Of a DNA stretch of 64,000 nucleotides, positions 1 to 64,000 are shown in pieces. The position numbers and the translations under genes are program-made. The DNA is from Romanomermis culicivorax. Taxonomy: Eukaryota; Nematoda; Enoplea; Mermithida; Mermithidae. The notes below the pieces were generated by a model. The model was not told the DNA's origin and did not search any database. It saw nothing but the letters and a program-made list of their open reading frames with translations. Where the stretch lies: NCBI GenBank assembly GCA_963922205.1, contig CAWUHX010000311.1, positions 186,001 through 250,000 on the forward strand. Reading direction: 5' to 3'. How positions within the stretch are numbered: position 1 is the stretch's first letter; every line of letters starts with the position of its first letter.

Positions 1-870
1 CTTTTTCGAAATATAAAAGGTTTTTTGGTCGATTCTAAATGAAACATTGATTTCTGAAAATCGTCCTTTTTGTCTAAGATGGAACAAGCACCTGTTCCAT
101 GTTAGACCTACACAAAGTTATACGAGATTTTCATTTTTAAGATATGCCACCTAAAAAAACCCGTGTTTACCAGGGTTACGATACTATGCTTTATAATGTG
201 TTCCATCTAAAATATCATGATGTCTAACATGGAACTACTATGCTTTATAATGTGTTCCATCTAAAATATCATGATGTCTAACATGGAACTACTATGCTTT
301 ATAATGTGTTCCATCTAAAATATCATGATGTCTAACATGGAACATTTTAGAAATTATATATAAGTTTTGTGGATTGCCGAAAACGCCTGTTTTTGAACTT
401 AAATAAGAAAATAGGCTACTATTTTCTATTAGAAACTTCAAATTAGTGATTTGAACTATTTTCCATCATCTTATTAAGAAAAAAGCAAGCATTGTTCAGC
501 ATAATAATAAAACTGTAATGTTCCGTTTCAGAATGTCAAGTTCATTATGTTTCAACGCTTCAAATTTGAAAGAAACAAGTTTCTCAACACGTTAATAAAG
601 GTTTCAACTGCAAGAAATTATTAGTTACTGTCGAATTTTAATATTTTCTCCTCGTTCCATCTCAGACCCGACAAGATGGAACACTGACCAGGTTTTAAAA
701 AAATGCCCACTGCTGCTAAGAAACGCAACAGTGGGCATCAATTTTTATTTATTTAATGCATAGATGAACTATCTATCATTTTCCAAAGTTCCAATTCAAA
801 CAGATTTATGATGATCGAACATTTGATGATTTTCTGAAGTGTGTTCCATCTTAGCCCATTTACCCTATAA
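1..870. other. Non-coding AT-rich DNA with a dispersed GTTCCATCTTAGAC-like motif
   Basis: No credible coding frame is visible. A short motif related to GTTCCATCTTAGAC, or its reverse complement GTCTAACATGGAAC, recurs around 80-110, inside the 183-344 array, at 654-680 and at 841-853, in both orientations. It may be the remains of an inverted-repeat element. No boundaries could be fixed. Confidence 0.5.
183..344. repeat. Tandem repeat, three copies of a 54-bp unit
   Basis: Units begin at 183, 237 and 291 and are essentially identical; each starts ACTATGCTTTATAATG and ends CTAACATGGAAC. The near-perfect identity points to recent expansion, or to a collapsed longer array. Each unit contains one copy of the GTTCCATCT motif and one of its inverted partner. 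Confidence 0.9.
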
Positions 871-1526
871 CAGTGCCCCAAATTTTTTGTTTTTTTCCAT
901 TCCAAAAATCGAGAGAAAAAATTGGAAGAATTGATAAAAAATTGTTTTTTTCAGCGAAATAGGCACTGACTGTCAACGATTAGAAAATGAGATGAACAAA
1001 CTTGATTGATAGTAACTGTTGATAATTAATTAGTAATCGGAAGTAGATATGCTAGCGCATACCTGTAAGACCTCCGACCAGTTGGGGGGGGGGGGGGGTA
1101 AATCCGAAATTTTGGGGAGGGGGGGTAGAAAAAAGTCGAAATTTTTCCCAAAAAAGGCCAAAAAACATACACTTTTTTTGAAAATTTTTTTAATTTTTTC
1201 CAAAACTGGGGGGGGGTTGGGGGAAATGATTTTGGGTACAGGGTTGGCCAAGTTGGGGGGGGGGGGTCCCCCCCCAACCCCCCCCCCCCCCAAGTACAGG
1301 TATGTGCTAGCGGCCGTGCCTGATAGAAAATAATGATTGTTATACCCCAAAGCGGCGCGAAGCGCCGAAAAATTTTGAGATTTTGACCTTTTAAAGTCCA
1401 CCAAAGCGCATCTTTTCGATTTTGAATTCCCCAAATTTTTTTCCACAATGAAAACTATACCCAAAACTTTTTTCCTCATTTCCAAATTTTTTTCCTCAAA
1501 AGACCCCATTTGAGAAAAAAACGGTG
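871..1526 (-). mobile_element. Relative of the CACCG-terminal element at 30019-31041, interrupted by a MITE
   Basis: Read on the minus strand, 960-1526 matches 30019-30330 closely: poly-T/CCTC end, a frame-like GAGGAAAAAAATTT tract, the GGCGC hairpin at 1353-1367 and the AGCATATCTACTTC block. The right end AACGGTG at 1520-1526 equals the CACCGTT terminus of the other copy. The left limit near 871 is uncertain and no matching target duplication was found, so this may be a truncated copy. It hosts the MITE at 1058-1304. Confidence 0.65.
1058..1304 (+). mobile_element. MITE, CATACCTGTA family, with perfect 8-bp TSD
   Basis: A 247-bp element beginning CATACCTGTAAGACC and ending GTACAGGTATG (10-bp terminal inverted repeat CATACCTGTA). 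It is flanked by TGCTAGCG at 1050-1057 and 1305-1312. The interior is runs of G then C with no coding capacity. An 8-bp duplication fits the hAT superfamily (established knowledge), but no transposase is present to confirm it. The related sequence at 30230-30260 has a single TGCTAACG and no insertion, giving a natural empty site. Confidence 0.9.
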
Positions 1527-1664
1527 CCCCGGACTCCGGAAGGTTAAGTCGATCATAAATTCCCAGATTTCTGATATGACAGTGAAAATTTTTTTATACC
1601 GTAACACTAGAACCTTGCGGATCTAATTTTGATATTTGCACTCAGCCGACAAGATCACCTTGAC

Positions 1665-3130
1665 TGGGCGATTGTGAGTCGATTCTCCGACTGTTCCGAT
1701 CCTCTGAATGTTTCCATTCTTCGACTGTTTCGATTGTTCGACTTCTTCGATTGTCCGACTACATTAATGTCGCGTTTCTTCGACCGTCTCGAGTCTTCGA
1801 CTAACTCGATTCTGCGACTGTATTGTATACTGCATATTTTCTTATATTGGATTCTTTTTGTTTGTTTATTTCGGTTTTTCTTCAATCACAAAGTAGCATA
1901 TTCAGAAGCCACTGTCTTGCTACCGCCACCAGAATAAAAATACGTGCCCCACTAAAGCCACCGATTGTTCAGGGACTGTAGCACTACAGCTACCACCAAA
2001 AATTTATGTTCCATTGATAGTTTAGCAGTAATATTCGTGTTTTTTTATTTCCCCTGGTTGACATGAAGGAAAAGATTTGTAAACAAAATAAAGAGAAACA
2101 AAAAACAGATAGACAAATGATACAAATACAACTCAAGAGAAACAGAAAAACATAAAACCACAAAACTAATTGAACGAAAGGACAAAACAATTGAGTAAAC
2201 AAACCAACAAGCAAAAACAGAACAAAATCAAATCAGGGGGAAGAAATGAAGAAAACATATGATGAAAACAGAAAAAAACATGAAAGAAAAAACTAATAAA
2301 GAACAAGTAGCAAAAGCAACAGGCTTGAGGAAGAAGAGGAAGCTAGCTAGAAAAAACCGTGGAAGAACAGATGAATGGGAAGGACAAAAAGATAAATAAA
2401 GAATCTAATCTTATGTCGTATATCTTTCACGTTCATTTTTATCTTGCTTCTTCTTTCTTCCTTTTTTATTGTTACTTTTTCTTTCGTTTTCGTTTTTTCA
2501 TCTTTCTTTTTGCTTATTTTTATAAAAATCTTTCTCCTTCGCTTACAGGTTTGTTAACTAGTTCGTTTTATTTCCTTTATTACTCTATCATTGTTTTCTT
2601 TTGTTTTTCTCAACCTTTTGGTTTTTCGTTGTCTTTGTTTATTTGCTCATTGGTTCTCTTTCGCTTTAAACATGCTTGTTTTTCTTCCGTCTTAATAATA
2701 AAATATAAAGGCTAAAGCTATCAACTAAAACAAAAATATATTGGTGGCTAAAGCGAGAGAGTGGCTGTAGCGAGACATCTGCTGAATAATTGGTGGCTGT
2801 AATGGGACACCAATTTTCTCTTGGTGGCTGTAGCGAGACAGTGGCTGTAGTAGCACAGTACATATCATCAGTTCTATTCATATGTTAATTAAGTTGCGTT
2901 TTAATATATTGTGAGACCGCCTAAAAATATATTATACCATAGTCGGACAATGGGAACAGTCGAAGAATCGCAACATGAAAACAAAATCACAGTCGAAGAA
3001 AGGAAACAGTCGAACAACAGTCGAAGAATCAAGGCGTACGGAGAAACGAAACAGTCGGAGAATCGGCGTGTCCACAATACAGCGAAACCCACAATAGCGA
3101 AACTCAAAATAGCGAGACTCAAAACAGCGT
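1665..3130. repeat. Foldback-like imperfect palindrome with satellite arms
   Basis: The outer left arm (about 1665-1860) is a degenerate run of TTCGACTGTTTCGATTG-type units; the outer right arm (about 2930-3130) is the inverse, CGAAACAGTCGAAGAATC-type units. Inside these, 1905-1995 (GCCACTGTCTTGCTACC) mirrors 2735-2870 (GGTGGCTGTAGCGAGACAG). The core changes from purine-rich (2050-2390) to pyrimidine-rich (2430-2700), roughly symmetric about 2400. Long inverted repeats built of short tandem units are the hallmark of foldback elements; no TSD was located. Confidence 0.6.
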
Positions 3131-3245
3131 TTCTCATTACAGCGAAGTCTCAACACAGCCATTCTCATTACAGCTAAGTCTCAATAGAGCGATTCTCGAT
3201 ACAGCGAAATCTCAATACGGCGATTCTCAAAAGAGCGAATACTAA
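3060..3245. repeat. Degenerate satellite, AGCGAAACTCAA/AGCGATTCTCAA units
   Basis: Irregular 10-20-bp units of the type AATACAGCGATTCTCA. The same family recurs at 16795-16905 (inside the TRAK gene) and at 63305-63545, so it is a dispersed minisatellite. It merges on its left with the palindrome arm. Confidence 0.75.
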
Positions 3246-3499
3246 ACATTTCTATGCATTAGAGTAAACGCGCACGTCCTTTTTATGATAAATATTCAAA
3301 TAAGGTAAATTAAAATCGTTTTTGCGAGTTGAGATAGTCTATTTTTGGTTGCATTTGGCCATCTAAATTTCACATGATTTTGTGCTGCAGTTGTAGTTGG
3401 TTATGCACGAACTGACCATTCCAAAATCACAAAAAAATTTCTGTAAGAAAAACATTTTTTCGAAACTTTGAAAAAAACAAGCAAAAAATTATCATAAGG

Positions 3500-3965
3500 A
3501 TTCTCCAACTGTTTTTTATGCAGCTTAACTGCATTGAAAAAAATTAAATTGATGAAATGAAGAAAATAAAATGAAATAAACAAATAAAATGAAATGAATA
3601 AAATTAAGCAGTAAAGGCAAAACAAAAAACGAATGATAAAGACATGAAAAGTAAAATAATGTAGTAAAAAGTAGGTAAAGAAATAGAACAAAAGTATACT
3701 ACCTGAAAAAATTATACAAAAAGTAGCACAAAATAAGGATATCCAAAGAAATAAATCGATAAAAGAAAAAAGACACAAGAAACATGCACGTGGATATGTG
3801 AATAATTAACAAACCAGAATAAAAAGCTGTAATGTCATGAAAACACATGCTATAATGCCATGTCAGAAATCTGGTGATTGGTGCCAAAATGTGTGACGAC
3901 CAGCATCCACCAGATCGAAAAGAAGGACCAAATGGGCCATGTGCAAAAACGTCTACCACAGCCAA
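3500..3965 (-). repeat. Dispersed repeat R1, inverted relative to 63560-64000
   Basis: The minus strand of this interval aligns with the right end of the window: GATCTGGTGGATGCTG, CACATTTTGGCAC, CCAGATTTCTGA, a CCACGTGCATG / CTACGTGCATG block, then a T-rich tract of ATTTCATTTTATT type. No protein coding is visible. Confidence 0.8.
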
Positions 3966-4205
3966 TCTCAATTTTTTTCATTCTAAAGATAATTGTTTTG
4001 AAAATTTGTTATTTTGAGAATGTGCTCTGATACTTCGCTGAATAGGGGTGAAACCGGAGAATCGAAATAGAACCGACTGGGCTCAGCCAATGATAAACTT
4101 TCACTTGGGAATACAATCAACAATCAGGTTTATTAGTTCGCGTTATATAATCTGCGTTTACTGTTAAATAACGTAGCATCAATGCAACCTGTCATAAATT
4201 GTCGG
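3966..4205. other. Non-coding interval downstream of the TRAK gene
   Basis: AT-rich; a decayed trace of the TTCGCTGAAT satellite lies at about 4035. No gene seen. Confidence 0.5.
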
Positions 4206-4211
4206 TTTATT
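4206..4211 (-). terminator. Candidate AATAAA polyadenylation signal of the TRAK gene
   Basis: The minus strand reads AATAAA here, about 175 nt after the TRAK stop codon at 4385-4387. A second AATAAA lies at 4129-4134. Placement fits a short 3' UTR, but neither is confirmed. Confidence 0.4.
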
Positions 4212-4384
4212 TAAGAACTACAGTAATTAAAGCGATAAAAAAATAAAAAGCAATCGCTAAAAATCTCAGATATAAATCGTATCAATATGGTAACATCAAT
4301 CAAAAAAGCGACACTCGGCAATCGGAATCTACAAGAAAGTATGATGCGAAGAAGATCGAAAATAAAATACAAAAAATATATCAA

Positions 4385-5459
4385 TTAATTAACATTCATA
4401 TTCGTTCGTGAAAAAACGCCACGTTTTTGAAGAACATAATTTGGCGATTCGTCGGCCAAATCTAAAAGTCCCAGAGGAGCAGCTTTATTCGGTTTTCTAT
4501 CTTCTACTAATTCCAAAATACCGGTCGAAGAGATGGGATTTTTGACCGATTGATGCATTATCGTGGAAATCGACGGCGCCAATTTCGTATAAACTCCCGT
4601 CGTCAACGACACGATTTGACCGCCGACGCCCAACGTTGACGTCCGAGCTTTCGTAAAAACGTCCCTCGATTCGCTGACCATTTCGCTGGTCACGTAAGTT
4701 AAGGTTAATGTGTTATCCTGTCGGAATGAGTAATTAAAATTATTCGATTCGACGTCCGAATTGATACCCGAATCGACGCCTCCGCTATAATAACGCGAAT
4801 GGAGGACGGAACGGTCCAGAATGGGAAACTCCGCCTTTACTCGAACGCCATTGGCCGAATTTTCTGAAGGAGGTGCGTCGAAAGTAGGCGTGGCGGCTAA
4901 ATGGCGCCAATGAGCCAACGTTTCTGAGCCTTGCAACGGTTTTAAAAGTAACAATTTTTTACTATTATGCCCCGCGAAATGAGGTAAATATGAGCAAGTT
5001 TGTCGACGTATTACTGTAACTTCCGAACTCCGCTTCCTTTCCGTTTTGAAATTTTGATAATCGTTCTCGACCTTTTTACGTAAAGATAACCGTTTCAAGG
5101 CATTATCCAAATCTTTGGAACCCGGAACTCCAGGAACGCCCATTTCTGGACTATTTTTCAATATTAAATGCTCAGTAACGACTATCAATTCCGTATCCTG
5201 CAGATTATTTAACGTACTATCGATATTGTTATCTAATTTGCATAAATTTGCATATTGCGTCGAGGTAGTAGAAGCTTCGCCGCAGTCGTGATTATCAAAA
5301 ATGAGTTGAGAAATCTTGTCATTTGGTTTACGAGGAATAATGTTATGTCGTGGGCTGTTTGAGGAGAAAAAACTATCGTATCCCTGATCACTTTGATTAA
5401 AAGTAGCATCTTCGATTTCAGAGGCCAAACAATCGCCAGCAAAGCCGGGCGAATAGAAT
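4385..5459 (-). CDS. trak-1: TRAK exon 9, Milton C-terminal region and stop
   Basis: Opens in phase 2 with FYSPGFAGDCLASEIEDA, matching the LA.EIE motif after HAP1_N in TRAKs. It then carries GVPGVPGSKDLDNALKRLSL and KPLQGSETLAHWRHLA, followed by a Ser/Thr-rich tail that ends VFSRTNMNVN. The intact frame is found here. The second copy (10638-11287) lacks the C-terminal part and carries single-base homopolymer errors that shift or alter the frame. Confidence 0.85.
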
Positions 5460-8400
5460 CTAAGATTAAAAATCAGAAAGCAAAATTGAAAGAAAAAGAA
5501 ATTTCGGAACATTTTTCTATATTCTTTTTTCCCAGAAAAAATGCAATATTCTATATAAAATACAACTTTCAGAAAATCAAAAAGAGTTCATTTCTGGAAC
5601 ATAAAAAATCGTACCCCAATGTAGATCCTCTATGCGAAACGCCGTCGGATGATCGTTTCAATTCCATTCTACTTTCGTTTAACATGGCCGAAATTTCGCC
5701 GTACCGATCACGTAAATCGGACAATTCTTGAGCCAATTCTCGTTGAGTCTCTTGAGCCGCCAACAATGACAAAGTCAATTCTTCATTTTCGGCGGTTAAC
5801 TAAAAATTTAAAATTTATAACCGAAAAACGAAAAAAATCGAACGAGAAATTTTTACTCTCTTGTTGAGCAAAGCTTTCTCTAATAATTCTTTTTTCGTTT
5901 GATCCAATTGATCATCTCTGATCGTCATTTGATCTTGATTTGTGGCAAATTTTTGAGTCAATTCTTTCAATTGAGCATTTAGAACGGCTGAAATGTAAAT
6001 GGAAAATGAACAACGAAAATTGACAGTGAACAAAGAATATGGAAAACCGTTTTCGCAAGAAATAATATTGGCAAAAATTATCAAAAATTCAATATGCTCC
6101 GGTCCAATTTTTGTGGTTTTTCCGCCAATAAGTGATCCACATACGTGCAGCGGAACTTCAACAATGGGGGGGGGGGAGTTGCCTGGGGTAATGCGAAAGA
6201 ATTTTGCAGTGGGAGGGTCCTCGGACCTTTCATCGAAGCTGAGTGGACAAAGGAACAAAAAAACGCTTGGCAAGCATGTTTTTCATACAAAATATGCATA
6301 AAAATTATCAAAAAACTGTCCTCCAAAAGTTCACGGGGAGTGTTTAACGATTCTTTTTGGACTAGACAAGGATATCCTCCAGGGTCTCAGGTAAGAGGGT
6401 TTACAACCATCCGACCCACCCCACCCATGTGCATATATGGTCGGTGTCATTGAAGGGAGGAAATATCGATTTTTGGCGTGAAAATTTGAAAACATATATG
6501 GCCGGTGAAATAAACAGTAATTTTTCTCTGAACTACCATAAAAATACGTGTTTATGGATTGAAACGCAGAAAAAATGGAACTTTTAACCTGTTCAAAATT
6601 CATCATTTTCAACCCAAAAATATTATTTTCGACCGTTTTTTGATTAAAAATGACCATTTTCTAGCCAAACATTGAAAATTTTGAGCTTTGCTTTTTACAA
6701 AATGATTTTCTATCAAAAATGACCTTTTAATCAATTTTTTCTCAAAAATGATCATTTGATTGCAAAAAACTGAAATTTTTTACATTTTGTCCAAAAATGA
6801 CTATTAGCTACCCAAAAAAGACACTTCTGACGGTTTTTCTGAACAACAAACTAGACATTTTGACCGTTTATTATCCAAAAGTGACAACTTTATGCAGAGA
6901 AATAAAAATTTTTGAATCTTTCGCCACAAAAAAGACAATTTTCAACGAAAAATTGTTTTCAGTTTTTTCCATAAAGAGGGCTAGATTATTTCAGCCAACA
7001 GATCAAGTTTTCGACGCTAGTTTTGTTAAAGCTGCTCTTTTCCAATTTTTTCTGAATTCATTTCCATCATAAATAGCATTGAACTTTCAAAATTGCATTC
7101 TTTTTACGTGGAGAAAGTTGCACAAAAGTAGTTTTTTGTCGGAAAGATTTTCGGAAATTGAAAAAAATTGGTAAAAAGAGAACATGAATTCAAACGATAT
7201 TTATTGTTTTATTTTTTGTCGTACTCCACATAAGTGGAAAATTTATTGAAAAATGAAATCTTCTGAGAATACGGAACGTTCATGCACGCGATAGCTTCAT
7301 TCAATGAGGGTACTTTCGATGAGATATCGAATGAAACTAAAACATTCAATACGAATGAGAAAGCTGAAAAATATCCTCGAAACTGCAGCTTTCGGTCGCC
7401 TCTTATATTATATATTGGTACAATATAGAAACTTCGACACATTCCCTTTCTCTTCATTTCTTATATTTCATTTATCGGTTTCTATAAAATTTATTGACTT
7501 ATTGTCCAAAGGATATAAATTTCCAGAGAAATACGATCTTTGTATAATGGTGACATAATTCTTAAATTTACGAATTTTGAAGAACTTCGAGCAGCGAGTT
7601 CTCGCAATTTATACGCCTATGTTATAATGTACAAAGAAAATGTTCGAAGCAGGCTTTACTTGTTTGTTTAGCAAAATCTCGAGTCAATTGTTGCTCTTTG
7701 TCGTGCAAACATTCGGCTAGATACTTTAAGTGATTCACCTGAAAATGAAAAATTTGGGTCTGAATGGAAACCAAGCGTGAAAAGTAAATAAACGTGAAGC
7801 TATATGTCGAAGGTGCGACGCTGAATTCGTGAAGAAAACGATTCTGAAAATTTTTCCTGTAGAAATTCTATCGGCCTGATATTTTGTAAAAATTAAGTGG
7901 TGGTAATCAAAAACAATTTAATGAATGACCAAAAAAGGAAAAATGGACATCTTTTATCGTGAACAATTTTAATCCAAAATTGAAACTTTTAACAGATATC
8001 AGTCAAGTAACATTTTGTACCAAAAAAATTAAATTTTTAGCCGTTTTTTCCTAAAATAACATTTTTCTACTAAAAAAATTAAAATTTTTAACCGTTTTTG
8101 TTTTGGAATGACTATTTTATTGAACAAAATTGAAATTTCAGACAGTTTTCCCTAGAAAAACATTTCATAAAAGAATTACATGTTGAAGCTATTTTATTCT
8201 AAACTGACAACTTTCTACCAAAAAATACACATTTTCGACCTTGTTTCTTCAAAAATTATTATTTTGTACCTAAAAATATAAATTTTCGACCGTTGTTCGT
8301 TCTGAAATGACTATTTTAAATCTAAAAATTGACACTAATGACCGTTTTTGTTCAAAAATGAAAATTTTTTACCTCTAAATTTTTTTTACCTATTTTTAAG

Positions 8401-11400
8401 TTTTCGTCCGTTTCTTGTCAAAAACTATCATTATATACCATACAACGTTCACATGAGGATACCCCATAATGTAGCACGTAACTTCTCAGCATAACGGGGC
8501 CCTGAGGTCTGGGGGGGGGAGATCGATCGACTTTTTTAGGGCTGGAGGTCACTAATTCCCTACATTTCGGCGGGAGGGGTATCTGAAGGAAAAAAATTTG
8601 ATTGTTTCACCAAAAAAGCCCGAAAAGCTGTTCAAAAAATAGAACTTCTTGTGTAAAAAACTTTAAAAACGTATTACTGGTGTGGAGCGTTGAGAAAATT
8701 GATATTTTTGACCATTTTTAGTTCAAAAATTGACATTTTTCAGTATTTTTCCAACCAAAATTATGGGGTCCCCATGACTACCATATGGCTAGCCATAGGA
8801 TTGGAAAATCCTGGGGGGTCGCCCAATGGCTAGCCATATGGCCGAAGGTTTCTAGGGGGAGAGAGGGTTCGTATAGCACTTACCCCCAATCATACATCCC
8901 CGAGGTCTGGGGGGTGAGCTGAGCGACTTTTTTGAGGCTGGGGGTCAGTAATTCCCAAAATTTTAGGGGGAGGGGTCTCTCAAGGAAAAAAATCGATTTT
9001 TTACGGAAAAAACCGAAAAAAGGTTCAAAAAATAGTAATTTTTTCCTAAAAAGATGGAAAAATGTATTCATGGCGCGAAGCGCCAAAAAAAATTCACATT
9101 TTTTACCATTTTTTGTTCAAAAATTGACATTTTTCATGAAAAAATTGACATTTTTCAGTATTTTTCCGACCAAAAGTATGGGGGTCCCTACAGCTACCAT
9201 ATAGCTAGCCATTGGATTGGAAAATCCTGGGGCCGATCGCCCAATGGCTAGCCATATGGTCGACGATTTCTGGGGGGTTCCCATAGCACTTCCCCCCCCA
9301 ATTACATGTATATGTTTTATACCAAAAAATTAAAACTTTTGACCGTTTGTAGTTCAAAAATGATAATTTTCCTACAAAAATAATGACATTTCTAATCGTT
9401 CTTTGATCAATAATAATCATTTTACACCAAAAAAAGACATTTTGATCGTTTTTTGTTTCAAAATGACCGTTTTCCAACCGTAAAACTGACACTTTTGACT
9501 GTTCTTTTTCCAAAAATGACAATTTTATACGAAAAATTGACATTTTTTAGTTTTTGTAGATGAAAGTTTAAAATGGCAAATTTTTTTCATTTAGTTGAAT
9601 ATTTCATATTACTTCTAACTTGAGACCGGCGTTTTCTTCTTCCAAAGCTGTCAATTTTCTTTCCAACGAATTGAGCGTGTTAATTTTTCTGTCGGATCTA
9701 AAAACCCCACGAAAAAACCAAACTTTTTTAGTTATAATTTTCTAGAAGTCAATTTTTCAACATATTCAATGGTAAATTTCCAAAATCGATTCATAGAAAA
9801 TTTCGCATCAGTTTAGTTGGTTGGAATATGAAAATTTTCCTTTTCCGGAACTTACGACGGCGTCGAAGAATTGCTACCGGCGGGAGAAGACGGCGGAAAA
9901 TCGGCGGTGCATTGATTTTCTTGCGTCCAACGTTTCAAAATTTCCATTTTTTGTTGTAATTCGTGTTTCAATTGTACTAATTCTTCGTTGACGACGGAAA
10001 TTTGATTTTCCAAATGATCGTTGACGTTTTGCAATTGTTGATTTCTTTCGAGCAAACACTTGCCGATTCTGGCCGCCAATTGGAGATCTTTATCTTTCTA
10101 AATATTAAAGGTTACAAACGGTTCCGATTTTTTTTAATAATAGTTTTGGTTCTAAAACTTTTGAAATATAGGTTCCGCTGCTAATAATTAGGAACTTCAC
10201 GGTTACGCATACATACACATAGGAGGGGCTAAACCCATTACCTGAAAAATCGTCAAACACCCCTCTGAACTTTTTCAAGACAGCTTTTTTTTATGATTTT
10301 TGTGCATATTTTGTATGAAAAACAGCTTTGCAGAACTTTTTCCGTTTTTTTGCTCGCCTACCCCCCGCCCCCTATCGTCCTGGATAGGAAGTCCGAGGAG
10401 CTTACCCCCCCGCAAAATTCTCGCCGTGCACGTCTGCGACTACGGTTCCGTTTACATTTCTTTTACGAAGTAGTAAGTTGATGTTTTACACTAAAAGTAC
10501 TCTGCGTTGATACCACTGCTTAATCTGATAGAGTGTGNNNNNNNNNNNNNNNNNNNNNNNNNNNNNNNNNNNNNNNNNNNNNNNNNNNNNNNNNNNNNNN
10601 NNNNNNNNNNNNNNNNNNNNNNNNNNNNNNNNNNNNNGTCCAGAATGGGAAACTCCGCCTTTACTCGAACGCCATTGGCCGAATTTTCTGAAGGAGGTGC
10701 GTCGAAAGTAGGCGTGGCGGCTAAATGGCGCCAATGAGCCAACGTTTCTGAGCCTTGCAAACGGTTTTTAAAAAGTAACAATTTTTTACTATTATGCCCC
10801 GCGAAATGAGGTAAATATGAGCAAGTTTGTCGACGTATTACTGTAACTTCCGAACTCCGCTTCCTTTCCGTTTTGAAATTTTGATAATCGTTCTCGACCT
10901 TTTTACGTAAAGATAACCGTTTCAAGGCATTATCCAAATCTTTGAACCCGGAACTCCAGGAACGCCCATTTCTGGACTATTTTTCAATATTAAATGCTCA
11001 GTAACGACTATCAATTCCGTATCCTGCAGATTATTTAACGTACTATCGATATTGTTATCTAATTTGCATAAATTTGCATATTGCGTCGAGGTAGTAGAAG
11101 CTTCGCCGCAGTCGTGATTATCAAAAATGAGTTGAGAAATCTTGTCATTTGGTTTACGAGGAATAATGTTATGTCGTGGGCTGTTTGAGGAGAAAAAAAC
11201 TATCGTATCCCTGATCACTTTGATTAAAAGTAGCATCTTCGATTTCAGAGGCCAAAACAATCGCCAGCAAAGCCGGGCGAATAGAATCTAAGATTAAAAA
11301 TCAGAAAGCAAAATTGAAAGAAAAAGAAATTTCGGAACATTTTTCTATATTCTTTTTTCCCAGAAAAAATGCAATATTCTATATAAAATACAACTTTCAG

Positions 11401-14400
11401 AAAATCAAAAAGAGTTCATTTCTGGAACATAAAAAATCGTACCCCAATGTAGATCCTCTATGCGAAACGCCGTCGGATGATCGTTTCAATTCCATTCTAC
11501 TTTCGTTTAACATGGCCGAAATTTCGCCGTACCGATCACGTAAATCGGACAATTCTTGAGCCAATTCTCGTTGAGTCTCTTGAGCCGCCAACAATGACAA
11601 AGTCAATTCTTCATTTTCGGCGGTTAACTAAAAATTTAAAATTTATAACCGAAAAAACGAAAAAAATCGAACGAGAAATTTTTACTCTCTTGTTGAGCAA
11701 AGCTTTCTCTAATAATTCTTTTTTCGTTTGATCCAATTGATCATCTCTGATCGTCATTTGATCTTGATTTGTGGCAAATTTTTGAGTCAATTCTTTCAAT
11801 TGAGCATTTAGAACGGCTGAAATGTAAATGGAAAATGAACAACGAAAATTGACAGTGAACAAAGAATATGGAAAACCGTTTTCGCAAGAAATAATATTGG
11901 CAAAAATTATCAAAAATTCAATATGCTCCGGTCCAATTTTTGTGGTTTTTCCGCCAATAAGTGATCCACATACGTGCAGCGGAACTTCAACAATGGGGGG
12001 GGGGGGAGTTGCCTGGGGTAATGCGAAAGAATTTTGCAGTGGGAGGGTCCTCGGACCTTTCATCGAAGCTGAGTGGACAAAGGAACAAAAAAAACGCTTG
12101 GCAAGCATGTTTTTCATACAAAATATGCATAAAAATTATCAAAAAACTGTCCTCCAAAAGTTCACGGGGAGTGTTTAACGATTCTTTTTGGACTAGACAA
12201 GGATATCCTCCAGGGTCTCAGGTAAGAGGGTTTACAACCATCCGACCCACCCCACCCATGTGCATATATGGTCGGTGTCATTGAAGGGAGGAAATATCGA
12301 TTTTTGGCGTGAAAATTTGAAAACATATATGGCCGGTGAAATAAACAGTAATTTTTCTCTGAACTACCATAAAAATACGTGTTTATGGATTGAAACGCAG
12401 AAAAAATGGAACTTTTAACCTGTTCAAAATTCATCATTTTCAACCCAAAAATATTATTTTCGACCGTTTTTTGATTAAAAATGACCATTTTCTAGCCAAA
12501 CATTGAAAATTTTGAGCTTTGCTTTTTACAAAATGATTTTCTATCAAAAATGACCTTTTAATCAATTTTTTCTCAAAAATGATCATTTGATTGCAAAAAA
12601 ACTGAAATTTTTTACATTTTGTCCAAAAATGACTATTAGCTACCCAAAAAAGACACTTCTGACGGTTTTTCTGAACAACAAACTAGACATTTTGACCGTT
12701 TATTATCCAAAAGTGACAACTTTATGCAGAGAAATAAAAATTTTTGAATCTTTCGCCACAAAAAAGACAATTTTCAACGAAAAATTGTTTTCAGTTTTTT
12801 TCCATAAAGAGGGCTAGATTATTTCAGCCAACAGATCAAGTTTTCGACGCTAGTTTTGTTAAAGCTGCTCTTTTCCAATTTTTTCTGAATTCATTTCCAT
12901 CATAAATAGCATTGAACTTTCAAAATTGCATTCTTTTTACGTGGAGAAAGTTGCACAAAAGTAGTTTTTTGTCGGAAAGATTTTCGGAAATTGAAAAAAA
13001 TTGGTAAAAAGAGAACATGAATTCAAACGATATTTATTGTTTTATTTTTTGTCGTACTCCACATAAGTGGAAAATTTATTGAAAAATGAAATCTTCTGAG
13101 AATACGGAACGTTCATGCACGCGATAGCTTCATTCAATGAGGGTACTTTCGATGAGATATCGAATGAAACTAAAACATTCAATACGAATGAGAAAGCTGA
13201 AAAATATCCTCGAAACTGCAGCTTTCGGTCGCCTCTTATATTATATATTGGTACAATATAGAAACTTCGACACATTCCCTTTCTCTTCATTTCTTATATT
13301 TCATTTATCGGTTTCTATAAAATTTATTGACTTATTGTCCAAAGGATATAAATTTCCAGAGAAATACGATCTTTGTATAATGGTGACATAATTCTTAAAT
13401 TTACGAATTTTGAAGAACTTCGAGCAGCGAGTTCTCGCAATTTATACGCCTATGTTATAATGTACAAAGAAAATGTTCGAAGCAGGCTTTACTTGTTTGT
13501 TTAGCAAAATCTCGAGTCAATTGTTGCTCTTTGTCGTGCAAACATTCGGCTAGATACTTTAAGTGATTCACCTGAAAATGAAAAATTTGGGTCTGAATGG
13601 AAACCAAGCGTGAAAAGTAAATAAACGTGAAGCTATATGTCGAAGGTGCGACGCTGAATTCGTGAAGAAAACGATTCTGAAAATTTTTCCTGTAGAAATT
13701 CTATCGGCCTGATATTTTGTAAAAATTAAGTGGTGGTAATCAAAAACAATTTAATGAATGACCAAAAAAGGAAAAATGGACATCTTTTATCGTGAACAAT
13801 TTTAATCCAAAATTGAAACTTTTAACAGATATCAGTCAAGTAACATTTTGTACCAAAAAAATTAAATTTTTAGCCGTTTTTTCCTAAAATAACATTTTTC
13901 TACTAAAAAAATTAAAATTTTTAACCGTTTTTGTTTTGGAATGACTATTTTATTGAACAAAATTGAAATTTCAGACAGTTTTCCCTAGAAAAACATTTCA
14001 TAAAAGAATTACATGTTGAAGCTATTTTATTCTAAACTGACAACTTTCTACCAAAAAATACACATTTTCGACCTTGTTTCTTCAAAAATTATTATTTTGT
14101 ACCTAAAAATATAAATTTTCGACCGTTGTTCGTTCTGAAATGACTATTTTAAATCTAAAAATTGACACTAATGACCGTTTTTGTTCAAAAATGAAAATTT
14201 TTTACCTCTAAATTTTTTTTACCTATTTTTAAGTTTTCGTCCGTTTCTTGTCAAAAACTATCATTATATACCATACAACGTTCACATGAGGATACCCCAT
14301 AATGTAGCACGTAACTTCTCAGCATAACGGGGCCCTGAGGTCTGGGGGGGGGAGATCGATCGACTTTTTTAGGGCTGGAGGTCACTAATTCCCTACATTT

Positions 14401-17400
14401 CGGCGGGAGGGGTATCTGAAGGAAAAAAATTTGATTGTTTCACCAAAAAAGCCCGAAAAGCTGTTCAAAAAATAGAACTTCTTGTGTAAAAAACTTTAAA
14501 AACGTATTACTGGTGTGGAGCGTTGAGAAAATTGATATTTTTGACCATTTTTAGTTCAAAAATTGACATTTTTCAGTATTTTTCCAACCAAAATTATGGG
14601 GTCCCCATGACTACCATATGGCTAGCCATAGGATTGGAAAATCCTGGGGGGTCGCCCAATGGCTAGCCATATGGCCGAAGGTTTCTAGGGGGAGAGAGGG
14701 TTCGTATAGCACTTACCCCCAATCATACATCCCCGAGGTCTGGGGGGTGAGCTGAGCGACTTTTTTGAGGCTGGGGGTCAGTAATTCCCAAAATTTTAGG
14801 GGGAGGGGTCTCTCAAGGAAAAAAATCGATTTTTTTACGGAAAAAACCGAAAAAAGGTTCAAAAAATAGTAATTTTTTCCTAAAAAGATGGAAAAATGTA
14901 TTCATGGCGCGAAGCGCCAAAAAAAATTCACATTTTTTACCATTTTTTGTTCAAAAATTGACATTTTTCATGAAAAAATTGACATTTTTCAGTATTTTTC
15001 CGACCAAAAGTATGGGGGGTCCCTACAGCTACCATATAGCTAGCCATTGGATTGGAAAATCCTGGGGCCGATCGCCCAATGGCTAGCCATATGGTCGACG
15101 ATTTCTGGGGGGTTCCCATAGCACTTCCCCCCCCCCAATTACATGTATATGTTTTATACCAAAAAATTAAAACTTTTGACCGTTTGTAGTTCAAAAATGA
15201 TAATTTTCCTACAAAAATAATGACATTTCTAATCGTTCTTTGATCAATAATAATCATTTTACACCAAAAAAAGACATTTTGATCGTTTTTTTGTTTCAAA
15301 ATGACCGTTTTCCAACCGTAAAACTGACACTTTTGACTGTTCTTTTTCCAAAAATGACAATTTTATACGAAAAATTGACATTTTTTAGTTTTTGTAGATG
15401 AAAGTTTAAAATGGCAAATTTTTTTCATTTAGTTGAATATTTCATATTACTTCTAACTTGAGACCGGCGTTTTCTTCTTCCAAAGCTGTCAATTTTCTTT
15501 CCAACGAATTGAGCGTGTTAATTTTTCTGTCGGATCTAAAAACCCCACGAAAAAACCAAACTTTTTTAGTTATAATTTTCTAGAAGTCAATTTTTCAACA
15601 TATTCAATGGTAAATTTCCAAAATCGATTCATAGAAAATTTCGCATCAGTTTAGTTGGTTGGAATATGAAAATTTTCCTTTTCCGGAACTTACGACGGCG
15701 TCGAAGAATTGCTACCGGCGGGAGAAGACGGCGGAAAATCGGCGGTGCATTGATTTTCTTGCGTCCAACGTTTCAAAATTTCCATTTTTTGTTGTAATTC
15801 GTGTTTCAATTGTACTAATTCTTCGTTGACGACGGAAATTTGATTTTCCAAATGATCGTTGACGTTTTGCAATTGTTGATTTCTTTCGAGCAAACACTTG
15901 CCGATTCTGGCCGCCAATTGGAGATCTTTATCTTTCTAAATATTAAAGGTTACAAACGGTTCCGATTTTTTTTAATAATAGTTTTGGTTCTAAAACTTTT
16001 GAAATATAGGTTCCGCTGCTAATAATTAGGAACTTCACGGTTACGCATACATACACATAGGAGGGGCTAAACCCATTACCTGAAAAATCGTCAAACACCC
16101 CTCTGAACTTTTTCAAGACAGCTTTTTTTTTATGATTTTTGTGCATATTTTGTATGAAAAACAGCTTTGCAGAACTTTTTCCGTTTTTTTGCTCGCCTAC
16201 CCCCCGCCCCCTATCGTCCTGGATAGGAAGTCCGAGGAGCTTACCCCCCCGCAAAATTCTCGCCGTGCACGTCTGCGACTACGGTTCCGTTTACATTTCT
16301 TTTACGAAGTAGTAAGTTGATGTTTTACACTAAAATACTGTACATGACTATGTTCATGTGTTCAAAGTTATCCAAATTGAAATTTTTGGACATTTGTTGT
16401 ATGAAATGAGGATATGCAACCGGCTCTTTTGGAATATAGATCCCGCTTTCGATTCCAGTACTAAAATTTTTGGAATACTGGTTCCGATTCTTCTCAGTTC
16501 GGCAAACTGAGATTTTTAGAGATTTATATATAAAATGTGCAACGGCTCAATTTTTTTGGGGGATATCGATCATGGCTCTAGAATTTTTGGAATACCAGCC
16601 GGTTTGAAAATTTCAAGTTATCTTGTTCCGGTCAACCGTGGCACCTCTATCAAATACAGGTAACATGATTTTAGTATCGTTGTCATTAAGATTTTAGCTC
16701 CAAAAATATGATTCTTAAAAAATTAAATGCAAAAAGAATGAGAAATAAACGAAAACGAAAAAAATTAGTGAGAAAACGTTACTGATCTCAAAAGAGTGAA
16801 TCCCAATCACCAGAAGGGTGGATCTCGCAAAGAACGATTTTCAAAAAAGTGAATCTGCAAAAAAAACGATTCTCAAAAGAGCGATTCTCCAAACAGCGAA
16901 ATATAGCTGAAGCATACATGTAACAGAGCCCCGAGGTCTGGGTTCAGCGACTTTTTTTGGGGCCGAGGATCGTCGATTTACCAAAATTTTAGGAGAGGGG
17001 TCCCTGAAGAAAAAAAATTCGAATTTTTCGCCAAAAAAGTCCGAAAAATAGTATTTTTGTCTTAAAAAACCGTTGAAAATGTATTCATGGCCCGAAGCGT
17101 CGAGAAAATTGACATTTTTGACTATGTTTAGTTCAGAAATTGGCATTTTCTATCAGAAAAATTGTCAATTTTAGTGTTTTTCTAACCAAAAGTATGGGGG
17201 TCCCTATGGCTACAATATGGTTAGCCATAAGAGGGGCTCTCAAGGCACTTTCTCCCGATTACATGTATGACCTGAAGTGTTCCATGTTATATAATGAAAA
17301 ACAAATTCAATGAAATTTTTATACAAACGAAAAATTAAAAAAAATCAACTATTTCTATTATTAAAAGTGATCACTTATCGTAAAAAACATCATGTTTGTA

Positions 17401-20400
17401 GAAAAAATATTGATCTTCCAAATAGTAAAATTTTGTGTTTTTGAGATAAAAGGCGAGAAAATCAACATAAAATGAAATTCAAATGAAAACTAAGAGCTGC
17501 TGATAGATCAAGAAAATCAAAAAGATTACAAAAATAATCTAGTAACAGAAATAGAAAGGAAGCAAGGAGAAAAAGACATTGAAACGAAACACGGAAGATA
17601 TCAGTAAAGCAAAGAATGGGAAAAAGAGCAAAAAGCAAAATCAACAATAGAAAATAGGAAAAAATACTTACACCGTTCAAGAGTTGTCTCAGATTTTCAT
17701 TTTTCCGGACACCCTAAATACTCTTAATCAAATTTGTTCATTTAAAATCAATATTTTTGAGATTCACTTTTTTCGGTTTGGCCCTTTCGGGGACAAACCG
17801 TTTTCCAATCTGCTATCGTTGTCCTTAGCATGCAAATTTATGTCAATAAAGATATTTATCGCAATTTTTTTATTTCAATCTGTCAATATGTCAATCAAGT
17901 CGAGTTTAGGTTAATTGACTTCAATTATGTCAGATAAGTGCCGCTGAAACCTAAAAAATTGGCCAAAAATCAGCGGCTTTGATGTCATCAGTTGAAGTGC
18001 ACTTTTGCAGAACAACATTTCCTACAAATCATCATTAAAAAAAATTTACGTCATCGGCGTGACAGTCGCCAAAAAACTAGTTTTGTTTTTGAGGCTCTTT
18101 TTTCTGTTTCAAAACGAAAAGCTCACTTCTGTTAAAGCGTGTTTCAAATTTTCCATATTTTCCAAATATTGACTTTTCTCGCCGTTTTTATTAAAGCTAA
18201 ATTGTGCCGAACTTTGCTCCTCTTCTTGTTCGCTTGATTCCAAATTGTCGGCCAGACATGTCAAAGTTGAGCGATAATTGGACGAAGCTAATGCTTAAAA
18301 ATTATTAACAGTATAGCAGTCATATAAATTTTACAAAATGATATGCCGGACTTTGCAGGCATTTTTCAGATGAGAAGTCAAACACAGTAAAGGAGGTTTA
18401 TACCAGAAGCCGTAAACACCTAGCAGACGTGGTCATAGAAAAAATTTTCCCAAATTGATTCGAAAATATTTCCAATTTTTTTAACTCTGCGATTTGAAAG
18501 CCCAACAAATTTTTTTTGACGATAACTTTTCTTTTATTCCATCCAATTTAGCTATTCATTTTCCTTAAAGAAAATCTGTTTCTATTTTTGTCCAGGAAAC
18601 CACCGTTTTTCCCACAAACCTTTATTCCATAATAATTCAAAGGACCCAAACTAGCTCGAAAATAGGAAAATTCTCAAAATCAAATAAAAAATTGTGAAAA
18701 TGTATGTACAATAAAATAAATGTCATACAAAGCATCTCTCATGAGAATTTTATGTTTTAAAATTGCACTTCAATCAGGACAACTTCACTGCATATGTGCC
18801 AGAGGAATGTTTGGAAATCTCGCAAAATTCAACTAAAAAATATGCGCAAAATAGTATTCCACGGCAAAAATATTTCGAATGAGAATCGAATCTAAAATTC
18901 CAACCCAATGAAGTGTATGAAAAACTGACTTAATGAACACGTTTCAAAATCTAGGCCTTAGCATTTGAACATTAGAAGAAAATAAAAATTCAGCTTTTGA
19001 AATATGTTTTAATGTTTGGCAAAGGGAGAAAATTTTGTATTTGTTACGTTTAAAACCGGCGCAAAGCGCGGGAAAGTTGTGAAATTTTGATCTTCCAAAA
19101 TGCATCTTTGTGATCTTGACGATCAAATTTTGCTTGCTTCAAATGTACATCATAAGGATGTTGGGCGAAATTTCCTGATTTTTCCGAGTTCCCTGGACAA
19201 CCTTGTACTTTGGGGAAAAAATTTGGGAGCTTTTGACCATGGTAATCATGTTGGTGTCCAAAAAGAGGCAATTGCTCAAATTTTGACCAAAATTGAAATT
19301 TTGCATAATTTTTTTTTCTCAATTGAAGTTTTCTGAACTTATGAACTTCTTTGTGTTTAAAAATGATAAGAACATTGTTCTAGACTGTAAATTTAAGACT
19401 TCGATTGTAAGAATGGGCAGTGAAAAGATTCATTTATTAAAGTTCTAGAATATTGAATTCGAAAAGTTTTCATTTAAGTATTCGGTAGGCTATTTTCACA
19501 GAAATGTCAGGAGCATCAACCGAATTTTGTTTCAATTGTTTCAAGTATTATCGACTGCGGAATCATCAGAATTCGGAATTCTAATAAATGAATCCGTGGG
19601 AAAAATCTTGCCATTTTCAAAAATGTTAGAGAAATATTCGAATGGTGATTTAGACAACGAAAACCATGGAATGGTTTCTATCAAGTCTGAAATACCATTT
19701 TTACTAGGGTTGTCCCAGGCCCCGGCCCCGGCCCCGGCGCCGGGGCAGCTGCCCCGACCCCGGGCCGGGGCTAGGGTTGCCCCGGTTCGGGGCAAGACTA
19801 CAAAAAATTAGTATTTTTGATAGTATAACAAGCTCGATTTATAATAAAAATGAAGTTTAGGCTGTGACAAGTAAATATTCAGTTGTTAGTTCGACAGTAA
19901 TACTTTTAGGAATCACTAAATTCATGTTCTATTTGAATAAAAGTTTAAAAGTTTTCATTATATCCGGAACTGCACTTCAACTTCAATTGATTTTTCCAGA
20001 AAACGTACGATTATATTAGCTATTCATTATTACTGATTTGTCTAAACTTCAGCATACATGTCAAAACATGTTTTCAAATTACCTAAGTAGTGTCAAAGAA
20101 GTTAGAGCTGAAGGGAATTCAGATTTGAGCCACAGTCATTCACTATGCAAAAGTGACAAAGAGAATGAGGATGTTGACAAAGTTGTTATTTGGGAAAATG
20201 GTGATTTTTGATTTTTCACCACAATTTTGTGATATCTCCAACTTTCTTCTTTTTTTTTTTTGTTTCTTGACATAGTTGAAAAAATCAAGATTTTTCTCAA
20301 TTCTTTTGCAGTGTTTGAATATTTTACTGTTTTGCAGCAGAAAAATGACAGATATTCCATCTGTTTGGGGAATCTAAACTATCGGGTGCGTGCATAATTT

Positions 20401-22583
20401 TTGTATTAAAGATGTTGAGAAAGATACATTTTCCTGCATTCTAGAACACTGAAATTTGAAAAATTTTCGACTAAAAGACTGAAAGTTGCTGCTCAATTTT
20501 TCGCAACCTTAATTCTCGTGGTTTCATTGATCTGAAAAGACTGTTTATTATTATGATTACCTATGCTAATAAACAGTGATTACGATCGATAGCACCATGC
20601 TAAAAAACCATGCAGATGAATTGATACAAGTTCATGTATGCAATGCAGTTTCTTCGGGAAAAGAATGAATTTCCTATGTTTTAGTAATGACAATTATCTT
20701 AAAAATTTAATTTTTTTGTCTGCATCAGACCCTATCTAACCTATCAACCAATGCAGTATCATAGCTGACATGAAATAAAAAGAAAAAGAATCACCTTAAA
20801 AATTTTTCGATGTGATACATGAAGTATGGTACCACTAGTGACGTATATGTTAATATGTTATATGTCTGCCCCGGCCCCGGCCCCGGCACCGGGGCAGCTG
20901 CCCCGGCCCCGGCTAAAATGTCTGCCCCGGGACAACCCTAATTTTTACACATCAAAATCTAACATACAATACGTGCCAAAATAATTGTGTGGAAATTTGA
21001 AATTTCAAGTTATAAATACGTGCAAAATGATCATTCCACACTGGATGGAAGTTGTAAAGTAGTGAAGAATTTTTATTGAATGAATTATTTGAAAATTCGA
21101 CTGAAAGTTAGGGTTTTTAAAATCTAGTTCTAAGACTCTCGACATCGGAAAAACTGAAAAGCAAACTTTTAAGATAAGTTTCGATGCTCATCATCAAAAG
21201 TTGGGAAAATTTCATATTTAAATTTTACCAATTATCAAAACAATCATCAAATTAAAAGGGAAGAATAATATCAGCTAAAAAAGTTGAAATCCTGATTAAT
21301 TTGGAAAAAAACGTGAAATATTAATGATTAAAGACGGAATAAACGATCGCAGATGAACTAAAACAATCGAATGTTAATTGATCTTACACGTCTTAATAGC
21401 CAAATTTAGATAAATTATTATTGTAATGATTAAACAATTTTAGTTTTCGACCTTCTTAAAAAAGTCCCCCAAAAACAAAACTGTAAGAATTTCCCGACTT
21501 ATCGAGATTTTTCCAGGTTCCCTGGACATCTTGAATCACGAGCCTAAAGAAAAACGCAAATGCCTACACAATGGATGAGTTTAACATTCAATTAATCTCA
21601 TCAAACCGGTTTTCATGAAAAGTCATACCTGCAGTAATAAAACGTGCAAAAATGCATCTTTTCGATTAGTTATTCGAATAAATTTTCATGTTCCGCTTTG
21701 CCTAACATGGATTTATGGGTTAAAAACGTCGCCTCGCGGTCGAAAAATATTTATTTTACGGCGAAAACAGAGCGGACGGAAGTTACGTTGGATAGAAATT
21801 CACAAATTTTTAATAGAATCGATGGCGTGCGAATTTTCGTGGAAAAAATAGAAGCGAAAATCTCTATTTTTGAGGTTCAAAAGTCATGACTTTCGGAAAA
21901 TCGAATCGATAATATTTTTCAACGAAAAACCAAGGTGCCTACCTATGAATACTCTATTTTTAAAAAATGAATTGCAAATCTTAGGGTATTTATATTCCAT
22001 ATGATTTTAAAATTTAAATTGTAACCTTCGGGACGAGTATTATTCACAACTGAAATGAGGATTCTAGAGCGAAAATTTTCGTTTTTTGTTCACATGGGAA
22101 CATTTTTCTGTTATTCAATATAATCAATTTGTCAATGTCGTCTCAAAAACCTGAAAAATTTTCTTAAATTTCTTGAAGTTCGAAAATTTCGTTTCGGAAA
22201 ACTACCGGATATTAATCGAAAATGCAGGTCTACGTTATGTTTTTCTACAGATTTCAACGAGATATACCTTTTGACGCCTATTTTGATCTACCGTAAAAAA
22301 TCTTTGATATTGAAAGATTAAAGGGTCCTCTTAAAAAAATCTGCTGCGTCTGACCATCACCTCTCAAAAGAGGTCCGACCAGTTGGGGGAGGTAAGAATC
22401 GAAAAATCGCAAATTTTCTCAAAAAAAGTATTTTCCCAATTTTTTCCGAGTTTGGGGGGTTGACCAAGTTGGGGGCTCCCCAATTACATGTATGCCTCTC
22501 AACTTACCAGAAACATATTCCAAAATATCGTCATCGTCCGATTTACAATTACTTTGACTAGAATCCAACGCATATTCGTCCAT
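4385..22583 (-). CDS. trak-1: TRAK/Milton (HAP1-domain) trafficking kinesin-binding protein, 9 exons
   Basis: TRAK/Milton adaptors link kinesin-1 (and dynein/dynactin) to mitochondria through Miro, for transport along microtubules (established knowledge). Nine phase-consistent exons read 22508-22583, 18127-18293, 17672-17713, 15694-15935, 15451-15535, 13493-13571, 11686-11816, 11443-11627 and 4385-5459: 2082 nt, 693 residues. Residues about 80-340 form the HAP1_N coiled coil, including LQLAARIGKCLLERN, VQLKHELQQK and LTAENEELTLSLLAAQETQ. Two Milton-family motifs follow: GVPGVPGSKDLDNALKRLSL and KPLQGSETLAHWRHLA. No membrane segment or signal peptide is seen. Exons 4-8 occur a second time in 5615-10097 because of an assembly redundancy. 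Introns are long and packed with MITEs. The protein is shorter than vertebrate TRAKs (about 900 residues). Family assignment is firm; the symbol is by analogy with C. elegans. Confidence 0.88.
5615..10097 (-). CDS. trak-1: TRAK exons 4-8 as they appear in redundant copy 1
   Basis: Exons at 9856-10097, 9613-9697, 7660-7738, 5857-5987 and 5615-5799 have the same lengths (242, 85, 79, 131, 185 nt), phases and encoded residues as those at 15694-15935 down to 11443-11627. If the assembly overlap is collapsed, these are the exons that join exon 9 at 4385-5459. They should not be counted as a second HAP1 domain. Confidence 0.85.
6130..6450 (+). mobile_element. MITE family 3 (CATACGTGCA...TGTGCATATATG)
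   Basis: Begins CATACGTGCAGCGG and ends near CCCATGTGCATATATG, with an internal TTTCATACAAAATATGCA and GGTCCTCGGACC. The same sequence occurs inverted at 10201-10445. No clean target duplication was found. The redundant copy is at about 11965-12280, and an end fragment lies at about 24795-24828. Confidence 0.65.
6580..6990. repeat. Degenerate intronic array, TTTTTGACCGTTTTTTGTTC units
   Basis: Successive units of about 40-55 bp share the pattern AAAAATGACxATTTT, then ACCAAAAA, then TTGACCGTTTTT. Similar arrays are at 7920-8450 and 9300-9570 and in the redundant copy. The unit closely resembles the interior of the CATACATGTA MITEs. Confidence 0.65.
7920..8450. repeat. Degenerate intronic array, same unit
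   Basis: About ten loose repeats of a CAAAAATGAC...TTTTCGACCGTTTTT unit between TRAK exons 6 and 5. Repeated at about 13750-14290 in the redundant copy. No coding potential. Confidence 0.6.
8494..9311 (+). mobile_element. Dimer of CATACATGTA-family MITE (family 2)
   Basis: Two head-to-tail units start near 8494 (AACGGGGCCCTGAGGTCTGG) and 8891 (CATACATCCCCGAGGTCTGG). Each runs through GGGGAGGGGTCTC, a GGCGC hairpin (9072-9084 in unit 2) and the GGCTAGCCATATGG palindromes to a CCCCAATTACATGTA-like end. The shared junction suggests insertion of one copy at the end of another, or unequal exchange. Redundant copy at 14332-15149. Confidence 0.75.
9300..9570. repeat. Degenerate intronic array, same TTTTGACCGTTTT unit
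   Basis: Five or six loose units directly follow the MITE dimer, just before TRAK exon 5. Redundant copy at about 15140-15400. Confidence 0.55.
10201..10445 (-). mobile_element. MITE family 3, inverted copy
   Basis: The minus strand matches 6138-6430: GAATTTTGC, CTCCTCGGAC, TTTTTCATACAAAATATGCA and the ATGTGTATGTATG terminus. It lies about 100 nt upstream of TRAK exon 4. Redundant copy at about 16039-16283. Confidence 0.65.
10496..10521 (-). other. Untrimmed library adapter (SMART / ultra-low-input PCR adapter)
   Basis: The reverse complement begins AAGCAGTGGTATCAACGCAG and continues AGTACT. From memory this is the template-switch/PCR oligonucleotide that is also used as the PacBio ultra-low-input amplification adapter. 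It lies exactly where the two redundant copies stop matching, so it is not genomic. Confidence 0.93.
10522..10537 (-). other. Probable PacBio sample barcode
   Basis: The reverse complement CACACTCTATCAGATT matches 16 of 17 bases of what I recall as barcode bc1019, in the expected place beyond the PCR adapter. Recalled from memory and not searched. Confidence 0.7.
10538..10637. other. Scaffold gap of exactly 100 N
   Basis: One hundred N, the conventional placeholder for a gap of unknown size. Because both sides overlap by about 5.7 kb, the true gap is probably negative, i.e. an unmerged overlap. Confidence 0.97.
11443..11627 (-). CDS. trak-1: TRAK exon 8, end of HAP1_N
   Basis: Encodes LTAENEELTLSLLAAQETQ, then LSDLRDRYGEISAMLNESRM and a Ser-rich linker. 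This is a close match to the LTAEKEEL...DKYAE...EA region of TRAK1/2 and Milton. Acceptor TTTTTAG, donor TTGGG|GTACGA, 185 nt. Equivalent at 5615-5799. Confidence 0.88.
11686..11816 (-). CDS. trak-1: TRAK exon 7
   Basis: Encodes VLNAQLKELTQKFATNQDQM followed by a Lys/Glu-rich helix ending in ALLNKR. Acceptor ATTTCAG, donor AGA|GTAAAA, 131 nt, phase 1 to 0. Equivalent at 5857-5987. Confidence 0.85.
13493..13571 (-). CDS. trak-1: TRAK exon 6
   Basis: Encodes VNHLKYLAECLHDKEQQLTR then DFAKQT. Acceptor CATTTTCAG and donor A|GTAAAG, 79 nt, phase 0 to 1. Equivalent at 7660-7738. Confidence 0.82.
14332..15149 (+). mobile_element. CATACATGTA MITE dimer, redundant copy
   Basis: The same dimer as 8494-9311, present again because of the unmerged contig overlap. 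GGCGC hairpin at 14906-14918. Confidence 0.75.
15451..15535 (-). CDS. trak-1: TRAK exon 5
   Basis: Encodes SSDRKINTLNSLERKLTALE followed by EENAGLKLE, a heptad-rich segment matching the LEEEN region of TRAK proteins. Acceptor TTTTTAG, donor GAA|GTAATA, 85 nt. Equivalent at 9613-9697. Confidence 0.82.
15694..15935 (-). CDS. trak-1: TRAK exon 4, HAP1_N signature
   Basis: Encodes the most diagnostic part of the family: KDKDLQLAARIGKCLLERN, then a coiled coil with LENQISVVNEELVQLKHEL, then a Ser/Pro-rich tail. Acceptor ATTTAG, donor CCGTC|GTAAGT, 242 nt. An equivalent exon lies at 9856-10097 in the redundant copy. Confidence 0.88.
16336..16790. other. TRAK intron 3 sequence, no feature seen
   Basis: AT-rich; repeated phrases such as GGTTCCGATT and TTTTTGGAATA hint at an old repeat, but no boundaries can be defined. 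Confidence 0.4.
16795..16905. repeat. AGCGATTCTC satellite fragment in TRAK intron 3
   Basis: Units such as GTGAATCTGCAAAAAA and GAGCGATTCTCCAAACAGCG belong to the satellite family of 3060-3245 and 63305-63545. It directly abuts the MITE at 16913. Confidence 0.65.
16913..17269 (+). mobile_element. MITE, CATACATGTA family, with 8-bp TSD
   Basis: A 357-bp element from CATACATGTAACAGAGCCCC to CCCGATTACATGTATG. Flanks are AGCTGAAG (16905-16912) and ACCTGAAG (17270-17277), 7 of 8 identical. The interior holds the CGAAGCG hairpin remnant and a GGTTAGCC trace. No coding sequence. Confidence 0.85.
17672..17713 (-). CDS. trak-1: TRAK exon 3 (42-nt microexon)
   Basis: Acceptor ATTTAG, donor GGT|GTAAGT; encodes GVRKNENLRQLLNG in phase 0/0, continuing the heptad pattern of exon 2. 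Small and supported mainly by splice sites and phase. Confidence 0.6.
18127..18293 (-). CDS. trak-1: TRAK exon 2
   Basis: Acceptor TTTTAAG and donor GAA|GTGAGC. Encodes an acidic, Gln/Ser-rich stretch (LESSEQEEEQSSAQFSF) running into the coiled coil (YLENMENLKHALTE). Phases match exon 1 (1) and exon 3 (0). The 4.2-kb intron before it holds the hAT-like element at 19705-20940. Confidence 0.75.
19705..20940. mobile_element. Non-autonomous hAT-like element in TRAK intron 1
   Basis: A 1236-bp element with terminal inverted repeats TAGGGTTGTCCCAGG / CCCGGGACAACCCTA (14 of 15 match). It is flanked by perfect 8-bp duplications ATTTTTAC at 19697-19704 and 20941-20948. Both subterminal regions are CCCCGG-rich (19720-19790 and 20868-20930), in contrast to the AT-rich core. 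TAGGG termini and an 8-bp TSD are typical of hAT. The core has no transposase frame, so it needs one in trans. Confidence 0.92.
22368..22494 (+). mobile_element. 5'-truncated CATACCTGTA-family MITE beside TRAK exon 1
   Basis: Starts at AAGAGGTCCGACCAGTTGGG, lacking about 9 terminal bases, and ends CCAATTACATGTATG. Perfect duplications CCTCTCAA lie at 22360-22367 and 22495-22502. The right duplication begins 5 bases into the intron from the exon-1 splice donor (22506-22507). Confidence 0.85.
22508..22583 (-). CDS. trak-1: TRAK exon 1 (start codon, acidic N-terminus)
   Basis: Reads MDEYALDSSQSNCKSDDDD then ILEYVS, ending in phase 1 at a strong donor CTG|GTAAGTT. The ATG at 22581-22583 is the only one in this frame nearby; an ATG 7 nt upstream is out of frame and soon stops. 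A MITE target duplication starts only a few bases into the intron. Confidence 0.7.
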
Positions 22584-22827
22584 TTTTCATCGTTCCAATA
22601 TAGCCAAAAATATGCAAATTAAAGCTTTCGCTCCGCAAATAAATAAACCCCGAGAAATTAAACCGTAAAAATAACCGGTAAATGAGCAAGACAAAAATAA
22701 TGAGTATAAAGAAAGTTTTAACGATCTTTCCTCATTATAAGGACAAAAGTCTTTTTCTCGTCAAAAAAGTTGCCTTTCAATTGTAGTACTACTTTAATAA
22801 AGAAGAATGGCGAAGAAGACGTTGTTG

Positions 22828-23011
22828 CTAAGATGACGTCATTGAGCAGGAAACGCCGCCGTCGCGGGATATGGAAAAATTACGGGTGACCAAGAAACGA
22901 TAGAAAACGTAAACTTGAGCGAATTTGTAGTAGTAAAAACAACGAATTTGATTCGATGATGAAGGCGACGAAACCGCTGAGCCGCAAGACTTCTCCGAGT
23001 GGTTTTCGAAC
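22828..23011 (-). CDS. Possible exon of unknown gene, or TRAK 5' exon
   Basis: The minus strand has a good acceptor (TGTATTTCAG) at 23012-23013. This is followed by an open frame of about 60 residues (FENHSEKSCGSAVSSPSSSN, then an aromatic stretch and ISRDGGVSCSMTSS) to a TAG at 22828-22830. It is GC-richer than its surroundings. I do not recognise it; it could be a terminal exon or untranslated leader. Confidence 0.3.
22834..22841. promoter_or_regulatory. Palindromic CRE-like site TGACGTCA upstream of TRAK
   Basis: A perfect cAMP-response-element palindrome about 250 bp upstream of the TRAK start codon, in a short GC-richer island (22840-22990). The motif is a known CREB/ATF site; that it drives trak-1 is inference from position. 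Confidence 0.45.
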
Positions 23012-23124
23012 CTGAAATACATACAAAAAATAAAGAAATTTCTAACAAATCAACGAGGTGTCCATTTTACAGTGATGGAAAATGTACATGTAATAAAGTT
23101 TCGAGCTACGGGCTGTGGTTAAAC

Positions 23125-23957
23125 CATACATGTAACGGGGCCACGAGGTCTGAGGTGGGTTGGACGACTTTCTTGGGGCCGGGGGTCACCAATTCCCCAA
23201 ATAGAAGAGGGAGGGGTCTCTGAAGGAAAAAAAATTTGATTTGTCTAACAAAAAAAACTCAGAAAAACGGTTCGAAAAATCGCAATTTTTGTCTTAAAAA
23301 TCGTAAAAAATGTATGCATAGCGCGAAGCGACGATAAAATTGACGTTTTTGAGTCCATACATGTAACGGAGCCCTGAGGTCTGAGGGGGGGTCGGGCCAC
23401 TTTTTTTGGGCCGGGTGTCAGTAATTCCCAAAATTTCAAGGGGAGGGGTCTATGAATGAAAAAAAAATTCGATTCTTTCACGAAAAAAGTCCGAAAAAAC
23501 GGTTAAAAAATATTAATTTTTGTCTAAAATATGATAAAAATATATTTATGGCGCGAAACGCCGAGAAAATTGACGTTTTTGACCATTTTTTGTTCAAAAA
23601 TGGACATTTTTCAGTATTTTTCCGACCAAAAGTATGGGAGTCCCTAGGGCTACCATATGGCTAGCCATAGGATTGGAAAATCCTAGGGGCGGTCGCCCAA
23701 TGGCTAGCCATATGGTCGACGATTTCTAGAGGGGGGCTCCCATACCCCAATTACATGTATGTTTCTGACCATTTTTCGCTCAAAAATTAACATTTTTCTG
23801 CACTTTTCCGATCAAAAGTATGAGGGTCCCTATGACTACCATATGGTTAGCCATAGGATCGGAAAATCCTGGGGGGCCCACCAAATGGCTAGCCATATGG
23901 CGGACGACTTCTGGGGGAGGGGGGTTCCCATAGCACTTCCCCCCAATTACATGTATG
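23125..23957 (+). mobile_element. CATACATGTA-family MITE carrying a nested copy of itself
   Basis: Outer element from CATACATGTAACGGGGCC to CCCCAATTACATGTATG, flanked by GGTTAAAC (23117-23124) and GGTTAGAC (23958-23965). It is interrupted at its TTTTTGAC site by a second copy at 23356-23761. The outer sequence resumes with GACCATTTTTCGCTC as expected. Confidence 0.85.
23356..23761 (+). mobile_element. Nested CATACATGTA-family MITE
   Basis: A 406-bp copy with intact termini CATACATGTAACGG and CCCCAATTACATGTATG, hairpin GGCGCGAAACGCC at 23550-23562 and two GGCTAGCCATATGG-type palindromes. Flanks TTTGAGTC and TTTCTGAC match at 5 of 8 bases, a decayed duplication. Confidence 0.8.
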
Positions 23958-24162
23958 GGTTAGACGACTTTTTTATCGGCAGGGTCATCGATTGCATAAG
24001 TATTTAGGGGGCGGGATAATTGAAGGAAAAAATTCCGATTTTCAAGCCTAAAGGAAGGAGTTCAAAACATATACGTGATTGTGGGAGATACGCTAGAGGA
24101 CACCCCTTCAACGGTTAAAACCGCAAGATTTGCCAATTATATGGCTGGAATGGCTTAGACAT

Positions 24163-24602
24163 CATACCTGTAAGAGGTTCGACCAGTTGCAGGGAGGGTA
24201 AACCCAAAATTTTGGGGTGGGGGTGCCAACATTTCCAAAATTATGTGCGGGGAGGGGTCGAAAAAACCCCAAAACAAAATTCCGAAAATTTTCCCCCCAA
24301 AAAAACCACTTTTTTCCCAAGTTTTTTTACAATTTTTCCGAGTTTGGGGGGGCGGGGTATAGAGTTGACCCAGACTACCCCATAGGGAGGGGTATAAGGA
24401 GGGAGGGTATTAGTTATTACCCCTACCTAAAGTCCTAAAAAATGAAAACTGGTTGCCTAATTTTGAGAAAAAAATGATGTTTGTTTATTGGACATTTAGA
24501 TACACTACACCCGCAACACCCCTACCTAGAAAATTTGACCTTGGGGAACTCTGGGTTGACCAAGTTGGGGACGGGGATCTCCCCCCACCAATTACAGGTA
24601 TG
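24163..24602 (+). mobile_element. MITE, CATACCTGTA family, with perfect 8-bp TSD
   Basis: A 440-bp element from CATACCTGTAAGAGG to CCAATTACAGGTATG. TTAGACAT is duplicated at 24155-24162 and 24603-24610. It is longer than its relatives because of extra G-rich sequence around 24340-24540. Confidence 0.9.
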
Positions 24603-24610
24603 TTAGACAT

Positions 24611-25971
24611 GTACCTTATTTTTTGACCGGAAAAACTGAAAAATTTCAACAATGTAAATTTTTCGACTTTTCGAGTCGTGAATTTACACATTATTATAGT
24701 TTTGAAAAAAAAATTACCGTTTCTGAAAGCCTTTTCCGACTTTTGGGCTCAAAAAGCTTTTGGTTCAATCGCTTCCTAAAATTTTAGACAATATCGATAG
24801 CCCCCGCCCCCCATGTGCATGTATGGTTGATGTTCTTATGACACTTTCCCTCATCGAATTGGTTAGACGAGTATACAAAAGATTTAACGTTAGATTTCAA
24901 AGAACTTCGATTAGGTACTGAAATTTCGACGATTGGCGCTTAAGAATTATAGATAAAAAGCTTTTACAATGTTGATATCATAAAACCCTGAAAATTTAAT
25001 TTTCCCTAAACTTAATCCAGGATGGGAGAATTTGTTTTCTCAGTTGAAAATAATTTCTTTGTTGTTTTGTTGAGATGCTCCGCTTTCACTTTTTTCGATT
25101 AAGCAGTTTCGGTTTTACAGATTCGAAAATCTCGATTTCGGTCTTACTGCGTAAAAAATGAATCATTAACGAAATAAACATGTCACTTCAATGAAAATAA
25201 GTGTGTAAATACGACAACAAATGTCAAAAACCTTTTTATATGCAAATTTGCGACATACATAGTCAAAAATAGTTGTTGGATAAACAGATCAAGTTTTTGA
25301 ATCAAAGTTAATTTCGTAGAATTTATTTGAAATGTTTTTTTTGTTGCGATATATCAAATTTATGCGTGTCTTCGTCATCGAGCAGTTTTTTGAAGAATCA
25401 ATTTGTATTACATTGCAAAAAAACAAATCAAATTCTTCGCTTTTTCAAACCGAAAAAACTAAAAATAAAAAAAAATTATTCCATGAGAAACTTTTTTACA
25501 TTTGTACCCGAATAAATCATATTTATAATTTAAAAGCACCGTATCTAAACAGTAAACACATAAAACATCACATTTTTATGCAGAATGTTAGAAGGGCAGA
25601 AGATCTTCATTCATAGGAAACAAGATCATTCATGATCAGAAATACTAGAAAAAAAGAGAAACCACCAAATAATTGTTACTATTTCAATGAATGACGAAAA
25701 AACGTTGTTGCTTTAATGAGCCAATCCAGTTTTGAAGCATGAAAACTCGTTTTTTGACAAAGAAAATTAAAACTAACTCTGTTTTGTTACATACTTTAAA
25801 GGAAAAAATTTGTGTATGGAGATGAAACTTTTGTCTCCTACAAAAAACCGTCCAGTCCTCGTAAATTTATTCTGTATTGATTTCTTTAATCAAGTTTGAC
25901 TCAAAATACTTTTGAAACCTTTAGAGGTCACTAAATGTCAAAAAATTTTGGTGCATGAGTGCATTGTAATT
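24611..25971. other. AT-rich intergenic DNA, no gene seen
   Basis: Holds a 30-bp remnant of MITE family 3 (CCCCCATGTGCATGTATG, about 24800-24825). Frames at 25327-25616 are AT-driven and show no domain or splice context. Confidence 0.5.
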
Positions 25972-26460
25972 AATATATGTAACGGGGCTCCGAAGTTTGG
26001 GGAAAAGTCAGGCGATTTCTTCTGGGGCCGGGGGTTACTGATTGTCCAAAATTTCAGGGGAGTCTATAAAAGAAAAAAATTCGACTTTTTGACCAAAAAA
26101 GTACGGATTTCCGTATTTTCCGACCAAAAGTATGGGGTCCCTATGAGTACCATACGGCCATCCAATAGCTAGTCATATGGCCAACGATTTCTTGACGGGG
26201 TTTCTATCATACCTGCAATTGAGGGGAGTTGGTGGGGAGAACCCTTACCCCCAACTCGAAAAAATTTGGAAAAAAGTAACTTTTTTGGAAAAATTTCGGT
26301 TTTTTCCGACTCTTTTTTAGAATTTTCGGGAAACCCTCTGAAATTTCAGGAAACTTGGTACGCCTATCCAACAAATTTGGGGTTTACCCCCCCTCTTCCA
26401 CCCAACTGGTCGGGCCTCTTACAAGTATGGTTCTCATAGCATTTACCTTCCCCAGATTGT
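25972..26460 (+). mobile_element. Old CATACATGTA-family MITE split by a second MITE
   Basis: Starts as a mutated terminus ATATATGTAACGGGGC and continues through GGGGCCGGGG and CGACCAAAAGTATGGGG. It breaks at 26207 and resumes at 26430 (TTCTCATAGCA...CCCCAGATTGTAT). The inserted piece is the inverted CATACCTG element at 26208-26429. Confidence 0.7.
26208..26429 (-). mobile_element. CATACCTGTA-family MITE, inverted and nested
   Basis: The left end CATACCTGCAATTG and right end CTCTTACAAGTATG are the family termini in reverse order, with the CCAACTGGTCGG motif on the right. Flanks GTTTCTAT and GTTCTCAT match at 5 of 8 positions, so the insertion is old. Confidence 0.75.
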
Positions 26461-27160
26461 ATTTAGACATAAGAAAATATAAATTCAAACTGTTTATAGT
26501 CCAAAAATTTTATTTCAAATATTGAAAAATTTTCTTGAAATTTCTGATTCTTTGAAAATATAGAATGCTTCAGTCACTTGGACATTATATAGCTCCTTCA
26601 CTTGTCCAAGATTAAAGTAAAACATTTGTTTCAAATAATGAGCGTATACCAAATGCGGAATAATCTGTAAAAATAATCTGTCCCGAGCCATCACACTCTG
26701 TTACATAATGTCGAATAAACAATGAAACATTCATTCACATCAAAAATATTCAATAAGTTAGTTCAAAAGTGATCATTAGGGAAGGAAAAAATCCAGGGAA
26801 TTTTCTATGTAAAATTTCGAAAAAATTGAATGTAAAATGCTAAAAACTGTTTTCACTTCACACATTCAAATTGCAGGTTTTTGGAGTATTTTTACAAGAC
26901 AAAATGTTCAAAGCCGAAGTAAGAACCGCACAATATCCCCAGAAAACTAGGATTTAGATTCTTCAATTTTCGGTGCAACGGTTTCGGTTAAAAAGAATAA
27001 CTCACTCGGTTTCCAAATGTTCACAGTTCATAAGTCTCCTGCAAGTATGATTAATTATTTTATGGACGACAAAAATCTCAATATGCACAAAAATGCGTGA
27101 ATAAAACGACTACGTACATTTCTAGAGGAAGGTTATAATAGGAAAATGGACTAATTTTAA
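26461..27160. other. AT-rich intergenic DNA, nothing recognised
   Basis: No coding frame, splice pattern or repeat boundary that I could support. Confidence 0.4.
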
Positions 27161-27611
27161 CAATACGGTAAGTAACCAAAATTGCCTGAAGTTGTGTTTT
27201 CCTTGTTGGTGGTTGCTCAAAAGTACAGAATTAGTTTGGTTTTTAGGGCGGTCGGAGTGGAATGGTGAATGGCGAGGTCAAAAAGGTGCATCTTTGGTCT
27301 CAAATAAAAACGTATTATTCGTGTATATAAATGAGAATAAACCAAATTTCTTGGATTTGATTGTGTTTGAGGTTGTATTATGCATTTCAAGTGCTTAGGC
27401 TTAGGCTTAGGCTTAGTCAAAAACTTGATATATTTTGGTAGGAAGGTATGATTACTGTAATTTCCATGAAAAATTTTCAATTTTTTTTTTAAGTTTTTTT
27501 TTTTTGGAAATTACTGTTTTTCGCCCCTTTTTTCCAAAATTTTTTTAAAGTTTTTGATTTGAAACATTGAAAAATGGGGGTTTTTGGTAAAAAGTCGAAC
27601 TTACCGTATTG
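27161..27611. mobile_element. TIR element (CAATACGGTAAG) with internal TTAGGC repeats
   Basis: A 451-bp segment with perfect 12-bp inverted ends CAATACGGTAAG / CTTACCGTATTG. TAA occurs on both sides (27158-27160, 27612-27614), compatible with the 3-bp TWA duplications of PIF/Harbinger. At 27395-27416 it carries 3.7 copies of TTAGGC. No transposase frame. Confidence 0.7.
27395..27416 (+). repeat. Interstitial telomeric repeat, (TTAGGC) about 3.7 copies
   Basis: Perfect tandem TTAGGC, the nematode telomere hexamer, at the centre of the inverted-repeat element 27161-27611. Confidence 0.85.
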
Positions 27612-29386
27612 TAAATTCCTGCCGGAAAATGAAAAAGGTTCAAGGCAAACACCAGAGTAATAATTATTTTCTCAATCAGGGTTGCTTAAACCTTTTACAA
27701 TTGTGTAGTCAGAAGTCACTGTGGCTAACGCAGGTTTACTCATTTATTTTATGAAATTTTTGGCCAGAAACCGACTTTTGAGATTAGAGAAAGAGATATC
27801 AGGCACTTCCAGTGGTAGAAATTGTAACAAAAATTGATTGCTTCTGGTTTTTAGCAACGTGCAGATTGCAGAGCCTAGAATTCTCCTGGGGTTTACTCAG
27901 AAAAATGCGTTTTTTGACCAGAAAATGGACCGAAAACGTCTATATGATCAATGAATTTTCGGTTTGAAATTGATATTGAGCATTACTACGGCGCAGAGCA
28001 CTCAAATTCTTTCGCTTATTGACCGATTTTTCCTCCAAAAAAGTCATGGGCGTAGCGACATGGGGTGCAGTGGGTGCAATTGCACCTCATAGGCTGAATG
28101 AAATTCTTGAAAAAATCATCATTTTTTATATTTATGTGATGTATAATGTTAGAACTTAGAAACCAAAAAGAACAAAATTCAAGATAGGTAGCCTACGTCA
28201 GGCTTCTTTTGCACATGGCAATGAAATTTCGGGCTATGCGACCGAATTTTTTCTGTCGTGTTGCACAGTGCAATTTCAAGCCTGACTGCCCTTTTGATTA
28301 GGAGATAGGGTTTTCTGCCCGGAGATGCATTTTTATGCGCTATAAAATGCTAAATAGTGAAAATTTTTAGGCGCTTCGCACCGTATTTCAATTTATTTAT
28401 AATTTTTCATTATTATTCTAGTGCACGGTTAGAAAATGTCATTCTAGCTAATGCTTATGGCTTTTAATTATCAACATATTATGGATAAATGTGTGATGCT
28501 CTTTTGTTTTTTTATGAATTTGACGGAAAGCAAGATTTTTCTCGGTTATTTTCGCAACATCCTTTTGTGATCTTTGAAAAAATTTTGACTTTTGTGTGAT
28601 TAAAGCATTGTCAATCTAAGTAGAAATTCTTGTAAGCTGAAAAATTAAACTTGTTTGGTTGCTTGCCTACTTTTTAAATTGTAGTTTGCCCCACTGAAAA
28701 TTCATTGAATTCACTGAAGAATTAAATCTTCTGTCTAAGAAATAAAAGTTCAGGGTTTTAGAATACTAAAATCCAAAAAAAAATTTTTGGCGCTAGGCGC
28801 CGAACAAGTTACTCATACCAATCTTTACATTTTCTCTCCAAAACTCAGAGGATTGGGTTTTAAGAGCCTGAAACCGACGCGAATCGAATGAAATACGACA
28901 AACCTAGCTTTTGATGGTTTTGTTTTGATAAAATTAGGCGAATATGTTGATTTTAGAGTGAGCAACCAAAAATTTATCTGTGCAAACCATATTTTTTCCA
29001 AGTGCACTTTGAAACTTGGCCTGTACAAAAAGCCCTACCCTACGTTACTGTGCTAGCTCGGTCGGATATTTTGTGAAAAAAGAAAATCAATGACAACAAA
29101 GCGAGTGTCAAATCTTTCCTTTATTTCATACTATTTCAAGGAAACCAATAAGATTGATTCTTCTGATATATTGAACATTCTTGCAGAAGTGTGTCGTCGC
29201 AATGAACTGAAATAAAACATTGTAAATTATTATCTTATTTATTGTGATACAACAGCTCAAGTGCCGCCTTATTTACTTGAGAGTTTGTTGCAACAATTGC
29301 TGCTATGTATGTAATTAGTAAAAAATTTTCAGTGCACTTCATAGAAAGAAATCCTGGCTACAGCTATGAAAAAAGTCATTTTTGAC
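27612..29386. other. AT-rich DNA with possible decayed transposon
   Basis: CATGGGCGTAGCGACATGGGG at about 28046 faces a weakly similar inverse at about 29037-29058, and hairpin GGCGCTAGGCGCC sits at 28789-28801. These may mark an old 1-kb element, but ends and duplication are not convincing. No gene seen. Confidence 0.3.
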
Positions 29387-29626
29387 CATACCTGTAAGAC
29401 CTCCGACCAGTTGGGGGGGGGGGGGGGGGGGTAAATCCGAAATTTGGGGGGGGGGTCGAAAAAACGTCGAAATTTTTCCCAAAAAAGGCCAAAAAACATA
29501 CACTTTTAAGCAAATTTTTTAATTTTTTACAAACTGGGAGGGGGTTAGGGGGTTGAGGAGTGATGTTGGGTACATGGTTGGCCAAGTTGGGGGGTCCCCC
29601 CCAACCCCTCCCCAAGTACAGGTATG
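29387..29626 (+). mobile_element. MITE, CATACCTGTA family, with perfect 8-bp TSD
   Basis: A 240-bp element from CATACCTGTAAGACC to CAAGTACAGGTATG. TTTTTGAC lies on both sides (29379-29386, 29627-29634). Confidence 0.9.
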
Positions 29627-29783
29627 TTTTTGACTAAAAAAATTAGTGTTTTTCTCGATTTTCGGTCGGCTGGAAAGCGGGTATTGGGTAGCAATCGACG
29701 ACTGAAAGCCGAGGGAGAGGGTCGTTGACAACTGAATATACGATTCAACAATTTTTCGAGGGACTTCAATCCTCGATCAACCG

Positions 29784-30002
29784 CATACCTGTAAGACCTC
29801 CGACCAGTTGGGGGGGGGGGGGTAAATCCGAAATTTTGGAGGGGGGGTAGAAAAAAGTCGCAATTTTTCCCAAAAAAAGCCAAAAAACATATACTTTTTT
29901 GAAAATTTTTTCCAAACTGGGGGGGGGAAATGATTTTGAGTACAGGGTTGGCCAAGTTGGGGGGGTCTCCCCCCAACCCTCCCCCCCCCAAGTACAGGTA
30001 TG
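29784..30002 (+). mobile_element. MITE, CATACCTGTA family, with perfect 8-bp TSD
   Basis: A 219-bp element with the same ends as 29387-29626. ATCAACCG is duplicated at 29776-29783 and 30003-30010. Its right duplication directly touches the left duplication of the next element. Confidence 0.9.
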
Positions 30003-30018
30003 ATCAACCGGTGTGGAC

Positions 30019-31041
30019 CACCGTTTTTTTTTTTCCTCAAATGGGGTCTTTTGAGGAAAAAAATTTCGAAATGAGGAAAAAAATTTTGGGTATGGTTCTC
30101 ATTGTGGAAAAAATTTTGGGGAACTCTAAACCGAAAAGATGCATTTTGGCGGACTTTAAAAGGTCAAAATCTCAAAATTTTCCGGCGCTTCGCGCCGGTC
30201 ATGGGTATAATTATAACTATGTTTTATCAGGCGCGGCCGTTAGCATATCTACTTCGACTTACTAATTAATGCTCAACAGTTTCTATCAATCAAGTTAGCT
30301 CGTTTCATTTTCTAATCGTTTACAGTCAATTATGTCGCCGAAAATAGAGATTTTTCATCAAGTCTCAATTTTTTCTCTCGATGATTGGAATTTTTTAAAC
30401 GTTTGCAATCTGTACTTTTGCGTTTATTGAAGGTGGAAATTGAAGACATCATTCTAGACTACGATTTTAGAACTTCTGCTCATGAATATCTGTTGGAGAG
30501 ATTTATTTTTCAGCGTTCAAAAACCCGAAAATTTTTCCGGCGCTTGGCGCCGGAATGGGAAGCAAATTACACTTCATCAGTCTGATTTTAATTTATTTCC
30601 CAACGTTATGAAGGTTCATTTTCCAGCGTTTTAGAAAGTGAAAATCAAAAAATTTTTCCGGCGCTCCGCGCCGGACCAAGAACAAAATAAAATTAGATAA
30701 TTCTAATCGGAATCACAGGAATGTTGATAGCAGATTAATTCATGAGAACTCTATCGTTAACTTGCTTTATCCGCTCCTATAGAACACCAATATATTCTTC
30801 ATGAGCTCACTTTGGACTAACATACATAACCAGAATTTTCTCAATTTTTTTCCTCATTTTTGCAGGTTTCTGACTACATACAACAAGATGCTTGGGTATG
30901 CTCCTAAAATGCACAAAAAAGCATCCGCAGCCACATTATAAGCATTTATAAAAATGTGGAAAATTTTTGGAAAATGAGGAAAAAAATTTTGGGTCCGGTT
31001 CTCATGTGGAAAAAATCTTCGAGGAAAAAAAAAAAACGGTG
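30019..31041. mobile_element. TIR element with CACCGTTTTTT ends and perfect 8-bp TSD
   Basis: A 1023-bp element with inverted ends CACCG-poly(T)-CCTC and GAGG-poly(A)-CGGTG. GTGTGGAC occurs at 30011-30018 and 31042-31049. It holds three GC hairpins, CCGGCGC-TTC-GCGCCGG and variants, at 30182-30198, 30537-30553 and 30658-30674, each preceded by an AAAATTTT run. No transposase. An inverted relative is at 871-1526. Confidence 0.88.
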
Positions 31042-31049
31042 GTGTGGAC

Positions 31050-31606
31050 TTGAGGAGCACGGCACCGCACCGGCAAACGCGGGAGAGCGCGCAAGACGCG
31101 CCATTATTCTATCTGCACTTCACAGTACAACGAATCTATTTCCAGAATCTGTTACAAACGTACAAACTGGCTGAAAAAAAGTCAATAACTTACACCTAGC
31201 GAAGAGTTGCTCGAGTTTGCGATGAGATTTGTCGAATATCTAACTCGATAAATCCTAGAATTTATCAATTATCGCTATATTGTCATTTAGTCCTAAAATA
31301 GCAGCGACATATTTGGAATGTTCTCTTCAAGAAAAAATCTACACGAAGTGGAAATCTTTTTACTGTAGTAAAAGCGTTAAATTTCCTTCTACGACAAGGG
31401 AGAGATCAAAATTATCATAGAAACAACTTTATACTATAGTCTATTTTTCTTGAAACGCTTATAAACAATGAAAGTGGAAAGCAAGTAGTATTTCAGATTG
31501 TCATGATTTTCTAATAAACCGCATATCATATAGGATTGCAAATTTGTGAACATACTGACCTCACCTTTGACAATTTTTCGAGTGAAAACTTTTATGGTAA
31601 GATCTC
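31050..31606. other. Intergenic DNA, no gene seen
   Basis: A short GC-richer stretch (31064-31100) is followed by AT-rich DNA up to the LTR. Nothing recognisable. Confidence 0.4.
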
Positions 31607-32516
31607 TGTAACGTACCTGCTGAGGCAGTACTGTAAATATATAGCATACTGTATGTGATAGTCATTTATTAAATATTATTTCAATTTCATAATTTATCGT
31701 CTCAAGGGTGTCTGGGATTCACACCCAAACATTCCTCTAAAATCATGTGAAGTACTTTATTTTGATCCGTTCACACCCCGGTAGCGGCTATTGACCCAAT
31801 TAAGACGCCCCAATTAATTTGCACAAATGGCAGCTGGTCCCCTAGAACCTACACTAAAGTACACATTCCACGGCTACATTAATTTCTCATAAAAATCGTA
31901 AACAACACCTGCACACAGTAAAAAGTAAAAGCTCTGCCAGACAGTAGTCTCAAGTGCAACAGTAGCGATGGTCCCACAAAACATGTGTACACAGAGAAAC
32001 AGATACAGAAAGCATGCACAGAAGCACAGAGGTGTGGCTAAGCCCACCGTAGGAAGCAAGCATAGAGAAAACACGAAAAGCATAAAGTACTAGGAAAGCA
32101 TTAGAGGGCATGACTAAATTAGCGAGAATAGTAAAGCAGGAAGCGGCGATTGGCAGAAGAAGATGGACAGAAGCAAGACCTCCCACAATGCCCAGGGAGT
32201 GGCCAAAAACGTCATATTTAAAGAGAAGCAAAGCCTGATTTTATTAATTCATAGTTCTCAGTTTTCGGTTTTCGCGATCGTTTCATTTTATTTGCAAGCG
32301 TCATTTTCATTTGCGAGCGAGATTTTATTTTTGGAAGCAGTTAAGCCGTGTTATAAATTGCCGCATTGTAATTCTTGTGGCGGACGAAGCAAGCGATCGT
32401 CGAACCCGCCCTGCAATGTATTATTGTATCATGCCCTCGTATTACCTGTTCCGTTGTATGTTGTTCGGCCATCCATTCAGGATAAAGTAAAGTGCTTCTT
32501 AAAACTGGTCGTTACA
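31607..32516 (+). repeat. 5' LTR
   Basis: Starts TGTAACGTACCTGC and ends CTGGTCGTTACA. Contains no sense coding frame of note. Confidence 0.9.
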
Positions 32517-32521
32517 TATTT

Positions 32522-32539
32522 TGGTGACTGTACCATATC
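32522..32539 (+). promoter_or_regulatory. Candidate primer-binding site of the retrotransposon
   Basis: TGGTGACTGTACCATATC begins five bases after the 5' LTR. TGG is expected opposite the CCA end of a tRNA primer; the tRNA was not identified. Confidence 0.45.
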
Positions 32540-32855
32540 GTTAACCACTGGAACTCCCTGCCCCAATTAGGTGTATCCTTTATCCGGGCATCTGGAAACA
32601 TTAGATAATACAGTAGTAATCATTTCCTACAGTAGGACAGATATTCGTAGAAAGCAAACTGGAAACCTCCTCCAACGAAACATTAAGGGATACATTTGTA
32701 TGAATACAGCATGGTGAAGCAAAAATTGAAGCATTTAAGCAGAAATCCCAGCGTATACCAAGAATGACCCACCAAACCCAAGATCATTTAGGAGAAATAA
32801 TTAGAGAGCAGATAACAATTTATTTTCTGAACACTTTCATACTCTGCGCACACAA

Positions 32856-33152
32856 TTGAACCAGAATACTGTAAACCCTACCCTAATTGACGATCTAAGA
32901 ACAGCAAACATTCGTAATAACATGACAAATAATTTTTACGCAAAACCTACAGTATTCACGGGCGGCGTGACCCAACATTTTGGTGAATGGAACAAATGTT
33001 TAGAACAATTCATGGCACTCCAAGGCATGAAAGATACAGACGTACAGTTAAAATTGGCATGTTTAGAGATTCATTTAGGAGGAGCCGCATTAGCAAAATT
33101 CAAAAGTTTAGCCAATTCCGAAAAACCCTCCCAACACATACGAACAGTATAA
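32856..33152 (+). pseudogene. Gag N-terminal part, broken
   Basis: A 98-residue frame with PTVFTGGVTQHFGEW and a helical, Leu/Ala-rich stretch, as in gypsy Gag capsid regions. A stop/frameshift follows, and scattered stops separate it from the zinc knuckle. Confidence 0.6.
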
Positions 33153-33538
33153 AATTGCATTGCAGGCCTTTTTTTCCAAACAATCGAGATAATGAGCTAC
33201 ATCAACAATTTTTACGCGAAAGAAAACTAAAATGATCAGAAACAGTAACTGAATTCTTGTTTGATCTAGAACATCTCGCAACACTCGCCTACCCCAAATT
33301 CAACACAGATGCACGGGAAATGATCATAAAACCCCTTTTTGTAGAGGGCATGCAAAACAAAATCAGGGAAGCAATTAAGTATAGACGATTCGCCACCCTA
33401 AAAGAAATGTCAGACGAAGCAGCTTACATTTAACAGCAAATCCTTAGAAATGAGCTAAAGTCCAACACCCTTCCATTTATACCTCTAAAACCCGAACCCA
33501 TCTTTTCCCTAACCAAAAATACAGACCAACAGGACCTT

Positions 33539-33751
33539 TTGCATCAATTAGAACAACAAGTAAAAGATTTACAGTTGCAGATCAAACAAAAATCCCAACC
33601 CCCACAACAGAGTAACTACAACAGTTTCAGTAACAACACTTTCAGCAGGAATAATGCTTACAGGAACAATACTACTCCTAGGCAACCCACATGCCTTCAG
33701 TGTGGACAACTTGGACACATAGTTCGCAATTGTAAATCAGTAGGCACCTGA
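33539..33751 (+). pseudogene. Gag C-terminal part with CCHC zinc knuckle
   Basis: A Gln-rich coiled stretch and an Asn-rich linker lead to CLQCGQLGHIVRNC, a canonical CX2CX4HX4C nucleic-acid-binding knuckle near residues 55-68, then a stop. Confidence 0.8.
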
Positions 33752-33992
33752 AAATCATGTTTTCGAACCCAGGAGGAGACGATTTGACCCCTTTCTCACA
33801 AACCCTAGATTGCCATCACATGCATGTAGCCCTTTACAAACAGAATAACACATGGGTCAGCGAAACAGGATCCCCACATGTCACTGATCTACCTTTAGAA
33901 ATGGTATAGCCCAGAATTTCTCCCTCTTTCATTTCAACACACTGGCAATTTTTCATGATCAACTTGCAACCATTTCAACCAACCTACTCTTT

Positions 33993-34415
33993 TTGAAGCA
34001 ATACATTTACAAAACTCACACACTCGAAAATGTCGTTGAAAAACTCGTCAATTACACTGCCCAAATGTCCCTTAACTCAGATACAGTTTACAACATGATC
34101 TCAGGCAGTGGCCAAGCAATCGGAAATACCCTCTCTGGTGCTGGCCAAGGCATAGAACATGTAATCACCGGCACTACCCAAAGCCTCACAGATGGATTAA
34201 ATAATTTACTCAAAGAACCCCTGCAAATCATTATCAATCTAGCCGTTATCACTGTGGTCATTGCAGGCGTCTTTTACTCTTTCCTAATTGTTCGAAAATA
34301 TTCCCTTGCCCAAAGCATCATATTACCAATGAACATGCATACGAAATACCATCACACAGCAGGCATTTACATGAGACCATTCCCCCATCATTCGGCCATG
34401 CTCTCTTGGAATTAG
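33993..34415 (+). pseudogene. Retroelement frame with Gly-rich stretch and a transmembrane segment
   Basis: A 140-residue frame between the zinc knuckle and the protease. Residues about 35-70 are Gly/Ser-rich (SGSGQAIGNTLSGAGQGIEH); residues about 78-105 are a hydrophobic segment (IIINLAVITVVIAGVFYSFL) followed by basic residues. I do not recognise it. A membrane segment at this place is not a standard gypsy feature, so it may be an acquired or envelope-like remnant. Confidence 0.5.
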
Positions 34416-34756
34416 CTAATCATTGTGGGGCCCAAACGCAGCAGAAATACGTCCTTGTCAATATTGATACCCTCAGAACTCCTGCAATCGAACTCATTAA
34501 TCAAATCCACCAATCTGGATCAAATAAGCCACCCCAGAATGTGCCTGAGAAACATACCCCTCACATTCCAATCACACTTAACGGCAAACTAATTACGAAA
34601 GGCATGATTGACACTGGTGCAGTATACTCACTCATTGATTCAGGAATTGCCCAGATCCTACAGCTAAACTTGAAACCCCTGCAAGTCCAAGCCAAAGCAG
34701 CAAACAACCTTCCAATTCACTTTGTAGGAACCACTTTTGTTACAGTCACAGCCTAA
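34406..34756 (+). pseudogene. Retropepsin-like aspartic protease
   Basis: The active-site motif MIDTGAVYSLID is at residues about 68-79, with a typical preceding ITLNGKLI strand. The frame stops at 34756 and the downstream flap/C-terminal part continues in the next frame (LLGKNFLSRF). Confidence 0.75.
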
Positions 34757-34774
34757 ACTATTCAGGAAACATTA

Positions 34775-35560
34775 ATGGTCCATGTTCAAAAAGACTGCAC
34801 AGCAGATGTCCTCCTAGGCAAAAACTTTCTCAGTCGATTTTCAGAATACATTATCAACAATCAGAAGTCCCAGGTCAAATTTGGCAAAGTCATACTACCT
34901 TGCGATGGCCTGGAATATAGTCCCCTTTCGACCCATTGTGGAACCTATTTAGATGAGAAACTAGAACTACCACCCCGTGCAGTCACCGAATTCACTGTCC
35001 CCTTGCTCAAATCATACCTACAAGTTAAACAGCTAGAATTTACTCCAAAACCCAAACAGAATGCCAAAGTTCATTTTGCAGCTTGTGTCTCTGAAAACCA
35101 AAACAGTCGCATACGCATATCGGTCTTAAACACACAAGACACAGCCCAAACTCTTTACCTTGGAACATGCATCGGTACCGTCTCATGTTACATCCTAAAA
35201 CAAAATGCTCCCGCTAAACTAACCCCCTCGATGCAAAACCAGCCAAACCGTTTTGATACATTCACATGGTTAAAAGAAAACATTAACTTAACCTCCAGTG
35301 ACCTCACAGAAGCAGAAAAAACCCAACTCCTACACGCCCTATCAAAGTATCCCATGTTATATGCTAAATCCAAAATGGACATAGGTAGAACCACCCTTGT
35401 TTCACATACAATAGACACCAATGGCTCCCAACCCGTACGTAGGCACCTTTTTCGGACTTCCCCAAAGGAAAAGCAAATCATACAAGCAGAAGTTGAGCAA
35501 CACGCAGCAGCAGGTGTCATAAGCCAGAGCAACTCTCCATGGTGCACCAATACAGTTTAG
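34775..35560 (+). pseudogene. Protease C-terminus and RT N-terminal linker
   Basis: Starts with the DVLLGKNFLSRF strand of gypsy proteases and ends in the RT entry segment (AAGVISQSNSPWC). A frameshift near 35550 moves RT to another frame; the two frames overlap by about 20 bases. Confidence 0.7.
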
Positions 35561-37404
35561 TCCCCAAAAAAGATGGTGGACATCGTTTATGCATTGACTT
35601 TAGAGGCCTCAATAAAGTAACAAAAAAAGATACCTATTCCTTGCCCCGCATAGACAAAATTCTAGACACCCTCCGTGGAATGAAATATTTCACCTCCCTT
35701 GACCAATCCAATGCATATTATTCCATTCCCATAGCACAAGCAGACAGAGAAAAAACTGCATTTAATTGCTCAGCCAGACAATATCAGTTTAACTACCTCC
35801 CCTTTGGCCTCACCAAGGCCCCAGCCACATTGGAAAGGTTAATGGATGTTATCCTTTTGGGATTGCAATGGAACACAAGCCTTGTCTATCTCGACAATGT
35901 TTTAGTCTTTGCAGACTCCCATGCTCAAATGCTAGAACGTTTAGACAATATTCTCACTCGTTTCTCTAGAGCAGGTCTCAAACTCAACATACAAAAATGC
36001 AAATTTTGCCAGCCCCGAGTCCAATACCTAGGCCACGTCATTTCTCAGCAAGGCATTTCACCAGACCCCAATAAGGTACAGTCCATTTATGACATACCCA
36101 AGCCCAAAAGCTCCAAAGAGGTCAAGTCATTCCTCGGCCTACCCTCTTATTATTGCAGATTCATTCCGAATTACTCCCAAATTTCCAGCCCCCTCACAGC
36201 ACTACTCAAAAAGAATTCAGAATTTTCCTGGGGGCCTGAACAACAAAATGCATTCACTAAACTCAAACAGCTGCTAATTCATGCCCCAATCCTGCAACAT
36301 CCCGATTTCACAAAACCATTCATTTTGCAAACTGATGCCTCAAAACTCCGAATTGGTGCCATTGCAAGCCAACTAGAAAGTAAAGGTCATGATCGACCCA
36401 TCGCTTTTGGGAGCCGCACATTGAAACCCGCAGAAAGCAACTACCCAATAACTGAGCTGGAAACCCTTGCCGTAGTTGAATTTATCAAGTATTTCCGCCC
36501 CTATCTCTTCCAGCAAAATGTTATTGTCAATACTTACCATACTGCAGTTCAGGCAGTCTTGCAGAAAGAAAACCCAACCCCTCGCATTGCCCATTGGGGA
36601 TTAGCCCTCTCCAGTATTCAGCTAGACATTCCACTTAAGAAAGGCATTGCTAACCACAATGCCGATGCTATTTCTCGTTTCCCCTCAGAAACAGCGAAGC
36701 AATCCTTTGACATTGAGCAACTAGAAACCTGTCCTGAAATATCAACCATCAATTCTGTTCTTGAGGCTGAAGCAACTGAACAAGAAGAGCAACAGAAAAA
36801 TTTTGCTGAACTTCAATGCACTGATGCAGCTGTCAAAAGTATTTTAGCAAAAATCGCCAAAAAACACCACCTTACTATAATCAAATTTGCAGTCCATCAA
36901 AACATCCTCTTTCGTATAGTCAACAAACAGGCAAAACTATACATCCCCAAGTCACAAATCCAGCATCATATCGCCTCCCACCATGACAGCAAGTTCACAG
37001 GTCATTTTGCGTCCTGGAAAACCCTACACTTGCTCCGGCAAAAATATTTTTGGCCCCAGATGAGCCGTGATATCAAACGTTATTGCAAAACCTGCCACCC
37101 ATGCCAGACACAGAAAGCCCTCCGGCACAAAATACACACAAATCTTGTACCAATTCAGCTGACAGGCCCATTTGACAGAGTCGGTGTTGATTGCGTGGGG
37201 CCGTTACCCCTCACTGAAGACGGCAACCGATTCATTGTCGTCTTCATCGATTATTTCACTAAGTATCTGGAGGTATGTCCAACCCCTGATATCACTGCAG
37301 CCACTATTGCCAAATTCTTTGTCAACAAAATTGTTTGCCATCATGGCTCTCCAAAAATAATCCATTGTGATCATGGCTCCGATTTTGTATCTGATCTTTT
37401 TTAA
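35539..37404 (+). pseudogene. Reverse transcriptase, RNase H and integrase N-terminal half
   Basis: RT carries LCIDFRGLNKVT, YLPFGLTKAPATLERLMD and the palm motif as YLDNVLVFA, in which the second catalytic Asp of the expected YLDD is Asn. RNase H shows LQTDASKLRIGAI and ITELETLAVV. The integrase zinc motif (HHIASHHDSKFTGH...CKTCHPC) and the first two catalytic Asp regions follow (VGVDCVGPLP, HCDHGSDF). A TAA at the end interrupts the catalytic core. Confidence 0.88.
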
Positions 37405-38064
37405 TGGTTTAGTTTTTAGTTTATGCAATACTCAAAAAATTGATACCACCACATACCATCCCATTGCCAATGGGGAAGTTGAGCATTGCAACCAGACTCT
37501 AGCCACCTGTATTCGCATGTACATCAATTCAAATCACACTGATTGGGATACTTATCTCCCTTTTGCCGTTTTTCGATCAACATTCATAAGAACGATAGCA
37601 CTTCATATCCTCCGTTTGAATTGCTCCATGGTAGGCAAGCTAATCTCCCATCAGACGCAGCCCTAATTTTTTTTCCCACATCCTACATGGTTGATCTAGA
37701 CAATTATGCCCTTCGTGTAAAATCTCACTTTACAGAAGCACTCTCAACCATGCAGAAAAATTTGCAAAAAGCCCAAGATCACTATACCTTTCAGTATAAC
37801 AAGCATGCTCAGAACATCCATTACAAAGCAGGTGATCTCATCCTCTACAAAAATCATTTGTGTAAACAAGGGCTGGCTCCCGAATTCGTGCCTCGCCAAA
37901 ACGGGCCCTACACAGTTACAAATTTCATGTACCCCAATGTAACACCCCAACACCCCCATAGGAATATCACATTTATGGTACATGTAAACGAGACAACCCC
38001 TTTCTACCCTCGAGAAGCAATTATCGAAACCGCCCCCACCCCTCCTTGCCCTCGAAACCCTTGA
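37405..38064 (+). pseudogene. Integrase C-terminal half, frameshifted
   Basis: Split over two frames: YHPIANGEVEHCNQTL carries the third catalytic residue (Glu). After another shift comes FELLHGRQANLP, a helical region, and a GPY/F-type module (QNGPYTVTNF, HVNETTPFYPR). No envelope frame or chromodomain is visible before the LTR. Confidence 0.8.
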
Positions 38065-38081
38065 ACGAGGACGTTCAACTC

Positions 38082-38095
38082 CGGAAGGAGGGAAA
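38082..38095 (+). promoter_or_regulatory. Polypurine tract of the retrotransposon
   Basis: GGAAGGAGGGAAA immediately precedes the 3' LTR start TGTAAC, where plus-strand synthesis would be primed. Confidence 0.75.
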
Positions 38096-39006
38096 TGTAA
38101 CATACCTGCTAATGCAGTACTGTAAATATATAGCATACTGTATGTGATAGTCATTTATTAAATATTATTTCATTTTCATAATTTATTGTCTCAAGGGTGT
38201 CTGGGATTCACACCCAAACATTCCTCTAAAATCATGTGAAGTACTTTATTTTGATCCGTTCACACCCCCGTAGGGGCTATTGACCCAATTAAGACGCCCC
38301 AATTAATTTGCACAAATGGCAGCTGGTCCCCTAGAACCTACACTAAACTACACATTCCACTGCTACTGTAATTCCCCATAAAAATCGTAAACAACACCTG
38401 CACACAGTAAAAAGTAAAAGCTCCGCCAGACAGTTGTCTCAAGTGCAACGGTAGCGAGGGTCCCACAAAACATGTGTACACAGAGAAACAGATACAGAAA
38501 GCATGCACAGAAGCACAGAGGTGTGGCTAAGCCCACTGTAGGAAGCAAGCATAGAGAAAACACGAAAAGCATAAAGTACTAGGAAAGCATTAGAGGGCAT
38601 GACTAAATTAGCGAGAATAGTAAAGCAGGAAGCGGCGATTGGTGGAAGAAGATGGACAGAAGCAAGACCTCCCGCGATGCCCAGGGAGTGGCCAAAAACG
38701 TCGTATTTAAAGAGAAGCAAAGCATGATTTTATTAATTCGTAGTTCTCAGTTTTCGGTTTTCGCAATCGTTTCGTTTTATTTGCAAGCGTCGTTTTCATT
38801 TGCGAGCGAGATTTTATTTTCGGAAGCAGTTAAGCCGTGTTATAAATTGCCACATTGTAATTCTTGTGGTCGACAAAGCAAGCGATCATCCAACCCGCCC
38901 CGCAATTGTATTATTGTATCGTGCCCTCATATTACCCGTTCCATTGTACATTGTTCGGCCATCCATTTAGGATAGAGTAAGGTGCTTCTCAAAACTGGTC
39001 ATTACA
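38096..39006 (+). repeat. 3' LTR
   Basis: Starts TGTAACATACCTGC and ends CTGGTCATTACA; colinear with 31607-32516 apart from scattered substitutions and small indels. Confidence 0.9.
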
Positions 39007-39779
39007 CCTCTATGCAAACGATTTTGACAACAGTACTGATTTGTGTCAGTTTTTTATTCGGAAGCATTTCATAAAAAACATACTATAACTACCCGTTTTT
39101 TACCAGAGTAGAACTCTCCATTTACAATTCGGACACTCTGAAACGATCAGCTTTGTTGTGATGAGTGAAAATAAAACTGTAACTCAAAAAAAGTAGTTTT
39201 CGATGCTGAAAACAAACCTGACATTCATTTTTGCATGACACGGTAGAATCCACATGCTACTGAATACTCAAAATCAGAATTTTAGGATTTTTCGTAATTT
39301 CCTGGTGTATTTTTTTCCTTTTATGCCTATTTGTTGTGCAAATACAAAAGCTTCATGAAGTAGTAGTCAGATGAGTCAGCAACGGTTCTGCACTAAAATT
39401 AATCAGTCCCGTGTTCAATGTTGGTTTTTTGTCGGATCTTTAATATAGCCTACTGCACATCATCTTATCACCGTGGTCATCGTGAATAGGTGCCATTTCA
39501 GCCATCTTGCTTTGAAAGTACACAATCATTCCTTAATTCATGTATAAAAAGTTCAACTCTGCAACCAGTTTTTGCTTTGACTGGATACGGGGTCTATCAG
39601 GATTTTTGACACCAGTTTTCTGACTTAATCAGAAAGTGTAAATCGAGTAACTTGTTTTCAGGTTCATTCAGTTCTAGAATATGTCCGCCAGTGCATTTTT
39701 AATCGATTGTTCGGATTTAACCCCGAAAGTTTTTTGATACATATCAAGCTGTAAATAATACATCCATGTCAGTATTGGA
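39007..39779. other. AT-rich intergenic DNA, nothing recognised
   Basis: No coding frame or repeat boundary that I could support. Confidence 0.4.
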
Positions 39780-39949
39780 ATGGGAGTAGTTATACGGATC
39801 CATGGGGTACACAAAGGATACCCCTGTATAAGAACATATACATCAAAGTTTTCCACCTTAACTGTGTGGGGCGATATAGGGGGTGTAACAAGTATAGCCG
39901 ACGATCCAAATTCATATAACGTGCAGGGCGATACAGAGGGTATAGAAAG
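39780..39949 (+). repeat. Dispersed repeat R2, interrupted by the solo LTR
   Basis: Contains GTACACAAAGGATACCCCTG, GGGGCGATATAGGGGGTGTA and GGGCGATACAGAGGGTATAG. The minus strand of 42721-42905 is the same repeat and continues uninterrupted across the point where the LTR inserted here. Confidence 0.8.
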
Positions 39950-40834
39950 TGTAATGACCAGTTCTTAGTGATACTTTACTTGATCCTAAACGAATGGATG
40001 GGGCGGTGTACAACGGTGCGGGATACGGTAGGACAACGAGGCGGATAAGGATACTACAATATGTGGGGGCTTGACGATTGCTTGCTCCTCGATACAACAA
40101 CAAAACGCTTGCTTGCAAATATAAAAACGAATTGCTTCACGCTTAAAATCTCACTATGCTTGCAAATAAAACGAAGACTCGCAAAAATCTCCAATCTGAC
40201 CAAATCATGCTTTGCTTCTCTTTAAATACGGCTTCCGTGGCCACTCCCTTGGCGTCGCAGGAGGTCTTGCTTTCGTCAATCCTTTTCCGCCAATTGCTGC
40301 TTCTTGCTTCATTCTTCTCGCTAATTTGGTCACACCTTCCAACGCTTTCCTAGTACTGTATGCTTTTCGTGTTTTCCTTATGCTTGCTTCCTATGGTGGG
40401 CTTAGCCACACCTCTATGCTTCTGTGCATGCTTCTGTATCTATTTCTTCTGTGTACACATGTTTTGTGGGACCATTGCTACCGTTCCACTTGAGACTAAT
40501 GTCTGGCGGGGCTTTTACTTTTTACTGTGTGCAGGTGTTGTTTACAATTTTTATGAGAAATTAATGTAGCCGTGGAATGTGTACTTTAGTGTAGGTTCTA
40601 GGGGACCAGCTACCGATGTGCAACTTAATTGGGGCGTCTTAATTGGGTCAATAGCGGCTACTGGGGTGTGGATGGATCAAAATAAAGTACTTCACATAAA
40701 TTTACAGGAATGTTTGGGTGTGAATCCCAGACACCCTTGAGACGATAAATTAAGAAATGAAATAATATTTAATAAATGAATATCACATAATGTACTCTAT
40801 ATATTTACTGTACTGCATTAGCATGTACGTTACA
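39950..40834 (-). mobile_element. Solo LTR of the same retrotransposon family, with 4-bp TSD
   Basis: An 885-bp inverted copy of the LTR, from TGTAATGACCAGTT to ATGTACGTTACA. It is flanked by AAAG at 39946-39949 and 40835-40838. Solo LTRs arise by recombination between the two LTRs of a full element. Confidence 0.9.
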
Positions 40835-41069
40835 AAAGTACAGTCGATGACGTAATCCTGAAACAGTGAAAAAAGTGTCCTGAAGACAGTGCTTAAGCAT
40901 AGGGAATCATCGAAAAATGTTTCCCAGATATGTAAAAAATGTGTCCCAAATGAAATTTTTTGTGAAAATTTTTTTAAAAAATGACTAGAACCATTAAATC
41001 CTCAGATTTTAAGAGTCACGTTAAACATTTTTGGAGACATTGCATCATCAATTTTAATGTCCGAGTTGG

Positions 41070-41255
41070 TCGAAGAACATTGAGGTCGAATTTTACCAGT
41101 CGAAGCATTGGGCGTACTTTCTACATGGAAGTCAAATTTTACATGTTGAAACTTCGGGCCTATTTTCTACATGGAAGTCGTATTTTACATTTTAAAGCTG
41201 TGCGCATGCTTTCTACATGAAAATCGAATTTTACATGTTGAAGCTTCTGGCATAC
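41070..41255. repeat. Minisatellite, 46-bp period
   Basis: TTTCTACATGG/A recurs at 41118, 41164 and 41210, with AATTTTACATGTTGAA between; about 3.5-4 degenerate units. Confidence 0.75.
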
Positions 41256-41327
41256 CCTTATATCACCCCCATGCTTTACCAAATTCAGATTGTCACATTA
41301 ACTGAAAATTGTCATTTTAAGTAGAAC

Positions 41328-42475
41328 TGTGGCCAATCACATTGATGGGAAAAACCCATGCCGTATTGGTAAAATACGGCTGTGTCACTGTAAGTGACAC
41401 GCTGTGACCCTGTTGGGTGGCTCCATTTATATTCAGTTCGGGAACCTAACCCAGCTGGTACTGACTACAGGAAAACCTATAGTGTACCTGGGAACTGTCC
41501 TTGGGTTCTGCTGTAGAATGATGGACAACGCCACCAAGTCAGGGGTGGCAATCCCTAGTCCCATTCAGTGAGAATGAAGGCCAATGCCATTCATGGAATG
41601 GCTTACTGTAGGGGACCCGATTGTAAACCTAAATCCCCTATTTGGCCCTGACCCAAAGGGTTCAAGGGCTGTTCTACCTGAGGGGATTCTCAAGGGGAAA
41701 CTGGCTTAGGGAAGATTCCCACAAATATACCCTTAACAACAATAACCCCTGAGAAGACTCATCTAGTCCTCTTCTCAACTACTTCTCGGCGTGGGAGTGA
41801 TGGTTTCAAGGGTTTGCGGATCAGAGGGATGACGGGAGCAGGTGTCGGCAATCTGATTCGGGTTCGGCACGGGATGTGTACTGTAGGCAGGTCGGCGAGT
41901 GATGCAAAACGTTCCTCAAGAGGAGTGACGGGTGATTCCTAAGCGAAGGGTGACGGGGTAACTCCTAGGCATGGGCTACGGTAACGTAACACAGTGGAGG
42001 CACCAAAGAAATATGCAAATTTATTAATATGTTGGCGGCAGACGCAGTAATATATGTAAATTTATGAAGTAAAGTCGATGAACGCAGAGATGCAAGCTAA
42101 AAACCCAAGGGAACGATTAGGCCCAAAAAATGAGTGCAAAACTAAAGAAACATGCCCTTTTAAAGAGCCCTGTAGACCTACAGTATGCCTTGGGCGGAGC
42201 TAACCACACCCAAGCTAACTTCCACAGCGGCAATCGCTGCAGAAGATGCCTATGGTCACATAGACATTTTCCAGTTTGAATATGTTAAGCATTGGGGCGA
42301 GTTTCACTCTCTATGCTAAACATATGAGTGTCATTTAGAGAGAATCTCCAAACTAGTTGTTTCATGCCGCCAAAAGTCGCTAATTTTTACTGATAAGAGG
42401 TGCACGTTGTGCTCTAATTATGGCTATAAGCTCGTAGAGCTTATCTTTGGCGGAAATTCTAACTAACGGGTTACA
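41328..42475 (-). other. GC-richer non-coding block, possible unrelated solo LTR
   Basis: Base composition changes clearly at both ends, and no long frame is present. Read on the minus strand it starts TGTAACCCGTTAG and ends TGGCCACA. It has a TTTAAAAGG box around 42155 and AATAAA around 42030, an order expected of an LTR. No target duplication was found and there is no internal region, so the call is tentative. Confidence 0.3.
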
Positions 42476-42479
42476 TACT

Positions 42480-42710
42480 GCAGTCTATGTGCGCAACGGA
42501 AAAATAACCAAACGTAACGGAAATGAAAGCACAAAATGAAACAGAAACGAAACGCGAAAAGTACACACAAAAATGCATGTAAAAATATAATAAACGAAAG
42601 GCAAAATTAAGGATAAGTAATTGTAAAACAGAAAGTGGCGAAAAACATAACGTAAAAATATGATGTGAATCACGTGATGTTGGGCAAAATTCGTCGGCAC
42701 GTGACAAGAT
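42480..42710. repeat. Purine-rich GAAACGAAAC-type tract
   Basis: Simple-sequence-like run of CGGAAA, GAAACAGAAACGAAACG and similar, resembling the A-rich core tracts at 2050-2390 and 3540-3780. Non-coding. Confidence 0.4.
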
Positions 42711-42720
42711 CATTTTACAT

Positions 42721-42905
42721 TGTCAACTATACTTTCTCTACCCCCTGCATCACCTGGCACATTATACGAATTCAGATCATTGGCTATATATTCTACACCC
42801 CCTGTATCGCAGCACACAGTTAGGGCGGCAAACCTTGATGGGTATTTTTTGCACAGGGATATCTTTTGTGTACTCGCTGTATGAGCCCGCATGGGTTTGG
42901 AGATT
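42721..42905 (-). repeat. Dispersed repeat R2, uninterrupted copy
   Basis: The minus strand matches 39780-39949 and runs on through AGAAAGTATAGTTGACAATG, the equivalent of the sequence to the right of the solo LTR (AAAGTACAGTCGATGACG). Confidence 0.8.
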
Positions 42906-44881
42906 GTGGGGGGCATTCAGACCTTATCTGGATAAAACTTGACCTGATAGCTTTGATCCCAGACAGATCAAGTTGGAATTTTTTCTAACAATCAACAGAT
43001 CTCGTTGATATCTATTCAGATACATTAGTTAAAAATTACTATGTCTCTTTTTTTGATGGAGTCAGTAGTGTTTAATATTTGATTAGAATTCCGTGTTGAT
43101 CTCTTTCAGATTTTTCTTGCTGTTGATGATGGCTGCAGCAGTTTCGAATTAAACGACGATAATTACATCTTTTGTTTTCTCCGAGTGTAGCTCTCTTGAT
43201 TAGGGTGCCTTAATCACCTCCAGGTTTTGTCTCTTCCTTTTTTAATACTGATAAGCTACAGATACTCGCTCCATGCTCAAGTCAAGTTTCTTTCACAATT
43301 TAGAAAATGTCTCAAAAAGTAGTGCAAAACAACTTGGAAATCAATTCTTCAAAAGTGGACGAAACTAATCGATACTGTAGAATGTTTCTAACATGTTTTC
43401 AGACATTATTAATGTGTCAAATGTCAATAAACTCAATTCATTTATCACTTTGGCAAAGTCAGAAACATTATTTTGCAACTCGACGTTTCCTTACTCCTGC
43501 ATGTCGTAACAATAGGAATCCCTATGGTAATTAGCTTGCATGGAAGACCGCTGAAAGAGAAATACCGTATTTTGTGACAGTAGTTTTTTTTAAATATCCT
43601 ATGGGTATGCATGTTATGCTTGAAACCTGTATTTCGCATAGACCTTTGACTCAGACTGAAACTTGCTATGCCACACTTTGGAATTATGCAATCTTTCTTA
43701 ATTCACTTTTTTTGTATTTTATATTTTTACATACATATTTTTTTATTTTATTTTATTTTATTTTGATTCTTTTTTTATTATCCTAATTTATTATTATGTG
43801 ACATTTTGCGTTCATTTATCAAACGCCGACCTTTCATTCAAATGAGCTGCAATATCGAAAATACGAAGCTGAAAAAAAAATTGTACTTGATGACAATTTT
43901 TCACGCCTTTTTCCGAGAAATGTTGAACTTTGTATATGCCTTTGATAGAAATAACAGAAAAGAATTTTGAGAGAGAATGGCAAAATCAAACATATTAGTT
44001 CATTTATTATCCTTTCGCCATAAGCTATCAGTTTATTGAAATTTGATTTATGGGGTACTAGGCAAGAGTAATTTTCCGCATTGGCGGCGTTTTTACTTAT
44101 TCGTCAAGATTAAAGATAAAAATTTTTGAAAACATGATCTTTAGGATAAACTATCGAAGAAGTCGTTTACAAATTATTCCAACACATTTCATGAATTGCG
44201 TTTCGGTCGGATCTGAGGTGTCAGGAGTCTCGCTATTCAATTGTCTTAGGAATTCGAATGTAAGATAACCTATTTTATTTTTTGTTAGAGACAAAAGAGC
44301 TAACATGTCAAGAAGGGTCCAGCACCTGCTGTTTTTTATGTGATGCTTCTGAATTAAAAATTGATAAGTATTGGTGCTGTATTTAAAACCATATTCACAA
44401 AGCTTTAACTGTAGAATTTTTCACGCAATTGCTTAGGGGGTAGTTTAGCTCACAAAGACTCATTTCAAATGACATACATTTCAACATGATTTCAAATGAC
44501 ATATATGAAATATTACACTTTCATCATTTAAAAACGTTTCAGCGATACGAATCACAAGCAAGAGTTGAACTGGTCAACCTAAACTTGATTCAGACAAATA
44601 AACTGATTGATTCGCATTTTTTTGTGATTTTTTTTTTAATTTTTTGTTTTTTTTTGTTTTTTGTGAATTTTTTTGTGAAGTCCGTATGCAGATGGTGACC
44701 ATGCATCGCAGGCAGTCATTTTCTCTCTTCATGTTTTTGTCCTAACCGCTATAGTAAGTTTGAGGAAAAAAGTAATGACGTATGCACGTGGCTTATTTTT
44801 CACAGTAATTTCTTTTCCGAAGCTCATTTGGGAAAATGGAGTATAGTGAGCTGAATTTTTTTCATATCAAGGATCGACTCA
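42906..44881. other. AT-rich intergenic DNA, no gene seen
   Basis: Only simple sequence stands out (TTTTATTTTATTTTATTTTA at about 43741-43763, poly-T at 44620-44660). Small frames here have no splice or domain support. Confidence 0.5.
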
Positions 44882-46026
44882 ATGATGATCACATTCTACA
44901 TATGCGCACTGATTATCGGGAGCAATATGGAAGAGTCAGGCAAGCAAGGTAATTTGATTGTTTCAATCTGTGTCTGTACAGTCCTATGCAATAAAAAATT
45001 TCTCAAGTTTAAAATGTCGTAAAAAGCTATGCTGCTGTATGTGAAAAATAACTGATCAGTGGTTCAATGCACAGTCATTTCAGGAGCCGAGTGCATCATC
45101 AGCAAATTTTTCCGAAAATCAATTTTTTCGTGAATTTGAACTGGTCTGAAAAGCAAAAACCACGCCTTAGTTTTCAGTTCTTTTTGGTAGTTGAACTAAA
45201 AAATGACTTTGGTATTCTATGTTATACATTGCGTAGGCTGCAGTATGACGGATTTGCAACGTCAGCAAGAAATCGTAGTTCATTTTAATCAACAAGAACA
45301 GAAACGAAAAGAGACTTCTGAGGGCTGTATTCTGATGCGCAATAAATTTTTTTAAGTGGCGAAAGCTGCATCTTCACGGATTTCAAAAAATTTTGATGGT
45401 TGGAATCTGATTATTTTTTCTTCGTTCACGATTAACAGAAGCTTGACAATTCTCTACTTCAAGGAAGGCATACGCGGATTATTGTCTTTTAGAGTGTATC
45501 GGCAAGCTATGCGAAAACACGGTTTATGGAATCAAGATTCAAGAACCTGAGCTTACGTCCGACATTCTGGCTGAAGGTTCCAAACATCAATGTGATCATA
45601 TATCAAATAAGTATCTTTTGAAATTTCTTGTACCTTCCGATGTTCAATGGTTCAAGATCGGGACACCCATAACAATATTCAGCCCATACTGCAAGTCATT
45701 CATCTCGAAGGATGGCGTGAAAAACGAGCTTGTTGAACTGGACAACGTATGCTCGAACAATAGCTTCTTCCTTTTTGGAGAGTCGCCAGGACAAAACAAA
45801 TGTGTGTCTGTGTTTTACGTTCATGAAGACACCTTGTTTGCCATAGGCAAAAATGCGCTCAAATTCGTCGCATTCAAAAACTCATCAACCATTGATCACC
45901 GATCGCTTGCGAACAGCACTTCGAGGTGGTGTTTAGATACTGTCTTGGAATATGAGGTCGGAGCAACCAAAATGACAAATCATTCCATGCCGGAATGCAA
46001 ATATTATCAGCATCAGACTAGCTACG
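44882..46026 (+). CDS. Unrecognised secreted Cys-containing protein, two exons, 3' end open
   Basis: Exon 1 (44882-44948) encodes MMITFYICALIIGSNMEES, a likely signal peptide, ending in phase 1 at G|GTAATT. Exon 2 (45493-46026; acceptor TCTTTTAG) joins in phase and encodes about 177 residues beginning ECIGKLCENTVYGIKIQEPE. It has several Cys, NST/NHS-type glycosylation sites and no transmembrane segment. It ends at a possible donor CG|GTAA whose bases are part of a transposon target duplication. If unspliced, translation runs about 39 residues into that transposon to a stop at 46142. Its phase also allows splicing to the lectin exon at 49632, so it might be an alternative 5' part of that gene. 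Family not recognised. Confidence 0.5.
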
Positions 46027-46030
46027 GTAA

Positions 46031-46288
46031 AGGCCCTGTCATACTTCGCCGCGCGAAAACGCGCGGCGCCGTACGACGCCGCTTTTTTACTTTTGGATTT
46101 TGCTCTTCTCAAAAAATGTGTATTGGTTCAGTTGAAACCTGATGGGGCGCCGCGCGGCGCCGCAAAAATTACAAAAACCTATTCATACTTCAAAGGCGGC
46201 ACCGCGCGGCGCCGCCCGGCGCCGCTTTTTATTATGAATAGAACAACCGGCGCCGCGCGGCGCCGCGCGGTGAAGTATGACAGGGCCT
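46031..46288. mobile_element. GC-rich MITE with TAA duplications, at an exon end
   Basis: A 258-bp element with inverted ends AGGCCCTGTCATACTTC / GAAGTATGACAGGGCCT. TAA lies on both sides (46028-46030, 46289-46291). The interior is CGCCGCGCGGCG-type palindromes, in strong contrast to the AT-rich surroundings. Ends and 3-bp TAA fit PIF/Harbinger-like MITEs; this is inference without a transposase. Confidence 0.8.
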
Positions 46289-46291
46289 TAA

Positions 46292-48681
46292 GAGTTCTGT
46301 TTTACTCACTAAGATTGGTGATTTTGTACATGGCCTTCGGACTAAGCGAAGTTTAAGCATTCCTACTTATAGTTAAAAAATGTTGTTTAATGACATTGTC
46401 ATGTTGAGCACAAAAATAATAATCTACAGCACAGAAATTTTGGGGAAGACGTTCAGATCAAATTATTTTTTCAAAAGTCCTCACAACTCAGTCAAAATTG
46501 ATCGGAATGCTTTAAAATTTAGTTTTCAGCTGTTTGTCTGTGTGCCCTGTTCCAAAAAAGTTAAAAATTTTTCTCAATAATTTTCAACATTTTCACACGA
46601 AATTTTCAAATCTTCAAAAATTATTTTGAAATCACATTTATTTTCATTACTACATTAATAATCCTTAAAAAAGAGAATTTTGAGCAGAAGACGAGCTTAT
46701 TAGTGTGCCTGGTGTCAGGACCACCAGCAAACCGCCCGAAAGCATCTAAAGCAGATAGCTTGTTCACTCAAATAATTGAAATTTTTGCAAAATAGAGATC
46801 ATTTTAAGGCGGCAATGGAACAAGTGGCATTTCATCAAGTAGTAATGCGCCAATGTTTGTGGAAAATCAAATGTCTACGAAGTGAGTGATTTGAGGTTTG
46901 ATTTTATTACTGCGACAAGAAAAATGTGAAATTTCATGAAGCTTCATAACAGGTTGGTTCTCATAAAAGCAATAGATTATTTACTTCTAAATCACTGCAG
47001 CTACTGTAATGAAACATTTGCTCTCAGAAGCTCTATGAATAAAAATGCTGAATGAATTTTCAAATGACAGATGTAAAGTAAGTTTTGTACAAAATAATAC
47101 CTAAGCTTACTAGTGTAGATTACTGCATTAAACCCAATAACCTGGCCGACTGAATAAAACTAGTCGAGTTGTGCATTTGCCTTGCACAGATCTATCAGAA
47201 TCAAAAAATTATTTATCGTGAAATATAAAAACTTGAACAATTTTTAAAAATTTTGGTATAATGCTCCTTCAAACTTCAAATAAGATCCTTCTTTAGGAGT
47301 TCATCTCAAACGACAGGAGAGGCGGAGAGGAAACGACAACAGTGTCTAGCCAAAAGAATTATGTGAAATTGAAATACGATTTTTCATTCACCAATAAATG
47401 ATAGAATTAAAATACAATTTGATATATTTAATGATGATCGTAATATTCGTAACAATATGTCTGGATTGCGTTTCAATTGCTTGATCGTGCATTTCCTGCA
47501 TAAAATATGCAAATAGTACCAATAACTGTATTCGATTTGTTGTGTCTAATAAGCGTCCTATCTTTTGTGTGGAATTTCACATTTGAACTTCAAAGTTACC
47601 CAGGTCTAACTTGGGTACCTTTTTTCTAAAATTTTTCACTTACAACATAGAATCCGAGTTCAACAGAGAAATCGGAAAATTTCATTGATGAAATAAAATT
47701 TCAAAGATTGAATTCAACGAAAACTGCTTTCGGTGAACTAAAAAAAAAATTTAATGGAGTTTGACAATAAAACGTTTTCGAGTATGCATAACCCATTGGA
47801 TCGACCGATTTTTATTCATAATATTTGGATGGCGAAACGAAATTTAATTGGGTTGAAAATAATTTCCATACAAAGTAAAATCTGATGAAAGTTGTTTCGT
47901 GATCTGTTTCACTTGATAATGAACATTAAAAAGACATTTAAAAACACATTCCATTTTGTTTTTGTAAATTAACCTACGGCATGAAAAGAAAAAAGAAATT
48001 GAAAAAGGCACAGATGGAGCTATACTCTGTTTTTAATGAAATTTCTATTTTGACTCATCACAATTCACCATTACAGAAGCTAAAGTTTCTCAGGCATTGT
48101 GTCAATTTAATGCGTAATTTAAAAATTACATAAAACCTCTAAAACCCTCCATAAAACGGATTTTTTTAAAATGCTGTATCAAACGAAATTTCTTCCATGT
48201 TTGTATGAATCTCTCATTGATTTGTTTAGCTATTAAAGAATATTCATATAGATGTTGATGTAACTATGACTTTTGGCAAAAACAGCGCTAGTGTAACGCC
48301 GATTTTAATTTTTCTCTTGTAATCGATTACAGGAAAGTGTTCAATCCTATTTGTTTAATGATCTTCGTCAATTATGCTTTGAAATATCACTAATGAAGAA
48401 ATTTCGATAGCATTGTTCATTAATTAAAGCAATGGCTTTTTGTTTTTCCTTCGTGGAATCTTCGACTTGTGAAATCTTTTTGAATGATGGAAAAACATGG
48501 TGCACTTGAGTGTGAATTATCCGAACAACAACAGAGTTGCTACCAAGACAGCATGTGTATGTGTATTTTCGATAAACATCAAAATGATGGAAAAGGGTCA
48601 TTTTGGTTGATATGACCAAAATCGCTTCAAAGGGATTATTTTCGATATACCGATGATGTACACATTTTTCGTAACGCAACG
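46292..48681. other. AT-rich intergenic or intronic DNA, no gene seen
   Basis: No supported exon; could be an intron if the secreted exon at 45493-46026 splices to 49632. Confidence 0.4.
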
Positions 48682-48736
48682 ATGAAAATGTTCTCTTTGC
48701 TTATTCTGCTGCGTCTTTGGCTTGCGATGACAACAA
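48682..48736 (+). CDS. Lectin exon 1, signal peptide
   Basis: ATG at 48682, hydrophobic core [12 protein letters not shown], donor ACAA|GTGAGT in phase 1. Confidence 0.65.
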
Positions 48737-51700
48737 GTGAGTGAATGAAATTCTGTACACTCAGTACAGAGTAATGCAAATGACATCATCAGGATGTAGG
48801 TTTGAAAAATTACAAAAATTTCAGCATTTCTGTTCAACAAAGCTGGAGTTTGTTGGAAAGCAGAAAACAAATGTTAACCAAAATATAACAGTCCAGCAAG
48901 CACAAGTTTTCTGTATTATTTTTTCTATGAAACTGCAGGTATAGTCCGATTTTTAAAATGTTTTTTTTTCTGGAAATAGTTTTCAAAAATATTTGAGCCG
49001 TATTGGTCGAAAACGCCAGCAACAAGCATAAGGTCTTTAACGTAAATGAAAATGAAAATTCCAATGTATATCTTATGCATCATACTTCATTCAATATTAT
49101 TTAGGATAATTAGAATTCATGATACTCCAAGTATAAATTCATTCTACTAACAGTTAAAATGAATAAAATCGTATTGAAAAACAAAATCACTGTAATTCCC
49201 ATAAGGCTCACTCGAAAATCACCCAGCTACCACTGCATAAAAGCAGATCAAATTTTTTTTCTGTAAATGATCATCAATTATTGTTTTATCGTAGACAGTA
49301 AGAAATAAATCAAATTCATATAATTTTTTAAACAAGATTGTTCTGAAAATATTATAACATCGCTAAAAGTGTCCTGCCTAGCAGTCGATTTAAAATTCTG
49401 TTTAATACAGTAATTATTTTGAGTTGTATAGTGCGAAGTATACTTTCTTTCGATTATTTACAGAAAAATATCATTTGAAAAACAGACTAATGGTACACCA
49501 GGCAGTAAAACTTCTTGGTTGATTTCATGCAAAGAAAATATCGGTACAAACTAATGTGTGATTACAGGACGTGTTTGCTGAAATTTACTAATTAAACAAT
49601 TGGCATTACTGTAATTCTTATTCTCAAACAGTCAATGCGGCCTGCCCGTCGGGTTGGATTTCAGGAGCGACTTTCAATTTATCCGGATGTTACTTTATAT
49701 CTATCATGAAAAATGACAAACAACCCATGGGTCTGGCCGAAAGAAAGTGTCGAGAAATGGACGCCCGGAGTCACATGCCAACTCGACTGGAGTATTCTGG
49801 ATTGGTCAATATTGCTTCATTGATAAAGTAAACCTTGTACCAGTGGTTCTTGTCCCATAATTTTTTCATGTGTTGAACCTGCATATTCTAGTTAGATCAG
49901 ATTGATGACAGACTTTTCTCTCTTAATCGGGTGTATGTTCAAAATATTCGGAAATATTTATGGTTTAAAAAACTGCTAGTTGTAGAAAATTTCATGCCTT
50001 GCATTTCTGAGTCAATTTCAATCTTTTACAGTCCACAAATCTCAAAATTACTAAAAAGAGTGAAACAGGGTGTCGCAAAATATTTTTGCGGCTGAATGCG
50101 AAACTCGTCTACTGCCGATCGTTTTGAACCTGATTTGCATATTCTTTGTTTTTGAACTTTTATGTGAATTAATTAATCGTAACACAACCTACATATTCGA
50201 TTTTTCTCGGAAAGGAAATTTTGAAAATGTGACGGAAAATTTCCTTAGAATGAAATTAAAACACAAAACGCGCCTGAAAAAATTTTAATTCGAGCGGCCA
50301 AAAAACTGGTAATCAAGTGAAGTATACGAGTAGATCTTGTAACATATTGGTTGGAACACTGCTGTCACATGATGGTCTCTTTTTATTAACAGTTCGATAA
50401 GCAGTCTCCTCTTTGGAATGACCGGAAAAGGCATTTTCATCGGTGCATTCAAAGACTCGATGGATGGAATCTATAAATGGTACGATTATTACCCCTTGGA
50501 AAGCTGGGGTTGGAAACCGGGTATGCCCACTGGACTTAACGACTGCGTTTGTTACTTCATCGGCGACAAATATCTCAGCGACTGTAGTTGCGGTCAGCAG
50601 CAATACTACGCCTGCCAAATTGTTAATGCTTCTGAACCAAGTAAGTGGGAGTGGCTGAACTGAACATGATGCAGGTCCTGAACCTAACAATCTGAACTAA
50701 TATCTACCGGAATAATCTCGATTTTGATTGATAAAATGCCCGAACTGATTTTAAAGTTTCGAGATCACAGAACCACAGTTTAGATGATTAATATGAGATG
50801 ATTAATGTGTTGAAATAACGTGACTAATTATTAGGATAGCCAGAGAAGCTTCTGAGACTATTACGGATCCTTATCAAATGTCAGATTTATGTGTTACTCT
50901 GGCCAACCCATGGAGTCATTGACTAAGCTGCTGCACCAGGGAAGATCCAAAGTTTGTCCCTGGTCTCCAGCCATCATTAATGAAAATCAGTCTACTCTGA
51001 CTTCCAGTCGATTTTATGTAAACTTTTGAATGAACCCGGATGCCGAGTCTCTTTTTTGAGTTCGCTGGTCCCAACCCCTTATCCCGAAATCACTGGTTCA
51101 TTTTCGGGTCGTCGTGGAATGCTAGAGCTTTAGAAAAATAATGAACCATCAACATAGACCAAAATTAATATCTTTGTCGCTTGTAGTTGAAATGGAATAA
51201 CTGCTAATTAGAATAATAATTTATTGTTGTTGATTAAACAGGATGCGCATTCTACAAAAATTTGGTATCCATCATGGTCTGTAATTCAATCTGTGGCCTC
51301 CTCCCTACTTTCACAACTTTTGTAAATATTATCTTTCAGTGCCAACCATAAGTAATGTGAAATATACATCGTCCACATCCTACGTCCAAAGTGCAGGTAA
51401 AGAAATTTAATCTTTTTCCATCCTTCATTTACCACAAGGTTCACGTACAGTCTGCCCATCATCGTTCACAAATGTGGGAAAATTGTACTACGCCATACCT
51501 AACACTGTTACATACCCGAGTGTTGTAACTGCCCTGGCAGCATGTCAAGCTTTGGATTACAGATCTACATTACCAGTGTTCACTGATCCTACGCAGTGGA
51601 GTATATTCCTGTCTTACTTAAGGTAATTTTGAACATATTATATCGCATACAGATTCACCATTTCTTTTTAGCCAACAGAAAGTTTTAGACTTGATGAACA

Positions 51701-54555
51701 TAACTGTATCACCAAATTTTGAATGTGGAACACTGACTTATACAGACTGGGATGCGTATGAGCCTAATGGACAAACTTGCATCTTTATGCGAGACTTGCA
51801 AGGCTACAAATGGCGAACCATGGACTGTTCTTCACCAGTTTTTGCAGTTTGCCAACTGAATTGCACATCAGGTATATTTTTAGATAATCCCAAGGGTTTA
51901 ATACATTTAGATACATTAATTACTGATCTGTGTTAATTTACATTAAAGCACTATTTTTGGTAATGACGACAGTATGCTGGACATTTGAGCTTTTACTACC
52001 TCGGCTCTTCTTCATAGCTGCACAAACTTCTGATACGTGCAATGTCACTTCAACAACTCTTGCTTCCACCATGACAAACTCTCCATATCAGACCAGCACA
52101 ACGAGTGTGATTAGTTCATCATCAACAGCTCCAGTGACGACTCCAATGACAACCAATCGATTAATTACTAGACTACTGTCGTCTCAAAAATTCACAGTCA
52201 GCCCGAACATGACTACCAAATCGCTTTACTCTTCGATTAACACGTTCGTGAATTCAAGCATTGCTACTCAATACCAAGCATCTTCATCAGTTTCAAATAC
52301 AACCTCAATTAGTACAACAGGTACTGCTAACTCTAGTTTGCGAATGAGTTCTTCAGCATCAGTAATTCCAGATTCAAAAGCTACAGGTGGCAACGTTTCA
52401 ATATCGACACCTACAATCCAGTCTACACTGCAAGTCTCTTCGTCATTTTCATCACTGCAGAGCACCATATGGAGCAACGGTTCTTCGTTCGTTGATGTGT
52501 CAAATCCGACATTCACCAACAATTTTACATCGAGTGTGCCTTCAGCAACTAGTCCTTCTATTCAGACTCTTGTTACAAGTCCATCAGCCAGGGGCACAGT
52601 GTGGAACAACGTTTTCTTGACTGTAAAGGTTTCATCTCTCCCATCAACTCAGACCAGTTTGACAACCGAACGATCTTCAGCAGCACCTTTTACTGATGTC
52701 ACTCTTATTGCAAGTACATCGCCCAAAAGCACAATGTGGGCCATGAATGTTTCGACAGTGGAGGCATCGTCCCCCTCATCATCCCAAGGCTTGACCCCTG
52801 TTTCAACCACATCATCTGGGAGCACAGTGTTGACCAAAGTTTTCTCAACAATGAAGACGTCATCTCTCACATCAGCTCAGATGAGTTCCACAAATGGTAG
52901 TCTTTTAGAAGAATCTTCAGTCAATCCAACCCCTGTTGCAAGCACGCCACGCATGAGCACAATGTGGATTAACATTTCCTCAACAGTAAAGACGAAATAT
53001 CCCACATCATTCCAGGCCAGTTCCACTCCCTTAAGATCTCCAGAGACGTTTTCCACAGATCTGACACCAGTTGCAAGCACATCGCTCAAGAATACAGTGT
53101 GGACCAATGTTTTTTCGACAACGAAGATATCCCCTGTATCATCCGAAGTCGCTCTCACATCAAGAGAGAATCCTGCAACGACTTCCACTGATCTGAAGTT
53201 TGCTGCAAGCATATTAAACAGGAGCACAGTATGGACGAAAGTTTCCTCATCAGTGAAGACGTCGTCTCCTACATCGGCCATTGTCAGTTCAGGAAACGGA
53301 AGATCTTCAGGGGCGCCTTCCACTGATCCAACTCTTCTTGCAAGCACACCATCGAAAATAACCACACTGTGGACCAACGTATTTTCAGCAGTGAAGACGT
53401 CATCTGTTACATCAGCCTCGATCAGTTTCTCAAATGAAAGACCTTCAGAGACACCTTCCGCTAATCAAATTCCTGTTGCAAGCACATCATCCAGAAGCAC
53501 AGTGTGGATTAACAGCTTTTCAATAGTGAAGGCATCATCTCACACATCGTCTCAAATGAATTTCACAACTGGAAGATCTTCAGAGGCGTCTTCTACTGAT
53601 CTGACTCCTGCTGCAAGCACATTATCTAGTAATAGAGTGTGGACCAATGGCTTTCCATCAGTAAAGACGTCATCTCTTACGTTGCCCCAACTCAGTCAAA
53701 CATCCGAAAGATCCCCAATCACTCCATCTACTGTACAGTATTCCAAAGTACCTCGAATTTATATTTCAAATTCAATACCAGCAAAAGCAACCTACAAATC
53801 GGCAACGATGAGTGAAAAATCCACAAATAGCACGAACTATGAAAAAACTGGCACTACAGATGTTGGCAATCGATTGACGGGTGAAATAGAATCGAGTACG
53901 TTGTCGAAAAATTCTACCCCAATAAGTGGGAGTTGGAACAGTACTTTTCACAGTACAGAAAATTCACGAGAACTGACTTCATCAAATGTCTCGAGAACTC
54001 GTCTGAGTTCGTGGCCGTCAATTTGGAATGAAAATTTGCAGATGGAAAGCTCAATGGGAACCCCTACTCTGTATGTGAAACCACTAAATAACATGCAAAT
54101 GTTGTCAGGTAAAGGGCACTGTTTGGTGTCTTCTTATCTGTTGCAAATATTTTCCATAGGTTCAGAGTCACAAATGGAAACTGAACAAACTGAAACATTC
54201 ACAACAGGGTTTTCGCAAACAGTTATTTCTACAGTATTCACCAGTATGATCAATGTAAGTTGCTACTGATGGAAATTCTCTGTTATCTCAAACCTTGTGG
54301 TAGCAATCCTTATTAAAATCAAGACTGAAACCTGATCCTTTTGATTGACAAAACTATGATAAGCTCCATTCACTTTATAGCAGAACGCAACGCCTGAATC
54401 GAGCCCAATTGTTGCCCCAATAGAAAGTAAGTACTATCTTAATTGTGAGTTTCCAATCATTTAAGGTTTGATTTTCATGCAATGCTATTTCATGGAACTA
54501 TAATCACTATATCATAGATTCATCTGGTTGTGATTTAGCTTATCACCAGGTCTGA
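48682..54555 (+). CDS. Secreted double C-type lectin with long mucin-like repeat tail
   Basis: Phase-consistent exons are 48682-48736, 49632-49827, 50393-50640, 51340-51396, 51439-51622, 51672-51871, 52018-54108, 54160-54254, 54381-54426 and a tentative last exon 54518-54555: 3210 nt, about 1069 residues. Residues 1-18 ([18 protein letters not shown]) look like a signal peptide. CTLD1 (about 20-165) has CPSGW, FIGAF and DCVCYF...YYACQ. CTLD2 (about 185-315) has [13 protein letters not shown] and [12 protein letters not shown]. The EPN motif suggests mannose-type Ca2+ sugar binding, but the WND motif is replaced by WRTMDC. A Ser/Thr-rich tail of about 740 residues follows, with ten roughly 45-residue repeats. 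No membrane anchor seen. Likely a secreted, heavily O-glycosylated lectin; ligand unknown. Confidence 0.8.
49632..49827 (+). CDS. Lectin exon 2, first half of CTLD1
   Basis: Acceptor AAACAG; encodes [19 protein letters not shown] and [20 protein letters not shown], the typical N-terminal half of a C-type lectin fold; donor AA|GTAAAC. Confidence 0.85.
50393..50640 (+). CDS. Lectin exon 3, second half of CTLD1
   Basis: Acceptor TTATTAACAG; encodes [30 protein letters not shown] and [12 protein letters not shown]. Extra Cys residues (DCVCYF, DCSCG) could form an additional disulphide. Donor CAA|GTAAGT. Confidence 0.88.
51340..51622 (+). CDS. Lectin exons 4 and 5, linker and start of CTLD2
   Basis: Exon 4 (51340-51396) encodes a Ser/Thr linker. 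After a 42-bp intron, exon 5 (51439-51622) encodes [19 protein letters not shown] to LSYL. The phases 1-1-2 are consistent. Confidence 0.8.
51672..51871 (+). CDS. Lectin exon 6, end of CTLD2 with EPN motif
   Basis: Encodes [40 protein letters not shown] and [15 protein letters not shown]. Acceptor TTTTTAG and donor CAG|GTATAT. Confidence 0.85.
52018..54108 (+). CDS. Lectin exon 7, giant Ser/Thr-rich repeat exon
   Basis: A 2.1-kb exon entered at CTTCATAG|CTGC. After about 190 residues of irregular Ser/Thr-rich sequence, about ten repeats of 45 residues run to about 53730. The consensus is [14 protein letters not shown], then a variable ERSSE region, then [10 protein letters not shown]. The intron that follows (54109-54159) is 51 bp, in frame and stop-free, so it may be retained. 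Confidence 0.8.
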
Positions 54556-55822
54556 CATGCCTTCCCAATCTTATTGACTATGTTACTATGCTATGAAATA
54601 TTTTCGTTATTGATGTTGTTATTAATATTCAATTAAAATTTTTGTTGAATGATATTTAGCTTGAAAGAGGATGTTCCAAAATGATTATTTATAGTTTCGT
54701 ATGATTTTAAATGTCAAACATGCACTGAATTCATACTTGAATAATGAACTCATTTTTGAAACTCTGTACTGTGGTCCAACTACAATGAAGGATTCTACGA
54801 CAAAATGTATCCAACAAAATTTCACCCAAAAAATTTCTAACATAATGTCTCCACGCAAAATGTCCCCAACGCATAATGTCTTCAACAAAAGGTCCCGAAC
54901 ATTTGATCTCCAAACAAAATATCCCCAACAACTGATCGATCTGCAAATAAATTTTCAAACATATTAATTTCTTTATTCGATTGAAACATGATCAAAAATT
55001 CAAAGTTGTAATTGTATCGCAAGTTCATCATTTTCTCCGGCATCGAGCACCGAGAAATGCATGATCAGAGCGACTAACAATACGATCAATTTGATGCACC
55101 TAGTCTCGATACCTCCGTTCGTCAAGCGCTGATTACCGATCAGCAACATGCTGCCTAATTTCCATTTGGTTGACACTCTGACTGATACAAGATACAGAAA
55201 ATGAAAAGAAAAAGAAATACCAAAAAATATCATAATCAAGAAGGGGATAAATTAAGACAATAAAAGCAAAAAATAAAAAGGAAGAGCTGCAGTAGTGGCA
55301 AAGAAACATAGCTTTCCATGCTTGGTTGGTATGCTGCATTGCCAATTGATAATATGTATCACGTGAGTGCATACGGACATTATAGGAAAGGAGAATTTTG
55401 TTATGAGAAAATTTTTCTTCAATCTTGTTCCTGCTTTTTTTCCTTTATTTCTCTTTTTCGTGCTGTCATTCCTTCTTCTCATCTCTTTTTTTATCCTTGT
55501 TCTGTTACTTTTTTTTTTGTTTTTTCAGTTTTCTGCCTATTGTGCTCCTGCTGTTAACTACAAAATTGAAAGACAAAACATATAACAGTTATAAAGAAAC
55601 TACATACTACTGAAAATATTAATGTAGTACCTGAATCGGTGTTACCGATCTTACAAAATACAGCAGAAAAGTACTCTCTACATCGATAGCTTATTACAAA
55701 CCTATTCATTACAGAAAATTTTAGGTCAACACTTTTGCACTAACTTTTTAAGTGACCTATACCTTACGGGTCTGTTGTTATTCCAGCTCTGAAAATGCCA
55801 AAAGAGAGGATTACAAACCGAC
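54556..55822. other. AT-rich DNA with degenerate ACAAAATGTCCCCAAC repeat
   Basis: 54788-54940 is a loose 15-17-bp repeat (ACAAAATGTCTCC, GCAAAATGTCCCCAACG). 55425-55560 is pyrimidine-rich. On the minus strand 55010-55230 holds a frame with a signal-anchor-like run (LIVLLVALIMHFSVLDA), but no supporting splice sites were settled. Confidence 0.4.
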
Positions 55823-56030
55823 GGTACCATGCAGAAAGGTGATAAATCCACTTTTTATCGTTCTGAGAATATAGTGATTTAAATTTGAAAATCTGACCAA
55901 CTCTGACGAAATTTCATATTCCATTTTTTAATTTTGTTTTACATATGAAACAGATGTGCAAGTAGACCTCGAAACTAAAGATAATTTCAATTTTCTGAAA
56001 ATTGGATTTATCACCTTTCTGTACGGTACT
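55823..56030. mobile_element. Small TIR element (GGTACCATGCAGAAAGG)
   Basis: Left GGTACCATGCAGAAAGGTGA and the right-hand inverse of GTACCGTACAGAAAGGTGAT give roughly 26-bp inverted ends, about 208 bp apart. Target duplication unclear. No coding sequence. Confidence 0.6.
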
Positions 56031-56470
56031 GACGAAACATTGTCTCTTCAATTTTTAACATATATTTGTTCAAGTGAAATACCTACAACTCTTTGTATGC
56101 TCAACCTTCATGAAGACAAATATTTGGGAACATACGTACTACAAACATTTGAGTTAGAATTCTGACAACATAAGGAATATGATTTGCCAGAAAGCATTTT
56201 TGAAAGTTTTATCTAAATCCTTTTAGCACTAATGGTGATTTCTAGGAATTCATAGGCAGAGTAATGAGTGATGTGTTTATAGGATTTAGAGAAAACAAAA
56301 TTGCAGAATTTGTATGGCATGTTGAATAATATTTTTTCATACAAAATTAGAGTTGTGTATGTCCTATTTTAGAAAAATACGCGGATTAACCATGAACATA
56401 AAAAAAGGAAATGCAGACCTCATTAAAAATTTTACCTCGAGTTCCTAGAGATAAACCCAAGCTTGAACCC
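56031..56470. other. AT-rich DNA, no gene seen
   Basis: Nothing recognisable between the small TIR element and the telomeric array. Confidence 0.4.
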
Positions 56471-56478
56471 AAGCTTGA

Positions 56479-56690
56479 ACCTAAGCCTAAGCCTAAGCCT
56501 AAGCCTAAGCCTAAGCCTAAGCCTAAGTCTAAGCCTAAGCCTAAGCCTAAGCCTAAGCCTAAGCCTAAGCCTAAGCCTAAGCCTAAGCCTAAGCCTAAGC
56601 CTAAGCCTAAGCCTAAGCCTAAGCCTAAGCCTAAGCCTAAGCCTAAGCCTAAGCCTAAGCCTAAGCCCAAGCCTAAGCCTAAGCCTGAAG
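56479..56690 (-). repeat. Interstitial telomeric array, about 35 GCCTAA units
   Basis: Near-perfect tandem GCCTAA/TTAGGC, with rare variants (TAAGTC, TAAGCC-C). It is entered through AAGCTTGAACCC-type degenerate units on the left. It continues after a MITE at 56932-56962 (TAAGCCTAAGCCTAAGAC). Confidence 0.92.
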
Positions 56691-56931
56691 GGACATTTAT
56701 ACTTGCCTTTTTCGGCGGAACGGAAAGGAACCGATGGCCAACAGCTTGAAAAATTCAGCCTGAAAATCCACTTTCCATCGGAGAGGGTAACTGCAATTTT
56801 CTAAGAAATGAGCGATGGTAACCCTAAACCGAACCAAACGGAACGAAAATTTCTTTTTCGTTCAGAAACGTTGTGTCGATTTTTTTCCGTTCCGTTCCGT
56901 TTTGCCGAAGAAGGCAAGTATAAATGACCCT
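56689..56931. mobile_element. MITE inserted in the telomeric array
   Basis: A 243-bp element with inverted ends AGGGACATTTATACTTGCC and, inverted on the right, AGGGTCATTTATACTTGCC. The flanks are TGA (56686-56688) and TAA (56932-56934), both within GCCTAA units. The ends resemble those of the TAA-flanked element at 46031. Confidence 0.75.
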
Positions 56932-56962
56932 TAAGCCTAAGCCTAAGACTAAGCTTAAGGCT

Positions 56963-57353
56963 AGCCAGACCAATCGTAACTGCGATTATGTGTGAAAAAG
57001 ATATTAACAGGTCTGAACCACTCCCTAACTCAATCAACTCAGCAGAACAATATAAATGCACCATTCCATCGTTAATCTAACTTAAAAATGCGAGGAAAAT
57101 AAGAATGCTTTTATACGACTAATCCCTTCTCAACTATAGCTGAAAAGCAACGTTTCATCTGTTTATCTTTTTTCGGTCATCACGATAACTTCACCATATC
57201 ATTTCTTGTTAACCAATCTGTCAATCATCCTCAAAATCATCCCAAAAAAAGAAACCAAACCACCTTTGTCGTGTATTCAAAAAAATTTTAGCTCATGATT
57301 CAGACCCTATAAAATTCGAATTATGCGTGAAAATAGTCTTTAAAAAATCGATG
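56963..57353. other. AT-rich intergenic DNA, nothing recognised
   Basis: No coding frame, splice pattern or repeat boundary that I could support. Confidence 0.4.
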
Positions 57354-57836
57354 GGTGGCACATCAAAGGGAAAATTTATGTAACTAGCCAATCATAGGTG
57401 TTGCTCCGGCTCCTATTTTTGTATATACGGGAATACTTCAATGTGGATTTCTGTGGTCAGGGCTTGCTGACAGAGGGTCGGGTTCTGAGAAGGAAGTGAA
57501 TCACCATAAAACAGCCGGCGGAGCCCAGAATTTTAATTACTTTCCGGAATTACTGCATTTTGATTGGGTGAAAAAGAAGAATTTTTGACGTTTTTCTAAA
57601 AAATCTCGAAAAATGAAAATCTTCATTTAAAAACCAACATGTCCATCGGATTCCCCCTGTAAAATAGCCTCCCCCTCTGCCACACCGCAAAAAACTAAGG
57701 GCGCCGTCTGGCGGCAAGCCGTGACATCAGGAATCCGCTTTTTTGAAGGGTTCCCGTATAGGTATGTTGACGTAGGAAGCGGAGCAACGCCTATGATTGG
57801 TTAGTTTCAGAAACTTTTATCCTCTGATGTGCCGCC
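57354..57836. mobile_element. TIR element with about 65-bp inverted ends (GGTGGCACATC)
   Basis: The left end GGTGGCACATCAAAGG through CCAATCATAGGTGTTGCTCC mirrors the right end (GGAGCAACGCCTATGATTGG ... GATGTGCCGCC). The interior is GC-richer, with no open frame. No clear target duplication. Confidence 0.7.
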
Positions 57837-59894
57837 TATCTTGATCCTTTTCAAGATGATGCGATTTTGATTTTTTTTCAAGATTATCTTGAAAGCGATG
57901 CACTTGAAAAGAAAGTCGAAGATACCGAAAAACTTTTACATCTTGATTTATTGGAATGCATCTTGAAAAAATGTTCGAAGGAAGTAGTTCGTAAAAAAAA
58001 TTTTCAATTCGTAACGATTTCCTTCAAGTGGCCGTTTAGAATGCCATTTCTACAGTATTCACAAAGAAGCTATTGTAAACATTTCTGGTCGAGAAAAATT
58101 GTTTGATCAACACAGATAGGCAATGAAGCTTTTGAGCTTAAAGAAATTGTGGAATTCAGAATTTGATTTTACAAAAATTTGATTTTACAACTTTTACATC
58201 TGTGTGATATCAAATTTAGTCAAACTTCAACTATGCCTAACTCAATCAAAAATGTGAATATATCGTTTTAAATTACATTTTTTAATATATCTCAACAAGA
58301 TCTATCGATTGATACCTAGTTTATTATGTTTCGGGATGGAAAAATTCATGCTCGTCTGCAGTAGGGACTCTGAATCTTCTCAAAGTTTTGTGTCCAATTA
58401 TTTAATTTGAACATGAGAAATTTTTGACTTTCAACTTTATTCATAAAATGAGCTGACGTCGCATCTCTTCACATTGAGAATGTGTGACAAACAATGTGGC
58501 AAACTGTACGAAAAAATCTTCCTTCATTTGATTGCCACCATTCATCATTGACGACATTTCAACTATCATGTTTATTATCAAAAAATCTTTCCGCAATATC
58601 ACGTATGCAAAATTTTGATGAATATACGACTAATAAATCATTTTTGACATTTGATTAGTTCATGTTCAGATGTTCTTAATTTCTGGACATAATTGACCCT
58701 AGTTTCGTACAAGATGAAGATTATTTTTTGTTGAGTATCAGTTTACCTTAGAGTCGGATTTTCTTCCTAAAGGTCATTTAGAACAATCAAGACACGTGTT
58801 AGATTGAGCTGAGCATTTTTCTACTGTAACAATAATGTTAGCTTAAATTTTCGGTTCTTCTGTCGGGGTCTCCTGCAAGTATACTGTAACTCATTTAAAA
58901 TCTTACTGAAAATCTAATTCATGCTGCAACTTCAAAACAATGTTACGCCAGAAATATTTCTTTTGAATGTGTGGGTAACTGTAGCCAAGTTTAAATTTTT
59001 CAAAAATCTATTCTTGCCATGTTTTGTTTAGCACTCTGCTTAGGTCTGACGACGTCAGCAATATAACTAAAGAGGTCTATTGGCTTGTACCAAACTAGCT
59101 TGTACCAAACTGTAGCTCCATATGGGCTTCCTATTGGTAAAGGCTGATACAGTGCAACAGTTCTCTAGCAGAACTAAACATAACTTTCAGTCACTGATTA
59201 AGCTAAGCTACAGTAACTGGAATCCAACAAAAGCTTGCAATCGGAAAGCATGCAGGGTTTCCCAAACTTCTTCCTGCATGCTCCTACTTTGAACTAGAAA
59301 CTCACTATGCTCGACTTCCGTGAGTGATAAGGTCCTCCAAGGGTAATTCCAACGGCCCACATCAGCTCCCACTTCCACTTATAAGGCAAGCGATAAATAA
59401 TAAAATAATAATATCTAAATGGGTGAACGTGCACACAACTAAAACCAATGTGTGAAAGAAGAATAAATCACAACCAATCTTTCTTCCAAAGTTGGCGTCC
59501 TTCTGTCCGCACAATTTTGCATTGATGGGATGACTGCTACCATAAGCACATCACAAACAGCCATCAAAATTAATTGTATATTGCAGAATAGAAATTTCGC
59601 AGTTTCAGTTTTCTGGGAGGGAGTTGGAGTAATGAGCTCAGTGGAAAATGTAATGGAGACGAAGTTTACTGTAACTTCATGTTTTTCGCACCACATGTCA
59701 AAGGAATCGAAAACTTTTGCAGATGACTAAATTAAGCTTGAATACCTATGATTAAGAATTATAAAACTTTACAGCAAAATATTGGTGTTAACTGACAATT
59801 TTCAAGTTGATGCAAGTTTTGGAAATTTCTTCCAAAATTATTTTAAACAAGATAGTTTTTTGTGTAAATAACTTGGAAAACTATATTTGCTACC
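57837..59894. other. AT-rich intergenic DNA, possible isolated exon only
   Basis: 57867-58106 has an open frame after a TTTTTTTTCAAG acceptor-like site, with a charged helical stretch (DYLESDALEKKVEDTEKLL). No partner exons were found. The rest shows no gene. Confidence 0.35.
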
Positions 59895-60115
59895 CATGAC
59901 CCGACAATTGAGCGCCGACAATTGAGCGGCGACAACTGAGCGCCGACAACTGAGCGCCAACTATTTAATGGCTTAGGCTTAGGCTTAGGCTTAGGCTTAG
60001 GCTTAGGCTTAGGCTTAAAAAACGCTCAATTATAATGCATTAAATAGTCGGCGCTCAAATGTCTGGCACTCAGTTGTCGGCGCTCAATTGTCCGGCGCTC
60101 AGTTGTTGGTAAACC
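59895..60115. mobile_element. Small foldback element with TTAGGC core and 10-bp TSD
   Basis: A 221-bp element flanked by identical ATTTGCTACC (59885-59894 and 60116-60125). The left arm is four 14-bp units of the type GCGCCGACAACTGA; the right arm holds four inverse units (TCAGTTGTCGGCGC). Next to the core, CTATTTAATG faces CATTAAATAG. The core is seven perfect TTAGGC units. Tandem-unit arms and a 9-10-bp duplication fit foldback or Mutator-like elements. Confidence 0.82.
59973..60014 (+). repeat. Interstitial telomeric repeat, seven TTAGGC units
   Basis: Perfect tandem TTAGGC in the loop of the foldback element 59895-60115. Confidence 0.92.
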
Positions 60116-60125
60116 ATTTGCTACC

Positions 60126-60856
60126 AGCTTTGGACCAACCTTACTGTAGAAAATGCCTTATTTGTTTTTGCGGGAATAGACTTAGAGTGTTTTGGCTACA
60201 GAAACGATTCTACCAGAAAACTCACTTTAAAGTCAAGCTTTAAAAAAAATTACGATTTTTCTCTTGACATGCTTGTACCTTGTTTTATTTTCTAAAAAAA
60301 TACATGTTCAAAGAAATTGGAAGTTTCTGGACATGAGTGAATTAAGCTTAAATGTAAGCCTTTAATTAAAAACTTGAAAATTGTACATTAAACTTCAGGT
60401 GTAAATTAATAATTTTCAGGACTGTAATAAATATGAAAATATTACTTTACACTCATATTCTCAAAAATATGATTTTTTGTATAAATTGCTTAAAAAATTG
60501 TAGTGTGGCTTTAAATCGACTTTGCTTTAGAATATTTTTCTGTTGCATAATTGCACGGATTTTTTGTTCTTAGAACAGAAGCCATTCTAGAAAACTGTTC
60601 GGGTCAAAGTAGTAACAGAGTTGTGAGTTGTTTTTTAGCCGAACTATATTTTCTTATTTTCAGTCAAACCGCATGTTATCTAATGAAATTTAAAAAATTT
60701 TACTGTTATACCTCCGTGTAGAGTATTTTCAAGAGGAAAGTCCTCATTGTAAATTCCTACGAAGATTATTTTTGACATATAACTGTTACTGTTGTTACTG
60801 CAGCATTAAATCAATCCTACTGTAGAAATTTCTCAGTTGCATCAATCTGGTTTATA
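60126..60856. other. AT-rich intergenic DNA, nothing recognised
   Basis: No coding frame or repeat boundary that I could support. Confidence 0.4.
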
Positions 60857-62134
60857 CCCATGGCAAGAAAGCGATGTCAAAAATTCGACTACTTTTTCAA
60901 ACTTTTATTACATTTGCATGAAGCATTATTAATCATCAAAACATGCCTCATTGCTACCAGCCACACTTTGCCATTTCGCAAGCAGCTTTGCAATGCCTGC
61001 ATAATAAAAGGATTGAGGCTTTGAATCAAAAAAGTTTTGGACGAACGTTTCAATCTGGTCATCATTTTCAAATTCCATATCAAAAAGGCTATTGTGCAAT
61101 GACTGGAGGAAATAACCATTTGATGGTCCAGTGTCTGGTGAATACGGTGGATGGGGTAACAACTCCCAATTTAATTTCTGGATTTTTACTTGAACAATGG
61201 CAGCAGTATGTAGACAGGCATTGTCATGAAGCAGAAGTACTCCTTTGTGGTTTATGGATGCAGGCTGCTTTTGAATCAATGCATTTTGTACATGATCAGG
61301 CTGGTCTTGATAGACATTAGCAGTGATGGCCAAATCAGGTGGAAGCAACTCAAAGTGGATGATTTGCTGGGTTGACCAGCATATACATAACATAACCTTG
61401 TGTCAGTGTAGATCAGGCCTTGGCACTTGTGCTATTTTAGGGCCTTTGCTGACCCATTGTCACCTCCGGATGATGTTAACATACACAACTCACTTTTCAT
61501 CTCCATTGATGATTCAATTAAGGAAAGGCTCGATTTTGTACTGTGAAAGTAACGACATGGAAATGATAAAATGCTGTTGCATAGCCTTATCACTCAAATT
61601 GTGGGGCACCCATGTTTGGAGCTTGCAAGCCTTGTTCGTCTGCTTTGCTGTAATAGTAGTGTGGGTAACAGCAAGAACTTCTGCTATTTGCCTAGTGGTT
61701 GCTTTTAGATCAAGGTTCAACTGTTCTTGATTATCTACTTCTGATACTTCACACCTGGTCATCTACAATGAGGTTCATCTTTGATACTGAAGGTGTCAGT
61801 CCTGAACTTTGCAAAGCATCGTTTGACTGCATGTTCAGACACAGTAGGTTTACCCTATGCCTGTCATATATTTCTTGTTGTCTCAGCTGCAGTTCTGCCC
61901 AAATCATACTAATACAAAATCGAATGATGTATATGGTTAGGGAGGTAACACTTTGCTTTAGGTCTCAATAAAACGGACATTATGAGCCAACTGAAAACTG
62001 ACCCCATTTTTCATAACAATAATGTTTGCTCTTCCAAATGAAGATTCAAGAATCCAATTTGTTCGGCTGGATTTTAAGAAAAAAGTCGATTGATAACACA
62101 TGACCTGGAATCCACCTTACTTTCTTGCCAACCC
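60857..62134 (-). mobile_element. Mariner-family transposon, degenerate
   Basis: A 1278-bp element, normal mariner size. Left end CCCATGGCAAGAAAGCG; the right end, inverted, is GGGTTGGCAAGAAAGTA. Both are next to TA dinucleotides (60855-60856, 62135-62136). It contains the transposase remnant described separately. Confidence 0.88.
60929..61960 (-). pseudogene. Mariner transposase, frameshifted and catalytically altered
   Basis: Pieces in several minus-strand frames follow transposase order. A helix-turn-helix half (KRCFAKF-like, then LKATTRQIAEVLAVTHTTI) is followed by CKLQTWVPHNLSDKAMQQHF and SLLSQYKIEPFLN. The C-terminal half has LLHDNACLHTA (second Asp) and LLPHPPYSPDTGPSNGYF, where the third catalytic Asp expected in PSD is Asn. 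Internal stops and shifts around 61400-61500 and 61760 confirm inactivity. Confidence 0.85.
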
Positions 62135-62218
62135 TACTAGTTTAAACAAAAGCCATCATACTGTAGCCATATCTCAATGTACTGTAAATTTTTTCTTAAG
62201 GTTCTGCTCGGCTACAGT

Positions 62219-63163
62219 ATGAATGCCGAACAAATCATCATTTTGTGTTTTTTATTTTCGACTGGTACCGTCGGTACGATATTCAACAGTGTATTCTTAT
62301 TTTTAAATTTGGCCAAAAAAAATTTCACCCTGGATTATTGTTATTTCGTTTATAATTTGGCTTTCATAAATTTGATTTACAATTTAAATTTGATCACTTT
62401 ACAAACGGCCGTCATCGTGGCCAATTTGGACGAAAGTCACGTGATTTGCGTCCTAGGCGGCTATATACACATGGCGACGGCGTTGGCCGGCATCGTAAAT
62501 CAAGCCTTTTTGGCCGTAAATCGTTATTTGCTACTTTTCAACCGCGATTTACACGCGCGATTTTTCAAAAGCCGGCGTTTAAAATTTTTGTACATTTTTT
62601 CTATATGCCTAGTTTGTTCTATAGTAGAATTGGGTTTTTGGTTTTGGAACGATTACGGCCTATTCAACGGTATTTGTTGTACGGATTTTAAACGTATACC
62701 CGTTTGGCATACGATGATCGATTTTATGTTGCCGGTTTGGTTTTCCTACCTAATTTGCATATTCGTCGCTTACCGTATTTCCGTTTTGGTGAAACGTCAT
62801 ACGAATAATCGCGATCGTATGATACAATCTAGGATAACCGAAGGTCGATCGATAATCAAATTTATTTCCTTCGAAATTGGCGTCCCGTTAATTTTAGAAT
62901 CGCCGGTTTTAATTTCGATTATTTTCCACGATTTCGTCAAAGTACCATTAGTTTTAGATACGGTATTCACCGGTTTGTTCATTTTACACACGGCTATAGA
63001 TCCGTTGGTTACTGTAACGGTCATAAAGCCGTACCGTCGCGAATTTTTGGCCTATTACCGTAAAATTTTCAAAAGGAAGAATAAAATTGAACCGACGGCG
63101 AACGTAAACAACAACAATAACAATAAAAATAACGCTAACGAACACGTCAACACCAGTTTTTGA
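62219..63163 (+). CDS. Seven-transmembrane GPCR, nematode chemoreceptor type, single exon
   Basis: An intact 314-residue frame from ATG 62219; an in-frame ATG at 62177 would add 14 residues. Seven hydrophobic segments lie at roughly residues 5-30, 40-65, 78-105, 120-145, 170-198, 218-245 and 250-275. The TM3 end motif is NRY (AVNRYLLLF) in place of DRY. Cys in VICVLGG and GICC could form the usual extracellular disulphide. TM7 has DPLVTVTVIKPYRREF, a divergent NPxxY. The tail is basic, then Asn-rich. The short N-terminus and layout resemble the Srx/Srw-like chemoreceptors of nematodes; the subfamily is not certain. CTACAG just before the ATG could be a cis or spliced-leader acceptor. A mariner ends 85 bp upstream. 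Confidence 0.85.
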   Translation: MNAEQIIILCFLFSTGTVGTIFNSVFLFLNLAKKNFTLDYCYFVYNLAFINLIYNLNLITLQTAVIVANLDESHVICVLGGYIHMATALAGIVNQAFLAVNRYLLLFNRDLHARFFKSRRLKFLYIFSICLVCSIVELGFWFWNDYGLFNGICCTDFKRIPVWHTMIDFMLPVWFSYLICIFVAYRISVLVKRHTNNRDRMIQSRITEGRSIIKFISFEIGVPLILESPVLISIIFHDFVKVPLVLDTVFTGLFILHTAIDPLVTVTVIKPYRREFLAYYRKIFKRKNKIEPTANVNNNNNNKNNANEHVNTSF

Positions 63164-63304
63164 AGGAGGATTAGTGAAGTTCCAGATAAACAGTTGTTTT
63201 TTATGTAAAGCACTTTTTTCCACACTAAAGTTTACATCCAACATGTTGATCTGGCCTCATTCCACAGTAACACTTTGCACCATCAAAGTTTCATGGGTTT
63301 CACT

Positions 63305-63545
63305 ACTATTCACACAACAGCGAAACTCAAAATAGCGAGACTCAATACAGTGATTCTCAATTCAGCGAAGTCTCAATACAGTGATGTTTCAAAACAGCGA
63401 TTCTCAATTCAGCGAAGTCTTGATACAGCGATTCTCAAAACAGTGAAGTCCCAAAACATCGATTCTCAATACTGCGAAATCTCAAAAGAGTGATTCTTAA
63501 TTCAGCGAAGTCTCAATACAGCGATTTTCAAAACAGCGAATTTTC
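63305..63545. repeat. AGCGAAACTCAA satellite
   Basis: About 14 loose units of 15-20 bp (CAGCGATTCTCAA, CAGCGAAGTCTCAATA). Same family as 3060-3245 and 16795-16905. Confidence 0.8.
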
Positions 63546-63559
63546 AGAAAAGTTATCTT

Positions 63560-64000
63560 TAGAATGGAAAAATGTTGATCGGACGGGGCAATCATTTTGG
63601 CCTAATAGACCTATTTGCTCCTCCATTCCGATCTGGTGGATGCTGATTGTCGCACATTTTGGCACGAATCGCCAGATTTCTGATATGGCTCTATGGCACG
63701 TATTTTCCCGACATATTCTGGTTTGTTTATTATTAACATATCTACGTGCATGTTTTTTATTTTATTTTTCCTTTATTGACTTATTTCTTTTTACATTATT
63801 CTAATTTCAAACCACTTTTTGTTTTTTTGTTTAATTTTTTTCAGGTTACGTACTTTTATTCTATTTTTTACATACTTTTTATTACATTATTTTACTTTTC
63901 GTTTCTTTATTATTTGTTTTTTGTTCTACCTTTCCTGCTTATTTATTTTATTCATTTCATTTTATTAGCTTATTTCATTTTGTTTTATTTATTTCATCAA
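63560..64000 (+). repeat. Dispersed repeat R1, right-end copy, cut by the window edge
   Basis: Carries GATCTGGTGGATGCTG, CACATTTTGGCAC and CTACGTGCATG, then a long T-rich tract (ATTTCATTTTATT). It is the inverse of 3500-3965. The order satellite, unique block, T-rich tract looks like one arm of a foldback element. Confidence 0.8.

What the first reader, a model, noticed from the sequence alone, without database searches (positions are those of the whole stretch)
59895..60115. Foldback element whose loop is pure telomeric repeat
A 221-bp element has 10-bp direct repeats ATTTGCTACC, arms of inverted 14-bp units, an inner CTATTTAATG/CATTAAATAG stem, and seven perfect TTAGGC units in the middle. 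It could be a mobile carrier of telomere seeds, or a foldback element that captured telomere DNA. I know of no described family like it.
Basis: partly seen in the sequence, partly recalled or inferred. Interest (0 to 1): 0.85.

Follow-up and report, generated by a model that had tools for sequence, protein, structure and literature searches.

The report
Jumping hairpin with telomere-repeat core
A short piece of worm DNA that folds into a hairpin around chromosome-end repeats turns out to be one copy of a young family of jumping DNA, which may help explain why chromosome-end repeats are scattered inside nematode chromosomes.

Summary
Window 59895-60115 is a hairpin (DNA fold z -14.65) with a (TTAGGC)7 loop and a perfect 10-bp flanking repeat. 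The host is Romanomermis culicivorax.

A whole-genome search showed a mobile family. Of 42 places processed, 40 have both arms and a TTAGGC core. Of 39 kept, 23 have an exact 9-bp target duplication at the position fixed by the termini, 27 with at most one mismatch (control 3 of 1482). Full-length copies read left arm, ~56-bp spacer, (TTAGGC)n, ~143-bp spacer, right arm; the larger spacer diverges by a median 0.7% (23 copies), so that type is young. The window copy is the smallest, lacking both spacers.

Anatomy and, less firmly, end sequences resemble Tm1, a Mutator/Foldback family of root-knot nematodes. MULE domains are plentiful in this genome (122 matches), but no autonomous partner was found. 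Two other repeat families with inverted ends also carry TTAGGC tracts. Best reading: non-autonomous foldback transposons, most likely Mutator-type, that captured telomeric repeats and spread them. A seed function is untested, as is whether TTAGGC is this species' telomere.

The parts
59885..59894 (+). left copy of target site duplication ATTTGCTACC
   Evidence: exact repeat, only two occurrences in the window
59895..59902 (+). left terminal motif CATGACCC, its outermost 6 nt not part of the inverted repeat
   Evidence: unpaired in the fold; a C[A/G]TG motif starts the left end of the 39 copies analysed
59903..59956 (+). left arm: four tandem 14-nt units GACAAYTGAGCGCC
59961..59970 (+). inner stem, left half CTATTTAATG, abutting the array
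59970..60017 (+). telomere-type array, 8 perfect GGCTTA units (7 perfect TTAGGC, 59973-60014)
60023..60034 (-). extra inner arm unit (CGCTCAATTATA on the + strand), present only on the right side
60038..60047 (+). inner stem, right half CATTAAATAG
60052..60107 (-). right arm: four units at 14/15-nt spacing
60108..60115 (+). right terminal motif GGTAAACC (in the family mostly GGTGCACC or GGTTAACC)
60116..60125 (+). right copy of target site duplication
27151..27623 (+). separate repeat with 17-nt inverted ends (TTTTAACAATACGGTAAGT type) and a short TTAGGC tract at 27395-27418; same repeat at L053 with a longer tract; boundaries approximate

Best explanation
This is one small copy of a non-autonomous foldback transposon family of Romanomermis culicivorax, most likely of the Mutator (MULE) superfamily. 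A MULE transposase supplied in trans recognises the ends and the tandem ~14-nt arm units and inserts the element, with duplication of about 9 bp of target (shown: mobility, termini, duplication size; inferred: the transposase). The ancestor acquired a TTAGGC array in its middle, probably when an internal break was patched by telomerase or by captured telomeric DNA (inferred). Transposition then copied the array to many places (shown), where it grows and shrinks by slippage or unequal exchange (inferred from lengths of 12 to 821 bp). Two shorter types lack all or most of both spacers but have the array (shown; that they are deletion derivatives is inferred).
For: 375 matches in the own genome, with 40 of 461 candidates scored. 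Of 42 places processed (the 40 scored and two more), 40 have both arms and an array; L079 lacks the left arm and L080 has no array. Termini over the 39 kept copies: C[A/G]TG on the left in 39; on the right GGTGCACC in 21, GGTTAACC in 9, variants of these in 9. Exact 9-bp duplication at a fixed position in 23 of 39, at most one mismatch in 27 of 39, control 3 of 1482; with 8-10 bp and +-2 bp freedom 29 of 39, control 5 of 1482. Internal types over 40: A 25, B 7, C 8; array orientation is the same in all 40 by at least one junction. Divergence of the ~143-bp spacer from consensus: median 0.7%, range 0-4.5%, 23 copies. Ends plus arm against Tm1: left vs A2+B+C p 0.001 or less, right GGTTAACC vs A1+B+C p 0.0015 by letter shuffling. 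MULE domains: 122 matches at E 0.001 or better, with 150 of 248 candidates scored.
Against: No autonomous element with these arms was found; the one MULE reading frame seen near a copy (L061) lies outside its target duplication and has no arm units round it. 10 of 39 copies show no exact duplication. The commoner right end GGTGCACC matches Tm1 only weakly (p 0.0165), the cross comparisons (left vs A1, right vs A2) give p 0.014 to 0.067, the 7-nt end motifs alone p 0.04 to 0.47, and the arm unit p 0.05 in phase and 0.38 in any rotation. The search used an array-bearing query, so copies without arrays are under-sampled. Whether TTAGGC is the telomere of this species was not shown: 0 of 16 contig ends examined carry an array.
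Confidence: 0.9

Rival explanations
1. Telomerase, or telomeric DNA captured in end joining, built the cores repeatedly: each internal type (and each unrelated family) is a broken transposon whose two ends were bridged by TTAGGC repeats, after which it multiplied.
For: Three types have different junctions on both sides of the array, with the array sitting where the missing sequence would be. Two other repeat families with inverted ends have TTAGGC tracts too: window 27k with L053 and L056 with L081, whose 30-32-nt ends are GGCACTACTTAAAAGAACGG..ACAGCACTT. Telomerase-linked insertion at breaks is argued for mammals (PMC2246262, passages).
Against: The array points the same way in all three types, as simple trimming of one ancestral core would give for free. 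Junctions are shared by copies at different sites within a type, so they are inherited there.
Confidence: 0.35
2. The array is kept because it does something for the element or the chromosome: docking of telomere proteins, or seeds for telomere addition or ALT-like repair.
For: The array and the right inner segment are the only interior parts common to types A, B and C. Interstitial tracts can act as templates in C. elegans telomerase mutants (PMC9071541, passages).
Against: Perfect-unit content of cores ranges from about 0.39 to 1.0, so some are decaying. The window core has only 8 units. No link with chromosome ends was found, though little could be tested.
Confidence: 0.12
3. Not a transposon: a locally formed palindrome next to an ordinary interstitial telomeric tract.
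For: Interstitial TTAGGC tracts are common here, also outside this family: 22,615 overlapping (TTAGGC)6 hits genome-wide, control pattern 5.
Against: Dozens of copies at unrelated sites with the same termini and target duplications.
Confidence: 0.01

Closest known systems
Tm1, Mutator/Foldback family of Meloidogyne (PMC3169594; abstract, outline and passages seen)
   Same: Tandem ~14-nt units of variable number in both inverted arms; asymmetric 7-nt termini outside the inverted repeat; 8-10 bp, mostly 9-bp, target duplications; an extra arm unit at the inner end; mostly non-autonomous copies. Ends plus first arm unit align better than shuffles.
   Different: Tm1 cores are histone-hairpin, MITE-like or transposase-coding; 'telomer' occurs 0 times in that paper's main text. 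Arm unit sequence differs, and our commoner right end GGTGCACC is not close to Tm1's. Host is a distant nematode.
Tetris and other foldback elements of Drosophila (PMC4079207, passages; details of FB and Galileo recalled)
   Same: Long arms with internal tandem repeats, variable middle domain, 8-10 bp duplications in Tetris.
   Different: No telomeric core in the passages seen. Galileo belongs to another superfamily (recalled).
Helentron-type elements with central tandem repeats, Cg_HINE of oyster (PMC7492417, abstract and passages)
   Same: A mobile element that disperses short tandem arrays held in its middle.
   Different: Rolling-circle type without foldback arms; arrays are satellite-like units, not TTAGGC.
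Interstitial telomeric sequences made at double-strand breaks (PMC2246262, passages)
   Same: Short telomeric arrays at internal sites, possible origin of the core.
   Different: Insertions at single break sites, not multiplied by a transposon of this kind.

Membership tests
Mutator/Foldback (Tm1-like) transposons | 8-10 bp, usually 9-bp target site duplication of variable sequence | tested here: met
   23 of 39 exact at fixed position, 27 of 39 with at most 1 mismatch, control 3 of 1482
Mutator/Foldback (Tm1-like) transposons | inverted arms of tandem ~14-nt units, number variable between ends and copies | tested here: met
Mutator/Foldback (Tm1-like) transposons | asymmetric non-inverted terminal motifs | tested here: met
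   CATGAC and TAAACC unpaired; termini recur over 39 copies
Tm1 family proper | motif A1 CGGTTAA, A2 CCTACCC, motif C CGATTCAGTATCGC | tested here: inconclusive
   ends plus arm p about 0.001 for two of the end pairs and 0.0165 for the commoner right end; 7-nt motifs alone p 0.04 to 0.47; unit p 0.05 in phase
Mutator/Foldback (Tm1-like) transposons | autonomous partner coding a MULE transposase between the same ends | tested here: inconclusive
Foldback elements in general | whole element folds back as a hairpin | tested here: met
   window copy
Interstitial telomeric sequences | repeat is the species' own telomere repeat | tested here: inconclusive
   TTAGGC caps most nematode chromosomes (PMC9071541); 0 of 16 contig ends examined carry an array

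The most novel reading that the evidence does not exclude
In this genome telomerase, or captured telomeric DNA, repeatedly patches broken DNA transposons. At least three unrelated repeat families thereby gained TTAGGC cores, and their transposition is a main source of interstitial telomeric tracts; the core may persist because it is useful, for example as a docking site or a seed for new telomeres.
Probability: 0.25. Interest if true: 0.92.

Novelty: new variant of a known kind. Interest (0 to 1): 0.78.

Why it matters
[quoted passage not shown] Another review names transposition by mobile elements as a possible mechanism (PMC6410037, passage). Here are transposons with a telomere-type core, defined ends, target duplications and young copies. 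In a small position-ordered sample of 12 distinct TTAGGC tracts on C1-C4, 3 lie in this family and 3 more in two other families with inverted ends. That makes the question directly countable in any nematode assembly.

Tried and rejected
Chance palindrome or lone tract: rejected by the copies. Rfam: nothing at gathering thresholds. Phage collection: 18 records, best E-value 3, chance level. Exact arm patterns in viral and GTDB contigs: 0. Before the genome answered I looked for copies by translating the arm: two R. culicivorax predicted proteins carry it (P0009, E 3.3e-5; P0018, E 1.3), and P0018 later proved to be read from the array-bearing copy L069 (75 of its 84 ten-residue words). A composite arm-plus-array query found nothing useful. 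Relation of the arm unit to other 14-17 nt arrays in the window: not convincing. A second foldback-like structure at 1679-3065 has no clear target duplication. Counting all left ends genome-wide failed: the tool stayed busy.

Dropped before counts: 11 of L001-L030 (L015-L022, L025, L028, L030) overlap other loci and were represented by those; L024 was dropped from the 39 as a local duplicate of L023 but is in the 40 of the type count. L068/L070, L008/L012 and L023/L069 look like the same insertion site duplicated and were kept, so 39 copies are about 36 sites. L079 and L080 failed the arm or array criterion.

Full report
Host and place. A chemoreceptor-like reading frame 2 kb from the element is 100% identical over 319 residues to a Romanomermis culicivorax protein. 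The own genome holds 359,112,060 bases in 595 contigs, matching the published long-read assembly (359.1 Mb, 595 scaffolds; PMC10879605, passages). The window is C311:186001-250000.

Anatomy. The 221-bp element (59895-60115) lies between two perfect copies of ATTTGCTACC. Outermost are asymmetric 8-nt ends, CATGACCC and GGTAAACC, then arms of four ~14-nt units each, then an inner stem, then eight perfect GGCTTA units. The arms are 63 of 72 identical inside the outer 6 nt. The strand folds into one hairpin with z -14.65. The right side has one more arm unit inside the stem than the left.

A family, not a single locus. After 22 unanswered requests the whole-genome search returned 375 matches, with only 40 of 461 first-look candidates scored, so copy number is not known. 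I processed 42 distinct places: the 40 scored ones and two that came with the TTAGGC pattern search (L034, L057). Of these, 40 have left arm, TTAGGC array and right arm; L079 lacks the left arm and L080 has no array. The query contained the array, so array-less copies are under-sampled. One local duplicate (L024) was set aside. In the other 39, the left end begins C[A/G]TG, and the right end is GGTGCACC in 21, GGTTAACC in 9 and a variant in 9. The 9 bp outside the left end equal the 9 bp outside the right end exactly in 23 of 39 and with at most one mismatch in 27 of 39; left flanks paired with right flanks of other copies do so in 3 of 1482. With freedom of 8-10 bp and +-2 bp it is 29 of 39 against 5 of 1482; ten copies then show no exact duplication. 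The window copy and L023 show 10 bp. Element length runs from 221 to 1346 bp and the array from 12 to 821 bp, median 150. The window copy is the shortest of the 39.

Three internal types. Type A (25 of 40, L024 included) has a spacer of mostly 56 bp before the array and of mostly about 143 bp after it; exceptions include a 704-bp left gap in L076 and a 170-bp right gap in L074. Type B (7 of 40) starts the array at CCGTG|GCTTAGGC and ends it at TTAGGC|CTCAGTAAATG. Type C (8 of 40, three of them by the left junction only) starts it at TTTAATG|GCTTAGG and, in five, ends it at GGCTTA|AAAAACGCTC; the window copy is type C. B and C look like A with spacer sequence lost up to, or nearly up to, the array; the direction is inferred. 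The array points the same way in all 40 by at least one junction. The large spacer of 23 type-A copies (duplicates included) differs from its consensus by a median of 0.7%, range 0 to 4.5%, so type A spread recently. Cores range from about 39% to 100% perfect units.

Transposase. Target duplications of 9 bp, tandem-unit arms and asymmetric ends are the described anatomy of Tm1, whose one putative autonomous copy codes a MULE transposase resembling the Phantom subclass (PMC3169594, abstract and passages). Aligning the first 21-24 nt, our left end against Tm1 A2+B+C gives p 0.001 or less by letter shuffling, and our GGTTAACC end against A1+B+C p 0.0015. Against this, the commoner GGTGCACC end gives p 0.0165, the crossed pairs p 0.014 to 0.067, and the 7-nt motifs alone p 0.04 to 0.47 for the pairs that should match. 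The unit alone is weak (p 0.05 in phase, 0.38 in any rotation). The genome has 122 MULE-domain matches. I could not tie any to these ends. The one MULE frame near a copy, in L061, lies outside that copy's duplication and no arm units surround it.

Other TTAGGC tracts. The first places listed give 12 distinct tracts of at least six perfect units on C1-C4. Three are this family (L033, L034, L057). L053 shares both flanks with the window's 27,395 tract (99% over 133 bp, 95% over 192 bp) and the same short inverted ends (17 nt, E 0.004). L056 and L081 are copies of a third element, 91% identical over 412 bp, with inverted ends of 30-32 nt. L083 and L084 are 94.7% identical over 1.76 kb and 15 kb apart, probably a local duplication. 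Four (L031, L035, L042, L082) are unassigned. The sample is small and starts from one end of the contig list; mobility of the two other families is inferred from shared ends, without target duplications.

How it probably works. Shown: mobility, termini, duplication, inheritance of the core through transposition. Inferred: a MULE transposase acts in trans; arm units are binding sites, as cited for Galileo (PMC4079207, passage); the core came from telomerase or captured telomeric DNA at a break; its length drifts by slippage or unequal exchange. Not shown: any role at chromosome ends. None of 16 contig ends examined (outer 300 bp) has an array; 7 of the 16 instead carry what I recall as a library adapter.

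Novelty. The listings of my paper searches (only the top rows were shown for the larger ones) contained no title or abstract about a foldback or other inverted-repeat transposon with a telomeric core; subscription papers and repeat databases were not searched. The chassis is a known kind, the core is new to me, and its recurrence in other families of one genome is the surprising part.

Noticed in passing
window 27151-27623; L053: A ~470-bp repeat with 17-nt inverted ends (TTTTAACAATACGGTAAGT type) carries a short TTAGGC tract here and a longer one at L053: a second TTAGGC-bearing repeat family.
   Followed up: partly
L056 and L081 (C3:2465226 and C4:862506): A third inverted-repeat element, ends GGCACTACTTAAAAGAACGG..ACAGCACTT, about 370-400 bp, with a TTAGGC array inside; 91% identical over 412 bp between the two copies.
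   Followed up: partly
window 56454-56962: A 34-unit TTAGGC tract is interrupted by a ~245-bp inverted-repeat element (GGGACATTTATACTTGCC ends, TTAA on the right, TGAA on the left) that looks like a piggyBac-type MITE inserted into it.
   Followed up: partly
window 1679-3065: Another foldback-like structure, ~1.4 kb, arms of tandem ~17-nt units (TCGATTCTCCGACTGTT); no clear target duplication.
   Followed up: partly
window 3072-3239, 16770-16905, 63317-63540: Similar-looking 15/16-nt tandem arrays (CTCAATACAGCGATT / CTCAATTCAGCGAAGT) without an obvious inverted partner; perhaps detached arms of another foldback family.
   Followed up: no
L089, L090, L092, L096, L097, L099, L100 (contig ends): 7 of 16 contig ends looked at carry AAGCAGTGGTATCAACGCAGAGTAC, which I recall as a SMART-type library adapter: assembly contamination at contig ends.
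   Followed up: no
P0018 / L069: A public R. culicivorax 'uncharacterized protein' is read straight through one copy of this transposon's arm, so some predicted genes are element sequence.
   Followed up: yes
P0007 (metagenome contig of 1058 bases): A JGI metagenome protein labelled pentapeptide repeats is 86% identical over 22 residues to the translated arm; perhaps a foldback arm of another organism misread as a protein.
   Followed up: no
window, segments near 8197-8329 and 14030-14162: What looks like a local duplication about 5.8 kb apart, with a 100-bp run of N at 10538-10637.
   Followed up: no
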